Below, piece after piece: positions 1 through 50,391 of a stretch of DNA of 50,391 nt. The stretch lies in assembly GCA_945874665.1 (NCBI GenBank), contig CAMCHJ010000014.1, positions 1 through 50,391 of the forward strand, in the 5' to 3' direction. The position numbers and the translations under genes are program-made. The stretch comes from Chitinophaga pinensis. Its GTDB lineage: Bacteria > Bacteroidota > Bacteroidia > UBA7662. The notes beneath the pieces were generated by a model. It was not told where the DNA came from. It did no database searches and worked only from the letters and a program-made list of their open reading frames with translations. Within the stretch, counting starts at the first letter, position 1. Each line of letters opens with the position of its first letter.

Positions 1-213
1 AAACTCGTAGGCGCTGTTGGGGGTGCCAAAACGGTCTGTGGTGGCGGTAACCGTGCCCGACTGTGTGAGGTGGTTGTTGCTGCCGCTGGCATCTAAAATA
101 TTGCCGCTAAAGCCATAATAAGCTACCAAGCCATTGGTGGGTACGCTGCCAGGCACTTGGGCTTGGGCTACGCCTGCCCAAAGTAGGACTGCTGTGAGTA
201 AAATTTTGTTCAT
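1..213 (-). CDS. LamG-like secreted protein, N-terminal fragment (partial)
   Basis: The 71 codons in the window read from ATG at 213 and run off the left edge. They begin with a signal peptide (MNKILLTAVLLWAGVAQAQ). Then follows the opening of a concanavalin/LamG-like domain: NGLVAYYGFSGNILDASG and later TTDRFGTPNSAYEF, the usual first strands of this fold in Bacteroidota surface proteins. Such domains bind carbohydrate or act as adhesion modules, and the full proteins are often large and end in a type IX secretion domain, but that end is outside the window. The gene lies 45 nt downstream of the MBL hydrolase gene on the same strand and could share its transcript. Specific function unknown. 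Confidence 0.8.
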   Translation of the reverse strand, partial: MNKILLTAVLLWAGVAQAQVPGSVPTNGLVAYYGFSGNILDASGSNNHLTQSGTVTATTDRFGTPNSAYEF

Positions 214-258
214 ACGCGTTTATTTACTGTTTTAGGATGTTTTTGGTTTTATGAAGTT

Positions 259-1098
259 TTATAAGTCGGCGAGCCGCAAGGTTTGGTCGGCTCGCACGCC
301 TTTGTCGGTTTGCACCAAGCTGCAGAGCTCAATCTGAGGGTCGTGTTCAAAGTACAACAGCCAATTTTCGGCAGCTGCACGCGCTAAGATGTTCGTTTTT
401 TCTTTCAATGTCTCTAATGGTCGCATATCGTACGCCATGATCCACGGCAGTGGCAAGTGCGCAATCGACGGCAGCAAATCGGCACAATACAGTATTTTTT
501 GACCATGGTACGAGATCAAGGGCAACAGCATGCCTTCGGTATGCCCATCTACACGCAAAAAATCGAGTCCGGCGGCTTGCTCGCCATCTTTTATAAACAC
601 GGCATGACCGCTCTCCACAATGGGCTGGATGTTCTCTTTCAAAAAAGAAGCCTTTTCACGGGCATTGGGTTGGGGGTAAGCCCAGTGGTATTGATCGCTG
701 TGGATCCAGTACTTCGCTTTAGGAAACACCAATTCAAAACCGCTGCGGTCGGCCGTCCACTTTACCGAACCTCCACAATGGTCGAAATGCAAATGGGTAA
801 GCACCACATCGGTAATGTCGGCAGGGGTGAACCCGTGCGCCGCCAAACTTTTGTCCAGCGACCCTTCGCCATGCAGAAAATAAAAGCCAAAAAACTTCTC
901 GTCCTGCTTGTCGCCCATGCCATTGTCTATCAAAATCAAGCGATCACCATCTTCCACCAACAAACAGCGCATGGCCCAGGAGCACATATTGTTGCTGTCG
1001 GCGGGATTGTGTTTTTGCCATAAACTTTTGGGAACTACGCCAAACATGGCGCCGCCGTCGAGTTTAAAATGGCCTGTGTCGATTGTATACAGCTTCAT
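259..1098 (-). CDS. MBL-fold metallo-hydrolase
   Basis: A 279-residue metallo-beta-lactamase-fold hydrolase. The zinc-binding signature HLHFDH lies near residues 102-107, followed by CGG. Further conserved features are IDNGMGDK near residue 58 and a late HTEGM segment. The family hydrolyses ester, lactone or thioester bonds with one or two zinc ions; lactonase-like members resemble this length and layout, but the substrate cannot be read from sequence. I start at ATG 1098 (MKLYTIDTGHFKLDGG), which matches the usual start of Bacteroidota homologues; an upstream in-frame start would only add seven residues. No signal peptide, so cytoplasmic. It is divergent from mpl. Confidence 0.85.
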   Translation of the reverse strand: MKLYTIDTGHFKLDGGAMFGVVPKSLWQKHNPADSNNMCSWAMRCLLVEDGDRLILIDNGMGDKQDEKFFGFYFLHGEGSLDKSLAAHGFTPADITDVVLTHLHFDHCGGSVKWTADRSGFELVFPKAKYWIHSDQYHWAYPQPNAREKASFLKENIQPIVESGHAVFIKDGEQAAGLDFLRVDGHTEGMLLPLISYHGQKILYCADLLPSIAHLPLPWIMAYDMRPLETLKEKTNILARAAAENWLLYFEHDPQIELCSLVQTDKGVRADQTLRLADL

Positions 1099-1278
1099 CG
1101 GTTGATAATTGGGTCTCAAAATAAGGCTTATTCCGCATTTTGAAGCTTTGAGCTGCTGTTTTTATGGGGGATGGCTCCGCGCAGCCATAAAAAATGAAAT
1201 TGGTGGATAACCTTTCGCAATCGTTTGCCAACTTGCATCCTCGTTTAAAAACTCAATCGCTCACTAAATTCCCTACAG

Positions 1279-2619
1279 ATGAACATACATCTGATTGCCA
1301 TCGGTGGTGCTGTGATGCACAACTTGGCACTCGAATTAGCCGCACAAGGACATGCCGTTACCGGTTCTGATGATATATTACAAGAGCCTTCGCGCTCTAG
1401 ACTAGAAGCAGCCGGCTTACTGCCAGCCGAAACGGGCTGGTTTCCCCAAAAAATACACGCTGGTTTACAAGCGGTGATTTTGGGCATGCACGCCCGGGCC
1501 GACAATCCTGAGCTGTTGCAAGCGCAAGCACTCGGTTTGGCCGTTTATTCCTTTCCGCAATACGTTTACGAGCACGCCAAGAACAAAAAACGCTTGGTGG
1601 TGGCCGGTAGTCACGGTAAAACCACCATCACCGCCATGGTGATGCATGTGCTGCGCTTTCATAAAAAGGACTTCGACTACTTGGTGGGCAGTCAGCTCGC
1701 TGGTTTCGAGCGCATGGTGCGGCTCACTGAGGCAGCGCCTGTAATGGTAATTGAAGGGGATGAGTACCTCACTTCGCCGCTTGACCTGCGGCCGAAGTTT
1801 CTGCATTATCAGCCACATGCGGCGGTGATTTCGGGCGTGGCCTGGGACCACATCAATGTGTTCCCCACATACGAATCTTACCTCAGTCAGTTTCGTCAAT
1901 TAGCCGAAAGCATGCTGCCGGGCGCCACCCTAGGTTATTACGATGGGGATGCCGATTTGGTGGCCCTCGTGGAGCCCTTTGCCGATACACTCAGGCTCAA
2001 GCCTTACCATGCGGCTGATTATGTGTTGGAAGATGGCTATATCTTTTTAAAGACCTCCCTGGGTAAAATACCCTTGCAAATTTTCGGTAAGCACAACATC
2101 GAAAACATCGCCGCAGCCCGTTTGCTCACCGAAGAAGCAGGCATTAAAAAGGAAGATTTTTACCAGGCCATTGCCTCCTTCCCAGGTACAGCCAGGCGAT
2201 TGGAGTGTATTCACAGGGGCAAGGACCATGTTGTATTTAGAGACTTTGCGCATGCCCCCAGCAAGGTGGCTGCTACGGTACAGGCCGTAAAAGAGATGTT
2301 TCCTGACAAGCTTATAACTGCTGTATTAGAGTTACATACATTCTCCAGCTTAAAGCGTGAGTTTATGTCACATTACGCTGGTAGCATGGATGGCGTTGAC
2401 CGCGCGGTGGTGTATTACAGTCCCGAAGTAGTAGCCAGCAAAAAGCTCGAGGCCTTTCCACCTGCCGAAGTGGTGAGCGGCTTTGCGCGTACCGATTTGA
2501 AGGTCGTTACCCAAAAAGCCGAGCTGCATGCTTTGCTATCTGCTCTTCCAAAAACGGGCGTTCTGTTACTCATGAGTTCGGGCACTTTCGACGGCTTCGA
2601 CCTGCAAGAGCTTCACTAA
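1279..2619 (+). CDS. mpl: UDP-N-acetylmuramate:tripeptide ligase, Mpl-type
   Basis: A 446-residue Mur ligase. The N-terminal Rossmann-like domain opens IHLIAIGGAVMHNLA with TGSDD near residue 30. The central ATPase domain carries the P-loop GSHGKTTITAM near residue 110 and VIEGDEY, and a C-terminal domain follows (FRDFAHAPSKV). The start AIGGAVMHNLA, rather than the GxGM style of MurC, and the GLLPAETGWFPQ segment are typical of Mpl. Mpl reattaches recycled L-Ala-gamma-D-Glu-meso-DAP tripeptide to UDP-MurNAc in murein recycling. MurC itself is the alternative but fits less well. The exonuclease gene follows after 60 nt on the same strand. Confidence 0.85.
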   Translation: MNIHLIAIGGAVMHNLALELAAQGHAVTGSDDILQEPSRSRLEAAGLLPAETGWFPQKIHAGLQAVILGMHARADNPELLQAQALGLAVYSFPQYVYEHAKNKKRLVVAGSHGKTTITAMVMHVLRFHKKDFDYLVGSQLAGFERMVRLTEAAPVMVIEGDEYLTSPLDLRPKFLHYQPHAAVISGVAWDHINVFPTYESYLSQFRQLAESMLPGATLGYYDGDADLVALVEPFADTLRLKPYHAADYVLEDGYIFLKTSLGKIPLQIFGKHNIENIAAARLLTEEAGIKKEDFYQAIASFPGTARRLECIHRGKDHVVFRDFAHAPSKVAATVQAVKEMFPDKLITAVLELHTFSSLKREFMSHYAGSMDGVDRAVVYYSPEVVASKKLEAFPPAEVVSGFARTDLKVVTQKAELHALLSALPKTGVLLLMSSGTFDGFDLQELH

Positions 2620-2654
2620 ATGCAGCCTTCTTTCGGCCTTCGGGCATCCTTTAG

Positions 2655-2662
2655 TATCTTCG
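2655..2662 (+). promoter_or_regulatory. Candidate -7 box for the exonuclease gene
   Basis: TATCTTCG differs from the Bacteroidota -7 consensus TAnnTTTG at one position. A TTTC lies about 20 nt upstream where TTTG is expected. The exonuclease ATG follows 17 nt later, which would give a short leader. Weak, single-mismatch evidence. Confidence 0.3.
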
Positions 2663-2679
2663 TACTTTAACACGTCTCC

Positions 2680-3453
2680 ATGCAATTAAATCTCAAGCGT
2701 CCGCTCGCCTTTTTTGACCTCGAAACCACAGGCCTCAATCAGGCTACCGACCGCATTGTAGAAATAGCCGTGCTCAAGGCCATGCCCGATGGCACCAGTC
2801 AAATGTTGCACCAGCGTATCAATCCCGAAATGCCAATTCCTGCTGAAACCAGCAAAATACATGGTATTTATGAGGCCGACATCAAAGACATGCCCACTTT
2901 TAGGGAATTTGCGCCCAAGCTCAACGAGTTCATGCGCGATTGCGATTTTGCTGGCTATAACTCCAATTATTTCGATTTGCCAGTGATTGTAGAGGAATTT
3001 TTGCGGGTAGACGTTGATTTTGAGATCAGTCACCGCAAATTTGTGGACGTGCAAACCATCTTTCATAAAAAAGAACCCCGCGATTTAAAGGCTGCTTACC
3101 GGTTTTATTGCGGTAAGGACCTTGAAAACGCGCACAGCGCCGAGGCCGACATCACGGCTACTTATGAGATTTTGCTAAGTCAACTCGACCGCTACGAAGA
3201 CATCAAAAACGATGTGGAGTTTTTGCACCGCTTTACTGCTCGCAATAACAAATCGGTTGATTTGGCAGGTCGCATTGTGTACAATGATAAAAATGAAGAG
3301 GTTTTTAACTTCGGCAAACACAAAGGACGCTCGGTTGAAGAGGTTTTTGCCAAAGAACCTGGTTATTATCAGTGGATGATGGACGGCGATTTCCCCAATT
3401 ACACCAAAAAAGTATTGACAGGCATCCGCTTGCGGTCTTTCAACAAAAAATAG
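2680..3453 (+). CDS. DnaQ-family 3'-5' exonuclease with C-terminal DUF3820 domain
   Basis: A 257-residue protein. Its first 170 residues are a DEDD exonuclease: Exo I FFDLETTGL near residue 12, Exo II GYNSNYFDLPV near residue 95, and Exo III HSAEADITATYEI near residue 150, so the acidic metal ligands and the histidine are present. Residues about 205-257 form a DUF3820-type module (FNFGKHKGRSVEEV then YYQWMMDGDF), often found at the end of Bacteroidota exonucleases of this kind. It probably degrades or proofreads DNA or RNA ends; whether it acts with a polymerase III core cannot be seen. The mtaB gene follows with a 3-nt gap, so the two are probably cotranscribed. Confidence 0.85.
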   Translation: MQLNLKRPLAFFDLETTGLNQATDRIVEIAVLKAMPDGTSQMLHQRINPEMPIPAETSKIHGIYEADIKDMPTFREFAPKLNEFMRDCDFAGYNSNYFDLPVIVEEFLRVDVDFEISHRKFVDVQTIFHKKEPRDLKAAYRFYCGKDLENAHSAEADITATYEILLSQLDRYEDIKNDVEFLHRFTARNNKSVDLAGRIVYNDKNEEVFNFGKHKGRSVEEVFAKEPGYYQWMMDGDFPNYTKKVLTGIRLRSFNKK

Positions 3454-3456
3454 CAC

Positions 3457-4860
3457 ATGGGTACCTTTCAAGAAGACTTTGCCAACAGCAGCGAAGCTGT
3501 GGAGGTTAGGGTTCCTGCGCCCTTGATTTCCGATACAGCTGCCCGAACGGTTGCCTTTTACACCTTGGGTTGCAAGCTTAATTACAGCGAAACTTCTGCT
3601 ATTGGCCGCATTTTCACTGAAAACGGCTTTCGGAAGGTTGATTTTAACGAGGGCGCCGACGTTTATGTGATCAACACCTGCTCGGTAACCGATCATGCCG
3701 ACCGCAAGTGCAAAAAAATTGTGCAGCAGGCACTCAAGCATTCGCCGGCAGCCTTCATTGCCATCATTGGTTGCTATGCTCAGCTCAAGCCTGCTGAAAT
3801 TGCTGAAATCCCTGGTGTAGATGCCGTTTTGGGAGCTGCGGAGAAGTTCAATCTGATAGAGCACCTTGGCGATTTTAAAAAACGTGCGCATCCTAAAGTG
3901 CTGGCTGGCGATATTGAAGAGGTAAACCGCTTTGTGTCGAGCTACTCGGTAGGCGACCGCACGCGCTCCTTTCTCAAGGTGCAAGACGGCTGCAATTATT
4001 CGTGTACGTTTTGTACCATTCCTTTGGCCCGCGGTCACAGTCGCTCTACACCCATTCCCGAAATTGTAGCCAATGCCCGCCAAATTGCCGCGCAAGGGGT
4101 GAAGGAAGTGGTGCTCACAGGCGTAAACATCGGTGATTTCGGTTACGATGGTCTCAGCGACGACAAACGCAGTCGGCCTTTTGGCACCTTCCACGACCTG
4201 ATTACCGAACTCGACGAGGTAAACGACATTGCCCGCTTCCGCATCAGCAGCATCGAGCCCAACTTGCTGCACGACGAAATCATCAGCTTTGTAGCCGATT
4301 CTAAGCGCTTTGTGCCGCATTTCCATATTCCCCTACAATCGGGCTCCGATCGCTTGCTCAAGAAGATGCAGCGGCGTTACCTGCGTGATTTGTACGCTGC
4401 CCGGGTAGCTGCCATCAAAACCCTCATGCCACATTGCTGTATTGGGGTGGATGTGATTGTGGGTTTCCCAGGTGAAACGGATGAGGATTTTAAAGATACT
4501 TATGCGTTTTTAAACGATTTGGATATTTCTTACCTGCATGTATTCACCTATTCGGAGCGCGATAATACCAAAGCCATCCGCATGGAAGGCCGCGTACCCA
4601 ACGGCAAACGCAGCGAGCGCAATAAAATGCTGACCATTCTCAGCGACAAAAAACGCCGTGCCTTTTACGAAAAACACCTCGGCGAGGTACGCACTGTGCT
4701 TTTTGAGCACGAGCAGCACGAGGCTTTTATGTATGGTTTTACCGACAATTACATCAAAGTAAAGGCCAAATACGACCCTTTGCTCACCAACGAGCTGCAC
4801 AACGTACGCCTGCTGCACATCGATACCGATGGTACCGTGTTGGTAGAAGATGCGCATTGA
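3457..4860 (+). CDS. mtaB: tRNA t6A37 methylthiotransferase MtaB
   Basis: A 467-residue radical-SAM methylthiotransferase that converts t6A37 to ms2t6A37 in tRNAs reading ANN codons. The N-terminal UPF0004 domain begins FYTLGCKLNYSE and contains VINTCSVT and GCYAQL, which supply the cysteines of the auxiliary cluster. The radical-SAM CxxxCxxC motif is in QDGCNYSCTFCTIPLARG near residue 180. A TRAM-like tail follows (YTDNYIKV-like residues near 430). MtaB is preferred over MiaB or RimO because of the GCKLN start and the overall layout. The roughly 30 residues before the first conserved motif are longer than usual, but ATG 3457 is the only ATG available in frame. It sits 3 nt after the exonuclease gene. 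Confidence 0.9.
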   Translation: MGTFQEDFANSSEAVEVRVPAPLISDTAARTVAFYTLGCKLNYSETSAIGRIFTENGFRKVDFNEGADVYVINTCSVTDHADRKCKKIVQQALKHSPAAFIAIIGCYAQLKPAEIAEIPGVDAVLGAAEKFNLIEHLGDFKKRAHPKVLAGDIEEVNRFVSSYSVGDRTRSFLKVQDGCNYSCTFCTIPLARGHSRSTPIPEIVANARQIAAQGVKEVVLTGVNIGDFGYDGLSDDKRSRPFGTFHDLITELDEVNDIARFRISSIEPNLLHDEIISFVADSKRFVPHFHIPLQSGSDRLLKKMQRRYLRDLYAARVAAIKTLMPHCCIGVDVIVGFPGETDEDFKDTYAFLNDLDISYLHVFTYSERDNTKAIRMEGRVPNGKRSERNKMLTILSDKKRRAFYEKHLGEVRTVLFEHEQHEAFMYGFTDNYIKVKAKYDPLLTNELHNVRLLHIDTDGTVLVEDAH

Positions 4861-5039
4861 TTTTTCGAAGCATCAAGAGGCTTAGCAAGCAACCAAACGT
4901 CATTTTTTGAGGCATGGAACCCAAATGGAAGGGCCTGCCTTTTGCCTTTGCTTATCTGCACCTGAACACCAATGCCTACGCAGTGGCTTTTGAGGGGTTA
5001 TACGCTTGCTATAAACAGCTTAATTAGCCTTTTTATTAT

Positions 5040-5060
5040 AAAATAAACTGAGTTTATTTT
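5040..5060. terminator. AT-rich inverted repeat between convergent genes
   Basis: AAAATAAAC (5040-5048), loop TGA and GTTTATTTT (5052-5060) form a perfect 9-bp inverted repeat just past the end of the minus-strand secreted-protein gene and about 180 nt past mtaB. It has little GC, so it would be a weak hairpin. Its position between convergent genes suggests a shared terminator. Confidence 0.35.
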
Positions 5061-5065
5061 AAATC

Positions 5066-6622
5066 CTATTGCTTAATGAGCTTCTGAGTGATGCTTCCTT
5101 GATTGGTAACCAATTGCACGAGGTATTGCCCGCTCGATAAGCTACTGCAATCGAATGGCAGGATGTGCTGACCTGGTTCGTAATGCCCGGCATGTACCTG
5201 GCCCACTACTTTGCCTTGTAAATCGGTTACTTGAAGCTGGATGTTGCCTGCATGGTTCAATTGGAAGCCGATGTTTACCCTGTTTGCCGCAGGATTGGGA
5301 AAAATAGGGTAGAGCTTGTTGCTGATTTTAAGCACATTTTGCGCGTCATCCTGACTCAAAGCTATATTTTCATCTCCAGCCTGGTAGGGTACAAAGCCAA
5401 AATAGCACAAGTACATTTCATCGGTGGTGTTTTCGCCCCAGCTCATGGGTTGAGGTGGTGTATTGGGGTTATTAGGATTACTGGCGCGGTTGTCGAAAGT
5501 GGCTTCAGCATAAATCCAGCTGTTGGCAGGCAGCTTAATCAAGCGTGGAAAGTAGTAAAAACCCTGCCAGTTGAAATCCCATTCGGGAATGCTAATGAGG
5601 TTAACCGTATCGTTGCCTGGCTTAACGGCATACACTTTCCAGTTCTTGCCAATCAAATGCATGTGCGGAAAAATGCTCAACAACGATACGTCGGTACTCA
5701 CCCGCATGCGCCCTTTGAAGGTTCGAACGGTATTGGCGGGAATTACAAAAGGGCCGTTCATCAAGTCCATAGGGCTGATGGCAGTAATTTGTTCGAGTCG
5801 CGTTACTTGGTTATCGCGGTCGTAAAAGAGGTTGATGCTGCTCGAGTCGGTTTGTGCAACGGAGGTGGGGGCGTAATGCATCTGCACCAGAATGTCGGCG
5901 CCAGCAGGCAGATTTTTGCCAATATTGGCAGGAAAATACTTGGCTGCTGCACCGGGTGCCCAGCCGTACCAATTGTCTTCTGTGGGGGTAAAGCCAAAGC
6001 CAAAAAACTGCGTATAGCCGTAACCCGGCGCCAAACTGTCGCGCTGTCTGCCCTGACCTGTTACGTCTATGCCCAAAATGGCATGGTGTACAATGCTCTT
6101 ATTCCCAGCGCGGAATTCTATGGCCTTGATTTTTTTGGCCACGTTGAGATTGGTGGGCAACACAAATACGCGATACAGATCCTGGTTGTTGCCTTGGTGG
6201 AGATAGGCTTGCGCCATCGAGATCACCGTGTCGGGCTGGCCAAGCTGCGAGCCAATGGGGTAGTTGGGCATGCTGGGTTCAGTGGCAGGATCGCCGCGTA
6301 GCGCACCTTGCTGCACCCAGTCTTGTATGGTCTGAATTTCTTGCTGGCTCATTACGCGTTGGCCGAGTAAAGGACTGTAGTTGTGATCAGGTTGCCAAGG
6401 AGGCATGTATCCCGATTGTACTGTAAATGAAATCATACTGGCGTAAGCCGAGGCTTCTTGGTAGTTGGTGAAGGGCATGGGGCCGATCTCACCGGGACGG
6501 TGGCAAGGCGTGCAGTGCTGGTAAACAATGCTGGCCGCTTGTCCGCTCCAAGTTACGCTTGTTTGTGCCGATGCTCCAATAGCAACTAACAGCAATAAAA
6601 ACGCACTAAATAGAAATTTCAT
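5066..6622 (-). CDS. Secreted copper-monooxygenase-like protein with haem-binding N-terminus and type IX sorting domain
   Basis: A 518-residue exported protein with a signal peptide (MKFLFSAFLLLLVAIGASAQ). Residues about 35-115 are a cytochrome-c-like segment with CTPCH and a distal methionine candidate (MPPWQPD). Residues about 165-400 resemble the copper type II ascorbate-dependent monooxygenase (PHM-like) fold, with paired histidines in VHHAILG, MHYAP and FPHMHLIG as likely copper ligands. The last 80 residues are a type A T9SS sorting domain (YPIFPNPAANRVNIGF to the lysine-rich end), so the protein should be exported through the outer membrane. Substrate unknown. A redoxin gene lies 78 nt upstream on the same strand; this pairing may reflect disulfide or metal maturation, which is inference. 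Confidence 0.8.
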   Translation of the reverse strand: MKFLFSAFLLLLVAIGASAQTSVTWSGQAASIVYQHCTPCHRPGEIGPMPFTNYQEASAYASMISFTVQSGYMPPWQPDHNYSPLLGQRVMSQQEIQTIQDWVQQGALRGDPATEPSMPNYPIGSQLGQPDTVISMAQAYLHQGNNQDLYRVFVLPTNLNVAKKIKAIEFRAGNKSIVHHAILGIDVTGQGRQRDSLAPGYGYTQFFGFGFTPTEDNWYGWAPGAAAKYFPANIGKNLPAGADILVQMHYAPTSVAQTDSSSINLFYDRDNQVTRLEQITAISPMDLMNGPFVIPANTVRTFKGRMRVSTDVSLLSIFPHMHLIGKNWKVYAVKPGNDTVNLISIPEWDFNWQGFYYFPRLIKLPANSWIYAEATFDNRASNPNNPNTPPQPMSWGENTTDEMYLCYFGFVPYQAGDENIALSQDDAQNVLKISNKLYPIFPNPAANRVNIGFQLNHAGNIQLQVTDLQGKVVGQVHAGHYEPGQHILPFDCSSLSSGQYLVQLVTNQGSITQKLIKQ

Positions 6623-6700
6623 ACAATAGAATTTGGTTCTAAGGTAATGAAAAACAGCACATTTAAAACAATTTTTGGCTGTACAGTTGTGTAAAGTAGC

Positions 6701-7201
6701 CTAATGTGCAGCGTTCAGCAAGCAGCCTACTGCACGCGTCTCAAAAAAGGGCGCGTCTTGTTTTTTAGCCATCCTATCCAACACAATTTCGAGCTCGTTG
6801 GTAGTGGCTTTGTTTCGCTTTTTGCCAGGAGCTACGTAAAAGTCGTCGATGCGGCCTTTGTAGCGCATATTGCCTTTGGCATCTTTCACAACTACCTCTG
6901 GGGTTACTTCAATGCCGTAAACGCGACTAAAAACCTGTTTTGGATCGAGTCTAATGACCATGGCTAAGTCGTGCCGCAATAAAAAGTTAATGGCCGAAGT
7001 ATCATTCGAAAGCTTATTCGGAAAAACGGCTACCCAACGAACCTCATCCCCAAATTTAAGTTGCAAATCGCGCAGTTTTGGGGTGTAGTATTGGCAAACG
7101 GGACAAGTTTCAGCCAAAAACACAAAGACCGTGGGCTTTTGGGCTTGCGCATACACTGCTCCGAAGAACAGCATCACAAAAAGTAACAGTCTTTTTTTCA
7201 T
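6701..7201 (-). CDS. Periplasmic redoxin (thioredoxin/AhpC-TSA fold)
   Basis: A 166-residue protein from ATG 7201, chosen because it begins a clean signal peptide (MKKRLLLFVMLFFGAVYAQA). A possible upstream start at 7255 would put 18 polar residues before the signal. The thioredoxin fold carries CPVC in AETCPVCQYYTP, then RYKGRIDDFYV and a C-terminal AVGCLL with a third cysteine. In related proteins the C-terminal cysteine ending is conserved and the gene sits beside haem/copper monooxygenase-like genes, as here. Likely a periplasmic thiol reductant or peroxidase-like helper; the true substrate is unknown. Confidence 0.75.
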   Translation of the reverse strand: MKKRLLLFVMLFFGAVYAQAQKPTVFVFLAETCPVCQYYTPKLRDLQLKFGDEVRWVAVFPNKLSNDTSAINFLLRHDLAMVIRLDPKQVFSRVYGIEVTPEVVVKDAKGNMRYKGRIDDFYVAPGKKRNKATTNELEIVLDRMAKKQDAPFFETRAVGCLLNAAH

Positions 7202-7276
7202 TGTTAGTGCCAATTTACACCCTTTCGCAATAGCATTTAAAATTGAAGCCTTCATACCCTTAAAATTAATTAGAGT

Positions 7277-7972
7277 TTAATGTGAACGGCTGATATGACG
7301 CTCTGCAGGACTCCCTCCATTGCCAATTACTTCCCAAACCACCGCTGCTACTTCATGGGCTTCAAGCTTATGCGGCTGTGGGGCAGTAGGCACTTTGTTA
7401 TTAAAGTAAGTGTTCACTAAACCTGGGTATATATTGCTGATTTTGATGCAACTATCTTTTAATTCATCCTGCAAACTTCTAAACATACCATCTTGTGCAA
7501 ACTTGCTGGCGCAATAGGCTGTTCCTCCCGCAAATGGTCTGCGTGCCGCATCCGACAAAATATTGACCAGTAGGCCATTGCCCTGTGCTAACATCTGAGG
7601 AAGTACTGCTTTACTCAATATCCAGCCAGCTACTACATGGAGCTGCAGTTGGGCCTGTAATTGAGCGAGCGTGAGGTTTTGTATGGGACCAAAGTGCCCA
7701 ATACCAGCATTGTTTACCAATACATCTACGCGTCCAAAGTGCTCCAAGCACAGGGCAGCAGCTTTTTCAATTTCAGCTGCTTGTTGCAAATCGGCCACCA
7801 AACACAAACAATCGGCCGCTGATAAACCAGTTTGGTCAGCCACAGCTTGTAAATCAACGGTATTGCGGGCCACTAAAGCAAGCCGAAAGCCCTCAGCTGC
7901 CAATTTAAGCGCAATAGCTGCGCCAATACCCCGAGAGGCGCCGGTGATCAGGGCGATTGGTGCGTTGTTCAC
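7277..7972 (-). CDS. SDR-family oxidoreductase
   Basis: A 231-residue classical short-chain dehydrogenase/reductase. The NAD(P) site is GASRGIGAA near residue 12; NNAGIG is near residue 87; and the catalytic YCASK (Tyr and Lys) is near residue 153. It resembles FabG-like 3-oxoacyl reductases but lies outside any fatty-acid cluster, so the substrate is open. Its start overlaps the stop of the upstream GmhB-like gene by 4 nt (ATGA), a sign of translational coupling. Cytoplasmic. Confidence 0.85.
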   Translation of the reverse strand: MNNAPIALITGASRGIGAAIALKLAAEGFRLALVARNTVDLQAVADQTGLSAADCLCLVADLQQAAEIEKAAALCLEHFGRVDVLVNNAGIGHFGPIQNLTLAQLQAQLQLHVVAGWILSKAVLPQMLAQGNGLLVNILSDAARRPFAGGTAYCASKFAQDGMFRSLQDELKDSCIKISNIYPGLVNTYFNNKVPTAPQPHKLEAHEVAAVVWEVIGNGGSPAERHISRSH

Positions 7973-8445
7973 AACAGGTTTTGAAGGCTAAGGTTGCTGT
8001 TTCTCTCTACCAAAATACCCCTAATGCCCACTGCGGCAGCTGCTTCAATATCGCGCTCGCGGTCTCCAATCATCAAGCTGTGCGCTACATCGATGTCAAA
8101 TCGCGCTACTGCCTTCTCAAAAAACAGCGCATCTGGCTTGCGACAAAGGCATTTTCCATGGTCGGGATGGTGCCTGCAATAATACACTTCGGCAATCTCA
8201 ATTCCCTCAGCTGCAAAGCCATTGAGCATTTTTTGGTTGATGGCGTTAAAAGTTTCTAAACTATACAATTCTTTGGCAATACCGCCTTGGTTGGTAACTA
8301 CAATCAGCAAATAGTCTTGCTGGATGGCCTTCTGTAAAAACTCAAAAATGCCGGGATTGAACTCAAAATCGGCAGGCGAACAGGTGTAATCGCCGGGGTC
8401 GTGGTTAATTACACCATCTCTATCAAGGAAAAGGGCAGACTTCAT
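7969..8445 (-). CDS. gmhB: GmhB-like HAD-IIIA phosphatase (heptose bisphosphate phosphatase family)
   Basis: A 158-residue HAD phosphatase. Motif I is [10 protein letters not shown] at residues 4-13 and motif II is VVTNQGG. The zinc-binding insert [17 protein letters not shown] has the C-x-H...C-x-C spacing of GmhB, and motif III/IV is MIGDRERDI. GmhB removes the 7-phosphate of D-glycero-D-manno-heptose 1,7-bisphosphate in ADP-heptose synthesis for LPS. The protein is about 20 residues shorter than typical members and no other heptose gene is nearby, so a related histidinol- or sugar-phosphatase role is possible. Its start is 33 nt from divergent guaA. Confidence 0.75.
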
Positions 8446-8467
8446 ATCACAATGTTAGTCATTATCG

Positions 8468-8475
8468 TATTTTTG
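8468..8475 (+). promoter_or_regulatory. guaA -7 box, almost touching the start codon
   Basis: TATTTTTG is a perfect match to TAnnTTTG. Only three bases (CGC) separate it from the guaA ATG at 8479. Transcription starts a few nt after this box in Bacteroidota, so the message would begin at or beside the ATG. No clear -33 TTTG is present at the expected spacing. Confidence 0.55.
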
Positions 8476-8478
8476 CGC

Positions 8479-10002
8479 ATGCAAAAGATCATTATCCTCG
8501 ATTTTGGCTCGCAATACACCCAATTAATTGCCCGCAGGGTGCGCGAACAACATGTTTACTGCGAAATTCATCCGTTCAACAAAATTCCAGCGATGGACGA
8601 AAACGTGAAAGGCGTCATTCTTTCCGGTAGTCCGTTCAGTACCCACGACGCTTCTTCCCCCAATCCTGATTTGAGTGCCTTGCTAAGCAGTCGCCCAGTT
8701 TTAGGTGTGTGCTACGGTGCCCAGTTGCTTACCAAGCAATATAGGGGCAGCGTAATGCCAAGCAAAATCAGAGAGTATGGTCGCGCTAACATCAGCCACC
8801 TAGCAGCCAATCCGCTGCTCAAAGGCATCTCGGTTGGCAGTCAAGTTTGGATGTCGCACGGCGATACCATCGAAATTTTGCCTGAAAACGCCACCTTATT
8901 GGCCAGCACTTCAGCGGTAACCAACGCTGCTTTCAAATTTAACGACAAGCCTGTTTACGGCATTCAATTCCATCCCGAAGTTACACACAGCACCGATGGC
9001 AAGCAATTGGTTAAAAATTTCTTGGTAGATATTTGCGGTTGCGCGCAAGATTGGACACCGGATAGCTTCATAGAAAGCACCGTGGCTAATTTAAAGGCAC
9101 AAATTGGCAACGATCAAGTGGTATTAGGACTGAGTGGCGGGGTAGATTCATCGGTGGCGGCAGTGTTGATCGCCAAAGCCATTGGTAAAAACTTACATTG
9201 CATTTTTGTTGACAATGGTTTGTTGCGCAAGGATGAGTTCGGCAAGGTCATCGATATTTACAAGGCCCTTGATTTAAACGTCACAGGTGTAGATGCCAAG
9301 GCTGATTTTTACAGCGCCTTGCATGGTCTTTCGGAGCCTGAAGCCAAGCGCAAAGCCATTGGCCGCACCTTTATTGAGGTGTTCGACCGCGAGGCACACC
9401 GCATTAGCAATGTGAATTGGTTGGGACAAGGCACCATTTACCCCGACGTTATTGAGTCGGTTTCAGTAAACGGTCCTTCTGTCACCATCAAATCGCACCA
9501 CAACGTAGGTGGCTTGCCTGACAAAATGAAACTAAAGCTTGTAGAACCGCTCAGAACCCTGTTTAAGGACGAAGTGCGCGAGGTTGGCCGGGCATTGGGC
9601 ATTCCTGAAGACATACTCGGCCGGCACCCTTTTCCTGGTCCCGGACTCGGCATCCGCATTTTAGGCGACATCACTCCCGAAAAAGTGCGTATCTTGCAAG
9701 AAGCTGACGATATTTTCATTGAAAATTTGCGCGAGGCAGGCTTGTACAACAAGGTTTGGCAAGCAGGCACCATCTTTTTGCCGATACAAAGTGTAGGCGT
9801 GATGGGCGACGAACGTACTTATGAACATGTGGTGGCGCTGCGTGCTGTAGAAAGCTTAGATGGCATGACGGCCGATTGGTGTCATTTGCCTTATGAGTTT
9901 CTGGCCAAAGTATCAAACGAGATCATTAACAAAGTAAAAGGAATCAATCGTGTTGTATATGACATCAGTTCAAAACCGCCAGCTACTATCGAGTGGGAGT
10001 AG
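8479..10002 (+). CDS. guaA: GMP synthase (glutamine-hydrolysing)
   Basis: A 507-residue GuaA that makes GMP from XMP, glutamine and ATP in purine synthesis. The class I glutaminase has Cys78 in GVCYGAQLL and His165/Glu167 in FHPEVTHS. The ATP-pyrophosphatase has the PP-loop SGGVDSS at 219-225. The C-terminal dimerisation domain ends PPATIEWE, the standard GuaA ending. I use ATG 8479 ([15 protein letters not shown]) because the family starts here; earlier in-frame starts lie upstream of the -7 box. The last 44 nt overlap the following lipoprotein gene in another frame. Confidence 0.95.
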
Positions 10003-10261
10003 GTGGCTGCTCGTGGCACTGTTGGTGTTTACGTTAAGTTGTAAATCTAAAAAGCCTGTCACACCGCCTTTCCAGCCGCCAACCAGTTCGTCTGATATGC
10101 ATGAAGGCGCATCTAATCAAGGCAAAAGCCTTCCCCAAATGGCAATTGTGGCCGATCCCTTCCGGGTCGGTCTTTTTTTTCCAGTCACCCTAGATCTCCA
10201 AGGCAATGCACAATTGACAGACGCTGAAGAAGCCTCGCTTCAACATCCAGTCAAGCCATAA
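9959..10261 (+). CDS. Small lipoprotein of unknown function
   Basis: A 100-residue reading frame with a lipoprotein signal: a hydrophobic stretch [10 protein letters not shown] followed by the lipobox LSC near residue 28. The rest is proline/serine-rich and low in recognisable structure. ATG 9959 is preferred over GTG 9950. Both lie inside the end of guaA, giving a 44-nt overlap in a different frame. Unrecognised and possibly lineage-specific. Its place between guaA and the RNA methyltransferase on the same strand suggests cotranscription. Confidence 0.55.
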
Positions 10262-10304
10262 GCAGATTCATTCAATATCAATAACCACAACTTAACCTCC
10301 TTCC

Positions 10305-11495
10305 ATGATTGCAGAAGTGCGCATGAAACAAGCTTTGCAGGCACTGCAGGCTTACCAACCTGATAAAGACCTCAATGTCTTTATCAAATCCCATCTCAAA
10401 CAGTTTCCGAAGATGGGTAGTCGCGACCGCCGAGAGGTGAGTAGCCTCATATACGATGCCATCCGCGTAAAACAGCTTTTTACTGAAGCCGATGTAAAGC
10501 AACGGGTTTGGCTGGGGCAATTACTTTGCGATACGGCCACGACCGATTTTGTGCATTATTGGACAGAGCAAATTACAGGCAAGCCCTTGCCTGATTTAAC
10601 AGACTTAACGAGCAAGCTTGCTTGGTTAAGTACGATAGGATTTACTTCCAATTGGTCGGGCTTCTTTCCGCTTTCTGAAAAAGTAAGCTCAAGCATTGAT
10701 ATTCAGTCGTTTTACGCCTCCCACCTCATGCATCCAATTACCTGGATTCGGGTCAAGACACGTGCTTTGCAAGCTTTCTTGAAAGAGCTCGAAGCCAAAG
10801 GTATCAAATACAAGCAACACGAATTATTGACAACGGCCTTTGCTTTTCCGGCGGCTACCAAGCTAGACCAGCTGCAGCATTGGCAAAGTGGTGCCATTGA
10901 GGTGCAAGATTTAGCATCGCAAATGACGGCGGCTCTTTTCCAGCCTCAAAAAGGCGAAAGCTGGCTCGATGCCTGCGCTGGTTCAGGTGGCAAAAGCTTG
11001 ATGTTACTCGATCAGTTGTCGGATGTACGATTATTTGTATGTGACATCCGCGAAGAGGCCTTGACCCGTTTGCACGAACGCTTTAAGCGCGCTGGCATTC
11101 GCTCTTACAGCCGTACGCAAGCCGACTTAACCCAGCCACAACCGTTGGCCAATACGGGCAGCTTCCCACAGCAATTTGATGTAGTACTCGCCGATGTTCC
11201 CTGTTCGGGCTCGGGCACTTGGAGCGCTACACCCGAAATGCTCATCAGCCAGCATCAGCTTAACATCCAAGCTTTTGCAGATCGGCAGTTGGCCATTACG
11301 AGCAACCTCGTTCCTTCGATTAAGCCAGGTGGCCGCTTAATTTATCTTACTTGTTCGGTTTACACACAGGAAAACGAAGATTTGGTGGCGACGCTTGTGA
11401 GCAAGCACGGACTCAAATTGGTAGAGCAGCAGTATTTTCAGGCCTCCTCAGCAGGCGGTGATGTACTTTTTGGAGCGGTATTGATGAAGCCGTAA
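10305..11495 (+). CDS. RsmB/NOP2-family RNA m5C methyltransferase
   Basis: A 396-residue SAM-dependent RNA cytosine-5 methyltransferase. The SAM-binding motif is DACAGSGGKSLMLL near residue 223. Motif IV is DVPCSGSGTW near residue 301, and the catalytic cysteine of motif VI is in LTCSVYTQEN near residue 347; both cysteines of the family are present. The N-terminal 120 residues are helical and hold a SRDRREVSSLIYDAIR segment like the NusB-related part of RsmB. E. coli RsmB modifies 16S rRNA C967 and is slightly longer. I infer an rRNA substrate but not the exact site. Confidence 0.8.
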   Translation: MIAEVRMKQALQALQAYQPDKDLNVFIKSHLKQFPKMGSRDRREVSSLIYDAIRVKQLFTEADVKQRVWLGQLLCDTATTDFVHYWTEQITGKPLPDLTDLTSKLAWLSTIGFTSNWSGFFPLSEKVSSSIDIQSFYASHLMHPITWIRVKTRALQAFLKELEAKGIKYKQHELLTTAFAFPAATKLDQLQHWQSGAIEVQDLASQMTAALFQPQKGESWLDACAGSGGKSLMLLDQLSDVRLFVCDIREEALTRLHERFKRAGIRSYSRTQADLTQPQPLANTGSFPQQFDVVLADVPCSGSGTWSATPEMLISQHQLNIQAFADRQLAITSNLVPSIKPGGRLIYLTCSVYTQENEDLVATLVSKHGLKLVEQQYFQASSAGGDVLFGAVLMKP

Positions 11496-11520
11496 ACCCA
11501 GCCAAAAATCGTTAATGATC

Positions 11521-11556
11521 AAAAGGTGCATGTAGTTAGTCTGCCTGCACCTTTTT
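11521..11556 (+). terminator. Intrinsic terminator of the RsmB-like gene
   Basis: AAAAGGTGCA (11521-11530) pairs perfectly with TGCACCTTTT (11546-11555) across a 15-nt loop and runs into a T tract. The hairpin covers the stop codon and last codons of the convergent PLP-enzyme gene, so its right arm is also coding sequence. Confidence 0.7.
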
Positions 11557-12774
11557 TAATGCCTGCTCTATGTCTGCGATCAAATCGGCCGCATGCTCAA
11601 TACCTACAGACAACCGAATAAGTCCTGGTCTGATGCCATAAGCCAAGCGTATCGACTCGGCCACATTGCTATGTGTGGTGGTAGGAGGATGTGTAGCCAG
11701 ACTCTCAGTGCCACCCAAACTCACAGCCAGTTTTATGAGCTGAATGTTGTTCAAAAACGCGTAGGCAGCTGCTTGACCGCCTTTAAGCTCGATGCCAATG
11801 GTGGCGCCTGACCCACTGCACTGTCGCGCATAAATAGCTTCCTGCCGCTTGTAACCAGGGTAATGCAGTTGCTCTATTTTTGGATGGCTTTCAAGGAAGT
11901 TTAAAATGGCACGGGCATTGGCCTCGGCAGCACGCATGCGTAAATCGAGGGTTTCGAGACTGCGGGTGAGGAGCCAAGCGGTATGCGGTCCCGCCATGTT
12001 ACCCAAACTACTGCGTATTTTTTTGATTTTTTGGATGTAGGTTTGGCTGCCAATGGCAGCGCCGGCTAGTAAATCACTGTGGCCACCGATGTACTTCGTG
12101 CCTGAATATACTACCACATCAGCGCCTAATTTTAGGGGTTGCTGAAAAATGGGACCTAAATAAGTATTGTCGGCTACTACCACAGCTGCACCACCTGCGG
12201 CACGAATGTGATTGCGCACGGCCATCACCACCTCAAAATCGATAAGGGTGTTTGTTGGATTGCTTGGCGTTTCAACGTAAAGCATGGCAATACGCGCGGT
12301 TTCACCGCTTTTTTCAAGTCTTGCGATGATGTCTTCGGCTGTTTCTGCGGGTGCGTAACTCAGCAGCGTAACGCCCCAATGGGCTAAAATATCTCTGAAA
12401 AAGTGGTCAGTACCACCGTAAAGGGGTTCACTGTGTAAAATCACATCGCCGGGCTTCAACATCGACATGGCTGTGGCACTGATGGCTGCCATGCCGCTTT
12501 CAAACAGGGCAGCAGCCTCTCCACCGTCGTAAATGGTAAGCCGTTGTTCGGCGAGTTGCAAATTTGGGGTGTTGAGTCGACTGTAAATAAAGCCAGGTTG
12601 ACCTGCCTCAGCTGCGCGTTTTCCTTGCGACACCTCGAAAAAACGAGCGGCTTGTTCGGCCGATTCAAAGGTATAGGTGGAGCTGTGGTGCAATGGCATT
12701 TTTACCGCACCATGATACTGTGATGGCTCATAAAAACCATCAATAATGCTGGTTTGTGGGTGGTGGTTCGACAT
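11536..12774 (-). CDS. Trans-sulfuration-type PLP enzyme (Cys/Met metabolism family)
   Basis: A 412-residue member of the cystathionine gamma-synthase / methionine gamma-lyase family. The PLP lysine is in YSGTKYIGGHSD near residue 225. Other family marks are the N-terminal YSRLNTPN, FESGMAAISA, VETPSNPTN, and the late SLGGTESLATHP segment. These enzymes act on O-acylhomoserine, cystathionine, homocysteine or methionine. The reaction cannot be chosen from sequence; the TESLATHP and GMAAI segments are shared by lyases and sulfhydrylases. Cytoplasmic. It lies 46 nt downstream of marR, beyond a hairpin. A TAGGTTTT sequence beside that hairpin could be its own weak -7 box. Confidence 0.8.
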   Translation of the reverse strand: MSNHHPQTSIIDGFYEPSQYHGAVKMPLHHSSTYTFESAEQAARFFEVSQGKRAAEAGQPGFIYSRLNTPNLQLAEQRLTIYDGGEAAALFESGMAAISATAMSMLKPGDVILHSEPLYGGTDHFFRDILAHWGVTLLSYAPAETAEDIIARLEKSGETARIAMLYVETPSNPTNTLIDFEVVMAVRNHIRAAGGAAVVVADNTYLGPIFQQPLKLGADVVVYSGTKYIGGHSDLLAGAAIGSQTYIQKIKKIRSSLGNMAGPHTAWLLTRSLETLDLRMRAAEANARAILNFLESHPKIEQLHYPGYKRQEAIYARQCSGSGATIGIELKGGQAAAYAFLNNIQLIKLAVSLGGTESLATHPPTTTHSNVAESIRLAYGIRPGLIRLSVGIEHAADLIADIEQALKKVQAD

Positions 12775-12793
12775 GCTGCAAGTTACAAAAACC

Positions 12794-12831
12794 TACGCAG
12801 CTGTGATGCTAATCAACGCCTTAGCTGCGTA
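12794..12831 (-). terminator. Hairpin at the end of marR
   Basis: TACGCAGCT (12794-12802) and AGCTGCGTA (12823-12831) form a perfect 9-bp stem with a 20-nt loop that includes the marR stop codon. On the minus strand it is followed by GGTTTTTG, so it can act as the marR terminator. The downstream PLP gene starts about 20 nt later. Confidence 0.55.
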
Positions 12832-13273
12832 ATTTATCTAGGAGCAAGCTGAGTTGCGCGGCTTCCTCAGCACTTAAAGCGGATAGTTGGTTATCCATCG
12901 AAAGCTCCAATTTTTTGAGCTTATTCAGCAGTGAAATCCCTTTTTGGGTAATCTGAACATCTACCAAACGTTTGTCGGCAGGGCACAAGCCTTTGGAAAC
13001 TAATTCTTTGGCAATCATGCGGTCGACAATGCGGCTAACATCCGACATTTTATCGATCATTCGAATGCGAATTTCCTGGGTAGAAAGTGGCTCAGGGTGA
13101 CTGCCTCGCAAAATTCGCAGCACGTTGTATTGCTGCATGGTGATGTCGTAGGGCTCCACCAATTGCTTCAGTTTTTCAGTGAGCCAATTGTAGGTAAACA
13201 GAATATTCACGCCCACTTTTTGGTAGTCGTTTCTGAATGCTTTATTCTGCTTTATATCTTCTTTGATACCCAT
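12821..13273 (-). CDS. MarR-family transcriptional regulator
   Basis: A 150-residue winged-helix repressor. The DNA-binding part is TMQQYNVLRILRG...LSTQEIRIRMIDKMSDVSRIVDRMI near residues 45-100, followed by the wing residues KGLCPADKRLVDVQIT. The start is ATG 13273 (MGIKEDIKQNKAF). A longer frame from a TTG would begin inside the palindrome and upstream of the -7 box. MarR genes paired with yceI, as here, are common in Bacteroidota. Ligand and targets are unknown. The 36-bp palindrome over its promoter suggests strong autoregulation. Confidence 0.85.
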   Translation of the reverse strand: MGIKEDIKQNKAFRNDYQKVGVNILFTYNWLTEKLKQLVEPYDITMQQYNVLRILRGSHPEPLSTQEIRIRMIDKMSDVSRIVDRMIAKELVSKGLCPADKRLVDVQITQKGISLLNKLKKLELSMDNQLSALSAEEAAQLSLLLDKLRS

Positions 13274-13278
13274 CGAAA

Positions 13279-13320
13279 CAAAAATACGTCGTGCTTGCAA
13301 CAAATTGCAAACACGACGTA
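13279..13320 (-). promoter_or_regulatory. marR promoter with superimposed 36-bp palindrome (likely operator)
   Basis: Two 16-bp arms, 13285-13300 and 13305-13320, form an inverted repeat with one mismatch and a 4-nt spacer. On the minus strand the -7 box TATTTTTG (13279-13286) shares its TA with the outer end of one arm. A TTTG (13308-13311) in the other arm sits 21 nt upstream, the usual -33 distance. The palindrome thus covers the core promoter, as an autorepressor operator would. It is also followed by T residues on the minus strand, so it could end the yceI transcript. The marR ATG is 5 nt past the -7 box. Confidence 0.65.
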
Positions 13321-13337
13321 AAATATATGTGCTGTTA

Positions 13338-13949
13338 TTAACCTTTTTTTACCATTTGGATGTTGCAAAGGATTTCTACGTCCTTACCAACTACTGCGCC
13401 GCCTGCCTCAGTTACGCTGTTCCACATCAAGCCGTAGTCTAAGCGATTGATGCTTCCTTTAGCTTTAAAGCCAGCTTTAACATTGCCATAGGGGTCCTTT
13501 ACAGTGCCGCCATAAGTTACTTGAAAGGTGATTGGCTTGGTTACATCGCGAACGGTTAAGTTGCCCTTGAGTTCATACTTGTTACCGCTTACTTTTTTGA
13601 AGCTGCTGCTTACAAAAGTCATCTTACCAAACTTCGCTGCGTTAAAGAAGTCGTCGCTCTTTAAGTGGTTGTCGCGCATTTCATTGTCGGTGTTGATGGT
13701 GGCCACGTCAACGCTGAAACTGATTTTTGCATCGCTAAAATCTTCTTTTTCAGACGTCATGCTGCCATCAAATACCCTGAATGAACCATCAACCTCTGAG
13801 ATAACGAGGTGGGTTACGGTGAATTTTACATTCGAATGTACAGCGTCAACCGCCCAGCTGCTTGCTGCGGGTGCTTTATCGGTGGCTGGTTTAAAGGAGA
13901 GGAGGGTGGTAGCTGCTACCAAGGCTCCAAGAGTGAAGATTTTTTTCAT
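13338..13949 (-). CDS. YceI-family periplasmic protein
   Basis: A 203-residue exported protein with a signal peptide (MKKIFTLGALVAATTLLSF) and a YceI lipocalin-like beta barrel: WAVDAVHSNVKFTVTHL at the start, DNEMRDNHLKSDDFF in the middle (the DxHLKSxDFF signature), and LTVRDVTKPITF towards the end. YceI proteins bind polyisoprenoid or other amphiphilic ligands in the periplasm; many are induced by stress or acid. The downstream marR gene is 64 nt away and probably controls it. A 12-bp palindrome lies 29 nt upstream of the start. Confidence 0.9.
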   Translation of the reverse strand: MKKIFTLGALVAATTLLSFKPATDKAPAASSWAVDAVHSNVKFTVTHLVISEVDGSFRVFDGSMTSEKEDFSDAKISFSVDVATINTDNEMRDNHLKSDDFFNAAKFGKMTFVSSSFKKVSGNKYELKGNLTVRDVTKPITFQVTYGGTVKDPYGNVKAGFKAKGSINRLDYGLMWNSVTEAGGAVVGKDVEILCNIQMVKKG

Positions 13950-13977
13950 TTTTTTATTTGTTTAGGATGTAATGTTA

Positions 13978-13989
13978 ATGTTTAAACAT
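13978..13989. promoter_or_regulatory. 12-bp palindrome upstream of yceI
   Basis: ATGTTTAAACAT is a perfect palindrome 29 nt upstream of the yceI ATG. An AAACTTTG (minus strand, 13990-13997), one mismatch from the -7 consensus, lies next to it, so the palindrome would cover the transcription start. A site for the adjacent MarR protein is possible, but its sequence differs from the marR palindrome. Confidence 0.3.
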
Positions 13990-14053
13990 CAAAGTTTCAA
14001 CATTGATTTTAAATAAAGTTACTATTGTTGATAATGTGCTGATTTTAAATCAA

Positions 14054-14530
14054 TTAAAAATTGGCTGAATGCCCTTTATAATTGCGTATATAGACTAATA
14101 AGCGCGCCTCTGCACAAACTTCACCAGCTGTATTTATCGCTTCGGCAGTCATCCATTTTTGAAATCGGCCCTCCGCCGCTAAAGAGGCTTCGGCTTCCGC
14201 TAGGTCTGCATCGGTAATGGTAAAATGAATCGTCAAACGACTTGCTGCTGGCTTTTTATAGTCTATTTCGGCACTTTTTAACCAAGCTTCTAGCTTTTGT
14301 CCTCTGTGTGCAAAAACCTGCCAAAACATCAAAGGAAACCAAGGATCGAATGCACTAAAAATGGTGCCTCCAAAAATGGTGCGTTGCAAATTGCGATTAA
14401 GGATGGAGGGCTTGACGCTTACCGTGCAGTTTTTAAAGTCTGCACGCATGCTTTTAACCCATACCCTGCTAAACAACAACGCGGGAAAAATGCGCAGCAT
14501 CCACTTTACTTGCCAAGCCGATAGTTTCAT
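14054..14530 (-). CDS. DUF4442 hotdog-fold protein (putative thioesterase)
   Basis: A 158-residue protein of the DUF4442/YiiD-like hotdog family. The segments VWVKSMRADFKNCTVSV, NRNLQRTIFGGTIFSAFDP (the helix with the GGT/S-type hotdog motif) and KSAEIDYKKPA are typical. Such proteins probably hydrolyse or bind acyl-CoA or acyl-ACP thioesters; no activity can be assigned here. It follows the phosphatase gene by 18 nt on the same strand and is probably cotranscribed with it. No signal peptide. Confidence 0.75.
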   Translation of the reverse strand: MKLSAWQVKWMLRIFPALLFSRVWVKSMRADFKNCTVSVKPSILNRNLQRTIFGGTIFSAFDPWFPLMFWQVFAHRGQKLEAWLKSAEIDYKKPAASRLTIHFTITDADLAEAEASLAAEGRFQKWMTAEAINTAGEVCAEARLLVYIRNYKGHSANF

Positions 14531-14548
14531 AGCGCTAAGGTAGTGACT

Positions 14549-15856
14549 TTAGGGCTGCTGCGCGATGGTGTAGCTGAAGAGCTCTAGTCCGTTGCTGTCG
14601 AAATTCCTCAAAAGTAACTGTCGAGCTTTGCGCGTGCCACTCACTTCTAAGGTGGTGTAGTTGCGCTGAAGCACCAAACTGCCAGCAATGCGGTTGCGGT
14701 TGTGCTCATTGTCGCGGTTGTTGCCCGCTTTGCTGCTCAGGGGTGATGCCGTGATGTCGTGCATTACAATTCCCTGTAATTCGATCTTGCTGATTTCGCT
14801 GTGATGGCGGTCGCCCGTAGCAAAAACCACATTTTTGATACCTTCGGCTGCAATCCGATCGAGCAAGCGCTGGCGCTCGCAGGGAAATTGGGCGTAGTTT
14901 TCGTAGAGGGCTTCACTGTTGAGGACTTGACTGCCCACCGCGACAATTTTGAAACTGGCATTGCTGTATTTGAGGGCATTGATGAGCCAGTTGATCTGAG
15001 CCTCGCCCAGCATTTCACGTGCACAACTGTCATTGAGCTGCTCTGAGGTACGGTGGTAGCGGTTGTCGAGTAAAAAGAAATCTACATCATTAAAGCGAAA
15101 TGCACCTGTGATGCCTGCTGACTCAGGTAGCCCATAGCCGTTGTTGGCCCAAAAAAGTTTAAAAGCATCTAAGCTGTGCTGCTTTTGTACCCAGCTGCCG
15201 TTGGCGTCGTTGGGACCAAAATCATGATCGTCCCAGATGGCGTAATTCGGACAACTGGCCAGCAGCCGCTGCATTTCGGGCAGCTGGCGGGTATGGCTGT
15301 AGCGATGCATGATGCCAGCGCGTGTGCTCCAATCCACTTCACGTAGGTAGGTGTTGTCGCCGAGCCAAAGCATCATATCCGGCTGTGCATCAGCCATTTT
15401 TTCGAAAATAAGATAATCCCCACCGTAAGGTTCGCCAGGCCGGTCGTAGGTGCTTTCGCTCACATACGCACAGCTGCCCATTGCAATTTTAAAAGCAGGC
15501 GGTTCAGAACGCCATTGCCACAGCGCTTGTGTTTTAAATTCGTAGGGCTTGTCTTTGCCATGCATTTTGGCCATTACTATAAAGCGGTATTCGTAGGTAG
15601 TGCCAGGCTCGAGGTTGCTAATGAGGTACAATGCCGTGTAACTATCGGTGGCTTTGGTAAGCTTGGTGCCTGCATTTTTCCATTTTTCAGTGCCTTTTAC
15701 CCTGTATTCGAGCTGTACTGCATCCTGTTTTTGTGTTTGAAGCCAGATGGCTACTTCGCGGTGTTCGGCATAACCGAGCATAGGGCCAGAGCGCAATTGT
15801 GCTGAACTGATTTCAAAAACAAAAAGGCCAAGTGTTAAAAGTAAAAGCTTTTTCAT
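14549..15856 (-). CDS. PhoD-like metallophosphatase
   Basis: A 435-residue exported protein with signal peptide MKKLLLLTLGLFVFEISSAQ. An N-terminal fibronectin-like domain (about 20-120, LEPGTTYEYRF) precedes the metallophosphatase domain with MGSCAY, LWLGDNTYLREVDW, AIWDDHDFGPNDANG and ATGDRHHSEI. These match the alkaline phosphatase D (PhoD) arrangement, in which Asp, Asn and His residues hold iron and calcium ions. It likely releases phosphate from phosphoesters or teichoic/phospholipid-type diesters in the periplasm or outside. It is the first gene of a pair with the DUF4442 gene and is divergent from ftcD. Confidence 0.85.
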   Translation of the reverse strand: MKKLLLLTLGLFVFEISSAQLRSGPMLGYAEHREVAIWLQTQKQDAVQLEYRVKGTEKWKNAGTKLTKATDSYTALYLISNLEPGTTYEYRFIVMAKMHGKDKPYEFKTQALWQWRSEPPAFKIAMGSCAYVSESTYDRPGEPYGGDYLIFEKMADAQPDMMLWLGDNTYLREVDWSTRAGIMHRYSHTRQLPEMQRLLASCPNYAIWDDHDFGPNDANGSWVQKQHSLDAFKLFWANNGYGLPESAGITGAFRFNDVDFFLLDNRYHRTSEQLNDSCAREMLGEAQINWLINALKYSNASFKIVAVGSQVLNSEALYENYAQFPCERQRLLDRIAAEGIKNVVFATGDRHHSEISKIELQGIVMHDITASPLSSKAGNNRDNEHNRNRIAGSLVLQRNYTTLEVSGTRKARQLLLRNFDSNGLELFSYTIAQQP

Positions 15857-15860
15857 GTTT

Positions 15861-15868
15861 CAAAAATA
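15861..15868 (-). promoter_or_regulatory. -7 box of the PhoD-like gene
   Basis: TATTTTTG on the minus strand matches TAnnTTTG exactly and is separated from the ATG at 15856 by only AAAC. This predicts a leaderless message or a leader of a few nt. Confidence 0.5.
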
Positions 15869-15952
15869 GCCATTGGCCACTGTTTTGATGTTTTGTAGTT
15901 GTTTTATTTAAAAGGAAGGTCTAGAGACTTCATCTCAAAATAAACGAATATG

Positions 15953-15960
15953 TATCTTTG
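15953..15960 (+). promoter_or_regulatory. ftcD -7 box
   Basis: TATCTTTG matches TAnnTTTG exactly and ends 4 nt before the ftcD ATG (15965), with TTTC between. This again predicts a start of transcription at or within a few nt of the ATG. Confidence 0.55.
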
Positions 15961-15964
15961 TTTC

Positions 15965-17653
15965 ATGAAGCAACTCATCGAATGCGTGCCGAATTTCTCG
16001 GAGGGCCGCGACCTCAACATCATCAAACAAATAACCGATCAAATTGAAACCGTAGAAGGCGTTCGTTTGCTCGACGTGGACCCTGGTAAGGCCACCAACC
16101 GCACCGTTGTTACTTTTGTGGGTGAACCCGCGCAAGTGATTGAAGCTGCGTTTTTGGCCATTAAAAAGGCCAGTGAAATCATCGACATGCGTCAACATAG
16201 CGGCGAACATGCCCGCATGGGTGCTACCGATGTTTGTCCGCTTATTCCCGTAGCCAACATCAGCATGGAAGAAACCGTGCTTTTTGCTAAAGCCCTGGCC
16301 AAAAGGGTGGGAGAAGCGCTTGATATTCCTGTTTATTTGTACGAAAGTGCAGCCAGCAAGCCTGAGCGTCGCAATTTGGCTACTGTTAGGGCGGGCGAAT
16401 ACGAGGGACTGCCCACCAAACTGCAAGATCCAAACTGGCAACCTGATTTTGGTCCTGCCACTTTTAACGCCCAAGCGGGTGCTACGGTCATTGGCGCCCG
16501 CGACTTCCTAGTAGCCTACAACATCAACCTCAATACCACCTCTACCCGCATTGCCAACGCCATTGCTTTTGATGTGCGCGAGGCTGGTCGCGTAAAACGC
16601 GAGGGGCACCCGGTTTTGGGCAAGGTGGTAAATGATGAAAAAGGCGAGCCTGTACGCATACCTGGCACCTTAAAGTCGGTGAAAGCGGTGGGCTGGTACA
16701 TTGAGGAATACGGCTTCGCACAAATCTCCATGAACCTCACCAATATCAATATTACCTCGGTGCACATGGCTTTTGATGAAGTGGTGCGTGCCGCTCAAGA
16801 ACGTGGGGTTCGGGTAACCGGCTCGGAGCTGGTAGGCCTCATTCCACTGCGTTGTATGCTCGAGGCAGGACGCCATTATTTGTCAAAAATGGGCCGTTCT
16901 GAAGGGGTTTCGGACGAAGAACTCATCCAAACTGCCATCCGGAGCATGGGGCTCAATGAACTCGGGCCCTTCGATCCCAAGAAAAAAATCATTGAATACC
17001 TCATTGCGCCAGCGGGCCACGATCGTTTGGTAAACATGGACCTAAAAGCCTTCGCTAATGAAACGGCCAGCGAATCACCTGCACCAGGAGGCGGTAGCAT
17101 TTCTGCCTATGCCGGCGTAATGGGTGTTTCGCTAGCAGCCATGGTGGCAAATTTATCGGCTGCTAAGCGCGGCTGGGAAGAGCAAACCAGCTATTTCAGC
17201 GATGTGGCCGTGCGCGCTCAAAAGCTAAAGGATGCGCTTTTATATAAGGTGGATGAAGACACAAGGGCTTTCGATGCCATCATGAACGCCTTTGCGCTTC
17301 CAAAAAACACCGATGCGGAAAAGAAGGCACGCACCCAAGCCATTCAAGAAGCTACCAAAATTGCCATCGAAGTACCGTTGCAAACCATGCAATTAGCCTT
17401 CGCAGGTTTCGAAATCGTGGAAGCCATGATCGAAAAGGGGAACCCGAACTCCATCACCGATGCAGCTGTAGGCGCTTTGTGCGTGAGAACTGCTGTTTAT
17501 GGGGCTGGGCTCAATGTAAAGGTCAATTTGAGCGGCTTCAAAGACCAAACTTTTGTGGAGGCAACCCTCCAAGAGGCTGATGCTATTCTTGCGGCAACAC
17601 AAGCAAAGGAAGCGGCGCTGCTGGCACTGGTGAAGCAACGACTGGAGGCTTAG
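15965..17653 (+). CDS. ftcD: Bifunctional glutamate formimidoyltransferase / formimidoyl-THF cyclodeaminase
   Basis: A 562-residue fusion enzyme of histidine degradation. It transfers the formimino group from formiminoglutamate to tetrahydrofolate and then deaminates the product to methenyl-THF. The formimidoyltransferase half starts ECVPNFSEGRD and contains RQHSGEHARMGATDVCP with the catalytic histidine. The cyclodeaminase half starts near residue 355 with ASESPAPGGGSISAYAG. The size is close to the mammalian fused FTCD. I start at ATG 15965; a start at 15950 would lie upstream of the -7 box. No other hut gene is in the window. The last 71 nt overlap the convergent OstA-like gene. Confidence 0.93.
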   Translation: MKQLIECVPNFSEGRDLNIIKQITDQIETVEGVRLLDVDPGKATNRTVVTFVGEPAQVIEAAFLAIKKASEIIDMRQHSGEHARMGATDVCPLIPVANISMEETVLFAKALAKRVGEALDIPVYLYESAASKPERRNLATVRAGEYEGLPTKLQDPNWQPDFGPATFNAQAGATVIGARDFLVAYNINLNTTSTRIANAIAFDVREAGRVKREGHPVLGKVVNDEKGEPVRIPGTLKSVKAVGWYIEEYGFAQISMNLTNINITSVHMAFDEVVRAAQERGVRVTGSELVGLIPLRCMLEAGRHYLSKMGRSEGVSDEELIQTAIRSMGLNELGPFDPKKKIIEYLIAPAGHDRLVNMDLKAFANETASESPAPGGGSISAYAGVMGVSLAAMVANLSAAKRGWEEQTSYFSDVAVRAQKLKDALLYKVDEDTRAFDAIMNAFALPKNTDAEKKARTQAIQEATKIAIEVPLQTMQLAFAGFEIVEAMIEKGNPNSITDAAVGALCVRTAVYGAGLNVKVNLSGFKDQTFVEATLQEADAILAATQAKEAALLALVKQRLEA

Positions 17654-19226
17654 GCCAGATGAATGCGTATAGGCCTCTTTCGGGACTGCACTCAAACGCC
17701 ATCGCCATTTGGTTGATGGCGTTTTCTTTGCGCTCAATGGCCCAAATAAAGCCCTTGAGCCTAAACGTGTAGGGGTCGATTTGGTCAATAGGATGTAGCA
17801 CTGCCACTGGTTTTACGTAAAAAGTAATTTCTACCGGCCTGCTGTCTTCCATTAAGATGGTGATGTCGCTCGATTCTATTTTATTTGCCCCCATAAAAGA
17901 GCTGTCTTCGCGCTGCACGTAATAAATGCTTTCACCATTGCCTTTTACGTCCATGCGACTGATTTGTCGCCCTTCAAAGTAAGCCGTAATGTCCTTGCCT
18001 TTGATTTGGCTAAAGTGTACACTGTCTTCGGCCTTCACCAAAAATCCATCCTTGTACATCTCCAAACGGTCAAATTTTTTGCCGGTGGTAAACAATTCCA
18101 TGTATTCTGAAGTAATCTGGAACTCATTCGACCAAATAACAGGTTCGGTAAACAGGCGGAAAACGGAGTCAGCCTCTTCATAGGTAAGCGAATCGCAGCT
18201 TACTAATAGCTCGGCGCGGTCTACCAAAGCATTGTTCCAAGCCCGCAGTACACTTACGCTGTCGCCTTGTTTGTATTGGTAGATGGTGTCGGCGGTTAAA
18301 TAGAGCGTGTCGGCATCTCCAAAATTGGCCAAAATAGGGTAGTCGTACACCCAATTCCAGCCTTCTTTGCGATTAAAACGCGTGTAACCACCACGAATTT
18401 CGGTTCTTTCCGCTGTGTCAATCATTTGAACGCCACCACGGCAATAGCCTAATTCTCGTAGCTCATCAAAATAGATGGTGTCGGCGCGAATAAATTGCTG
18501 CGAGTCAATCATCACTTGGCCGTTTTTGGTGAGGTACAACTCCTTACTTTTGCTGCGGTACCAGCCACCTTCGGTATAGGTGGTGGTTCGTTGCGAAAAA
18601 ATGTCGGTGGGACCGTAAAAATCGGCCTGCTCCGTGAGGTTGTTGTAGTGTAAAGTATCGGCTTCTAGCCTAAAGTCGGGATGCTGCAAACGCACCCTGG
18701 TTTTGAAGAAAAACTGTTTAGTGCTGTTGTTGTAGGTGCCGCGTAGGCTCTTGAGTGTGGCGTCCTCGTTTGTAATAACGGCCCCAACAACATAGCGCGA
18801 AATTTTGGTGTTGGTATTGTAAAAAAGCTCCTCAGTGCTCAGCGTCATCTCTCCATCCGTTAAAAAAACAGCTCTGCGTAGCAGGGCATCTTTGGTTGCT
18901 CCGTTGTATTCTAGGTATTTCGACCGGGCGTTAAATTTGCCTTCTTGCACAATGCGCACGTTGCCGAAAGCCTTGGCCAACTTCGAATCACCATATAAAA
19001 AAGCGCTGTCACAATAAAGTCGCACGTCCTCTTGTTTGAGAATCACGTTGCCTACCAGGCGCCGAATACGCTCCCCTCCGGCTTCTTCGTACGTTAATTC
19101 TGCGGCTTGTTCAATGTCGATGGTATTTTTGCCCTGACCGAAAACAGCTGATATGGAGGCGCTTAGAAGCAGAAACAGAAGTACGGCGGCGTTATGCAAA
19201 ATGGCTTTGTGAGGATGATGCTTCAA
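17583..19226 (-). CDS. OstA/LptA-like envelope protein
   Basis: A 547-residue exported protein with a hydrophobic signal (AAVLLFLLLSASISAVFGQG) and repeated OstA-like beta segments: LVGNVILKQEDVRLYCDSAF, GNVRIVQEGKF, LEADTLHYNN, FIRADTIYFDE. LptA/OstA domains bind lipid A and bridge LPS transport across the periplasm. Bacteroidota have such long OstA-like proteins, presumably for LPS export. The start is uncertain: codon 19226 is TTG and overlaps a perfect -7 box (19224-19231), so a TTG at 19199 may be the true start. The C-terminus is proline-rich and overlaps ftcD by 71 nt on the opposite strand. Confidence 0.8.
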   Translation of the reverse strand: MKHHPHKAILHNAAVLLFLLLSASISAVFGQGKNTIDIEQAAELTYEEAGGERIRRLVGNVILKQEDVRLYCDSAFLYGDSKLAKAFGNVRIVQEGKFNARSKYLEYNGATKDALLRRAVFLTDGEMTLSTEELFYNTNTKISRYVVGAVITNEDATLKSLRGTYNNSTKQFFFKTRVRLQHPDFRLEADTLHYNNLTEQADFYGPTDIFSQRTTTYTEGGWYRSKSKELYLTKNGQVMIDSQQFIRADTIYFDELRELGYCRGGVQMIDTAERTEIRGGYTRFNRKEGWNWVYDYPILANFGDADTLYLTADTIYQYKQGDSVSVLRAWNNALVDRAELLVSCDSLTYEEADSVFRLFTEPVIWSNEFQITSEYMELFTTGKKFDRLEMYKDGFLVKAEDSVHFSQIKGKDITAYFEGRQISRMDVKGNGESIYYVQREDSSFMGANKIESSDITILMEDSRPVEITFYVKPVAVLHPIDQIDPYTFRLKGFIWAIERKENAINQMAMAFECSPERGLYAFIWPKPPVVASPVPAAPLPLLVLPQE

Positions 19227-19231
19227 AATTA
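19224..19231 (-). promoter_or_regulatory. Candidate -7 box overlapping the nominal OstA-like start
   Basis: TAATTTTG on the minus strand is a perfect TAnnTTTG. Its last three bases are the TTG that could be read as the OstA-like start codon, so the transcript would begin downstream of that codon and translation would need a later start. Confidence 0.4.
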
Positions 19232-19273
19232 GTCGATTTGCAGTAGTTTTATGTCTTTACAACCTCAATTTCA

Positions 19274-20416
19274 GTGCCGAATAAAAAACATGTGCTTGTA
19301 CTTAGTAGTTGGTATCCCGAAAATGCCAGCTCTCGTAACGGCTTGTTCATTACACGCCAAATAGAAGCATTGGCTACTTTAGAGGCTTTTCAGCTCGGTT
19401 TAATTGCTGCCGTGCCTGCCGATACAGCAAATGAGCGCTTTATCTCTTTTGAGCGGGCTGGTTTGAAGCACCACATTGCTTTTTACCGAGCAGGTCGCTT
19501 TGCTCCCCTCCAAGGCATCCGGTATGCACTGGCCATTTGGCGGGCCTACCAGGGCTATGTAAAAACAGCTGGCAAACCCGATTTGCTGTTTTTGCAAGTG
19601 GTTTGGAAGGCAGGCTGGATGGCCTTGAAGTTTCACTTTTTATTCAATTTACCGTATGTCATCATGGAGCACTGGTCGGGTTACCTGCCGGAAGCAGCTG
19701 GTTTTAAAGGATTTTGGAGGAGGTACATCAGCCGCATGATCATTGATCGGGCGGAGCAGGTATTTACCGTTTCGGAACATTTGAAGCAGGGCATGCTGCA
19801 GCAAGGACTTACAAATCGCTATGCAGTGGTGCCTAATGTGGTTGATACCGCTATTTATAAACCGCAATCGGAGCGCAAGCGGTCGGATACCCCACTTTTT
19901 TTACATGTGAGTAACTTGGCGGAGGTGAAAAATTTCGATTTATTGCTCAGTGCTTTTACCTTGTTTAAAAGGCGCTTTCCCCAGGCACAGTTGCTAGTCG
20001 CTGGGGCCTTTGCACCATCGGAGGCTAAAAATCTGTTTGCAGGTCCTTGGGATGGCGTTTCGCTTTTAGGTGTGCAAGAGCCAGCATCTTTGGCAGTTTT
20101 GTATGCACAGGCCACAGCACTGCTTTTGGCCAGTAGTTTCGAAACTTTTTCAATCGTAGTACCCGAAGCCATGGCTTGCGGTGCCCAGGTAATTGCGTCG
20201 CCATTGCCTGCGGTGCAGGCACATGAGGCGTTTGGACAGATTCACTGGGTGGTGCAAAAAACTGCGGCTGCTTGGTGTGAACAAATGGAGTTGGTGTGGG
20301 GGGCCAATGACGTCCCTGCCCAAATCGATTTTACAGCTTTAGAAGCAGCCTATGGTGAAAAAGCGGTAGCAGAGCGCTTATTGAACCAGCTAAACCGAGT
20401 GTTGCATGTTTCGTAG
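19274..20416 (+). CDS. GT-B (family 4-like) glycosyltransferase
   Basis: A 380-residue glycosyltransferase. The N-terminal Rossmann domain begins HVLVLSSWYPENASSRNGLF, the usual opening of GT4 enzymes. The donor-binding domain has HVSNLAEVKNFDLLLSAF and the E-x7-E motif FETFSIVVPEAMACG near residue 285. It should add a nucleotide-activated sugar to a glycan or lipid acceptor, and the flippase next to it supports a surface polysaccharide. The start is GTG 19274; nearby ATGs are out of frame. The last 11 nt overlap the flippase gene, so the pair is an operon. Confidence 0.87.
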   Translation: MPNKKHVLVLSSWYPENASSRNGLFITRQIEALATLEAFQLGLIAAVPADTANERFISFERAGLKHHIAFYRAGRFAPLQGIRYALAIWRAYQGYVKTAGKPDLLFLQVVWKAGWMALKFHFLFNLPYVIMEHWSGYLPEAAGFKGFWRRYISRMIIDRAEQVFTVSEHLKQGMLQQGLTNRYAVVPNVVDTAIYKPQSERKRSDTPLFLHVSNLAEVKNFDLLLSAFTLFKRRFPQAQLLVAGAFAPSEAKNLFAGPWDGVSLLGVQEPASLAVLYAQATALLLASSFETFSIVVPEAMACGAQVIASPLPAVQAHEAFGQIHWVVQKTAAAWCEQMELVWGANDVPAQIDFTALEAAYGEKAVAERLLNQLNRVLHVS

Positions 20417-21674
20417 GGTACTGCATACTTTTGTTTCTCGGGGTATCAATGCCGTGCTGAACTTGCTTTTAGTATTGGTTACGGCGCGTTTTTTGGGTGC
20501 TGAGGTGCGCGGAGAGATCAGTTTGCTGGTGGCGAGCATGAACTTGTCGCTGCATGCGGTTGGTCTCGCTGGTGGTGCTGCTCTTTTGTACTTGGTTCCG
20601 CGTTTTGCGCCTGGCCATTTGTACCGTATTTCTTTAGGTTGGATGGTTTTGGTGAGTATGCTGACCTTGCCGGTGTTGTATTTAGCGGGACAAATGCAAG
20701 GACTCAGTTCCTTCAGCTGGTTGTTGCTTTTGTTGTTGTTTAATGCGGCCAATTTAAATCGCTATATGTTGTTGGCTTTCCGAAAAATTGAACTTGATAA
20801 CCGCATTGGAATTGGGTTTGGTTTCCTGCAATTACTGTTGCTCATTGCTTTTTTATGGTGGGGAAGTGACAAGCGTCTGGAGCTTTTTGTCAATGTACTC
20901 TTGGCAGCCAACGCTGCTTTGCTGCTGCTTACTTCTTTTTTAGTGGTAAAGCACTGGCCTCAGGAGACTGTTAATCAACAGCAGGGGGTGCTGAAGGCTA
21001 TTTTTGGACATGGATTTTGGGTGCAAATGGCAAACATTGCGCAACTATTTAGCTACCGCTTGTCGTATTATTTGCTGGAGGCGCAGTTAGGAGCGGAAGC
21101 TGTAGGTGTTTATGGTGTTGCCGTTTCTTTGGCGGAGTCCTTGTGGTTAGTAAGCCGCTCCATTTCGTTGGTTCAAGTAAGTGAAATTGCCAACAGCACC
21201 AACGATTTGGAGCAAAAGCAGCTCACAGCTACTTGGAGCAGGGTTACTGCTTGGCTAACAGCGTTTTGCTTGATACCGTTATTGGCTATTCCGGATGGGT
21301 GGTTCACGGCTGTTTTTGGTTCAGAGTTTGTTGGCATGCGTACTTTGCTCGTGTGGTTGGCACCTGGAATTTTGGCTTTGGCTGCCTCCAACATCCTTAC
21401 GCATTATTTTTCAGGAAAAGGTAAATTCCAATTAAACGCCGTGGTTTCGGCCTTTACCTTGGCACTCGTGGCGATTATATTGCCAGTCATGATTGCCCGT
21501 TGGGGAGTTGTGGGTGCGGCGGCTGGACAATCATTGGCCTATCTGGCTGCCTGGGTTTTTGCAATCTTACTGTTTTCACAAGGAAAAAAGGCAGTCATTG
21601 GCAGCATCTTGCCGCAGCCATCAGATTTTGTGTTGCTTCAAAAAATTTGGCGCATCTTTCGCGATAAGGCATAA
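20406..21674 (+). CDS. Polysaccharide flippase (Wzx/MOP superfamily)
   Basis: A 422-residue integral membrane protein with about 12 hydrophobic segments. The opening HTFVSRGINAVLNLLLVLVTARFLGAEVRGEI is the usual first part of Wzx/RfbX-type exporters (helix 1, then RFLG). It probably flips undecaprenyl-linked glycans made with the overlapping GT4 enzyme. Specificity cannot be read. Its stop lies in the A tract of the tRNA-His terminator hairpin, which also forms a hairpin in its own direction. Confidence 0.85.
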   Translation: MFRRVLHTFVSRGINAVLNLLLVLVTARFLGAEVRGEISLLVASMNLSLHAVGLAGGAALLYLVPRFAPGHLYRISLGWMVLVSMLTLPVLYLAGQMQGLSSFSWLLLLLLFNAANLNRYMLLAFRKIELDNRIGIGFGFLQLLLLIAFLWWGSDKRLELFVNVLLAANAALLLLTSFLVVKHWPQETVNQQQGVLKAIFGHGFWVQMANIAQLFSYRLSYYLLEAQLGAEAVGVYGVAVSLAESLWLVSRSISLVQVSEIANSTNDLEQKQLTATWSRVTAWLTAFCLIPLLAIPDGWFTAVFGSEFVGMRTLLVWLAPGILALAASNILTHYFSGKGKFQLNAVVSAFTLALVAIILPVMIARWGVVGAAAGQSLAYLAAWVFAILLFSQGKKAVIGSILPQPSDFVLLQKIWRIFRDKA

Positions 21675-21696
21675 AAAAACCGACTCGAAAGTCGGT
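21673..21696 (-). terminator. tRNA-His terminator
   Basis: On the minus strand ACCGACT, a TTCG tetraloop and AGTCGGT form a perfect 7-bp hairpin followed by a run of T. It lies 12 nt past the 3' end of tRNA-His and overlaps the stop codon of the convergent flippase gene. Confidence 0.75.
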
Positions 21697-21708
21697 CTTA
21701 AGTAGATG

Positions 21709-21783
21709 GGTGAAAGACCGGGTTCGAACCGGCGACCTCTAGTGCCACAAACTAGCGCTCTAACCAGCTGAGCTACAATCACC
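21709..21783 (-). tRNA. tRNA-His (GTG anticodon)
   Basis: A 75-nt cloverleaf read on the minus strand. It has an extra 5' G (G-1) opposite C73, the histidine identity element. The D arm is GCTC/GAGC. The anticodon stem is CTAGT/ACTAG with loop TTGTGGC, giving anticodon GTG. The T arm is GCCGG-TTCGAAC-CCGGT. CCA is not encoded. The acceptor stem GTGATTG / CTTTCAC pairs at five of seven positions; positions 5-68 and 6-67 are U-U. All other arms pair well, so it still looks functional. Confidence 0.88.
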
Positions 21784-21890
21784 ATTTTATTAAAAAAACA
21801 GATGCTTTTTTAACGAACTGCAAATATACACCCTTAGCGCGTTTTTTACAACAATCAGAAAAAAATGAGGCAAATTTATGCGCCTCCCCG

Positions 21891-22259
21891 TCAGGCAGCG
21901 AGCTTCTCTTCTTTCTTAAAGATGATGACTTCCTCCCCAACTTTTTGATAGCCATATTCGTAGCAGAAATAGCGAGGACTGCCTAGGCGATTGAGTTCAA
22001 TGTGGGTGTGGTATTTGATGGAGAAACCCGTGTCAATTAATTTTTGCAGTAGCAATCTTGTTTTTTGTTGGCGCTGTGGCAGGAGGGATTCTAGAATGCG
22101 TCTGTTTTTGCGCAATATGTTGTGGATGTTACGAATGAGCAGCACTTCATCACAATGTTGCTTGTTGTAGTGTGCGTTTCTGCAGAAGTCATCACAGAAT
22201 TTTTTGTCGCGGCGTCCTTTGATTACAGCACCGCAGTCGAAACAGAGTTTTTGTTCCAT
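21891..22259 (-). CDS. Small zinc-finger protein (DUF2116-like)
   Basis: A 122-residue protein from ATG 22259. The N-terminus has a four-cysteine zinc ribbon: CFDCG near residues 5-9 and KKFCDDFCRNAHYN near residues 18-31. The middle is a helical NIHNILRKNRRILESLL segment, followed by an RYFCYEYGYQKV-like strand. Bacteroidota carry many such proteins of unknown function, probably binding nucleic acid. The ATG is preferred over an upstream start because MEQKLCFDCG is the common opening. It is divergent from ssb, with a four-copy repeat array between them. Confidence 0.7.
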   Translation of the reverse strand: MEQKLCFDCGAVIKGRRDKKFCDDFCRNAHYNKQHCDEVLLIRNIHNILRKNRRILESLLPQRQQKTRLLLQKLIDTGFSIKYHTHIELNRLGSPRYFCYEYGYQKVGEEVIIFKKEEKLAA

Positions 22260-22297
22260 GGCTTTGGGTTTTAAGTGAAACAGCATCGATCCGTTAG

Positions 22298-22335
22298 CAA
22301 ACGTTTAACAAACGTATACAAACGTATTCAAACGT
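22298..22335. repeat. Four CAAACGT repeats at helical spacing
   Basis: CAAACGT occurs at 22298, 22309, 22319 and 22329, with periods 11, 10 and 10, so all copies face the same side of the helix. On the minus strand the two middle copies at 22319 and 22309 and their neighbours read TACGTTTG or AACGTTTG, i.e. like -7 boxes TAnnTTTG for the zinc-finger gene. The array lies between that gene and ssb. It could be a regulator-binding array, stacked promoters, or both. Confidence 0.6.
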
Positions 22336-22424
22336 TTAAATTACGATTAACCAATATTCCATTTGCAGCTTTGTTTTACGAAATCACTTCGTTTGTTTCT
22401 TTTATAAACCAAAAAATTAAAATT

Positions 22425-22775
22425 ATGAGCAACATGAGAAATCAGGTGCGCCTCATTGGCAACCTGGGAAAAGATCCAGAGATTCGCGATATCAGCGAAA
22501 CAAAAAAGGTGGCAAAATTTAGCTTGGCCACCAACGAAACCTACCTCAACGACAAAGGGGAGAAGGTTACCGAAACCCAATGGCATCAAATTGTGTGCTG
22601 GGGCAAATTGGCAGGACTTACCGAAAAGTATTTGGTGAAGGGTTCTGAAATTGCACTAGAAGGTAAGTTGACTACCCGCGTATTCAATGACAAGGATGGA
22701 AATCGCCGTTTTATAACGGAAGTAATTGGTACCGACTTGGTCTTTTTAGGCAAAAAAAATGCACAGGCAGCTTAA
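22425..22775 (+). CDS. ssb: Single-stranded DNA-binding protein
   Basis: A 116-residue SSB consisting almost only of the OB fold: MRNQVRLIGNLGKDPEIR at the start, KVAKFSLATNETYLN, TQWHQIVCWGKLA, and the closing TEVIGTDLVFL. It lacks the acidic C-terminal tail (DDxPF-type) of typical SSB; it ends GKKNAQAA. This suggests a short paralogue, as found beside a main SSB in many Bacteroidota, or a protein without partner docking. I start at ATG 22425; ATG 22434 is also possible. The 5' region has no Shine-Dalgarno sequence. Confidence 0.9.
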   Translation: MSNMRNQVRLIGNLGKDPEIRDISETKKVAKFSLATNETYLNDKGEKVTETQWHQIVCWGKLAGLTEKYLVKGSEIALEGKLTTRVFNDKDGNRRFITEVIGTDLVFLGKKNAQAA

Positions 22776-22779
22776 CAAA

Positions 22780-22812
22780 AAAAGACGGGTGCTTTTCGGG
22801 CACCCGTCTTTT
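22780..22812 (+). terminator. ssb terminator, probably bidirectional
   Basis: GACGGGTGC (22784-22792) pairs perfectly with GCACCCGTC (22800-22808), with A4 before and T4 after. It lies between ssb and the convergent secreted-protein gene and can end both transcripts. Confidence 0.85.
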
Positions 22813-22829
22813 CTGTTGAAAAAGTTTTG

Positions 22830-24860
22830 CTATTTAATAATGGCAAATTTGCCAGTCTGAACGTCATTCGTACTTAGGTCTTTTACCGAAAACAGATAAA
22901 GACCACTTGCCAAATTTTGTTTGTCTTCCGAAAGCACATCCCACGCATGCTCGCCACCTGCCAAGGTTGTTTGGTTTGCGCTACCGCCGAAGTTATTGTA
23001 CCAGCCAATGGTGCTGCCATTAAAATCACTGCCGGCATCATGAAGCAATGTAGCTACAACGTCACCACTGATGGTGTAGATGCGTATTTCGGCGCGGGCT
23101 GGTAGGTTGTAAAAAATCATTTTTTTAGAACGACTTGTGGTGCCATCCCAGGCTGCGCTCAGGCGATACGGGTTAGGGTAAACGCCTGGCTTGCGGTCTT
23201 TGCTCATCTCGCCAGCTTCCGTGCCCGAAAACAAACGGAAGGCGTTTTGAACACGTGACGACTCTAAGGGCTCCAGGCCAATGGCAGGGTCACCTTCATC
23301 AAAAGCTGTTAGGATGTACAGGTACTGCCAGCCATTGAGCACATCACCAACTTCGTATTTATACCAATATTCCGTGGTGTCTTCAGCGAAAGTAATTGGA
23401 CTGTTAAGCCTTACAGCATCAAAGCTATTATTAAAACCAACGGCATTGCCTGGCTTATCCCATTGCGCGAGTAAACTGGCACGCGACAATAAATTCGGAC
23501 TCAAATCATCGCCTGGCTTGGTACGGTAGATGCGATAACCCTCAAAATCTTGGATTTTGGTGATGGGGTCGATGGCATCTTCTGAGAGTCTGTTCCAGTA
23601 AATGACTACTTTATTGTTTTTCGCTTCAAATCGTGCTTTAGGCGGTGGTGGCGGTTCTGGTAAAATGTAGCGATCCAAAGTGCCGTTGTTGTTCAAATCT
23701 TCACCTGGGTTGAGTATGCCATTTTCATTGGCATCTTCACCAACAAAAGTGCGTTTAGCCCACCCAAGGTTAGCACGCAGCTGGGTACGCGCAAAATAAG
23801 TGTCTAATGGGGTGTCGTCGAGTTGTGGGGCACAAACCGTGGCCATTACAAAGGTTACAGACTGACCAGGCTCGACTCTGGGTACAGGTCCTGCAGAAAT
23901 GAGTTGCACACGGTTGCCAGGCGTGGCTAAACCAGCATTAGGACCAAAATTGGCTTTGGTTTTCATCCGGTCGTAGCGCTGCAAATCGTTTGTTGGAGCG
24001 GCCACGTTATAAAGCCAATAGTTTCCATTTACTTGCGCATAGGGCGTATTGGGATTATTGGGGTGGATATATTGTCCGTTTTGGAGGATGCCCAAAAACT
24101 GCAAAGCACCATAAGAATTGGTGAACGGACGGTCTCCAATCACGTCATAGGCATACATGGCCGATAGGGTATCATCAAAGCCAAGGCTCCCTTTGTTGAA
24201 AAAAGCGCCACCGCGGTCGTTCGTAACATTTACATTTCGCACCACCAAATCGCTCCACATGCCCAAGTAAACCGAATCCCAAGGCACGTTGTCGTTGTTG
24301 GTGATGGTGTAGTTTAGGATGGTAAAATAATCTGCAAAAGGAAAATTCCAGGCATAGGTTTCAAGGCGCACCCGTGCATTTAAAGGCGTGAGGTGGTTAT
24401 TGATGGGCTGATTTGAGCCGGGGACAATGGTGAACTCATCTGTAAAGTTGAGCACATATTCTTGGTGTGAGATGGCGGCAGTCGAAAAAACCTCGCTTCC
24501 AGGCAAGCTCGAGCGGGTGATGACGGGGGTGCCGGGCAACGGACTGAATTCGTATCCTGATTTTCCAACGGCATAACCCGAGGCATCATCTACAGCACCC
24601 GTGGTTACCGCAATTTGGCCATTTTTAATGGCGCCAATCCACAAGCCAGCTTCAAATAAGTGTTCAACACCTGAATTTAAAGGATATTCCATCGATGGTG
24701 GTCCTTGCGGGTCGTTTCGAACGTTCGGCCGTCCAACTGCACCTGCATTGGTTACGTTAACACCAATGTTGCCAATACTAATGGTTTTTTCTTCAAATTG
24801 CCCTTGAGCAATTCCAAAAAAGAAGAGCATGAGCAAAAGACTAAATGAGAATTTGGTCAT
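22830..24860 (-). CDS. Large secreted protein with calcium-binding-like loop and C-terminal sorting-type domain
   Basis: A 676-residue exported protein with signal peptide MTKFSFSLLLMLFFFGIAQG. The first 370 residues are beta-rich and unrecognised. Near residue 385 a DANENGILNPGED loop plus NNNGTLD resembles dockerin or EF-hand calcium loops. A fibronectin-like segment (FEGYRIYRT) follows. The last 110 residues contain GVYPNPYRLSAAWDG and IRIYTISGDVVATLLH and end GLYLFSVKDL...TGKFAIIK, resembling a FlgD-Ig/T9SS sorting domain. It probably ends up outside the cell or on the surface. Function unknown. A TATTTTCG lies just upstream. Confidence 0.75.
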   Translation of the reverse strand: MTKFSFSLLLMLFFFGIAQGQFEEKTISIGNIGVNVTNAGAVGRPNVRNDPQGPPSMEYPLNSGVEHLFEAGLWIGAIKNGQIAVTTGAVDDASGYAVGKSGYEFSPLPGTPVITRSSLPGSEVFSTAAISHQEYVLNFTDEFTIVPGSNQPINNHLTPLNARVRLETYAWNFPFADYFTILNYTITNNDNVPWDSVYLGMWSDLVVRNVNVTNDRGGAFFNKGSLGFDDTLSAMYAYDVIGDRPFTNSYGALQFLGILQNGQYIHPNNPNTPYAQVNGNYWLYNVAAPTNDLQRYDRMKTKANFGPNAGLATPGNRVQLISAGPVPRVEPGQSVTFVMATVCAPQLDDTPLDTYFARTQLRANLGWAKRTFVGEDANENGILNPGEDLNNNGTLDRYILPEPPPPPKARFEAKNNKVVIYWNRLSEDAIDPITKIQDFEGYRIYRTKPGDDLSPNLLSRASLLAQWDKPGNAVGFNNSFDAVRLNSPITFAEDTTEYWYKYEVGDVLNGWQYLYILTAFDEGDPAIGLEPLESSRVQNAFRLFSGTEAGEMSKDRKPGVYPNPYRLSAAWDGTTSRSKKMIFYNLPARAEIRIYTISGDVVATLLHDAGSDFNGSTIGWYNNFGGSANQTTLAGGEHAWDVLSEDKQNLASGLYLFSVKDLSTNDVQTGKFAIIK

Positions 24861-24866
24861 AAGCCA

Positions 24867-24874
24867 CGAAAATA
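24867..24874 (-). promoter_or_regulatory. Candidate -7 box of the large secreted-protein gene
   Basis: TATTTTCG on the minus strand has one mismatch to TAnnTTTG and lies 6 nt from the ATG at 24860. Confidence 0.35.
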
Positions 24875-24911
24875 AGAAGAAGCTGTTAAATGACTATCAA
24901 GAAGCCAGATT

Positions 24912-25514
24912 TTAAATGCTTCCATGTGAAATTAAATATTGGTGTGCCTGCTGTGGTCCTAGATTTAGTAACAAATCGAGGCCTGATAAATTGGCTAAAA
25001 AGCCGAAACGAGTGCTGAAACACTGATAATAGGGGGATGTTGGATCAATGTGGTTCGTTTTTTCGAAATCCCGGTAATCCAGTTGAGGTGGATACGTTGC
25101 CACAAATTTTTCAGTCCATCCAAGTTTGGTTTGGATGCCCAGCTTTTTAAGCAGCCATTCGGTCCACATCAGGTTCCAATCCCACAGCAAGGCGGGTTGT
25201 TGTTTAAATAGCGCTTCCAGTTCCAGCTCGTAAAATTCAAAAAAGGGGGCTTTCCCGTAGGCTGATTTGATGCTAAACCAATGCTGTTTTCGCCAATCTG
25301 TTTGATAAGAAATAGGGGTTTGTGTATATAATTGCTTATGCGAGCGCCCCCCTGCAATGGGCACCGTAAGCAGCTGTTTGCCGTTTGCACTACAGATAGC
25401 AGTGCGATTACGAGCTGAAGATTTGACAAAATGCTCACAATTCTCCAACAAAACCATGGGCTTATTTGCTATTTTTGTTAAATAACTCACTCCAGGCAAA
25501 TATTGGAGTTCCAT
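24912..25514 (-). CDS. WbqC-like family protein
   Basis: A 200-residue protein starting MELQYLPGVSYLTKIA at ATG 25514, which matches the common opening of WbqC-like proteins (YLPxxxYF-like). Other family segments are LENCEHFVKSSARNRTAI, LLTVPIAGGRSHKQL and WRKQHWFSIKSAYGKAPFFEFY. WbqC genes occur in O-antigen clusters and are proposed to add or modify acyl or amino sugars, but the biochemistry is not established. The longer upstream frame lacks family similarity. The start is only 4 bp from the divergent GWxTD gene start. Confidence 0.85.
   Translation of the reverse strand: MELQYLPGVSYLTKIANKPMVLLENCEHFVKSSARNRTAICSANGKQLLTVPIAGGRSHKQLYTQTPISYQTDWRKQHWFSIKSAYGKAPFFEFYELELEALFKQQPALLWDWNLMWTEWLLKKLGIQTKLGWTEKFVATYPPQLDYRDFEKTNHIDPTSPYYQCFSTRFGFLANLSGLDLLLNLGPQQAHQYLISHGSI
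25470..25477 (+). promoter_or_regulatory. Candidate -7 box of the GWxTD gene
   Basis: TATTTTTG is a perfect TAnnTTTG lying inside the first codons of the divergent WbqC-like gene, about 40 nt before the GWxTD ATG (25519). It predicts a leader of roughly 35 nt and a transcript overlapping the WbqC message on the opposite strand. Confidence 0.45.
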
Positions 25515-25518
25515 AATT

Positions 25519-27027
25519 ATGAAAGCACGCACTGTATTTTCCATCATTTCGACTGCAAGTTTACGCTTCTTGCCCGCTTCATTCAAGTTTCTAGTGCTGA
25601 TTTGTGTGACTTTGTTGTTTTCAAACACCACGCAAGCCTTAGATGCACAGTTTAGATATGCCAGTTTTATGCAGCCGGGTAAAGGGCCTTATGTCGAAAC
25701 CTATCTCGCTGTGAACAGCCGTTCCGTTCATTTTGTAAAGTTGGAGCCTAATAAATTGCAAGGCGCCATTCAAATTACCATCAGTTTCGAAAGAAATGAT
25801 AGCATTGTGCTTTTTGACAAATACATCCTAAAAAGCCCAGAAATCGATACGCTGAACCCATTGAATTTTAGTTTTATCGATTTACAGCGCTTTAGCCTCC
25901 CTGCTGGCACGTATTTTATGGAGCTCAAAATTCGCGATCAATACGATACCACGAATACAGCCAGCGCCACCGGCACCATCGAGTTAAAAACACCAGGCAA
26001 TGCCATGCAGTTTTCCGATATTATGTTGGTAGAAAGCATGAAAAGGGCAGAAAAGCCGGGGCCGCTTACCAAGAGTGGTCTGGATTTAATACCACGGCCA
26101 TCTTTCTTCTACAACACCACCCACGATACCTTGCGCTTCTACACCGAATTGTATGGCACGCAATCGCTGCAAGACTCTGTATTTGTGGTGCGTGCTATGC
26201 TAGAGTATGGCGAGCGACAGGTGGCTGATAAATGCAGTCGCTTCTACAAATTTGCTCCCAAAGGAGTGATTGTAATTACGGATGCCTTTTTAATAGATGA
26301 AGTCCCGAGCGGCAACTACACCCTGCGTTTTGAAGCCTTGAGTCGCTCCAATGAAGTATTGGCAACCAAAACCATGACCATCCAGCGACTCAATAGCAAA
26401 ATAGCTTTTGATGAGCAAAAGATGAAGGCAATTACGACCGTCATGTCCTTCGTTGATCCCATGACTAAGCCGCAATTAGTTGATTATATTGCTTCTTTAA
26501 GACCTGTTTCTGAGATTTTTGAAAGGGAATATGCCGATAAACTACTCAAACAAGATACGGTAGACGTAGAATTGCTCAAAAAATTCATGTTGAGTTTTTG
26601 GGAGCGTCGCGACAAAGCGAAGCCACAAGCGGCCTGGGCCGAGTATCACATGCGGGTTAAAGAAACCGTTGAACTATTCAGCTCCAAAATCATGCGGGGC
26701 TATGAAACCGAGCGTGGTAGGGTGTATTTGCAATATGGTAAGCCAAATACCCGTACGCAGGTTACCAATGAGCCGAGTGCATTTCCCTATGAAATTTGGT
26801 GGTATTACGAGTATAAAGGCCAGCGCAACATCCGTTTTGTGTTTTACAATCCCGATATGATCACCAATGACTACCAGCTGCTCCATTCTGAGGCACTCGG
26901 CGAACCATTCGATCCGCAATGGCGCTTGATCTTGTTCTCCAGAACCACAGCCTTCCGCGACATTGATGACCAAATGAACAGGGGACACTTTGGTAGCTAC
27001 CTAGAGGATAACTTTCGGAACCAATAA
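25519..27027 (+). CDS. GWxTD domain-containing exported protein
   Basis: A 502-residue exported protein with signal segment FKFLVLICVTLLFSNTTQA. The C-terminal 130 residues have the GWxTD-associated hallmark: YETERGRVYLQYGKPNTRTQV, PYEIWWYYEYKGQRNIRFVF and FYNPDM. The N-terminal half is beta-rich. The family is found across Bacteroidota and related phyla as outer membrane or periplasmic proteins of unknown function. The acyltransferase gene follows 3 nt after its stop, suggesting an operon with an envelope role. The ATG at 25519 is used, though a non-ATG start a little later could also lead into the signal. Confidence 0.82.
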   Translation: MKARTVFSIISTASLRFLPASFKFLVLICVTLLFSNTTQALDAQFRYASFMQPGKGPYVETYLAVNSRSVHFVKLEPNKLQGAIQITISFERNDSIVLFDKYILKSPEIDTLNPLNFSFIDLQRFSLPAGTYFMELKIRDQYDTTNTASATGTIELKTPGNAMQFSDIMLVESMKRAEKPGPLTKSGLDLIPRPSFFYNTTHDTLRFYTELYGTQSLQDSVFVVRAMLEYGERQVADKCSRFYKFAPKGVIVITDAFLIDEVPSGNYTLRFEALSRSNEVLATKTMTIQRLNSKIAFDEQKMKAITTVMSFVDPMTKPQLVDYIASLRPVSEIFEREYADKLLKQDTVDVELLKKFMLSFWERRDKAKPQAAWAEYHMRVKETVELFSSKIMRGYETERGRVYLQYGKPNTRTQVTNEPSAFPYEIWWYYEYKGQRNIRFVFYNPDMITNDYQLLHSEALGEPFDPQWRLILFSRTTAFRDIDDQMNRGHFGSYLEDNFRNQ

Positions 27028-27030
27028 AGC

Positions 27031-27921
27031 ATGCGCATATCTTACTGGCTTCAGAAGCTAGGCATTGCGTTCATCAGCAGCTTGCCTTTGGTTGTGCTGT
27101 ATGTGCTGGCTGATTTTTTGTTCCTGATAAACTATTTTGTGATAGGCTACAGGAAACACGTAGTGCGCGCAAACCTGTTAAAGGCCTTCCCTGATCGCTC
27201 GAAAAAGGAGCTCAAAAGCATTGAAATAGCTTTTTTTCGGTATTTGAGCGACCAGTTGGTAGAGACTTTCAAGACTTTCAGCATGACGGAAAGCAATGTT
27301 TTGGAGCGTGTGGAAGTGCTAAATCCCGAAGTTATGAATGCCATTGCAGCTAAAGGCCAGCATGTGGTGCATTTGCTGGGACATCATGCCAATTGGGAGT
27401 GGTATGCCAAGGCTTTGGCGCTGCGCACACAACACCGCCTTTTTTTTGTTTATAAGCCGCTCAATAACAAGGGGTTTAACTTGCTGATGAAAGAAATGCG
27501 TGAGCGGTTTGGCGTTAAAGCTGTGGCCATGAAAGAAGTATTTCGCACCATTGATGCAAATTTAGACCGACCCCACGCTAGTTTTTTTGGTGGTGATCAG
27601 TCGCCCATGGCCCACAACCGTTTTATATGGATGCCTTTTATGCACCAGCCAACGGCAGTGTATTTAGGCGCAGAAGACATTGCTAAAAAGTATGATGCTG
27701 CTGTGGTGTTTGGTAAGATGCGTCGGGTAAAGCGGGGTTTTTACACCATCGAGCTGCAATTAATTACCGACACCCCCAACGAAACAGCTTTTGGTGAAAT
27801 AACCAAGGCGCACAGCCGTCTTTTAGAAGAGTTACTTGAAGAGCAGCCTCAATATTGGCTTTGGTCGCATAAAAGATGGAAATTACAACCCGATAAACAC
27901 CCTTCCCATGCCACAGCTTGA
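27031..27921 (+). CDS. LpxL/HtrB-type lysophospholipid acyltransferase
   Basis: A 296-residue membrane-anchored acyltransferase. One N-terminal helix (LGIAFISSLPLVVLYVLADF) precedes the catalytic H-x4-E motif in LLGHHANWEW near residue 117. The segment RPHASFFGGDQSPM follows. The family adds a secondary acyl chain to lipid A or a related glycolipid from acyl-ACP at the inner membrane. The length agrees with LpxL. It is the second gene of a unit with GWxTD and overlaps the GT2 gene by 14 nt. Confidence 0.87.
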   Translation: MRISYWLQKLGIAFISSLPLVVLYVLADFLFLINYFVIGYRKHVVRANLLKAFPDRSKKELKSIEIAFFRYLSDQLVETFKTFSMTESNVLERVEVLNPEVMNAIAAKGQHVVHLLGHHANWEWYAKALALRTQHRLFFVYKPLNNKGFNLLMKEMRERFGVKAVAMKEVFRTIDANLDRPHASFFGGDQSPMAHNRFIWMPFMHQPTAVYLGAEDIAKKYDAAVVFGKMRRVKRGFYTIELQLITDTPNETAFGEITKAHSRLLEELLEEQPQYWLWSHKRWKLQPDKHPSHATA

Positions 27922-28957
27922 CCAACCCCATATAGCGGTTGTGATTTTGAATTGGAACGGCCGCCGGCACCTCGAAACCTACCTGCCGAGTGTGCTTCAA
28001 ACCAGTTATACCAATCACCAAATTTGGGTTATTGACAATGCATCTACCGATGATTCGGTGCATTGGTTGCAACAAAATTATGGTGAACTGGTGAAGCAGG
28101 TGCAACTGCCGAGCAATGGGGGTTATGCAGGTGGTTACAACCAAGGCCTAAAACACATCGAAGCGGATATTTATGTACTGCTTAATTCAGATGTGGAAGT
28201 AACACCGGCTTGGCTTGAGCCAGTGGTACAGCGTTTCAATGCCAATCCGCAAGTAGCGGCAATACAGCCGCATATCCTCGATTGGCGCAAGCGCGATCAT
28301 TTTGAGTATGCTGGGGCGGCAGGTGGCTACATCGACGCTTTGGGCTATCCGTTTTGTGCGGGTCGACTTTTCGAGGAAATAGAAAAAAATGAAGGCCAGT
28401 TCGATGAGCCGAAGTCCATTTTTTGGGCTTCCGGCGCCTGTATGTTCATTCGGGCAGCGGCTTATTGGCAGGTGGGTGGACTTGATGAACGCTATTTTGC
28501 CCACATGGAAGAAATTGATCTCTGCTGGCGCTTACATCATGCTGGTCACTTGGTGCAGCAAGAGTCTAAATCAGTGGTGTACCACTTAGGAGGGGGCTCT
28601 TTGGCCTATGGAAATCCTAGAAAAACCTTTCTAAACTTCCGAAACAGTCTCATTACCCTTCAAAAAAATCTGCCAGCCCAAGAAATGCCTGTGAAGATTT
28701 TTGCACGATTAGTGCTGGATTTTCCAGCAGCATTGAAATTTTTAGCACATGGTAGTTTTGGTGATTTTTGGGCGGTAGTACGCGCTCATTGGTCGTTTTT
28801 TAGCATGCAACGCTATATTTGGGAGCAACGCAGTCGCATCCCTACCAAAAGGAGTAGCAAAAGTATACCGAGTATTTACCAGGGAAGCGCGATTTATGCA
28901 CACTTTACGGGGCAACAACAAAAACTTAAAGCCTTTATCGCGCGCCGGAATTTGTGA
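27908..28957 (+). CDS. GT-A (family 2) glycosyltransferase
   Basis: A 349-residue glycosyltransferase. It begins PHIAVVILNWNGRRHLETYL, then NGGYAGGYNQGL, the nucleotide-sugar motif LLNSDVEVT, and EEIDLCWRLHHAGH with a catalytic-base-type acidic residue near residue 200. A rhamnosyl-like acceptor specificity is common among such enzymes, but none can be assigned. ATG 27908 (MPQLDQPHIAVVIL) is chosen because the segment before it encodes the end of the acyltransferase in another frame. The last 23 nt overlap the convergent aroQ gene. Probably envelope glycan synthesis. Confidence 0.88.
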   Translation: MPQLDQPHIAVVILNWNGRRHLETYLPSVLQTSYTNHQIWVIDNASTDDSVHWLQQNYGELVKQVQLPSNGGYAGGYNQGLKHIEADIYVLLNSDVEVTPAWLEPVVQRFNANPQVAAIQPHILDWRKRDHFEYAGAAGGYIDALGYPFCAGRLFEEIEKNEGQFDEPKSIFWASGACMFIRAAAYWQVGGLDERYFAHMEEIDLCWRLHHAGHLVQQESKSVVYHLGGGSLAYGNPRKTFLNFRNSLITLQKNLPAQEMPVKIFARLVLDFPAALKFLAHGSFGDFWAVVRAHWSFFSMQRYIWEQRSRIPTKRSSKSIPSIYQGSAIYAHFTGQQQKLKAFIARRNL

Positions 28958-29375
28958 TCATTTGAATCAAGCCGTTCAAGGCTAGGTGATAAGAGTGCAG
29001 TCCGAACCCAGCTACTTGTGCCTTAACATAAGGAGATAGATATGATTTTCTGCGAAAATCCTCCCGGCTGTAAGGATTGCTGATATGTACTTCTATGACC
29101 GGCGTTGAGATGGCCGCCACGGCGTCGGCAATGGCTACGGAAGTATGCGTATAACCAGCTGCATTTAAAAGTATACCGTCTATACCTTGCCCTGCCGCTT
29201 GTATCTGATTGATGATGGCACCTTCATCGTTGCTTTGAAAATAGGAAAGCTGATGCGAATCAAATACTTTTTGAAGCTCCTTAAGGTAATCTTCAAAGCT
29301 CAATTTCCCATAAATTTCGGGTTCCCGTGTGCCGAGGAGATTCAAATTTGGACCGTTGATAATAAGGAAGTGCAT
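28935..29375 (-). CDS. aroQ: Type II 3-dehydroquinate dehydratase
   Basis: A 146-residue class II dehydroquinase of the shikimate pathway, making 3-dehydroshikimate. The motifs NGPNLNLLGTREPEIYG (active-site Asn/Arg/Tyr), LLNAAGYTHTSVAIADAV and EVHISNPYSREDFRRKS are all present, so the active site is complete. The start is ATG 29375 (MHFLIINGPN), the standard opening. It is convergent with GT2, overlapping its tail by 23 nt, and divergent from xerD. A -7 box lies 18 nt upstream. Confidence 0.95.
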   Translation of the reverse strand: MHFLIINGPNLNLLGTREPEIYGKLSFEDYLKELQKVFDSHQLSYFQSNDEGAIINQIQAAGQGIDGILLNAAGYTHTSVAIADAVAAISTPVIEVHISNPYSREDFRRKSYLSPYVKAQVAGFGLHSYHLALNGLIQMITNSGAR

Positions 29376-29392
29376 CTGCTTTGATTTGAGGT

Positions 29393-29400
29393 CAAAAATA
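29393..29400 (-). promoter_or_regulatory. aroQ -7 box
   Basis: TATTTTTG on the minus strand matches TAnnTTTG exactly, 17 nt before the aroQ ATG. It predicts a leader of about 12 nt. Confidence 0.5.
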
Positions 29401-29427
29401 AGCAATTTTATAGGCTAATCCACGCTT

Positions 29428-30327
29428 TTGAACTGGCAGTCTGATATCCGCGGCTTTAAAGCCTATTTGCAACTAGAGCGCTCGCTTTCGGCTAATTCAG
29501 TGGCGGCTTATTTGGCTGATATGCAAAAATTAGCCTCGTATTTTGGCACCTTGGAACCTCCTAAATCGCCTGCGAGGGTAGGTCTTGAGGATTTACAAGC
29601 CTTCCTTAAATACCTGCATGAGTTAGGTCTGCAAGCCAGCAGTCAGGCCCGTATCTTGTCTGGTATCAAAGCCTTTTACAAGTACATGTTGCTGGAAGGG
29701 CTCGTGCCTGAAAATCCAGCTGAATTGCTCGAAATGCCACAAATGCGCCGCAAACTTCCTGAAATTTTGCACATTGAAGAAATCAGTGCCATGCTGGCCA
29801 CCATCGATTTGAGCAAGGCTGAAGGGCACCGCAATTTGGCCATTTTGGATACGCTGTACAGCTGCGGACTGCGGGTGAGCGAAGTGGTAAATTTAAAAAT
29901 GAGTGGCTTGTTTTTCGACATTGGCTTTGTTAAGGTCATTGGCAAGGGCGATAAAGAACGCTTGGTACCCATTGGTGAAAGTGCCCAAAAAACCATCAAA
30001 TTCTATGTAGAAGGAACGCGCCGGCATTTAAGCATTGCGAAAGGTGCCGAAGACATCCTTTTTCTAAGTCGCAACGGCCGTCCTTTAACACGCATGCTGG
30101 TGTTTCTATTAGTGAAAAATCAAGCGATGCTTGCCGGTATTCACAAAACCATTAGTCCACATACCTTCCGCCACGCCTTTGCAACGCACATGGTAGAGGC
30201 AGGTGCCGATTTGCGCGCTGTACAAGAAATGCTGGGCCACGAGAGCATCACCACCACTGAAATTTACACACACCTGAGTCGCGAATACCTCAAAGATGTT
30301 GTGCGCCAGTTCCATCCGCGACGGTAA
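29428..30327 (+). CDS. xerD: Tyrosine recombinase XerC/XerD type
   Basis: A 299-residue site-specific recombinase. The N-terminal SAM-like core-binding domain (LERSLSANSVAAYLADM) is followed by the catalytic domain with Arg in SCGLRVSEV, Lys in VIGKGDKERLVP, HTFRH (HxxR), GHESITTTEIYTH and the catalytic Tyr. The complete catalytic set and the size point to a chromosome-dimer-resolving XerD/XerC, not a phage integrase; no repeats, att site or cargo flank it. The start is TTG 29428; no in-frame ATG precedes the conserved part. Confidence 0.88.
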   Translation: MNWQSDIRGFKAYLQLERSLSANSVAAYLADMQKLASYFGTLEPPKSPARVGLEDLQAFLKYLHELGLQASSQARILSGIKAFYKYMLLEGLVPENPAELLEMPQMRRKLPEILHIEEISAMLATIDLSKAEGHRNLAILDTLYSCGLRVSEVVNLKMSGLFFDIGFVKVIGKGDKERLVPIGESAQKTIKFYVEGTRRHLSIAKGAEDILFLSRNGRPLTRMLVFLLVKNQAMLAGIHKTISPHTFRHAFATHMVEAGADLRAVQEMLGHESITTTEIYTHLSREYLKDVVRQFHPRR

Positions 30328-30393
30328 ATCGCGTTGCATGTGTACAGCTGTAATTTTACAACCATAGCGGGCTGCAACACACCTAATCTCCCT

Positions 30394-30401
30394 TAATTTT
30401 G
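30394..30401 (+). promoter_or_regulatory. ccmB -7 box
   Basis: TAATTTTG matches TAnnTTTG exactly, 11 nt before the ccmB ATG at 30413. A short leader is predicted. No -33 TTTG at the usual distance. Confidence 0.5.
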
Positions 30402-30412
30402 CATCAAACGGC

Positions 30413-31066
30413 ATGATGCAATCATTTACAGCCCTTCTGCGACATGAATTTTTGCTCGAATGGCGACAGCGTAATGCCTTGGGAGGCATACTGTTGTATG
30501 TAGTTTCAACCGTTTTTGTAGCCTACATTACTTTTAAAGTAGTGCCCCCTTTGGCTTGGATCGCAATTTATTGGGTCATCATGCTTTTTGCAGGTACCAA
30601 TGCAGTGGCCAAAAGTTTTATGCAGCTCTCCCCAGGCCGTATGCTGTACTATTATAGCACCGTAAATCCGCTGCAATTGGTAGCAGCTAAACTGCTCTAC
30701 AATACCTTGCTTTTATGGACCATCCATTTGCTCACAGCTTTGGTATTGAGCGTTTTAGTGGGTAATCCAGTGCAAGACATGCCTTGGTTCTTGTTCACTG
30801 GCGCCGTTGGTATTATCGGCTTCTCTGGCATCCTTACTTTGGTGTCGGCCATCGCTCAAAAAGCCTCGAACCAAAGTACACTCATGGCTGTTTTAAGCTT
30901 CCCTGTTTTGATTCCGGTCTTGGTGTTGGTTATTAAGCTGAGCAAAAATGCCTTAGATGGACTCGATCGCGCTGTAGGCTATGAAAGTCTGGGTAGTTTA
31001 TTGGCTATAAACGCCTTGGTAGTCGCTGTAGCCCTGCTCTTATTTCCTTATCTTTGGAAAGATTGA
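30413..31066 (+). CDS. ccmB: Haem exporter subunit CcmB
   Basis: A 217-residue integral membrane protein with six hydrophobic segments and the ccmB-type N-terminus FTALLRHEFLLEWRQRNALGG, followed by a long TM run. CcmB is the membrane part of the CcmAB ABC complex in cytochrome c maturation. The ATPase ccmA is not in this window, which is common in Bacteroidota. ccmC follows after 1 nt, so the two are an operon; this supports haem handling for periplasmic c-type cytochromes such as the CTPCH protein at 5-6.6 kb. Confidence 0.88.
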   Translation: MMQSFTALLRHEFLLEWRQRNALGGILLYVVSTVFVAYITFKVVPPLAWIAIYWVIMLFAGTNAVAKSFMQLSPGRMLYYYSTVNPLQLVAAKLLYNTLLLWTIHLLTALVLSVLVGNPVQDMPWFLFTGAVGIIGFSGILTLVSAIAQKASNQSTLMAVLSFPVLIPVLVLVIKLSKNALDGLDRAVGYESLGSLLAINALVVAVALLLFPYLWKD

Positions 31067-31067
31067 T

Positions 31068-31730
31068 ATGATAAAGAAACACTGGTATAAAATATTAGCC
31101 GTAGGCTTGATCCTGTACACCCTCTGGTTTGGCTTGATGGGCGACGTGCCTCGCAAAGTGGTTTTGAATGAGTCTATTCGAAACCTTTATTTCCACGTAC
31201 CCATGTGGTTTGGCATGATCCTGATTTTAGGTGCCTCGGCTTTTCACAGCATACGTTACTTGATAAAGCCTAGTATGTTGCATGACACCAAAGCCGATAG
31301 CACAGCGAAAGTAGGGGTGCTTTTTAGTCTTTTAGGCATGGCCACAGGCATGGTGTGGGCCCAATTTACTTGGGGTGCTTGGTGGAGCGGCGATCCAAAG
31401 CAAAACACATCTGCTATTGCCATCCTCATTTATTTAGCTTACCTCGTTTTACGCGGTTCTTTCAATGAAGAACAGCAACGAGCACGCATTTCAGCCGTGT
31501 ATAATGTTTTTGCCTTTGCCTGTTTGATACCACTGCTGTTTATTTTGCCGCGTTTAACCGATTCTTTGCATCCCGGTAATGGCGGTAATCCTGGTTTTGG
31601 AGCCTATGACCTCGATAATCGCATGCGGTTGGTGTTTTATCCTGCGGTGATCGGCTGGACTTTATTGGGTTTTTGGATGGCATCACTCAGAACCCGCATC
31701 CTTACTTTACAACAAAAAGAGCATGAATAA
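31068..31730 (+). CDS. ccmC: Haem handling protein CcmC/CcsA family
   Basis: A 220-residue protein with six TM helices and the tryptophan-rich haem-binding motif WGAWWSGDPKQNTSA (WWxxDPK). Two conserved histidines lie in FHVPMW near residue 43 and in SLHPGNG near residue 166. CcmC binds haem and delivers it to the periplasmic chaperone CcmE. Its end overlaps the CcmD-like gene by 8 nt. It is in the ccmB-ccmC-ccmD order of other Bacteroidota. Confidence 0.9.
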   Translation: MIKKHWYKILAVGLILYTLWFGLMGDVPRKVVLNESIRNLYFHVPMWFGMILILGASAFHSIRYLIKPSMLHDTKADSTAKVGVLFSLLGMATGMVWAQFTWGAWWSGDPKQNTSAIAILIYLAYLVLRGSFNEEQQRARISAVYNVFAFACLIPLLFILPRLTDSLHPGNGGNPGFGAYDLDNRMRLVFYPAVIGWTLLGFWMASLRTRILTLQQKEHE

Positions 31731-31932
31731 GATAAAATACAGCTTAACGGCAGTGCTTTGGCTGCTTATACAGCCGCTTGCGCAAGCGCAGTCTGAAGTT
31801 GAAATGGCCGATGTAATGCGCGCTGACGGGAAGATTTATGTAGTTGTTGCAGTGCTGTTGATTATTTTTCTAGGTTTGATAGGGTATCTCATCCATCTCG
31901 ACCGAAAAATATCAAAACTCGAAAAGAAGTAA
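31723..31932 (+). CDS. CcmD-like small membrane protein
   Basis: A 69-residue protein with an N-terminal signal-like segment and one TM helix (VVVAVLLIIFLGLIGYLIHL) ending in a short charged tail DRKISKLEKK, the layout of CcmD. CcmD stabilises CcmC-CcmE in the haem pathway. Small size and weak sequence signature; the position straight after ccmC, overlapping it by 8 nt, is the main support. The conserved gdhA gene follows. Confidence 0.8.
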   Translation: MNKIKYSLTAVLWLLIQPLAQAQSEVEMADVMRADGKIYVVVAVLLIIFLGLIGYLIHLDRKISKLEKK

Positions 31933-31958
31933 CGTTTTTATTAACCTAACCTAAAATT

Positions 31959-33383
31959 ATGGCAAATCACCAACACGAAGAGCACAGCTTTTTCGGAGAT
32001 GTATTGAAGTATTTCGAAAATGCCGCAGCCCATCTAGATTATCCTAAAGGGTTGCTCGACCAAATTAAATTTTGCAACAGTGTTTATCGCATGCGCTTTC
32101 CCGTGCGTGTAGGTGAAGAGTTGGAAGTAATTGAGGCCTACCGCGTGGAGCATTCGCACCACCGCATGCCAACGAAAGGCGGTATCCGTTATGCGATGAG
32201 TGTTAGTCAGGATGAGGTAATGGCCCTAGCAGCACTCATGACGTATAAATGTGCGATCGTGGATGTGCCGTTTGGCGGTGCCAAAGGTGGTGTTAAGATT
32301 GATCCTAAGAATTATACAGTAGATCAATTGGAGCGAATTACGCGCCGATATACTACCGAGTTGATCAAAAAGAATTTTATTGGTCCTGGCCTCGACGTAC
32401 CCGCACCTGATTATGGAACCGGTGAGCGCGAAATGAGCTGGATCATGGACACCTACACCACCTTTTTTCCTGGTCAGATTGATGGTATTGGTTGCGTAAC
32501 AGGTAAGCCAGTTTCTCAAGGTGGCATCGCTGGTCGCCGCGAAGCAACGGGTTTAGGTGTCTATTTTGGCATTCGCGAGGCTTGTAGCTTTGCCGATGAC
32601 ATGGAGCGCTTGGGCATGACGGTTGGTGTTGAAGGCAAAACAGTGGTGGTGCAAGGCTTGGGTAACGTTGGCTATCATGCTGCCAAGTTTTTTCATGAGG
32701 CTGGTGCAAAAGTGATTGCTTTGGCAGAGTACGAAGGTGCTATTTATGCAGCTGATGGCTTGGATTATGAGGCCGTTTTTCAGCATAGAAAGGCCACAGG
32801 AAGCATATTGAACTTCCCAGGAGCCACTAATTTGGCTAAAAGCAGCGATGCACTTGAATTGGCTTGTGATATCCTGATTCCTGCGGCTTTAGAGAATCAA
32901 ATACATGAAGGCAATGCCGCCAATATCAAGGCCAAAATCATTGGGGAAGCTGCTAACGGACCTGTTACTGCAGAGGCCGAATTGGTGCTGAATAAAAAAG
33001 GCATCATGGTGATCCCTGATATTTATTTGAATGCAGGTGGTGTAACCGTTTCGTATTTCGAATGGTTGAAAAACCTGTCTCATGTGCGTTTTGGTCGCTT
33101 GGGCAAGCGTTTCGACGAAACCTTAAACAACAACATCATTTCTGCGGTTGAAGAAATGACTGGCAAAAACCTCAATGAAAAGCAGCGTCAACTTATTGGC
33201 CGAGGCGCCGATGAAGTGGATTTTGTGTATTCTGGTTTGGAAGAAACCATGATAGAATCTTACCGTCAGATTCGTGCTGTCAAAAAGGAAATCCCAACGA
33301 TTCCAGATTACCGAACAGCTGCTTTTGTGGTCGCGATCCGAAAAATTGCCAAGGCTTACGAGTCTTTAGGCGTATTTCCATAG
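31959..33383 (+). CDS. gdhA: Glu/Leu/Phe/Val dehydrogenase (glutamate dehydrogenase)
   Basis: A 474-residue dehydrogenase. The substrate domain has [20 protein letters not shown] and the catalytic-lysine region [20 protein letters not shown] near residues 92-111. The Rossmann domain has [14 protein letters not shown] near residue 230, and EAANGPVT follows. The enzyme interconverts glutamate and 2-oxoglutarate with NAD(P); the family also includes amino acid dehydrogenases for Leu, Phe and Val. It follows ccmD by 26 nt, an arrangement common in Bacteroidota though without an obvious functional link. It ends in a strong terminator. Confidence 0.9.
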
Positions 33384-33406
33384 GACTCAAAAAAAACGAA
33401 AAGAAG

Positions 33407-33431
33407 AAGGCGGGATTCCCCGCCTTTTTTT
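33407..33431 (+). terminator. gdhA terminator
   Basis: AAGGCGGG (33407-33414) and CCCGCCTT (33419-33426) pair perfectly around ATTC and run into T residues. It sits 24 nt past the gdhA stop. The stop codon of the convergent DsbA-like gene lies in its T tract. Confidence 0.85.
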
Positions 33432-34071
33432 ATGCTTCTAATTGCTCCTTTTGGAGGATGCTTTGAAAGGTGCTTTCTAGGGTTTCTGTGCTGGCAAAGC
33501 CGTGTGCCAACATAAAGTACTGGTCTTGATGCCTTAAAACGACAGTCGGGTAGCCCGAAACGCCATACCTGGCCGCTTCTTTAAATTCATCTTTGGTGGC
33601 GAGTTGGTAGGCCACACTGTCAAATTTTTCTTCGAAGACTTTGAAATCCATCCCTAACGCCTCACAAAGTGTTTGATAGTTGGCTTTTTGGTTAAAATCT
33701 AGACCGTCTTGGTAATACATGCTTTGGAGCGCATGTGCCAACGCCAATTGCTGCTCCGGAAACTGCTCCTTTAAAATTACAAAGGCTTTGCTAGGAGGGG
33801 TGGAGTCCATCAGGGTTGTGCCCGCACCGTTCAAATCATTTAAAAACGATGCACCAAAGCGAATGCCGGTGAGCTGTTCGAGGCGTGGCACACTGTCTTT
33901 AATGTAGGAGGCAATATGGGCAAGGGGACCAACGCGCTCGCCGGTCACCATGCCGCCAGAGATGACAGTGAATTTTATTTTGTCGGTGTGTTTTGCTGCA
34001 AAGCCCTGGATATGCAAGCCAAAGCCATAGCACCAACCACAAAGTGGATCAAAAAGATATATGATTTCCAT
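33430..34071 (-). CDS. DsbA-family disulfide oxidoreductase (FrnE-like)
   Basis: A 213-residue thioredoxin-fold protein opening IIYLFDPLCGWCYGFG, with active-site CGWC at residues 11-14. The helical DsbA insertion follows, then YGVSGYPTVVLR with the cis-proline near residue 175. This form (CGWC, no signal peptide) belongs to the FrnE/DsbA-like cytoplasmic group; periplasmic export is not supported. Likely a thiol oxidoreductase or isomerase. The 241-residue-type membrane protein gene lies 31 nt upstream on the same strand and is probably cotranscribed. Confidence 0.85.
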   Translation of the reverse strand: MEIIYLFDPLCGWCYGFGLHIQGFAAKHTDKIKFTVISGGMVTGERVGPLAHIASYIKDSVPRLEQLTGIRFGASFLNDLNGAGTTLMDSTPPSKAFVILKEQFPEQQLALAHALQSMYYQDGLDFNQKANYQTLCEALGMDFKVFEEKFDSVAYQLATKDEFKEAARYGVSGYPTVVLRHQDQYFMLAHGFASTETLESTFQSILQKEQLEA

Positions 34072-34102
34072 GCCTGCTCAATAATAATCAGGCAGTTTTG
34101 GT

Positions 34103-34786
34103 TCAATCTTCATCACTCACTTTTACATAGCCCTTTATAATCCGGTAGGCCGAAAGGGCATGAGCAAATAGGCTCAAAGGCATCAAAAAACCAAGAAGCA
34201 ACAGATAAGGCAATTGTTGGAATTGAGAGGCGCTTACTGGGTTCGATTGAATTTCTAACAAAATCAAAACCATGGAAATGAGTAACAGTAAGGCCCCGAT
34301 AGCATTCCAGCCTAACACAATTTCTTTGGTGAGCATCTTTTGACTGAAAGCCAAACTTCCAATTACAGGAGCGGTTAGGCCAATTATAACGTCGTAATTA
34401 AAGCCTTCGAAGGTGAGGTCAATAGGGGTGATGCCTGCTTGATAAAACCAAAGAAGTACGAAGGCGAAGGGCACACGCCATAAATGTAAATAGTGGATTT
34501 GTTCGTCTTTTAAGCCCCGCACAAAAGGCCGCGAAGCTGGTAAAAAGCTCATGGCGGTTAGCAGTAGGAAGGGAAATATGGTAAGGCCGGCAAGTAACCC
34601 GAATGCAGGCACAGTGCCTTTTATTAAATAGCTGATACCGGCCAAGGCGCCACACCAAATGGCCACTATTCCTAAGGTCACAAATTTGTTGTCTGCCGAA
34701 AAGATGCCAAAAAGGGCTCCAACAAGTGCACAAGCCACAACAGTAATAGGCACATACGATGGAAATTCAATAAGAGCGGTCTCCAT
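34103..34786 (-). CDS. Polytopic membrane protein of unknown function
   Basis: A 227-residue integral membrane protein with about seven or eight hydrophobic segments; it starts METALIEFPSYVPITVVACAL at ATG 34786. A conserved-looking middle part is WRVPFAFVLLWFYQAGI with LTFEGFNYDVIIGLTAPV. I do not recognise it as a transporter or enzyme. It probably shares a transcript with the DsbA-like gene. Possible roles in redox or metal transport are speculation from this neighbour only. Confidence 0.7.
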   Translation of the reverse strand: METALIEFPSYVPITVVACALVGALFGIFSADNKFVTLGIVAIWCGALAGISYLIKGTVPAFGLLAGLTIFPFLLLTAMSFLPASRPFVRGLKDEQIHYLHLWRVPFAFVLLWFYQAGITPIDLTFEGFNYDVIIGLTAPVIGSLAFSQKMLTKEIVLGWNAIGALLLLISMVLILLEIQSNPVSASQFQQLPYLLLLGFLMPLSLFAHALSAYRIIKGYVKVSDED

Positions 34787-34994
34787 AGCGATAGGTTTAT
34801 AATTCAAATGTCTGTGGTTCAGCGACAAATAACCAAAAAAGTTATTAACAGTTTATTAAGCGCTTCCCAATTCTGAATTACCAAAAGGAGAAAGGGCGTA
34901 GCTGCTCAGAAACTACTGGTTTACGTCTGCTCCAGGAAAATCGCATGGCCTTGCTTCGAACTAAAGCACCATGTATAAGACGAGCGATGTTTCC

Positions 34995-35036
34995 AAAAAA
35001 AAGCCCAACCTGTGCTATTGAAAACACAGGTTGGGC
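34995..35036 (-). terminator. Terminator of the Band 7 lipoprotein gene
   Basis: GCCCAACCTGTG (35003-35014) pairs perfectly with CACAGGTTGGGC (35025-35036) over 12 bp with a 10-nt loop. On the minus strand it is followed by eight T. It begins 30 nt past the gene's stop. The 200 nt between it and the membrane protein gene (34787-34994) holds no gene I can support. Confidence 0.85.
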
Positions 35037-35065
35037 AAAATACGGTGGAGAATGTAGGGATTGCC

Positions 35066-35833
35066 TTACTTCGGGTCCAAAATCATAGGATTTTTACCAT
35101 CGGTGATGATCAGTTTTGCATTTGGGCTGATCGCTAAATCTCGCATCACTTCAATGCTTCTGAGTTTTAGAATTTCTGGTGTTAAGCCATCACTCAATAT
35201 TTTTTGAGCATCTCGATCACCTGCCGCACGAATGCGCTTGCGGTCGGCTTCTTTCGACTCGGTAATTAACACAAACTCCATGCGTTGAGCTTGTTGCTCA
35301 GCTTCGAGTTTTTCTTCGATGGCTTTTGCTAAACCATTGGGTAGGGTAATCGACTTTAACAATACAGACTCAATGGTAAAGCCGCGCTTGCTCAAGTAGC
35401 CGTTCATCTTGAGGGCAATGGCCCTTTCGATGCTGTCTCTGCGGCCTGAGTGCATGTCTTTGGCGTAATATTGCGCGCAAACATCCGCACTGGCAGATCG
35501 GAAAACAGAAGTGATGATTTTATCGTAGTCGGTACCAATTTCTGTAATGATTTTCCGGACTTCTTCTGGCTGTATGTGATACAAGATGGAAATGTCAGAT
35601 CGAATCGTTAAGCCTTCTTTGGAGGGCAAGTCTATGGTTAACTCGCGGTTGATGGTCCTGATCGGCACTTTTTCGACACTGCTGGTAAAGGGATTAAACC
35701 AAAGGAGACCGCCGTTTTTAGGCTCACCTTTGAACTGACCGAATTTTGTTCGCACGCCAATTTCACCGGGTCGAACAACGGCGCAAGCACTCAAAAGGCT
35801 TGCAGCTACGAAGAGGATTGCTAACTGTTTCAT
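35066..35833 (-). CDS. Band 7/SPFH (prohibitin-like) lipoprotein
   Basis: A 255-residue protein with a lipobox (LLSAC at residues 13-17), so it is lipidated and exported. The SPFH core starts VRPGEIGVRTKFGQFKG and continues through LTIRSDISILYHIQPEEV, VLLKSITLPNGLAKAIEEK and a coiled-coil-rich EAEQQAQRMEFVLITESKEADRKRIRA segment. SPFH proteins form large membrane-associated rings; prohibitin-like ones bind proteases. Lipid anchoring in place of an N-terminal transmembrane helix is the notable feature. It is a single-gene unit with its own terminator. Confidence 0.85.
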   Translation of the reverse strand: MKQLAILFVAASLLSACAVVRPGEIGVRTKFGQFKGEPKNGGLLWFNPFTSSVEKVPIRTINRELTIDLPSKEGLTIRSDISILYHIQPEEVRKIITEIGTDYDKIITSVFRSASADVCAQYYAKDMHSGRRDSIERAIALKMNGYLSKRGFTIESVLLKSITLPNGLAKAIEEKLEAEQQAQRMEFVLITESKEADRKRIRAAGDRDAQKILSDGLTPEILKLRSIEVMRDLAISPNAKLIITDGKNPMILDPK

Positions 35834-35881
35834 GGTATTTGATTTGTTGTAAAATACATAGATATAACAGCTTTTAAAAAG

Positions 35882-35907
35882 AAAAAGCGGTCACTTTGGA
35901 CCGCTTT
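35882..35907 (-). terminator. hppD terminator
   Basis: AAAGCGGTC (35884-35892) and GACCGCTTT (35899-35907) form a perfect 9-bp stem with a 6-nt loop, followed by T residues on the minus strand. It lies 19 nt past the hppD stop. Confidence 0.8.
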
Positions 35908-35925
35908 AAGCTTTTTTATGAATTC

Positions 35926-37050
35926 TTAGAGATTGCCTCGCAAAGCCTGCTCTCTTTCGATAGATTCAAACAGTGCTTTAAAATTGCCTTTGCCGAACGA
36001 CTTGGCGCCTTTGCGCTGAATGATTTCGTAAAAGAGGGTAGGACGGTCTTCAACAGGCTTTGTGAAAATCTGCAAAAGATACCCTTCTTCATCACGATCC
36101 ACCAAAATATTCAAATCTCTTAAAGGCTGAATATCTTCGTCTATTTGCCCTACGCGGGCTAGCAAATCGTCGTAATAGGTATCTGGGACGTGCAAAAACT
36201 CAACACCGCGACTGCGCAGTTCTTTAACAGTATGCAGTATATCGTTGGTGGCAACCGCTATGTGCTGCACGCCTGGACCTCGGTAATAATCGATGTATTC
36301 TTCGATTTGCGATTTCTTTTTGCCTTCTGCTGGCTCATTAATAGGGAACTTCACATAGCCATTGCCATTAGAAACCACTTTCGACATCAAAGCAGTGTAT
36401 TCGGTAGAGATGTCTTTATCATCGAAAGTCAACAACAACTTAAAGCCCATCACATCTTCGTAAAACTTCACCCATTCGTTCATTTCGCCCCAGCCCACAT
36501 TACCAACACAATGGTCAACATGCAGTAAGCCCACCGGCCGCTCTGCCACAGACCAACTTGGGGCTATAAAACCAGGCATGAACACGCCCTTGTAGTTTTT
36601 ACGCTCTACAAAAGTGTGGATGGTTTCGCCATAGGTATGAATCGAGGCAACCACAACTTCACCGTCGCCATCTTTCAATACTTTAGGTTCGCTAAAGGCT
36701 TTGGCACCACGTTTCGTTGTTTCCTCAAACGCCTTACGAGCGTCATCTACCCACAACGCCAATACCTTTACACCGTCGCCATGCTTACGTACGTGTTCGC
36801 TGATTTCGGAATCGGGATTTAAGGAAGTAGTGAGCACCAATCTGATTTTACCCTGCTGCAGCACATAGCTTGCACGATCGCGTAAACCTGTTTCTGGGCC
36901 TGCGTAAGCAACTAAACTGTAGCCAAAGGCGGCTTGGTAATAATAGGCCGACTGCTTGGCATTGCCCACATAAAATTCAACATAATCGGTACCGTTTAAG
37001 GGCAAAAAATCAACCGCTTGGGCGGTGGTGGTTGCTGTTTCTGTATGCAT
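35926..37050 (-). CDS. hppD: 4-hydroxyphenylpyruvate dioxygenase
   Basis: A 374-residue Fe(II) enzyme of tyrosine degradation that turns 4-hydroxyphenylpyruvate into homogentisate. The VOC-fold halves contain HVDHCVGNV near residue 175 (first His), GVQHIAVATNDI near residue 255 (second His) and the C-terminal FTKPVEDRPTLFYEIIQRKG near residue 330 with the Glu ligand, so the iron site is complete. The start is ATG 37050 (MHTETATTTAQAVDFLP); a longer frame to 37095 would run into hmgA. The hmgA stop is 20 nt upstream, so hmgA-hppD form an operon that runs two successive steps. Confidence 0.95.
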   Translation of the reverse strand: MHTETATTTAQAVDFLPLNGTDYVEFYVGNAKQSAYYYQAAFGYSLVAYAGPETGLRDRASYVLQQGKIRLVLTTSLNPDSEISEHVRKHGDGVKVLALWVDDARKAFEETTKRGAKAFSEPKVLKDGDGEVVVASIHTYGETIHTFVERKNYKGVFMPGFIAPSWSVAERPVGLLHVDHCVGNVGWGEMNEWVKFYEDVMGFKLLLTFDDKDISTEYTALMSKVVSNGNGYVKFPINEPAEGKKKSQIEEYIDYYRGPGVQHIAVATNDILHTVKELRSRGVEFLHVPDTYYDDLLARVGQIDEDIQPLRDLNILVDRDEEGYLLQIFTKPVEDRPTLFYEIIQRKGAKSFGKGNFKALFESIEREQALRGNL

Positions 37051-37070
37051 GATGCTTGATTTATTGTGGT

Positions 37071-38240
37071 TTATTCGTATTTTGATTCCATCCAAGAGCG
37101 GAAATACTTGCCGTCGTCTAAGCCCATGGCTTGTTTGGTAAGGGCAAAAGGCTTGAAAGTATCTACCATGACGGCCAACTCCTCGGTTTCGGTTTTGCCG
37201 ATGCTGCGTTCATAAGCCCCTGGATGCGGTCCGTGCGGAATACCAGCCGGGTGCAAGGTAATGTGGCCCGGGGCAATGTCGTTGCGGCTCATGAAGTCGC
37301 CATCCACGTAATACAATATTTCATCGCTGTCGATGTTGCTGTGGTTGTACGGGGCGGGGATGGAAAGCGGGTGATAGTCGTAAAGGCGTGGACAAAAACT
37401 GCACACCACAAAACCAGCATTTTCAAACATCTGGTGAACGGGCGGTGGTTGGTGGATGCGGCCTGTGATGGGCTCAAAGTTGTGGATCGAGATGGCATAA
37501 GGGTAATTGTAGCCATCGTATCCTACCACATCAAACGGGTGGTTGGCGTAGATGAGCGTGTGTAAAATGCCTTGTTTTTTGACTTTTATCTCAAAAGAAC
37601 CGATTTCATCGTGGGTTTCGATGGTTTGAGGCAATTTCATGTCACGCTCGCAATAAGGTGAGTGCTCGAGAAGCTGACCAAACCAGTTGCGGTATTTTTT
37701 AGGGGTGTATAAGGGACTAAAGGCCTCCAGATACAACAAGCGATTTTCACTTGTTTCGAAATCTATTTGGTAAATGATTCCCCGCGGAATGAGTAAATAG
37801 TCGCCATATTCGAAGGAGATATTGCCCAATTGCGTGCGCAATACGCCTTTGCCTTTATGTACGAAAAGCAATTCATCGGCATCTGCATTTTTATAGAAGT
37901 ACGATCTGAGCGATTCAGAAGGAGCAGCTAAACCCAAGATCAGGTCTTTGTTCACCATCAAGGGCACACGGCTTTCTAAAAAATCGGCCTTGGGTGCGAT
38001 GTTAAAACCGTGCAAGCGGCGGGGGGTGATGTTGTGCTCCACGCCGATTTCTGGACGCATATCCAAGCTGCCAGCCATTTCTCGGATGATGGTTGGCCGG
38101 TGAATGTGGTACAACAAACTCGACATGCCGTCGAAGCCAACGGTACCGAAGAGTTGTTCGTAATACAATTCCCCATTGGGTTTGCGGAACTGCACGTGCC
38201 TTTTGGCGGGGATTTTTCCCAGTTTGTGGTAAATCGGCAT
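37071..38240 (-). CDS. hmgA: Homogentisate 1,2-dioxygenase
   Basis: A 389-residue cupin-fold iron enzyme that opens the homogentisate ring to maleylacetoacetate. The start MPIYHKLGKIPAKRHVQFRK, EEQLFGTVGFDG-type residues near 30, FVHKGKGVLRTQ and GDYLLIPRGIIYQ near residue 145, and the late HPAGIPHGPHPGAYE with the iron-binding histidines are all present. The bacterial HmgA is usually longer (430), but Bacteroidota forms are about this size. It is first in the hmgA-hppD operon; no fahA or maiA is seen here. Confidence 0.92.
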   Translation of the reverse strand: MPIYHKLGKIPAKRHVQFRKPNGELYYEQLFGTVGFDGMSSLLYHIHRPTIIREMAGSLDMRPEIGVEHNITPRRLHGFNIAPKADFLESRVPLMVNKDLILGLAAPSESLRSYFYKNADADELLFVHKGKGVLRTQLGNISFEYGDYLLIPRGIIYQIDFETSENRLLYLEAFSPLYTPKKYRNWFGQLLEHSPYCERDMKLPQTIETHDEIGSFEIKVKKQGILHTLIYANHPFDVVGYDGYNYPYAISIHNFEPITGRIHQPPPVHQMFENAGFVVCSFCPRLYDYHPLSIPAPYNHSNIDSDEILYYVDGDFMSRNDIAPGHITLHPAGIPHGPHPGAYERSIGKTETEELAVMVDTFKPFALTKQAMGLDDGKYFRSWMESKYE

Positions 38241-38256
38241 GCGAATCGAATTTCTA

Positions 38257-38264
38257 CAAAGTTA
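38257..38264 (-). promoter_or_regulatory. hmgA -7 box
   Basis: TAACTTTG on the minus strand matches TAnnTTTG exactly, 16 nt before the hmgA ATG (38240). It would drive hmgA-hppD. The 120-bp gap to the TonB gene contains no other feature I can see. Confidence 0.5.
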
Positions 38265-38360
38265 TCCAAATCTCGGCGCAAATGGAAGTAATTGTGGAGA
38301 CGGATGCGTGGAAACAAAAAAATTCCGACCGAAGCCAGGATTTAAACACATTGGGTTTGT

Positions 38361-40559
38361 CTAAAACCAGATGTCGAAACCTGCGAGTATGAACATGGGC
38401 AAGCCAACGCGAATGCCTTGTGGCCGTCTTGTAACGATGTAACGCTCGTTTGTGAGGTTTTTAACGCTCAGGCTAAGACTGTATTTTTGCTTGAAGGGAT
38501 AAAGAACACTGGCATCAATCAACGTGTATGCGTCGATTTTTCCCTCCCTGCCATTGGCTGAGGCCATTTCGCGGTTTTGTATGTCGCCAAATTGGGCGCT
38601 TATGTGGTTGGCAGACAAACGTAGGGCCAAGCCGTTTTTAGCCTCAAAGGTTAAGCCTGCTGTAAGCAGCCATTCAGGTGCATAAGGTGTGCGATTGCCG
38701 TTGATGTTGAGGGTATCGGTGCTTTGAATGACAAAGCGGTCAGAGGTAAAGCGCGCGTCAACGTACGTAGCCATGAGGTTAAGCTGTAGGCCGTATGACT
38801 GCTTTAATAGTTTGCCGAAATCAAGATTGGTCGCAAATTCTAGTCCTTGGTGCAAGGTGCGCCCGCCGTTGATGAGGCCGGCTCCTGCGCCGCCTGAAGA
38901 CTGACTAACCGGTATGATTTGGTTGCTGAAATCCATTCGGAAGGCGGTTAACTCCACATCCGCCCAGTTTTTGAGCTGCATGCGGGTGCCTAGTTCGTAA
39001 TTCCAGCTGAGCTCGGCGTCTAATTGCTGTACCAGTCCACCTCCGTCGATGGCATCCTTTACCCGAGGAGGAGCAAAGCCACGGTGCACGCCAGCAAATA
39101 CAGTTGTTTGTTTGTTGACGTTCCAGTTGGCGCCGATGCCGGGTATCAGTTGGTTTACACTGCTCTCAGCAATTACAGAGGTGTCGGTCACTAGGTTGTT
39201 GAAATGCCGGCGGTTGATGTTGCGCTCGAAGCCGAATTGCTCGAGGCGTAGGCCAGGACTCACGCTAAAGTTATGGCTGATGTCGATGCGGTTTTGAGCG
39301 TAAGCAGAGAACGCCATTCCCGTCCGGATTTCGTTTTCAATCATATTACCGCTTCGGGCATCGGCTTTGGTGCCAAAAACGAGCTGTTCATAGGCCCGTT
39401 CGTGTTGCAGGCGCACACCGGCATCGAGTTGGTTTTTCAGCTTGCCAGCGCTGTATTGGTAACTTAAGCGCGATTCGATACCCGCTACTTCAAATTGTCG
39501 ATTGCGGTGACCGTTGCTATTTCGCATAAAAATAGCGCCATTGGCAATCGTTGTGTCTCCCCAAATTTGTCCAGTGAAATTTGCTGGTCGCACATTGCTG
39601 CTGCCGTTAGATACAAAATCCTGCCGTTGCCAATTGCGGGTGGTGGTGTAGGCGTAGGCCGTAGTTTTGATTTGCATGCTTTTATTTACCTCGTATTGAT
39701 GGGTGGCGCTGAGGGCATAGCGGCGTATTTGCAAGCGGTCGTCTGGCGACATCCGTATAAAATCTTGTCCACCTGCGTCAAACATGCTCTGGGTTAGACC
39801 AACATAAGTGGCGTCTGATTGCTCGTCATAGGCGCTTATTTTAATGCCCAGGGTCGATTTGTTGCTCAATTTGAACTTAAGCTTGGTACTGAAATCATGA
39901 ATATTAAAACCCACATAGCCTACTTGGTTGGCGCGTTTGTGCAAATAATTTACAAGCACACCGGTGTTGCCATTGGTTTGGCTATGGGAAAGCTGGGTGC
40001 TTAAAAAGCCACCATTGCCGGCCCTTAAGCGCAGGCGAGTGGTTGGGTCTAAAGTTGGGTCGGCGGTAATGTAGTTGATCACGCCACCTATGGTTTGCGG
40101 TCCAAATAAAATTTGGCCACTTCCTTTTAAGATTTCTACACGCTCCATCCGGTCGATGGCTGGGGTGTAATACATTTCTGGCTCGCCGTAGGGGTTTAAA
40201 GAAACAGGAATGCCATCTTCTAAGATGAGTACACTTCTCGAACGATCAGGATCTAAACCTCTGATACCAATATTTGTGCGCAAACCAGCACCTTCCTCAT
40301 CGGTTACATGGAGGCCAGGAGATTTTCGAAAGATTTCGTTGCCACTGAGCGGATTGCTTAGCTGGATTTCCTTTTTAGGTATTTGCGTCAGCGATCCTGG
40401 CGTGCGCTGAAACACCCCTTCTTTTTCAGATATGATTTCTACCTGAGGCATGGTGAATTTTAGTGTGTCCCCGGCTGCAACGAGCATGTTTGGCTGGGCT
40501 TGTACGGTTGAGGTGGCATACAACATGCCAGTGAGTAAGGTAGTATAGAAGCGTTGCAT
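38361..40559 (-). CDS. TonB-dependent receptor (FecA-like)
   Basis: A 732-residue outer membrane receptor with signal peptide (MQRFYTTLLTGMLYATSTVQA). The plug domain has EIISEKEGVF, GNEIFRKSPGLHVTDEEGAGLRTNIGIRGLDPDRSRSVLILEDGIPV, and RMERVEILKGSGQILFGPQTIGGVINYIT. The C-terminal barrel ends GLPMFILAGFDIWF, the aromatic end recognised by the Bam machinery. It lacks the N-terminal CarboxypepD-like domain of SusC. FecA-like iron chelate uptake is the likely role, but the ligand is unknown. An inverted repeat brackets its promoter. Confidence 0.88.
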   Translation of the reverse strand: MQRFYTTLLTGMLYATSTVQAQPNMLVAAGDTLKFTMPQVEIISEKEGVFQRTPGSLTQIPKKEIQLSNPLSGNEIFRKSPGLHVTDEEGAGLRTNIGIRGLDPDRSRSVLILEDGIPVSLNPYGEPEMYYTPAIDRMERVEILKGSGQILFGPQTIGGVINYITADPTLDPTTRLRLRAGNGGFLSTQLSHSQTNGNTGVLVNYLHKRANQVGYVGFNIHDFSTKLKFKLSNKSTLGIKISAYDEQSDATYVGLTQSMFDAGGQDFIRMSPDDRLQIRRYALSATHQYEVNKSMQIKTTAYAYTTTRNWQRQDFVSNGSSNVRPANFTGQIWGDTTIANGAIFMRNSNGHRNRQFEVAGIESRLSYQYSAGKLKNQLDAGVRLQHERAYEQLVFGTKADARSGNMIENEIRTGMAFSAYAQNRIDISHNFSVSPGLRLEQFGFERNINRRHFNNLVTDTSVIAESSVNQLIPGIGANWNVNKQTTVFAGVHRGFAPPRVKDAIDGGGLVQQLDAELSWNYELGTRMQLKNWADVELTAFRMDFSNQIIPVSQSSGGAGAGLINGGRTLHQGLEFATNLDFGKLLKQSYGLQLNLMATYVDARFTSDRFVIQSTDTLNINGNRTPYAPEWLLTAGLTFEAKNGLALRLSANHISAQFGDIQNREMASANGREGKIDAYTLIDASVLYPFKQKYSLSLSVKNLTNERYIVTRRPQGIRVGLPMFILAGFDIWF

Positions 40560-40560
40560 G

Positions 40561-40643
40561 TATTTAGATTAATTATAAATAACGACGCAAAGATAGCGGT
40601 TGGCTGCAAGCCTCCAAGTGTTATTTATATTAATTCTAAATTA
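40561..40643 (-). promoter_or_regulatory. TonB receptor promoter bracketed by an AT-rich inverted repeat
   Basis: On the minus strand the -7 box TATCTTTG (40588-40595) matches TAnnTTTG, with CTTG (40614-40617) 18-19 nt upstream as a -33 element. Arms at 40561-40582 and 40621-40643 are imperfect inverted copies of TTATTTATAnTTAAT-like sequence; one lies just upstream of -33 and the other just after the transcription start. This is the shape of a two-site operator, such as for an iron regulator. Confidence 0.5.
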
Positions 40644-40664
40644 TTTTTCGGCTGCTGTAAAATG

Positions 40665-40687
40665 AAAAAAGGGGTATGAAGCCCCTT
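40665..40687 (-). terminator. Terminator of the TolB-like gene
   Basis: AAGGGG and CCCCTT pair over 6 bp with a 7-nt loop; on the minus strand a T6 tract follows. It lies about 20 nt past the TolB-like gene stop (40709). Confidence 0.6.
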
Positions 40688-40708
40688 AAATCCTATAAAA
40701 TCAAAATG

Positions 40709-41851
40709 TTATTTGGTTGGCTCTTCTTCAGGCTCAACCCAATCCACTACAAAAACGTTGGTGTCTCTTGATCCGCCATTTAAGCGATTTGAACTGAATA
40801 CTAATTTTTTTCCATCGGGCGAAAACATCGGAAATGAATCGAATGTCTCGTCGAAAGTAATCTGCTTCAAACCTGTGCCATCTACATTAATCAGGAAGAT
40901 GTTAAAGGGAAAGCCGCGTGGACTGTGGTGGTTGGAGCTAAATAAGATACGCTTACCGTCAGGGTGAAAGTACGGTGCCCAATTGGCCTTGCCTAGCGAC
41001 GTGATTTGCTTCATATCACTGCCATCCAAATTGCAGGTGAAAATTTCCATTTCAGTAGGTGCTACCAAGCCATCAGCTAAAAGTGCTTTATATTCCTTAA
41101 TGGCTTCTTTGGTTTTTGGGCGAGAGGCTCGGAAAAGTAATTTTTTGCTGTCATGCGAAAAGAATGCGCCACCGTCGTAACCCAACGCTTTGGTTACCTG
41201 TGTGGTTTTTTTGGTAGCAATATCATACAGATAAAGGTCTAAATCGCCATTTCTCGTGCTCGTAAACACAATGTACCTCCCGTCTGGCGACACGGTTGCC
41301 TCTGCATCGTAACCCTTACTGTCGGTTAACTGCATGGTGATTTCACCAGCAAGATTGGCTATAAAGATGTCGTAACCTGGGTCAATCTGCCATAAATACT
41401 TTCTGTCGTTACGTGGCGCTGGAGGCGGCGGGCAGCTTTCATTTGCCAAATGGGTAGAGGCGTATAAAACAAGGCTATCGCCTGGCATGAAATAGGCACA
41501 AGTGGTTCTTCCTTTACCAGTAGAAAGCATTTTGGGATTGGCTTCCATGCTTTCAACCTCGTTAAGGACGAAAATCTGGTCACATTTAACGTTCCAATCT
41601 TTGAAATTGGATTGAAAAACAAGTTTTTTACTATCAAAACTCCAATAGGCCTCAGCATTGTCACCGCCTTTGGTGAGCTGTACAGCATTGGTGAAGTAGC
41701 GCTCTTGATCGTAAATGATCGGTTTCTCCTCTACAACTTCTTGGGTAGCGGTAACCAAAGTACCCTGGCTAAAGGCACTTATTGGTAAGATGAAAAGTAG
41801 GGAAAAGAAGTTTTTTCTGAAAATCGACATTAAATCAGTCTTTCTTGACAT
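40709..41851 (-). CDS. TolB-like/PD40 beta-propeller protein
   Basis: A 380-residue exported protein with repeated PD40-type blades: AYWSFDSKKLVFQSNFKDWN, EATVSPDGRYIVFTSTRNGD, GAFFSHDSKKLLFRASRP, APYFHPDGKRILFSSNHH and PMFSPDGKKLVFSSNRL, matching the WDxDPDG...VFxSxR pattern. A hydrophobic signal segment (FFSLLFILPISAFSQG) sits near residue 15. It is likely periplasmic or a lipid-modified surface protein; related propellers occur in peptidases and in TolB. M1 at 41851 is used, but ATG 41830 (MSIFRKNFF) is an equally good start. Confidence 0.8.
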   Translation of the reverse strand: MSRKTDLMSIFRKNFFSLLFILPISAFSQGTLVTATQEVVEEKPIIYDQERYFTNAVQLTKGGDNAEAYWSFDSKKLVFQSNFKDWNVKCDQIFVLNEVESMEANPKMLSTGKGRTTCAYFMPGDSLVLYASTHLANESCPPPPAPRNDRKYLWQIDPGYDIFIANLAGEITMQLTDSKGYDAEATVSPDGRYIVFTSTRNGDLDLYLYDIATKKTTQVTKALGYDGGAFFSHDSKKLLFRASRPKTKEAIKEYKALLADGLVAPTEMEIFTCNLDGSDMKQITSLGKANWAPYFHPDGKRILFSSNHHSPRGFPFNIFLINVDGTGLKQITFDETFDSFPMFSPDGKKLVFSSNRLNGGSRDTNVFVVDWVEPEEEPTK

Positions 41852-41880
41852 AGTTATTACAGCTTATAAGCGGATTAAGT

Positions 41881-41888
41881 TATTTTTG
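41881..41888 (+). promoter_or_regulatory. -7 box of the TPR lipoprotein gene
   Basis: TATTTTTG matches TAnnTTTG exactly, 26 nt before the ATG at 41915. It faces a second -7 box on the other strand 10 nt away. Confidence 0.5.
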
Positions 41889-41898
41889 CAATTCGTGT

Positions 41899-41906
41899 CA
41901 AAAATA
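41899..41906 (-). promoter_or_regulatory. -7 box of the TolB-like gene
   Basis: TATTTTTG on the minus strand (CAAAAATA on plus) matches TAnnTTTG exactly. It lies 47 nt from the TolB-like start, so a leader of about 40 nt is predicted. It faces the 41881 box. Confidence 0.5.
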
Positions 41907-41914
41907 GATGATTC

Positions 41915-42931
41915 ATGTGTAAATCGAAGCGCTTCTTATTAATCTTATTGTTGCCGCTGGGCTTCAGTCTTTTACAATGCACCAATGCTTCTAAAAAAGA
42001 AGAGGCCACTGTAGAAGCTGCTCCAGACATGGATCCAGTTTTGGTGGAATTGAACAAAGCTGTTCGCCGCTCTCCAAAAGACCCTGAGCTGTATCACAAA
42101 AGGGCATTGTATTACATGGGCAAGGAGAATTACGATTTCGCCTTGGTAGATATGCGGTCGATTTTTAACATCGACACGAATAACGCCAATTACTTTTATA
42201 CGGCAGGGGAGCTTTTTATCAAAATAGGCGCCTTTGATCAGGCCGACGAAGTGTTGCGCATAGCCACCCTCAAGAACCCAAGCATGGCGAAAGCGCACGT
42301 TAAAAGAGGGGAATTGGCATTCTATAACCGTTTATACAACTCAGCAATGAGCTTTATCAATGATGGGCTGCGGGCAGATGTGAACTATGCCCCTGGTTAT
42401 TTTTGGAAAGGGATGGTGTATTTGGAGCAGAAAAACGCTGAAAAGGCCATGTCATCGTTTATGACCACCATTGAACAAGACCCTGATTTTAAAGAGGCGT
42501 ACATGCAGTTGGCATTGCTACTCTCTGAAAATCAACCTGCTTTGGCCTGGCAGTACCTTACCAATGTCATTAATTTAGAGGATACGCATGTGGAGGCATT
42601 GTATGCAAGGGCCTTATTGGTGCAAAACCAAGGCTACGGCGACAGTGCTATGATAGACTACGACAGGATTTTAAAGTCAAAACCTGATCACGTAGACGCT
42701 ACTTACAATAAGGGTTATGTACATTTGTTGGAGAAGCGTTTTGATGAGGCCATTGTTTGGTTTTCGAAAGCCATTCAAATTGACCCTAAAAATCACAGAG
42801 CCTATCACAACAGAGGACTTTCTTATGAGTTAAAAGGAGATTCCAAGCTGGCGGCTAAGGATTATAAAGAAGCCTTGAAGCTGGAACCAGGTTTTGATTT
42901 AGCATTGAAAAGCTTAAATCGCATTAAATAA
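41915..42931 (+). CDS. TPR-repeat lipoprotein
   Basis: A 338-residue lipoprotein: signal and lipobox SLLQC near residues 18-22, a linker, then about seven tetratricopeptide repeats, e.g. [40 protein letters not shown] and [23 protein letters not shown] lipoproteins scaffold envelope protein complexes; no partner can be named. The gene ends 1 nt before thrS, so its promoter may also feed the thrS-infC-rpmI-rplT genes. Confidence 0.85.
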
Positions 42932-42932
42932 A

Positions 42933-44876
42933 ATGGATATAGCAGTAAAACTGCCTGATGGCAGTGTTCGAAATTACCCGCAAGGCAGCTCCGCCCTTGA
43001 TGTGGCAAAAAGTATCAGTGAAGGTCTAGCCCGTGTGGTTTTGGCCGCAGAAGTAAACGGTGAAGTTTGGGATTTGACGAGGGCCTTACCTGCAGCAGCC
43101 GATTTGAAGTTGCTCAAGTGGGAGGATGAGGGTGGTAAAAACGCCTTTTGGCACTCCACAGCCCATTTATTGGCAGAGGCCTTAGAGGATTTATACCCTG
43201 GAATCAAACTGGGCATTGGGCCACCTATAGAAAATGGTTTTTATTATGACATTGATTTCGGCGACACTTCTTTTTCCTCTTTAGATTTTGAGAAGGTAGA
43301 GGAAAAAATGGTCGAGTTGGTTAGCCAAGCCAATCCTTTTGTCCGTAAGGAGGTTTCGAAAGCAGAGGCCATTGCCTATTTTACAGCAAAGCAGGATCCT
43401 TACAAACTTGAGTTACTTGAAGGCCTCGAGGATGGTAGTATTACTTTTTATACGCAAGGTGCCTTTACAGATTTGTGTCGTGGACCGCATATACCCGATA
43501 CAGGCAAAATAAAAGCCATCAAAATACTCAACACCGCTGGTGCTTATTGGCGTGGTAATGAGAAAAACAAACAGCTTACACGTATTTACGCCATCAGCTT
43601 TCCTAATCCGAAAGATTTGAAGGCCCATTTGCACAACCTAGAAGAGGCTAAAAAACGCGATCACCGTAAGCTCGGCAAAGAGTTGGAGCTTTTTACCTTT
43701 AGCGAAAAAGTGGGCATGGGTTTGCCGCTTTGGCTGCCAAAGGGGGCCTTACTTCGGGAGCGATTGGAGAACTTTATGCGGAGAGCGCAGGTACGTGCAG
43801 GTTACGACCAAGTAATCACCCCACACATAGGCTCCAAGGCCTTGTATGTAACTTCTGGGCATTGGGAAAAGTACGGGCAAGATTCGTTTCGGCCAATTTA
43901 TACCCCGCATGAAGGAGAAGAATACCTCCTCAAGCCTATGAACTGTCCGCACCATTGCGAAATCTATAAAAGCAAGCCGCGTTCTTACAAGGATTTGCCA
44001 GTGCGATTAGCGGAATTTGGAACCGTTTACCGTTACGAGCAACATGGAGAGTTGCACGGATTAACACGGGTGAGAGGCTTTACGCAAGACGATGCGCATT
44101 TGTTTTGTCGCCCCGACCAAGTGAAAGAAGAGTTCAAAAAGGTAATCGACTTGGTGCTATACACCTTCAACGCCTTGGGCTTCAGCGAATACACTGCTCA
44201 AATTTCATTGCGTGATCCTGAAAATAAAACCAAGTACATCGGTTCTGATGAGGGTTGGCAAAAGGCAGAGTCTGCCATCATTGAAGCAGCTGCTGAAAAA
44301 GGCTTAATTACCGTAACTGAGCTTGGAGAGGCTGCTTTTTATGGGCCTAAACTCGACTTTATGGTACGTGATGCGCTAGGTCGCAAATGGCAATTGGGCA
44401 CCATTCAAGTCGATTACAACCTGCCTGAGCGCTTTGAACTTGAATATACCGGTGCTGATAACCAAAAATACCGCCCCGTCATGATTCACCGTGCTCCTTT
44501 TGGTTCAATGGAACGCTTTGTGGCAGTATTGCTCGAACATTGCGGTGGAAACTTCCCGCTTTGGCTTTCTCCTGACCAGGTTGCAGTGCTTCCCATCAGT
44601 GAAAAATTCAAAGATTACGCTGAAAATGTTTCACAGATGCTAAGAAATTCCGATATTCGCAGCTTCATTGATCACAGAGATGAAAAAATAGGACGGAAAA
44701 TTCGCGATGCGGAAGTTCAAAAAACGCCCTACATGCTCATAATCGGTGAAAAAGAAGGACTTAACGGAGAAGTAGCTGTTCGAAAACATGGCGAGGGTGA
44801 CCTTGGCGTAATGAGTTTGGCAGCCTTTGAAGCGCATTTGAATCAGGAAATAAACAGCCAGATCAGACCAAATTAA
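42933..44876 (+). CDS. thrS: Threonyl-tRNA synthetase
   Basis: A 647-residue class II synthetase. The TGS domain ([20 protein letters not shown]) and editing domain with [17 protein letters not shown] precede the catalytic core: motif 2 around [20 protein letters not shown], the zinc-binding [11 protein letters not shown] (Cys and His ligands) and motif 3 [13 protein letters not shown] near residue 530. The C-terminal anticodon-binding domain begins [10 protein letters not shown]. Length and full set of motifs match bacterial ThrRS. It begins 1 nt after the TPR lipoprotein gene and leads into infC 20 nt downstream. Confidence 0.96.
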
Positions 44877-44883
44877 ATTTTAA

Positions 44884-44899
44884 AAGGAGAAACACTATC
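44884..44899 (+). promoter_or_regulatory. Shine-Dalgarno and ATC start of infC
   Basis: AAGGAG (44884-44889) lies 7 nt before ATC (44897-44899), the first codon of the infC frame. Almost no other gene here has such a sequence. The pairing of a strong ribosome site with a rare start codon is the feature by which IF-3 controls its own synthesis in other bacteria. Confidence 0.75.
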
Positions 44900-45454
44900 G
44901 CACAGCAGCCATCGGCTCAGTCCCGCTTCAGGAGGGATAAACCCGTTGATCCAATCAACGAAAACATCAACCACCCTGAGGTAAGACTTGTAGGGGAAAA
45001 CGTAGAAAATGGCGTTTATCTCATTGCCAAAGCTTTAAAACTTGCAGATGAACTGGAGTTAGATCTGGTTATGATTACCGAGAACGCCAAACCGCCAGTT
45101 TGTCGCATTACGGATTACAGCAAATACCTGTACGAAAAGAAGAAGAAGGAAAAGGAAATCAAGGCGAATACGGTCAAAACGGTCATTAAAGAGATTCGTT
45201 TTGGTCCAAATACCGACGACCATGATTTCCAATTTAAATTGAAGCATGCCAAAAAATTCCTCGAAGAGGGTTCAAAAGTGAAAGCTTATGTACACTTCAG
45301 AGGAAGAGCAATAGTATTTAAGGAACGAGGTGAGCTTTTATTACTTACCTTTGCGCAAGAATTGGAAGACTTGGGTAAAGTGGAGAGCATGCCAAAGCTA
45401 GAAGGTAAGCGAATGTTTATCTTCATAGCACCCAAATCAACGAAATCGAAATAA
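44897..45454 (+). CDS. infC: Translation initiation factor IF-3
   Basis: A 185-residue IF-3. The N-terminal domain is [24 protein letters not shown], then [26 protein letters not shown]. The C-terminal domain is [38 protein letters not shown] and the ending [14 protein letters not shown]. Family similarity runs unbroken back to 44897, upstream of the first ATG at 45071, so ATG 45071 would give a truncated factor. The start is therefore ATC 44897, as is common for infC. IF-3 checks start-codon fidelity and dissociates the 70S ribosome. It is followed 18 nt later by rpmI and then rplT. Confidence 0.93.
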
Positions 45455-45472
45455 CATATAAAACAGAATACG

Positions 45473-45673
45473 ATGCCTAAAATGAAAACCCACTCCGGTG
45501 CCAAAAAGAGATTTACTCTTACCGGAACAGGAAAGATTAAAAGGAAGCACGCCGGTAAGCGTCACATTCTCACAAAGATGTCGACTACACAAAAGCGTCG
45601 TTTAACCAAAACTGGACTTGTTGATACAACAAACGAGTCACTCATCAAGAAACTTTTAACAATCGGAAAATAA
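45473..45673 (+). CDS. rpmI: 50S ribosomal protein L35
   Basis: A 66-residue ribosomal protein: [22 protein letters not shown] and [21 protein letters not shown] are the canonical L35 sequence, highly basic. It lies between infC and rplT in the conserved infC-rpmI-rplT order. In E. coli these genes are regulated by L20 acting on the leader or coupling sites; no such site is evident here. Confidence 0.97.
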
Positions 45674-45721
45674 TCAGTCAGTTTACAAGCGTTTCACGAC
45701 CACTGACAAAATTCAAAAGCT

Positions 45722-46066
45722 ATGCCTAGATCAGTAAACCACGTAGCATCACGCGCACGCCGCAAAAGAGTAATGAGCATGGCGAAGGGTTACTTCACCA
45801 CGCGTTCAACCGTTTATACCGTAGCTAAAAATGCGGTAGAAAAAGCATTAGGCTATGCCTACCGCGACCGTAAAGCAAAGAAGCGTCATTTCCGCACCTT
45901 GTGGATTGCCCGTATCAACGCTGCGGCTCGCCAAGAGGGCATGAGTTACTCAAAGTTCATGGGTAAATTAGGTAAGACCGAAATCGCACTTAACCGCAAG
46001 GTTTTGGCAGATTTGGCCATGAACCACCCAGAGGCTTTCAAAGCAGTAGTGGCCCAGACTAATTAA
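45722..46066 (+). CDS. rplT: 50S ribosomal protein L20
   Basis: A 114-residue ribosomal protein with the L20 opening [28 protein letters not shown] and the [13 protein letters not shown]-like middle (here [20 protein letters not shown]). It binds 23S rRNA early in 50S assembly. It is the last gene of the thrS-infC-rpmI-rplT set and is followed by a strong terminator. Confidence 0.97.
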
Positions 46067-46086
46067 TTTTAGTTCTGCCAAAATAG

Positions 46087-46119
46087 AATCCCAGTATTTT
46101 CGAATACTGGGATTTTTTT
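46087..46119 (+). terminator. rplT terminator
   Basis: AATCCCAGTATT (46087-46098) and AATACTGGGATT (46103-46114) pair perfectly over 12 bp with a TTCG tetraloop, then T5 follows. It overlaps the stop of the convergent TPR/PGSG gene in its T tract. Confidence 0.9.
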
Positions 46120-46957
46120 ATGGCGTTTGACGATCAATCTCGGCTAAAATCTCAGCTAATTTGGCTTTTCGGTTAGCCAGCATTTTATCATAGGCCAATA
46201 CAGAGGCCTTGTTGAACCCGCCAACGTAGTAGCGTTGCAGCCAGGGAAGAACTGCCAAAAAGGCATCTATTCCACCGTAAATGTTCAGGATTCTAAGCCA
46301 ATAGTAAACGAAAACACCATTGATGACCATGGAGTTGATGCCTTCGCGATATTCTTTAGCATAAAATTGCCCGGAACCAGGAATGACTGCGCTCATGATC
46401 AGGGCAGTGGTTGAGTTAGGCCTGTAAAATGCCTTTGGCTGGCTAAATAGCTGTTGAATGGTGCTGCTGTCGTTAATCAAAGCTAAAAAAGCTATTTCTG
46501 CCGCTTCAAATTGTTCCATTTCATATAAACAAATGGCCTTAAATAAATAGAATGAAGCGGCTTGTGCCTGATTCAGGGAGTCAAAATTAAGGCTGTACAA
46601 CTCGCTTAAGGCCAACGGGTAGTTGTTTTGCCCAAGCAAGGCCTTACACTTATTTAAAACAGCCGTGTTCTTGATGTCGTTTTGCTGGGTGCTGAAAAAA
46701 GCGCGATCAAAAAATTGACTCGCTTTTTCGAAATCTCCCTTTTCTAAATAGCACAGGCCTAATTGCATCTCAATGGCTGGATCTACTGCAGGATATACAG
46801 AGAAGGCCAGTTGATTATACGCATAAAGCGCTTGGTCGTAATTTTTAGCCGCAAAGGCCGCTGCGGCTGGGTGATGGTCGCTTTTGTATGTCTGCGCAGC
46901 AGCGGGCAAAGCCCACAGGACCACACTAGCGATAAAGCAGCAAACGCGAATATACAT
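46118..46957 (-). CDS. TPR/PGSG membrane protein A (YidD-associated, unknown function)
   Basis: A 279-residue exported protein: signal peptide (MYIRVCCFIASVVLWALPAAA), TPR-like helices about residues 30-170 (NYDQALYAYNQL, KGDFEKASQFF), then two hydrophobic helices near the end. The first of these carries AVIPGSGQFYAKEYREG at 191-206 and is followed by RYYVGGFNKA at 242-251. The same pattern recurs in the adjacent protein B (PGSGKVYAGKWKDG, FYAGGIYGA), so the two are paralogues. The PGSG motif is also found beside yidD in other bacteria, which I recall from general knowledge and have not searched. It is last in the operon; its 5' end overlaps gene B by 32 nt. Confidence 0.75.
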   Translation of the reverse strand: MYIRVCCFIASVVLWALPAAAQTYKSDHHPAAAAFAAKNYDQALYAYNQLAFSVYPAVDPAIEMQLGLCYLEKGDFEKASQFFDRAFFSTQQNDIKNTAVLNKCKALLGQNNYPLALSELYSLNFDSLNQAQAASFYLFKAICLYEMEQFEAAEIAFLALINDSSTIQQLFSQPKAFYRPNSTTALIMSAVIPGSGQFYAKEYREGINSMVINGVFVYYWLRILNIYGGIDAFLAVLPWLQRYYVGGFNKASVLAYDKMLANRKAKLAEILAEIDRQTP

Positions 46958-47780
46958 CAGCTTTGATTTTTGTCTCTAACTCGTGGTTGTAGATTTTGGC
47001 CGCTTTCTGAGCACCATAGATACCTCCGGCGTAGAATCCGAAGGCCAAGCCGCCGAATAACCAGCCATAAGGACTGCGGACACCAACACTGCGAAATCCG
47101 CGGTAGGAGCTGTAGGCATTGGCCCCAACAAAAAGTAAGGACACCAGGCCATCTTTCCACTTTCCTGCGTACACTTTTCCTGAACCTGGCAGGATGGTCG
47201 ACATGGCACCGGCCACAAAAGGCGATTTTCGAGCTTGCTGATGCCAGTCGTTTAAGGCTTGTACCAAGGTTGCGTCGTGCTGGTTTTCTATGCCAGGGAG
47301 ATGAATGTGATAGGTTTCGTTTTTGCTTTTTGCATTTAAAATGCTCATTCCTAAGCTCATATTGTCGGCATAAACAAGCATTTCAGGCTCGTTTTCATAG
47401 GCAATTCGAATCTCAGCCAATGCCGATGGTATCCAAACTAAATCTTTTAAGAGCAAAGCGTTTAAAATGATTTCCTTTTTGAAATAGGCGGCTTCTTGTT
47501 TGTTGAGGCTTGGCTGTAAGGAAAAGGTGTGTGCATAGGTAAGGGCACGTTTATAATTACCGTTTGTGCGATGGGTTTCTATCAGGGCGTGTTGAATACC
47601 TTCTGTTTCTGGATTTAGAAAATAAAGGCGCTCAAATTCTAATACGGCCAGTTCATATTGACCGGTTAGAATTAAATATTGGCCAAAGGAAATGTCATTC
47701 TTGATGGGGGCGGCTTGTGCCAGGACATCGGTTGACCAGAACGTAGCAGCCAAAAAATACAACAATATACTAGTGCGCAT
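46926..47780 (-). CDS. TPR/PGSG membrane protein B (YidD-associated, unknown function)
   Basis: A 284-residue exported protein with signal peptide MRTSILLYFLAATFWSTDVLAQ, TPR-like helices (QYELAVLEFERLYFLNPETE, NGNYKRALTYAHTF), then a membrane part with STILPGSGKVYAGKWKDGL at residues 194-212 and LFGGLAFGFYAGGIYGAQKAA near 241-261. It shares PGSG-x2-YA, a downstream G and a Y-x-GG motif with protein A. ATG 47780 is preferred because it starts the signal peptide; 47801 would add seven polar residues. The end of yidD overlaps its start by 11 nt. Function unknown; likely envelope. Confidence 0.75.
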   Translation of the reverse strand: MRTSILLYFLAATFWSTDVLAQAAPIKNDISFGQYLILTGQYELAVLEFERLYFLNPETEGIQHALIETHRTNGNYKRALTYAHTFSLQPSLNKQEAAYFKKEIILNALLLKDLVWIPSALAEIRIAYENEPEMLVYADNMSLGMSILNAKSKNETYHIHLPGIENQHDATLVQALNDWHQQARKSPFVAGAMSTILPGSGKVYAGKWKDGLVSLLFVGANAYSSYRGFRSVGVRSPYGWLFGGLAFGFYAGGIYGAQKAAKIYNHELETKIKADVYSRLLLYR

Positions 47781-48180
47781 GGTAGTGCTCGATTGGATCA
47801 TAATTCAGTCCGGTTACAGGTTCTTGGCGGTAATAACCCTGGTTCCAGCCATGACACCTCGTAAGGCGATCGAACGTGGCCAGGCTTCCCCGCATCACGC
47901 CAAAATTTTGAATGGCATGCAATCCAAAAACCGAACAGCTCGGTTCAAAGGTACAGCTGATCGCATCTTGTGAGGAAATGTACTTTTTATAAAAGGTAAA
48001 AGCAAATTTAGCCACAAACTCATATTCAGAGGCAGCCGTAAAGCCGAAGGAGTAATTGGTTCTGGTAGCTTTTGAAGCCGTATGTTCTTGCGCAAATGCC
48101 AAGTCATTTTTTAGCTGACTTTTTGCCGGCTGGTATAAAACGAGGCCAATAAGTGTAGATATTACTATTTTTGAGATCAT
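47770..48180 (-). CDS. yidD: YidD-family protein with N-terminal signal peptide
   Basis: A 136-residue protein. Residues about 57-115 are the YidD core: FAFTFYKKYISSQDAISCTFEPSCSVFG with the CxFxPxC-like cysteines C76 and C82, then NFGVMRGSLATFDRLTRCH with C109. Ordinary YidD is about 70-100 residues, short and unsignalled, and helps insert inner membrane proteins with YidC. This one has a leading signal peptide (MISKIVISTLIGLVLYQPAKSQ) and a 30-residue linker, so it may act at the periplasmic face. Its start lies inside the LolA-like gene, a 77-nt overlap. Confidence 0.82.
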   Translation of the reverse strand: MISKIVISTLIGLVLYQPAKSQLKNDLAFAQEHTASKATRTNYSFGFTAASEYEFVAKFAFTFYKKYISSQDAISCTFEPSCSVFGLHAIQNFGVMRGSLATFDRLTRCHGWNQGYYRQEPVTGLNYDPIEHYHAH

Positions 48181-48814
48181 TGAGCTTTACATTAACATAG
48201 GTAGTTTGTTGCCAGATTTCTTCTTTTTCTTCGATCACGATGTCCACAACTTCGGTAGGAAAAGGCAATCCTTGCATGGTCAAATAATTTTGATAAAACT
48301 GTTTTCTGATGATTTCGCCAGCTGGACTGTAAAAAAGAACCCCATATAACTGTTTGTTTTTAGTGCTGGTGGCCACTTTCCCGATTTTTTTGGAGGCTGC
48401 AGCAGGGGGTGCCCATGTGGTGATCACCAGGCCTTTGTCCTGTGCCACTTCTGTAATTTTAAAGCTCGAGTTTTTAAGTCCGTAATGACTCAACTCTTGC
48501 TTTAAACTCAAATGCATCACGCTGAGCTCAGGCCTGATGGACGCTGGCAATACTTCTACCACCGAATCATTGCGGACGACCCACTGGATGCTATCCATGA
48601 AAATCCATCGCTCCTTTTCTGGAAAGCGAATGTCATAAATAAGCCTGCCAACATGGATGTCGTAATAACAAGTGCCAAGCACAAGTTTCGATGCTGCCTT
48701 GCCTTTCACTTTCGTTTTTACTGAAAAATCACAGCTCACGCGACTAATTTGTTGGCCAGATGCCAATTCATTGGTAACGATAAAAAGCAAAACGACGAGG
48801 ATGTACTTTTGCAT
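48104..48814 (-). CDS. LolA-like periplasmic protein (unknown function)
   Basis: A 236-residue exported protein with signal peptide MQKYILVVLLFIVTNELASGQ. Segments such as SCDFSVKTKVKGKAASKLVLG, RLIYDIRFPEKERWIFMDS, GLPFPTEVVDIVIEEKEEIWQQTTYVNVKL resemble the beta-sheet pattern of LolA/outer membrane lipoprotein carriers, but similarity is weak and no lipid-binding signature is certain. It is the first gene of the yidD operon. LolA carries lipoproteins through the periplasm; a related lipid-handling role here is inference. Confidence 0.55.
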   Translation of the reverse strand: MQKYILVVLLFIVTNELASGQQISRVSCDFSVKTKVKGKAASKLVLGTCYYDIHVGRLIYDIRFPEKERWIFMDSIQWVVRNDSVVEVLPASIRPELSVMHLSLKQELSHYGLKNSSFKITEVAQDKGLVITTWAPPAAASKKIGKVATSTKNKQLYGVLFYSPAGEIIRKQFYQNYLTMQGLPFPTEVVDIVIEEKEEIWQQTTYVNVKLNDLKNSNIYTYWPRFIPAGKKSAKK

Positions 48815-48819
48815 AAGGC

Positions 48820-48852
48820 AAAAAAAACGCCGTATCTCAAAGAAATACGGCG
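48820..48852 (-). terminator. Terminator between the small secreted protein and LolA-like genes
   Basis: CGCCGTAT (48828-48835) and ATACGGCG (48845-48852) form a perfect 8-bp stem with a 9-nt loop, then eight T on the minus strand. It ends the upstream 142-residue gene, 19 nt past its stop, and lies 6 nt before the LolA-like ATG, so it also sits in that gene's start region. Confidence 0.75.
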
Positions 48853-48870
48853 CTTGCTTTTAACATTTTG

Positions 48871-49299
48871 TTAAGGGGTTGCAGTTGTGAGGCTAGTTGA
48901 ATAGGCTCCACCGCTGATGGCGCTTAACACTACACTTACGCCTGTTCCGATCCAGAACGATAGTTTTTCGTCTTTCGACTTATCGCTGTTGATGGCTACA
49001 ACGAAGAAGCCAACTGGCCAGCAGCAAAAGCCCCAAGCGAATGAGCCCCATTCCATATCGTCCAAGCTCCAAGAAGCTTGGTTGAGCCCTAAGCCAGCAA
49101 GCTGAGTACCCCATTTAGCTGAAGTTTCTACTTCTTCTAAACTGAAGCCGTTCATACTTACTTCTTGTTCCAATTGACTCAAAGTAGTCATTTCTGTTCC
49201 AAATGCGACAGCATCGTAGCTGAAGTCATCCGCAGAAACAGAAGCAACTGCGTTCATGCCAAAGCAACACACAAATGCCAATGTTAATAGGTTTTTCAT
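48871..49299 (-). CDS. Small secreted hydrophobic protein of unknown function
   Basis: A 142-residue protein with signal peptide MKNLLTLAFVCCFGMNAVASVS. A helical region (TTLSQLEQEVSMNGFSLEEVE) is followed by a tryptophan/cysteine-rich membrane segment WGSFAWGFCCWPVGFFVVAI near residues 86-105. A second hydrophobic segment follows. I do not recognise a named family; similar small exported proteins with a CCWP segment appear in Bacteroidota genomes, by recollection only. It precedes the yidD cluster but is separated from it by a terminator. Confidence 0.65.
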   Translation of the reverse strand: MKNLLTLAFVCCFGMNAVASVSADDFSYDAVAFGTEMTTLSQLEQEVSMNGFSLEEVETSAKWGTQLAGLGLNQASWSLDDMEWGSFAWGFCCWPVGFFVVAINSDKSKDEKLSFWIGTGVSVVLSAISGGAYSTSLTTATP

Positions 49300-49377
49300 A
49301 ACATGTTTTTTAAGGTTCTGGAAATATACGCAAATCTGATAGATTAAAAAAATCTGGTTTAAAAGTCGCTGTCCATC

Positions 49378-50391
49378 TTAAAAAGAGCGGATAGCGTGTT
49401 CAAAACGGTCAATTCCTGCTAACAACTGCGCTTCGGTTATCACCAAAGGCGGGGCCAAGCGTATGATGTTGCCATGCGTTGGCTTGGCAAGTAAACCGAG
49501 CTCCATCATTTTAACGCAAATGTTCCAGGCTGTTTTACTGTCTTCGTGATCATCAATCACCACGGCGTTTAACAAGCCTTTGCCGCGTACGAGCTGTAGG
49601 AGGCTGTATTTATTGACCAACACTTCCATTTCGGCGCGAAAGAGCTTACCAAGCCGATCTGCATTTTCAATCATGCCCTCCTGAATCAGCACCTCTAGGG
49701 AGGTCATGGCCACGCGACAACCCAGGGGATTTCCGCCAAAAGTGGAGCCATGTTCGCCTGGACCAACATTTAGCATTATATCGTCATCACAAAGCACTGC
49801 ACTTACTGGCAACACGCCACCTGCAAGGGCTTTGCCGAGTACTAAAATGTCGGGACGTACAGCTTCATGATCGCAGGCCAGCATTTTGCCTGTACGGCCG
49901 ATGCCTGTTTGAATTTCGTCTGCAATCATCAGCACCTGATTTTCTTCACAAATAGCTTTAACGCTTTGCAAATAACCAGCATCGGGCAGCACAACGCCTG
50001 CCTCACCTTGAATGGGCTCCAGCATAAAGGCCGCCACGTGAGGATCTTTAAGTGCTTCGCGCAAGGCGTCGAGGTCGTTATAAGGTATCAAATCGTAGCC
50101 GGGCACAAACGGTCCGAAGCCTTTTTTAGAGCTAGGATCGGTGGAAGAGGAGATGGCGCCAATGGATCGGCCCCAAAAATTGCCTGCTGCAAATACAATG
50201 CGCGCTTTATTTTCTGGAATTCCCTTTTTATCGTAGCCCCATCTTCTTGCCAATTTTACAGCCGTTTCAGCAGCTTCCACGCCTGTATTCATCGGCAAGA
50301 GTCGATTGTAGCCGAATAGTTCGGTCATAAATTGCTCATATTGACCAAGTACATTGTTGTGAAATGCGCGAGAAGTGAGGGTGATCTGACT
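49378..50391 (-). CDS. rocD: Ornithine--oxo-acid aminotransferase (partial)
   Basis: The 337 C-terminal residues of a class III PLP aminotransferase; the gene enters from the right edge, and the frame stays open to 50391 ([17 protein letters not shown] precedes the first internal Met). The PLP lysine is in [15 protein letters not shown]; the pyridine-ring Asp is in [13 protein letters not shown]. Other marks are [20 protein letters not shown] and [11 protein letters not shown]. The enzyme converts ornithine and 2-oxoglutarate to glutamate semialdehyde and glutamate. The start codon is outside the window. Acetylornithine aminotransferase is the alternative, but the [11 protein letters not shown] segment fits RocD. 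Confidence 0.9.

Follow-up and report, generated by a model that had tools for sequence, protein, structure and literature searches.

In Streptococcus pneumoniae and Bacillus subtilis, the competence protein SsbB is a second, shorter SSB expressed in competence; it is controlled separately from the longer SSB that it accompanies (131 versus 156 residues in the pneumococcus), according to PMC3128108. Natural transformation is also reported for some Bacteroidota, such as Riemerella, in which ComM (YifB) mutants are described as transforming poorly (PMC8459023). Among described regulators, MraZ recognizes boxes in the dcw promoter that are arranged ahead of the promoter as several direct repeats spaced by one helical turn (PMC5282649). 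In Bacteroidetes, S24-family LexA regulators are reported to control SOS regulons, that is, DNA-repair regulons that can include ssb (PMC8565304), and the -7 consensus of the Bacteroidota housekeeping sigma factor (sigma-A) is given as TAnnTTTG (PMC9723704).

Here, we describe a tandem array, hereafter the comb, which lies between a zinc-finger gene and a divergent short ssb gene in a Chitinophaga pinensis contig (Table 1); the whole 50,391-nucleotide stretch analyzed is referred to as the window. Like MraZ boxes, the comb is a promoter array of direct repeats at ~10-bp spacing, but it has another core, more units, a zinc-finger candidate protein, a fixed distance to the Bacteroidota -7 box and DNA-processing targets. 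It also differs from the LexA sites reported in PMC8565304, which are palindromes (CTAA-N5-TTAG or GGA-N5-TCC) and not a tandem comb, and the regulators of which are proteins of the S24-peptidase family. The linked SSB resembles SsbB in being a second, shorter SSB, but its control element and candidate regulator are different. Neither the comb array nor the zinc-finger protein was found described in the open-licence literature searched, the listed text matches to comb strings being unrelated by title, and the same literature yielded no transcriptional regulator of natural transformation in Bacteroidota.

A six-unit phased array upstream of a short ssb gene

The original prediction reported four copies of CAAACGT in helical phase upstream of ssb. 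All four are exact plus-strand matches, with starts 11, 10 and 10 bp apart. In total, the window contains eight CAAACGT copies against a chance mean of 9.0, and none of 300 dinucleotide shuffles had more than two copies in 38 bp. Furthermore, CAAACGT is the sole 7-mer of the window with four non-overlapping copies in 38 bp, a density that no 7-mer attained in 60 shuffles. The four phased copies are real and not a product of chance. They form the middle of a longer, six-unit element (22291-22346) with two further, degenerate outer units, CCG (22291-22293) and TTACG (22341-22345), and with CGs at 22292, 22302, 22313, 22323, 22333 and 22344. A tRNA gene on the minus strand (21709-21782, Rfam) adjoins the zinc-finger gene.

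Table 1. Features of the interval between the zinc-finger gene and ssb, and of the flanking genes (window coordinates)
Feature	Position	Strand	Evidence or remark
Zinc-finger gene, 122 aa, candidate regulator	21891-22259	-	C6, C9, C22 and C26 invariant; AlphaFold model
Comb array, six CG-centred units, steps 10, 11, 10, 10, 11 bp, unit consensus approximately TTACAAACGN	22290-22351	+	62-column profile; model R1
First unit CCG, degenerate	22291-22293	+	CG at 22292; many relatives start ATCCG
CAAACGT copy 1	22298-22304	+	Exact match
CAAACGT copy 2	22309-22315	+	Exact match
CAAACGT copy 3	22319-22325	+	Exact match
CAAACGT copy 4	22329-22335	+	Exact match
Terminal unit TTACGA (mostly ACCGA in relatives), at the -33 position of the ssb promoter	22341-22346	+	Profile, promoter comparison
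ssb -7 box CAGCTTTG (cf. TAnnTTTG), TTTG 26 nt after the last CG	22366-22373	+	Fixed place in relatives
ssb, short SSB paralogue, 116 aa, no acidic C-terminal tip, ends LVFLGKKNAQAA	22425-22775	+	PF00436, E 2.3e-29

The same genome (G000) encodes a separate SSB of 147 aa that ends in DDDLPF (C5:68263), the product of the comb-linked gene being the second, shorter SSB beside a tailed one, as in SsbB pairs. Across the array-linked SSBs (91 distinct proteins, ORFs at locus ends and identical proteins left out), the median length is 114 aa; the LPF ending is present in 9 and absent in 82, whereas pneumococcal SsbB has an acidic tail (PMC3128108). Three genomes, G141 (L265/L266), G232 (L271/L272) and G107 (L263/L264), have two short ssb paralogues, and a comb was seen before each copy.

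Conservation of the comb and promoter geometry

Repeats that were absent or out of phase in close relatives would speak against the prediction. Two genomes of the same genus (G001 and G002) keep the phased array, and alignment of the interval revealed class-wide conservation of both its phasing and its location. From a scan of named genomes with a zinc-finger profile, we took the best 80 out of at least 573 relatives; almost all carry Bacteroidota names, and cultured ones include Mucilaginibacter and Cyclobacterium. In 33 of the 80, a divergent SSB gene lies within 700 bp of the zinc-finger gene, and 31 of these 33 unselected intergenic regions have a comb profile score above 12. The 62-column profile, for which 12 of the first 30 relatives were selected by eye because an ssb or comb was visible and the eight loci of genus g2 were left out, scored above 12 in 43 of 45 ssb/zinc-finger intergenic regions, with L062 and L108 below. 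The comb of relatives typically starts with approximately ATCCG, continues with TTTACAAACG units and ends with ACCGA, the CG steps being 10, 10, 10, 10 and 11 bp. Identity of the zinc-finger proteins to that of the window, the first row of the alignment, is 39-55% across the 80 rows, which indicates long-term conservation of the comb. It is near certain that the comb in the short ssb promoter represents a conserved cis element. An exact three-unit pattern had matches in only 5 of 60 relatives; in G004, the reversed control matched as often as the pattern itself. The pattern matches in G004 and G047 (L031, L032) looked unrelated.

The plus strand carries a -7 box that the original prediction overlooked, with TTTG beginning at 22370. 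When distances were measured after alignment on the 62 comb columns alone, the spacing from the last CG to TTTG was exactly 27 nt in all 27 named loci with a profile score of at least 40 (6 of the 33 named loci, scoring below 40, were left out). With seven relatives from the by-eye set added, this distance holds in 33 of 34 promoters; the exception, L003, is from the genus of the window, where the distance is 26 nt (window, L002 and L003). Genus g2, represented by eight loci, has the array down to two units and still keeps the CG-27-TTTG arrangement. TTTG is also found at +27 in 51 of 58 further loci (66 minus 6 scoring below 20 and 2 duplicates), a count that is not independent, since these loci were found with a model containing the -7 box. 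The fixed place of TTTG in 33 of 34 promoters fits a sigma-A -7 element, the first two bases of which are CA in 27 of 33 and TA in 1 of 33. With the octamer spanning -12 to -5, as given in PMC9723704, transcription of ssb in the window would be predicted to begin near 22378.

The original prediction had also pointed out that two of the copies read TACGTTTG on the other strand and match the -7 consensus, as those at 22309 and 22319 (CAAACGTA) do, both fitting TAnnTTTG, and had offered two readings: an array for a regulator bound to one face of the DNA, possibly the zinc-finger protein itself, or stacked promoters. According to the latter, the TACGTTTG copies would be -7 boxes of minus-strand promoters for the zinc-finger gene. 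However, TAnnTTTG occurs on the minus strand inside only 3 of 39 arrays (the window, L002 and L120), the array persists without an adjacent zinc-finger gene, and the -7 box at a fixed place is on the plus strand, which makes stacked promoters very improbable. The first reading, with the zinc-finger protein as the candidate binder, is well supported, given that phasing and position are kept in the class, that the array co-occurs with the zinc-finger gene and that the two remain linked on plasmids without ssb.

Sigma-A promoters of Bacteroidota also contain a -33 TTTG element with a normal spacer. A canonical -33 TTTG was found in 0 of 33 promoters at spacers of 17-23 nt before the -7 octamer. 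At 21 nt before the octamer, there is the end of an NNCG, which is ACCG in 19 of 33 promoters; the last comb unit occupies the place expected for the -33 box. We infer from this anatomy a promoter requiring an activator. Because the -33 TTTG is missing and the last unit is at the -33 position, the array looks like a platform for an ssb activator, and an activator site is its likely function.

Given that ssb has been placed in the SOS regulon of several Bacteroidetes species (PMC8565304), the interval could hold a LexA-type operator or, alternatively, an RNA element. CTAA-N5-TTAG is found in 0 of 45 intergenic regions and GGA-N5-TCC in 11 of 45, neither being present in that of the window, and the LexA motifs reported in PMC8565304 are single palindromes. 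Rfam at the gathering threshold finds only the tRNA (21709-21782) in 20500-24900. With CTAA-N5-TTAG absent and Rfam showing only a tRNA, both candidates were rejected, and we regard this explanation as highly improbable.

The zinc-finger protein and its association with the comb

The four cysteines of the zinc-finger protein and its motif GRxDKKFC are invariant or nearly so. Searches of Pfam and NCBIfam gave no match above cut-off. One plasmid homologue is annotated as DUF2116 (PF09889, a probable treble clef), and there are weak matches to this family over the finger part; however, all are below the Pfam gathering cut-off (the best is 19.9 bits versus 26.8) and cover the first ~28-38 residues of the 122-aa protein. 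The AlphaFold model, which is confident (pLDDT 91, pTM 0.66), predicts a finger, helices 24-34 and 36-59, and then a small mixed part. Structure searches, in which the domains were used together as one model, retrieved no solved fold at E 0.001 or better with Foldseek, and the best PDB sequence match had E 0.37. Via one-by-one alignment, residues 43-118 matched RctB (5tbf_A; Z 4.8), Stn1 (Z 3.9) and CtsR (Z 3.2), all with Z below 5. We take these three entries to hold winged-helix domains, which residues 43-118 of the model weakly resemble. Of the 35 zinc-finger positives among 148 genomes sampled from the phylum, 34 belong to the class of the window. The gene is also carried by a contig labelled Candidatus Saccharibacteria (L071), which is probably a mis-binned Bacteroidota contig.

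The joint distribution of array and gene was determined with R1, a sequence-only model of comb plus promoter based on 35 sequences, and with the zinc-finger profile, both applied to one set of 296 genomes from the class, each with a completeness of at least 95%. R1 matches the window at 22289-22375 (E 7.5e-15), the window copy (L001) being among its own 35 sequences. The zinc finger was found in 210 genomes and R1 matches at E 1e-4 or better in 167: 165 genomes have both, 45 the zinc finger only, 2 the array only and 84 neither (Fisher test, p ~1e-37, phylogeny uncorrected). Thus, no array reaches the threshold of E 1e-4 in 45 of the 210 genomes with the zinc finger. Because R1 was trained on zinc-finger-linked arrays, a diverged array in a genome without the gene could be missed. 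Both array-only genomes are fragmented into hundreds of contigs: in G085 (460 contigs), the match is not before ssb, and in G107 (410 contigs), two strong arrays both precede ssb and no zinc finger was found. Within genus g80, G120, G188 and G257 have the zinc finger and a strong array with ssb behind it; G208 and G242 are without the zinc finger and without a comb before an SSB gene, although both have kept a tailed SSB along with a short, more distant one that has no comb. Likewise, the short SSBs viewed in zinc-finger-less genomes (L348, L349, L353, L357) have no comb, and 0 of 9 weak array matches viewed in such genomes (L304-L307, L309-L313) are before an ssb gene. In multi-match genomes, part of the R1 matches was viewed, among the matches listed. 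Since the array is present almost only in zinc-finger genomes, the zinc-finger protein is likely the operator of the switch.

In G027, G040 (one gene between), G046 and G056, where the zinc-finger gene is not a neighbour, the array stays with ssb and is, therefore, mainly an ssb element. Where the two genes are apart, R1 finds a comb directly before the zinc-finger gene in only 3 of 57 loci (L012, L077 and L095; 47 named loci and 10 relatives), and general autoregulation of the gene was rejected on this count. The same figure bears on whether the zinc-finger protein could act as a repressor, with proteins lined up across the -33 region that block RNA polymerase until released by ssDNA or another signal. 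The array does overlap the -33 position, and divergent regulator-target pairs often are repressor circuits. LexA-type control of ssb has, in addition, been predicted in several Bacteroidetes (PMC8565304). However, no canonical -33 was seen in 33 of 33 promoters, which suggests that the promoter is weak unaided, simple blocking would not require such strict helical spacing from the -7 box, and general autoregulation does not apply. Repression appears unlikely to us.

All four plasmids with a zinc-finger homologue (from Rufibacter, Pontibacter, Adhaeribacter and Persicobacter) have a comb directly before the homologue, and in three of the four it is located between the zinc-finger gene and a divergent tyrosine recombinase (integrase) gene, not ssb. 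The Pontibacter and Rufibacter plasmid combs differ in their core but not in their step, and each has a -7-like box located at 26 nt (TACCTTTG and TATCTTGG, respectively). No array was found at the plasmid ssb genes of Flagellimonas, Arenibacter and Aquimarina, and no zinc-finger homologue in phages at E 1e-3. Given the linkage in two contexts, ssb loci and plasmids, and the co-occurrence across genomes, we consider the zinc-finger protein the likely binder of the comb.

Where the two genes are apart, the array tracks ssb and not the zinc-finger gene, as would be expected if another regulator bound the comb and the zinc-finger protein were merely a co-inherited neighbour. MraZ and LexA were the alternatives compared; MraZ sites in Mollicutes are reported as (AAAGTGKN3)3 direct repeats (PMC5282649). 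Yet, among 18 zinc-finger-less genomes, 16 contain mraZ but no array at E 1e-4 or better, while G120, with a strong array (E 5.2e-16), yielded no mraZ. MraZ was rejected on this distribution, as the array does not follow mraZ. Moreover, plasmid combs stay with the zinc-finger gene without ssb, and binding by another regulator seems quite unlikely.

Other comb-bearing promoters and a possible regulon

A search of the same genome for further arrays, suggested by the original prediction, recovered combs before a UvrD-type helicase gene (about eleven units, with TTTG 26 nt after the last) and before Rpn-family nuclease genes. The helicase and Rpn classes are again preceded by combs in the same genus and family. 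Among ten such promoters in the family of the window, four carry TTTG exactly, at a distance of 26 or 27 nt, three have CTTG or ATTG there and three have none; in G002, of the same genus, a DUF2281 gene has a comb with TTTG at 27 nt. In G017 (genus g5), comM, a DUF2851 gene and an integrase gene each have a comb with TTTG at 27 nt. Outside g5, the array was found at 0 of 30 comM loci, and comM was rejected as a general target, which leaves the short SSB as the main basis for a competence link. Elsewhere, combs precede genes for integrases (L177, L273, L282), a PolB-type exonuclease (L268), a Y1 transposase (L269), an ORF6N protein (L270) and 23S-IVP-like proteins (L276, L280).

Of the 30 strongest matches in the class, two (L124 and L126) were already known ssb loci, and the 28 newly fetched have ssb behind the comb in 28 of 28 cases. 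These 28 and 38 hand-picked loci with extra matches make up the set of 66, the gene mix of which is biased to non-ssb genes; ssb was identified in 50 of 66 by script and in three more (L236, L245, L246) on protein inspection. Since the strongest class matches all precede ssb, the short ssb gene is the core of the putative regulon, the remainder being lineage-specific.

Collectively, we consider it rather probable that a zinc-finger activator on the comb controls the short ssb gene and a recombination or competence-like regulon. The interval would be the promoter of the short SSB gene, on which copies of the zinc-finger protein would bind side by side on one DNA face, one per 10-11 bp unit. The last unit would replace the missing -33 element, and the protein row would hold RNA polymerase on the -7 box and thereby switch ssb on. 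Given the combs before other DNA-processing genes, the same protein would run a wider regulon in some lineages, which plausibly belongs to a competence or recombination programme. The trigger, we infer, could be DNA uptake or single-stranded DNA.

More tentatively, with somewhat less than even confidence, these proteins might constitute a class-wide, undescribed group of zinc-finger activators that polymerize head to tail on a 10-bp comb, the last tooth replacing the -33 element, and run a competence/recombination regulon, a switch that integrases on plasmids and MITE-like repeats would have captured to fire upon DNA uptake. If so, the regulon would comprise the tail-less SSB and, depending on the lineage, a UvrD-type helicase, Rpn nucleases, ComM, integrases and a Y1 transposase. 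Should the comb be the zinc-finger operator, the genes co-switched with the spare SSB would be predictable from sequence alone, as would the mobile elements that respond to the switch, and the comb would be a clear case of an activator row substituting for a core promoter element.

Three genomes of family f2 (G017, G019 and G020) have at least 58, at least 36 and at least 31 R1 matches, respectively, on both strands at E up to 0.1. Those viewed (e.g., L163 2267, L174 2278 and L182 2463) are mostly located within palindromic, MITE-like intergenic repeats with shared flanks. The combs at L166 (2560-2660) and L186 (195-300) have TTTG at +27 and are directed into a convergent carboxypeptidase-like gene, behind which lies recA; they may represent a long upstream recA promoter or produce an antisense transcript. 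In G125 (L277-L279), the combs have a GGAGGGTGGC-like stretch in common downstream of the -7 box and may belong to a further dispersed element with a comb, in a separate family (f5).

Follow-up and report, generated by a model that had tools for sequence, protein, structure and literature searches.

Introduction

To our knowledge, the activity of YidD has not been established, although the protein is nearly universal. Canonical copies (PF01809/TIGR00278) are encoded beside rnpA or yidC and carry no signal peptide. Its record as a factor in insertion efficiency goes back to cross-linking and in vitro transport work (Yu et al. 2011, cited in PMC8082313). The LolA superfamily, comprising LolA, LolB, LolA3, LprG, and NE2245, has several specialized members in Bacteroidota: F. 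johnsoniae has LolA1-3 and LolB1-2, and P. gingivalis has LolA3, as listed in two recent reports (PMC11885536, PMC13103446) that make no mention of YidD. In the flexirubin cluster of F. johnsoniae, LolA2/LolB2 illustrate the recruitment of a LolA-type carrier into a dedicated operon (PMC11885536). A third relevant group, DUF5683 (PF18935) and TM2 (PF05154), has a P-G-x-G-x-x-Y helix-break motif and a membrane hairpin.

Elements of all three groups occur together in the locus described here, in which a LolA-fold protein, an exported YidD paralog (YidD2), two paralogous TPR/PGSG proteins (A and B), and a small hairpin protein (S) are encoded side by side. Like the flexirubin cluster, the locus contains a LolA-type carrier; unlike it, it encodes a YidD, which PMC11885536 does not mention; TPR/PGSG or S proteins were likewise not encountered in that account of the cluster. 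Based on comparative sequence analysis, the locus is a genuine conserved envelope module that combines familiar domain families in a new way and has a putative function. No description of it was found in the open literature on YidD in combination with TPR, LolA, or DUF5683, and the lipocone paper does not mention YidD. Environmental Bacteroidota and their relatives commonly carry the module, whose genes had matched no specific family, or only generic ones (YidD, TPR, DUF5683). A YidD2 that has two obligatory partners and a candidate client represents a genetically simple way to learn the role of the YidD domain.

Results and Discussion

Organization of the Locus

The window, a 50,391-nt stretch of Chitinophaga pinensis DNA, had been described in a first-pass annotation as containing four minus-strand ORFs that encode, in order, a LolA-like protein, YidD, and two PGSG proteins, with overlaps of 77, 11, and 32 nt. 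This arrangement was reproduced, and the genes form one overlapping transcription unit: the lolA-like gene (48104-48814, minus strand; 236 aa), yidD2 (47770-48180, minus strand; 136 aa), A (46926-47780, minus strand; 284 aa, with a possible alternative in-frame ATG start at 47801), and B (46118-46957, minus strand; 279 aa). The unit extends further than was claimed, in that a fifth gene, S (48871-49299, minus strand; 142 aa), lies one gene earlier and had been overlooked. A terminator-like hairpin of 14 pairs followed by a T run (48825-48855, minus strand) separates S from the lolA-like gene. Another hairpin, of 12 pairs and then a short T-rich tail (46087-46114, minus strand), lies 3' of B and is probably the end of the transcript, which is convergent with rplT. 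The N-termini of the four proteins annotated initially resemble Sec signal peptides, as had been proposed; the assignment of signal peptides and topology is based on visual inspection and on the model of a single chain.

The module is flanked by thrS-infC-rpmI-rplT and, at its opposite end, by an aminotransferase gene together with ftsY-like and rimO-like genes (window positions 42933-50328). The same setting is common to G001, G002, G009, and G011, and is partially present in G007.

YidD2 Is a Distinct, Signal-Bearing YidD Paralog

Both family profiles confirm the assignment to YidD, with 64.7 bits to Pfam PF01809 (cut-off 27; 6.5e-18) and 60.1 bits to NCBIfam TIGR00278 (cut-off 40; 1.4e-16). 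YidD2 has the domain and the C-x5-C and R-x2-R-C motif positions in common with canonical YidD. It differs in a signal-bearing extension, in SSQD replacing SPLL-type residues, and in being tied to A/B, whereas canonical YidD is tied to rnpA/yidC. The extension is reflected in the number of residues before the first conserved Cys, which is 62-97 in 75 YidD2 sequences and mostly 16-31 in canonical copies. SxQD residues are nearly invariant in the YidD2 alignment (A11), and in one large lineage the third Cys has become Asp. In a tree of 80 columns, calculated by a quick method and with long-branch warnings, a single branch divides YidD2 and canonical YidD into separate clades (SH-aLRT 97). Genomes that carry YidD2 retain a canonical YidD elsewhere; in the window genome it is found at G000:C4:110068 (L061), adjoining an rnpA-like ORF.

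These properties bear on whether YidD2, together with A/B, could be a general YidC/SecYEG accessory that acts from the periplasm on integral proteins of the inner membrane, S being just one of its clients or a small regulatory protein. The homology to an insertion factor identified by cross-linking, the presence of TPR scaffolds, which are typical of chaperone complexes, and the existence of the core without S and the LolA-like protein would all be in keeping with such a role. A general factor, however, needs no dedicated LolA-like gene and S, the canonical protein is kept in the same genomes, and YidD2 forms a separate clade with its own signal sequence and SSQD-type motif, so that we consider a general accessory distinctly unlikely.

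YidD2 Is Obligatorily Linked to A and B

In a survey of 198 near-complete Bacteroidota genomes, a strong match to A was present in 25, all of which are among the 28 genomes with at least two YidD, and in 0 of the 170 genomes with a single YidD (Fisher 9e-29, kinship uncorrected). The three genomes with an extra YidD and no A contain a short leaderless YidD type, with A/B not beside it. At all 25 loci, a YidD ORF is directly upstream of A or, at L084, fused to it. A second, divergent YidD was also found in 11 of 40 relatives besides the window genome, 10 of them with a matching A by search; the trio in G018 was recognized on inspection, via its YidD. A single-sequence search with P0003 misses distant copies, such as those in G018.

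Scanning a genome collection with A yielded 351 relatives, from which 80 loci were kept; as scan patterns, the alignments A6 and A1 were too diverse and A7 worked. Most of the 80 loci belong to Bacteroidales, Chitinophagales, Saprospiraceae, Flavobacteriales, Marivirga, Emticicia, and Cyclobacterium, and others are labeled in their records as Ignavibacteria, Kapaibacteria, KSB1, Latescibacterota, Poribacteria, Spirochaetales, and Aminicenantes. A few unusual phylum labels of metagenome-assembled genomes (MAGs), such as those of L113 (Gammaproteobacteria) and L138 (Rickettsiales), were not trusted. When the phylum of G245, an Aminicenantes-labeled MAG, was searched, the sole full match was G245 itself, which indicates that the module is rare there or that the match reflects a binning error.

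The dominant order among the 80 loci is S-LolA-YidD2-A-B, with median gaps of -44 nt (LolA-YidD2), -4 nt (YidD2-A), and -38 nt (A-B). Two architectures can be distinguished, a core of YidD2-A-B and an extended form with the LolA-like protein and S. Because gene order is kept across many families and several phyla, comparison of the sequences places the five-gene arrangement far beyond chance. The whole region is common to close relatives by descent, as would be expected for chance or inherited adjacency with no shared function; set against this are the order across many families and phyla, the kept overlaps, the two kinds of fusion, and split loci from which no part has been lost. Adjacency of that kind is already refuted as far as comparative genomics can do so, and the probability left to it is negligible. 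The first-pass annotation had proposed one conserved and previously undescribed envelope unit, a proposal that is supported by the gene order and linkage and that withstood both refuting tests set for it: the PGSG genes lie close to yidD in relatives, and the two co-occur almost absolutely.

A and B Are Full-Length Paralogs and Candidate Scaffolds for YidD2

A and B each consist of a TPR domain and a membrane hairpin, with the motifs PGSGKVYA and later FYAGGIYG in A, and PGSGQFYA and later YYVGG in B. Although their pairwise BLASTP match is weak (3e-6, 14/40 identities), profile-profile comparison establishes homology over the full length (prob 99.9, E 2e-37), and the two proteins are therefore ancient paralogs rather than mere tail-sharers, which extends the earlier observation of a common TPR region and membrane tail. 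B matches Pfam TPR_19 (5e-8). The AlphaFold2 model of A (pLDDT 92.8) contains helical repeats, a short helix, the PGSG break, and long helices at 208-235 and 237-282; a Foldseek search with it returned generic TPR matches only, none at E<=0.001.

With 23.5 bits for B and 12.7 bits for A, both proteins fall below the DUF5683 gathering score of 26.7 and are related to this family without being members. Weak DUF5683 matches were obtained for 31 of 37 B relatives and 11 of 34 A relatives, and TM2 matches for 6 of 34 A relatives. The motif and hairpin of A/B are those of DUF5683 and TM2, but the tail comes after TPRs and as a paired duplication beside YidD2. One B, at L143, is extended at its C-terminus by a long TPR-like region (607 aa ORF).

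Natural fusions join YidD2 to A at L084 (400 aa) and L202 (415 aa), and B to YidD2 at L165 (403 aa). Fusions and linkage together support a physical association of YidD2 with A/B. Given the two-helix hairpin of A and the homology of A and B, both fusion orders agree with a periplasmic location of the TPRs, of YidD2, and of the B C-terminus: with the TPRs in the periplasm, the modeled hairpin would return the C-terminus to the same side, as suits a YidD2 attached C-terminally to B and a signal-bearing YidD2 placed N-terminally of A. A mixed YidD2 and A alignment on a natural fusion, intended for an interface model, was dropped, its TPR part being mis-aligned against YidD2. The PGSG proteins had been cast as either cargo or scaffold of the unit. 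Both are obligatory and occur as a pair, mostly with one copy of each per locus, and in some genomes they are fused to YidD2; a scaffold role is therefore the more likely of the two.

The First Gene of the Overlapping Unit Encodes a Protein with a Predicted LolA Fold

The window LolA-like protein has no significant Pfam or NCBIfam match of its own, PF03548 included, and 5 of 43 relatives match PF17131 (LolA_like), the wider family only. Its AlphaFold2 model (pLDDT 93.5) displays a LolA-type sheet, antiparallel and curved, with helices closing it. The best Foldseek match is 3buu, of the LolA superfamily (E 2.9e-11), with 3bk5 also among the best; P. aeruginosa LolA (4.5e-9) and P. gingivalis LolA3 (1.4e-8) follow, and the best 4 of 93 matches at E<=1e-3 come from the LolA superfamily or from lipoprotein sorting. 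The PF17131 matches of the relatives and this high-confidence model uphold the original label of LolA-like. The model also suggests that the protein probably has a hydrophobic groove. It has the predicted fold and signal peptide in common with the LolA superfamily, and differs in the missing PF03548 match, and in its place within a conserved operon of its own, in which no link to LolB/LolCDE was seen.

The fold raises the prospect of a Lol pathway branch for a subset of lipoproteins, and several specialized LolA paralogs are indeed known from Bacteroidota (PMC11885536, PMC13103446). We regard such a branch as improbable: the window genome has a separate LolA (PF03548, 1e-14), no LolB, LolC, LolD, or LolE was seen linked to the module or present in the window operon, no lipobox was noted in S by inspection, and many YidD2-A-B loci have no LolA-like gene.

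S Is a Small Hairpin Protein Tied to the LolA-Like Gene

S carries a signal peptide and an acidic helical stretch, its C-terminal part is a transmembrane hairpin (WGFCCWPVGFFVV...KLSFWIGTGVSVVLSAI), and it falls into no Pfam family. It lies upstream of the lolA-like gene at 52 of the 80 loci, in one to three tandem copies (a single copy in the window genome), and all 52 loci with S have the LolA-like gene, with 0 lacking it. In the phylum survey, S is present in 2 of 198 Bacteroidota genomes, the window genome counted. Hairpins of <= -10 kcal/mol occur in 11 of 26 relatives with a comparable S-lolA gap, where shuffles expect 0.1. Among loci with the LolA-like gene and no S, 6 of 11 encode a small hairpin protein where S would otherwise lie, and its profile is related to that of S (hhalign 92.6%, E 5e-7); these come from Kapaibacteria, KSB1, Aminicenantes, and Latescibacterota.

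Copy number, the terminator, and co-occurrence make S a better cargo candidate than the PGSG proteins. It could equally be a subunit. Since YidD2-A-B exists without S and the LolA-like protein, at 10 or more of the 80 loci and at most YidD2 loci of the phylum survey, S cannot be the sole client of the core. No lipobox was noted on inspection of S, which was not seen to be a lipoprotein. A profile comparison of S and A matched the signal peptide only and gives no support for S as a shortened A tail.

A subunit role for S is the one it would have if the module served lipid transfer, with YidD2, A/B, and S as an inner-membrane lipid-handling complex and the LolA-like protein as a periplasmic lipid carrier comparable to LprG or the flexirubin LolA2. 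LolA folds carry lipids and pigments too, LprG with bound lipid is among the fold matches of the LolA-like model, LolA2/LolB2 lie within the F. johnsoniae flexirubin operon (PMC11885536), and the hairpin of S could be structural. Yet the conserved core has no recurrent gene for lipid biosynthesis, neither an ATPase nor a LolB-like outer-membrane partner was found in the loci inspected, and tandem S genes and the terminator suit an abundant product better than a subunit. Lipid transfer has a real, though small, chance of being correct.

A Model for the Module

The suggestion that the unit handles insertion or sorting of an envelope component remains plausible, and a more specific mechanism can be proposed. 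All parts of the module would be exported. A and B would reside in the inner membrane through their PGSG hairpins, with the TPRs in the periplasm, and would form a heteromeric scaffold that holds YidD2 on the periplasmic face of the membrane. S, made in excess because the terminator would partly uncouple it from the machinery genes, would reach the envelope through Sec. YidD2 and A/B may then help the hairpin of S to fold, to insert, or to be extracted, and the LolA-like carrier may shield or ferry S, or lipid bound to S, possibly toward the outer membrane; YidD2-A-B loci without it would perform the membrane step and not the carrier step. That the conserved five-gene module handles S by this mechanism is our tentative preference, with somewhat less than an even chance of being correct.

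A more far-reaching version, which we consider doubtful, is an undescribed route of periplasmic membrane-protein biogenesis in Bacteroidota and neighboring phyla, in which YidD2 on the A/B complex would insert, fold, or extract S and the LolA-fold carrier would move it across the periplasm, a form of non-lipoprotein hairpin transport. If S were indeed a LolA-carried hairpin protein, the reach of the LolA superfamily would widen from lipoproteins and lipids to membrane hairpins. PADLOC models for anti-phage defense matched 0 of the 5 module proteins.

Variant Loci

At L147, L154, and L159, A stands alone and LolA-YidD2-B is found at a second locus of the same genome; two of these three genomes hold a second paralogous set. 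Second LolA-YidD2-A-B sets, or parts of them, on the same genome or contig were observed at L203 and L204 (the genomes of L154 and L159), L143, L115, and L121. YidD2 is relocated after B or elsewhere, with LolA-A-B remaining together, at L104 (7528-7935), L116 (6652-7113), and L102; loci of this kind come from some Flavobacteriales, Saprospiraceae, and uncultured Bacteroidota MAGs.

Outside Bacteroidota, the two TM segments of the S-position proteins are joined by a GKSPEYV-type loop that sets them apart from Bacteroidota S (L166 1456-1866, L171 2748-3146, L167 3117-3524, L162 1059-1457, L172 2542-2952, and L160 3029-3550). Finally, the leaderless YidD of the three genomes with an extra copy and no A represents a third type of ~96-116 aa, divergent, free of A/B partners, and with a response-regulator-like gene nearby; the three genomes belong to one class (L210 1390-1698, L211 1381-1728, and L212 1399-1686).
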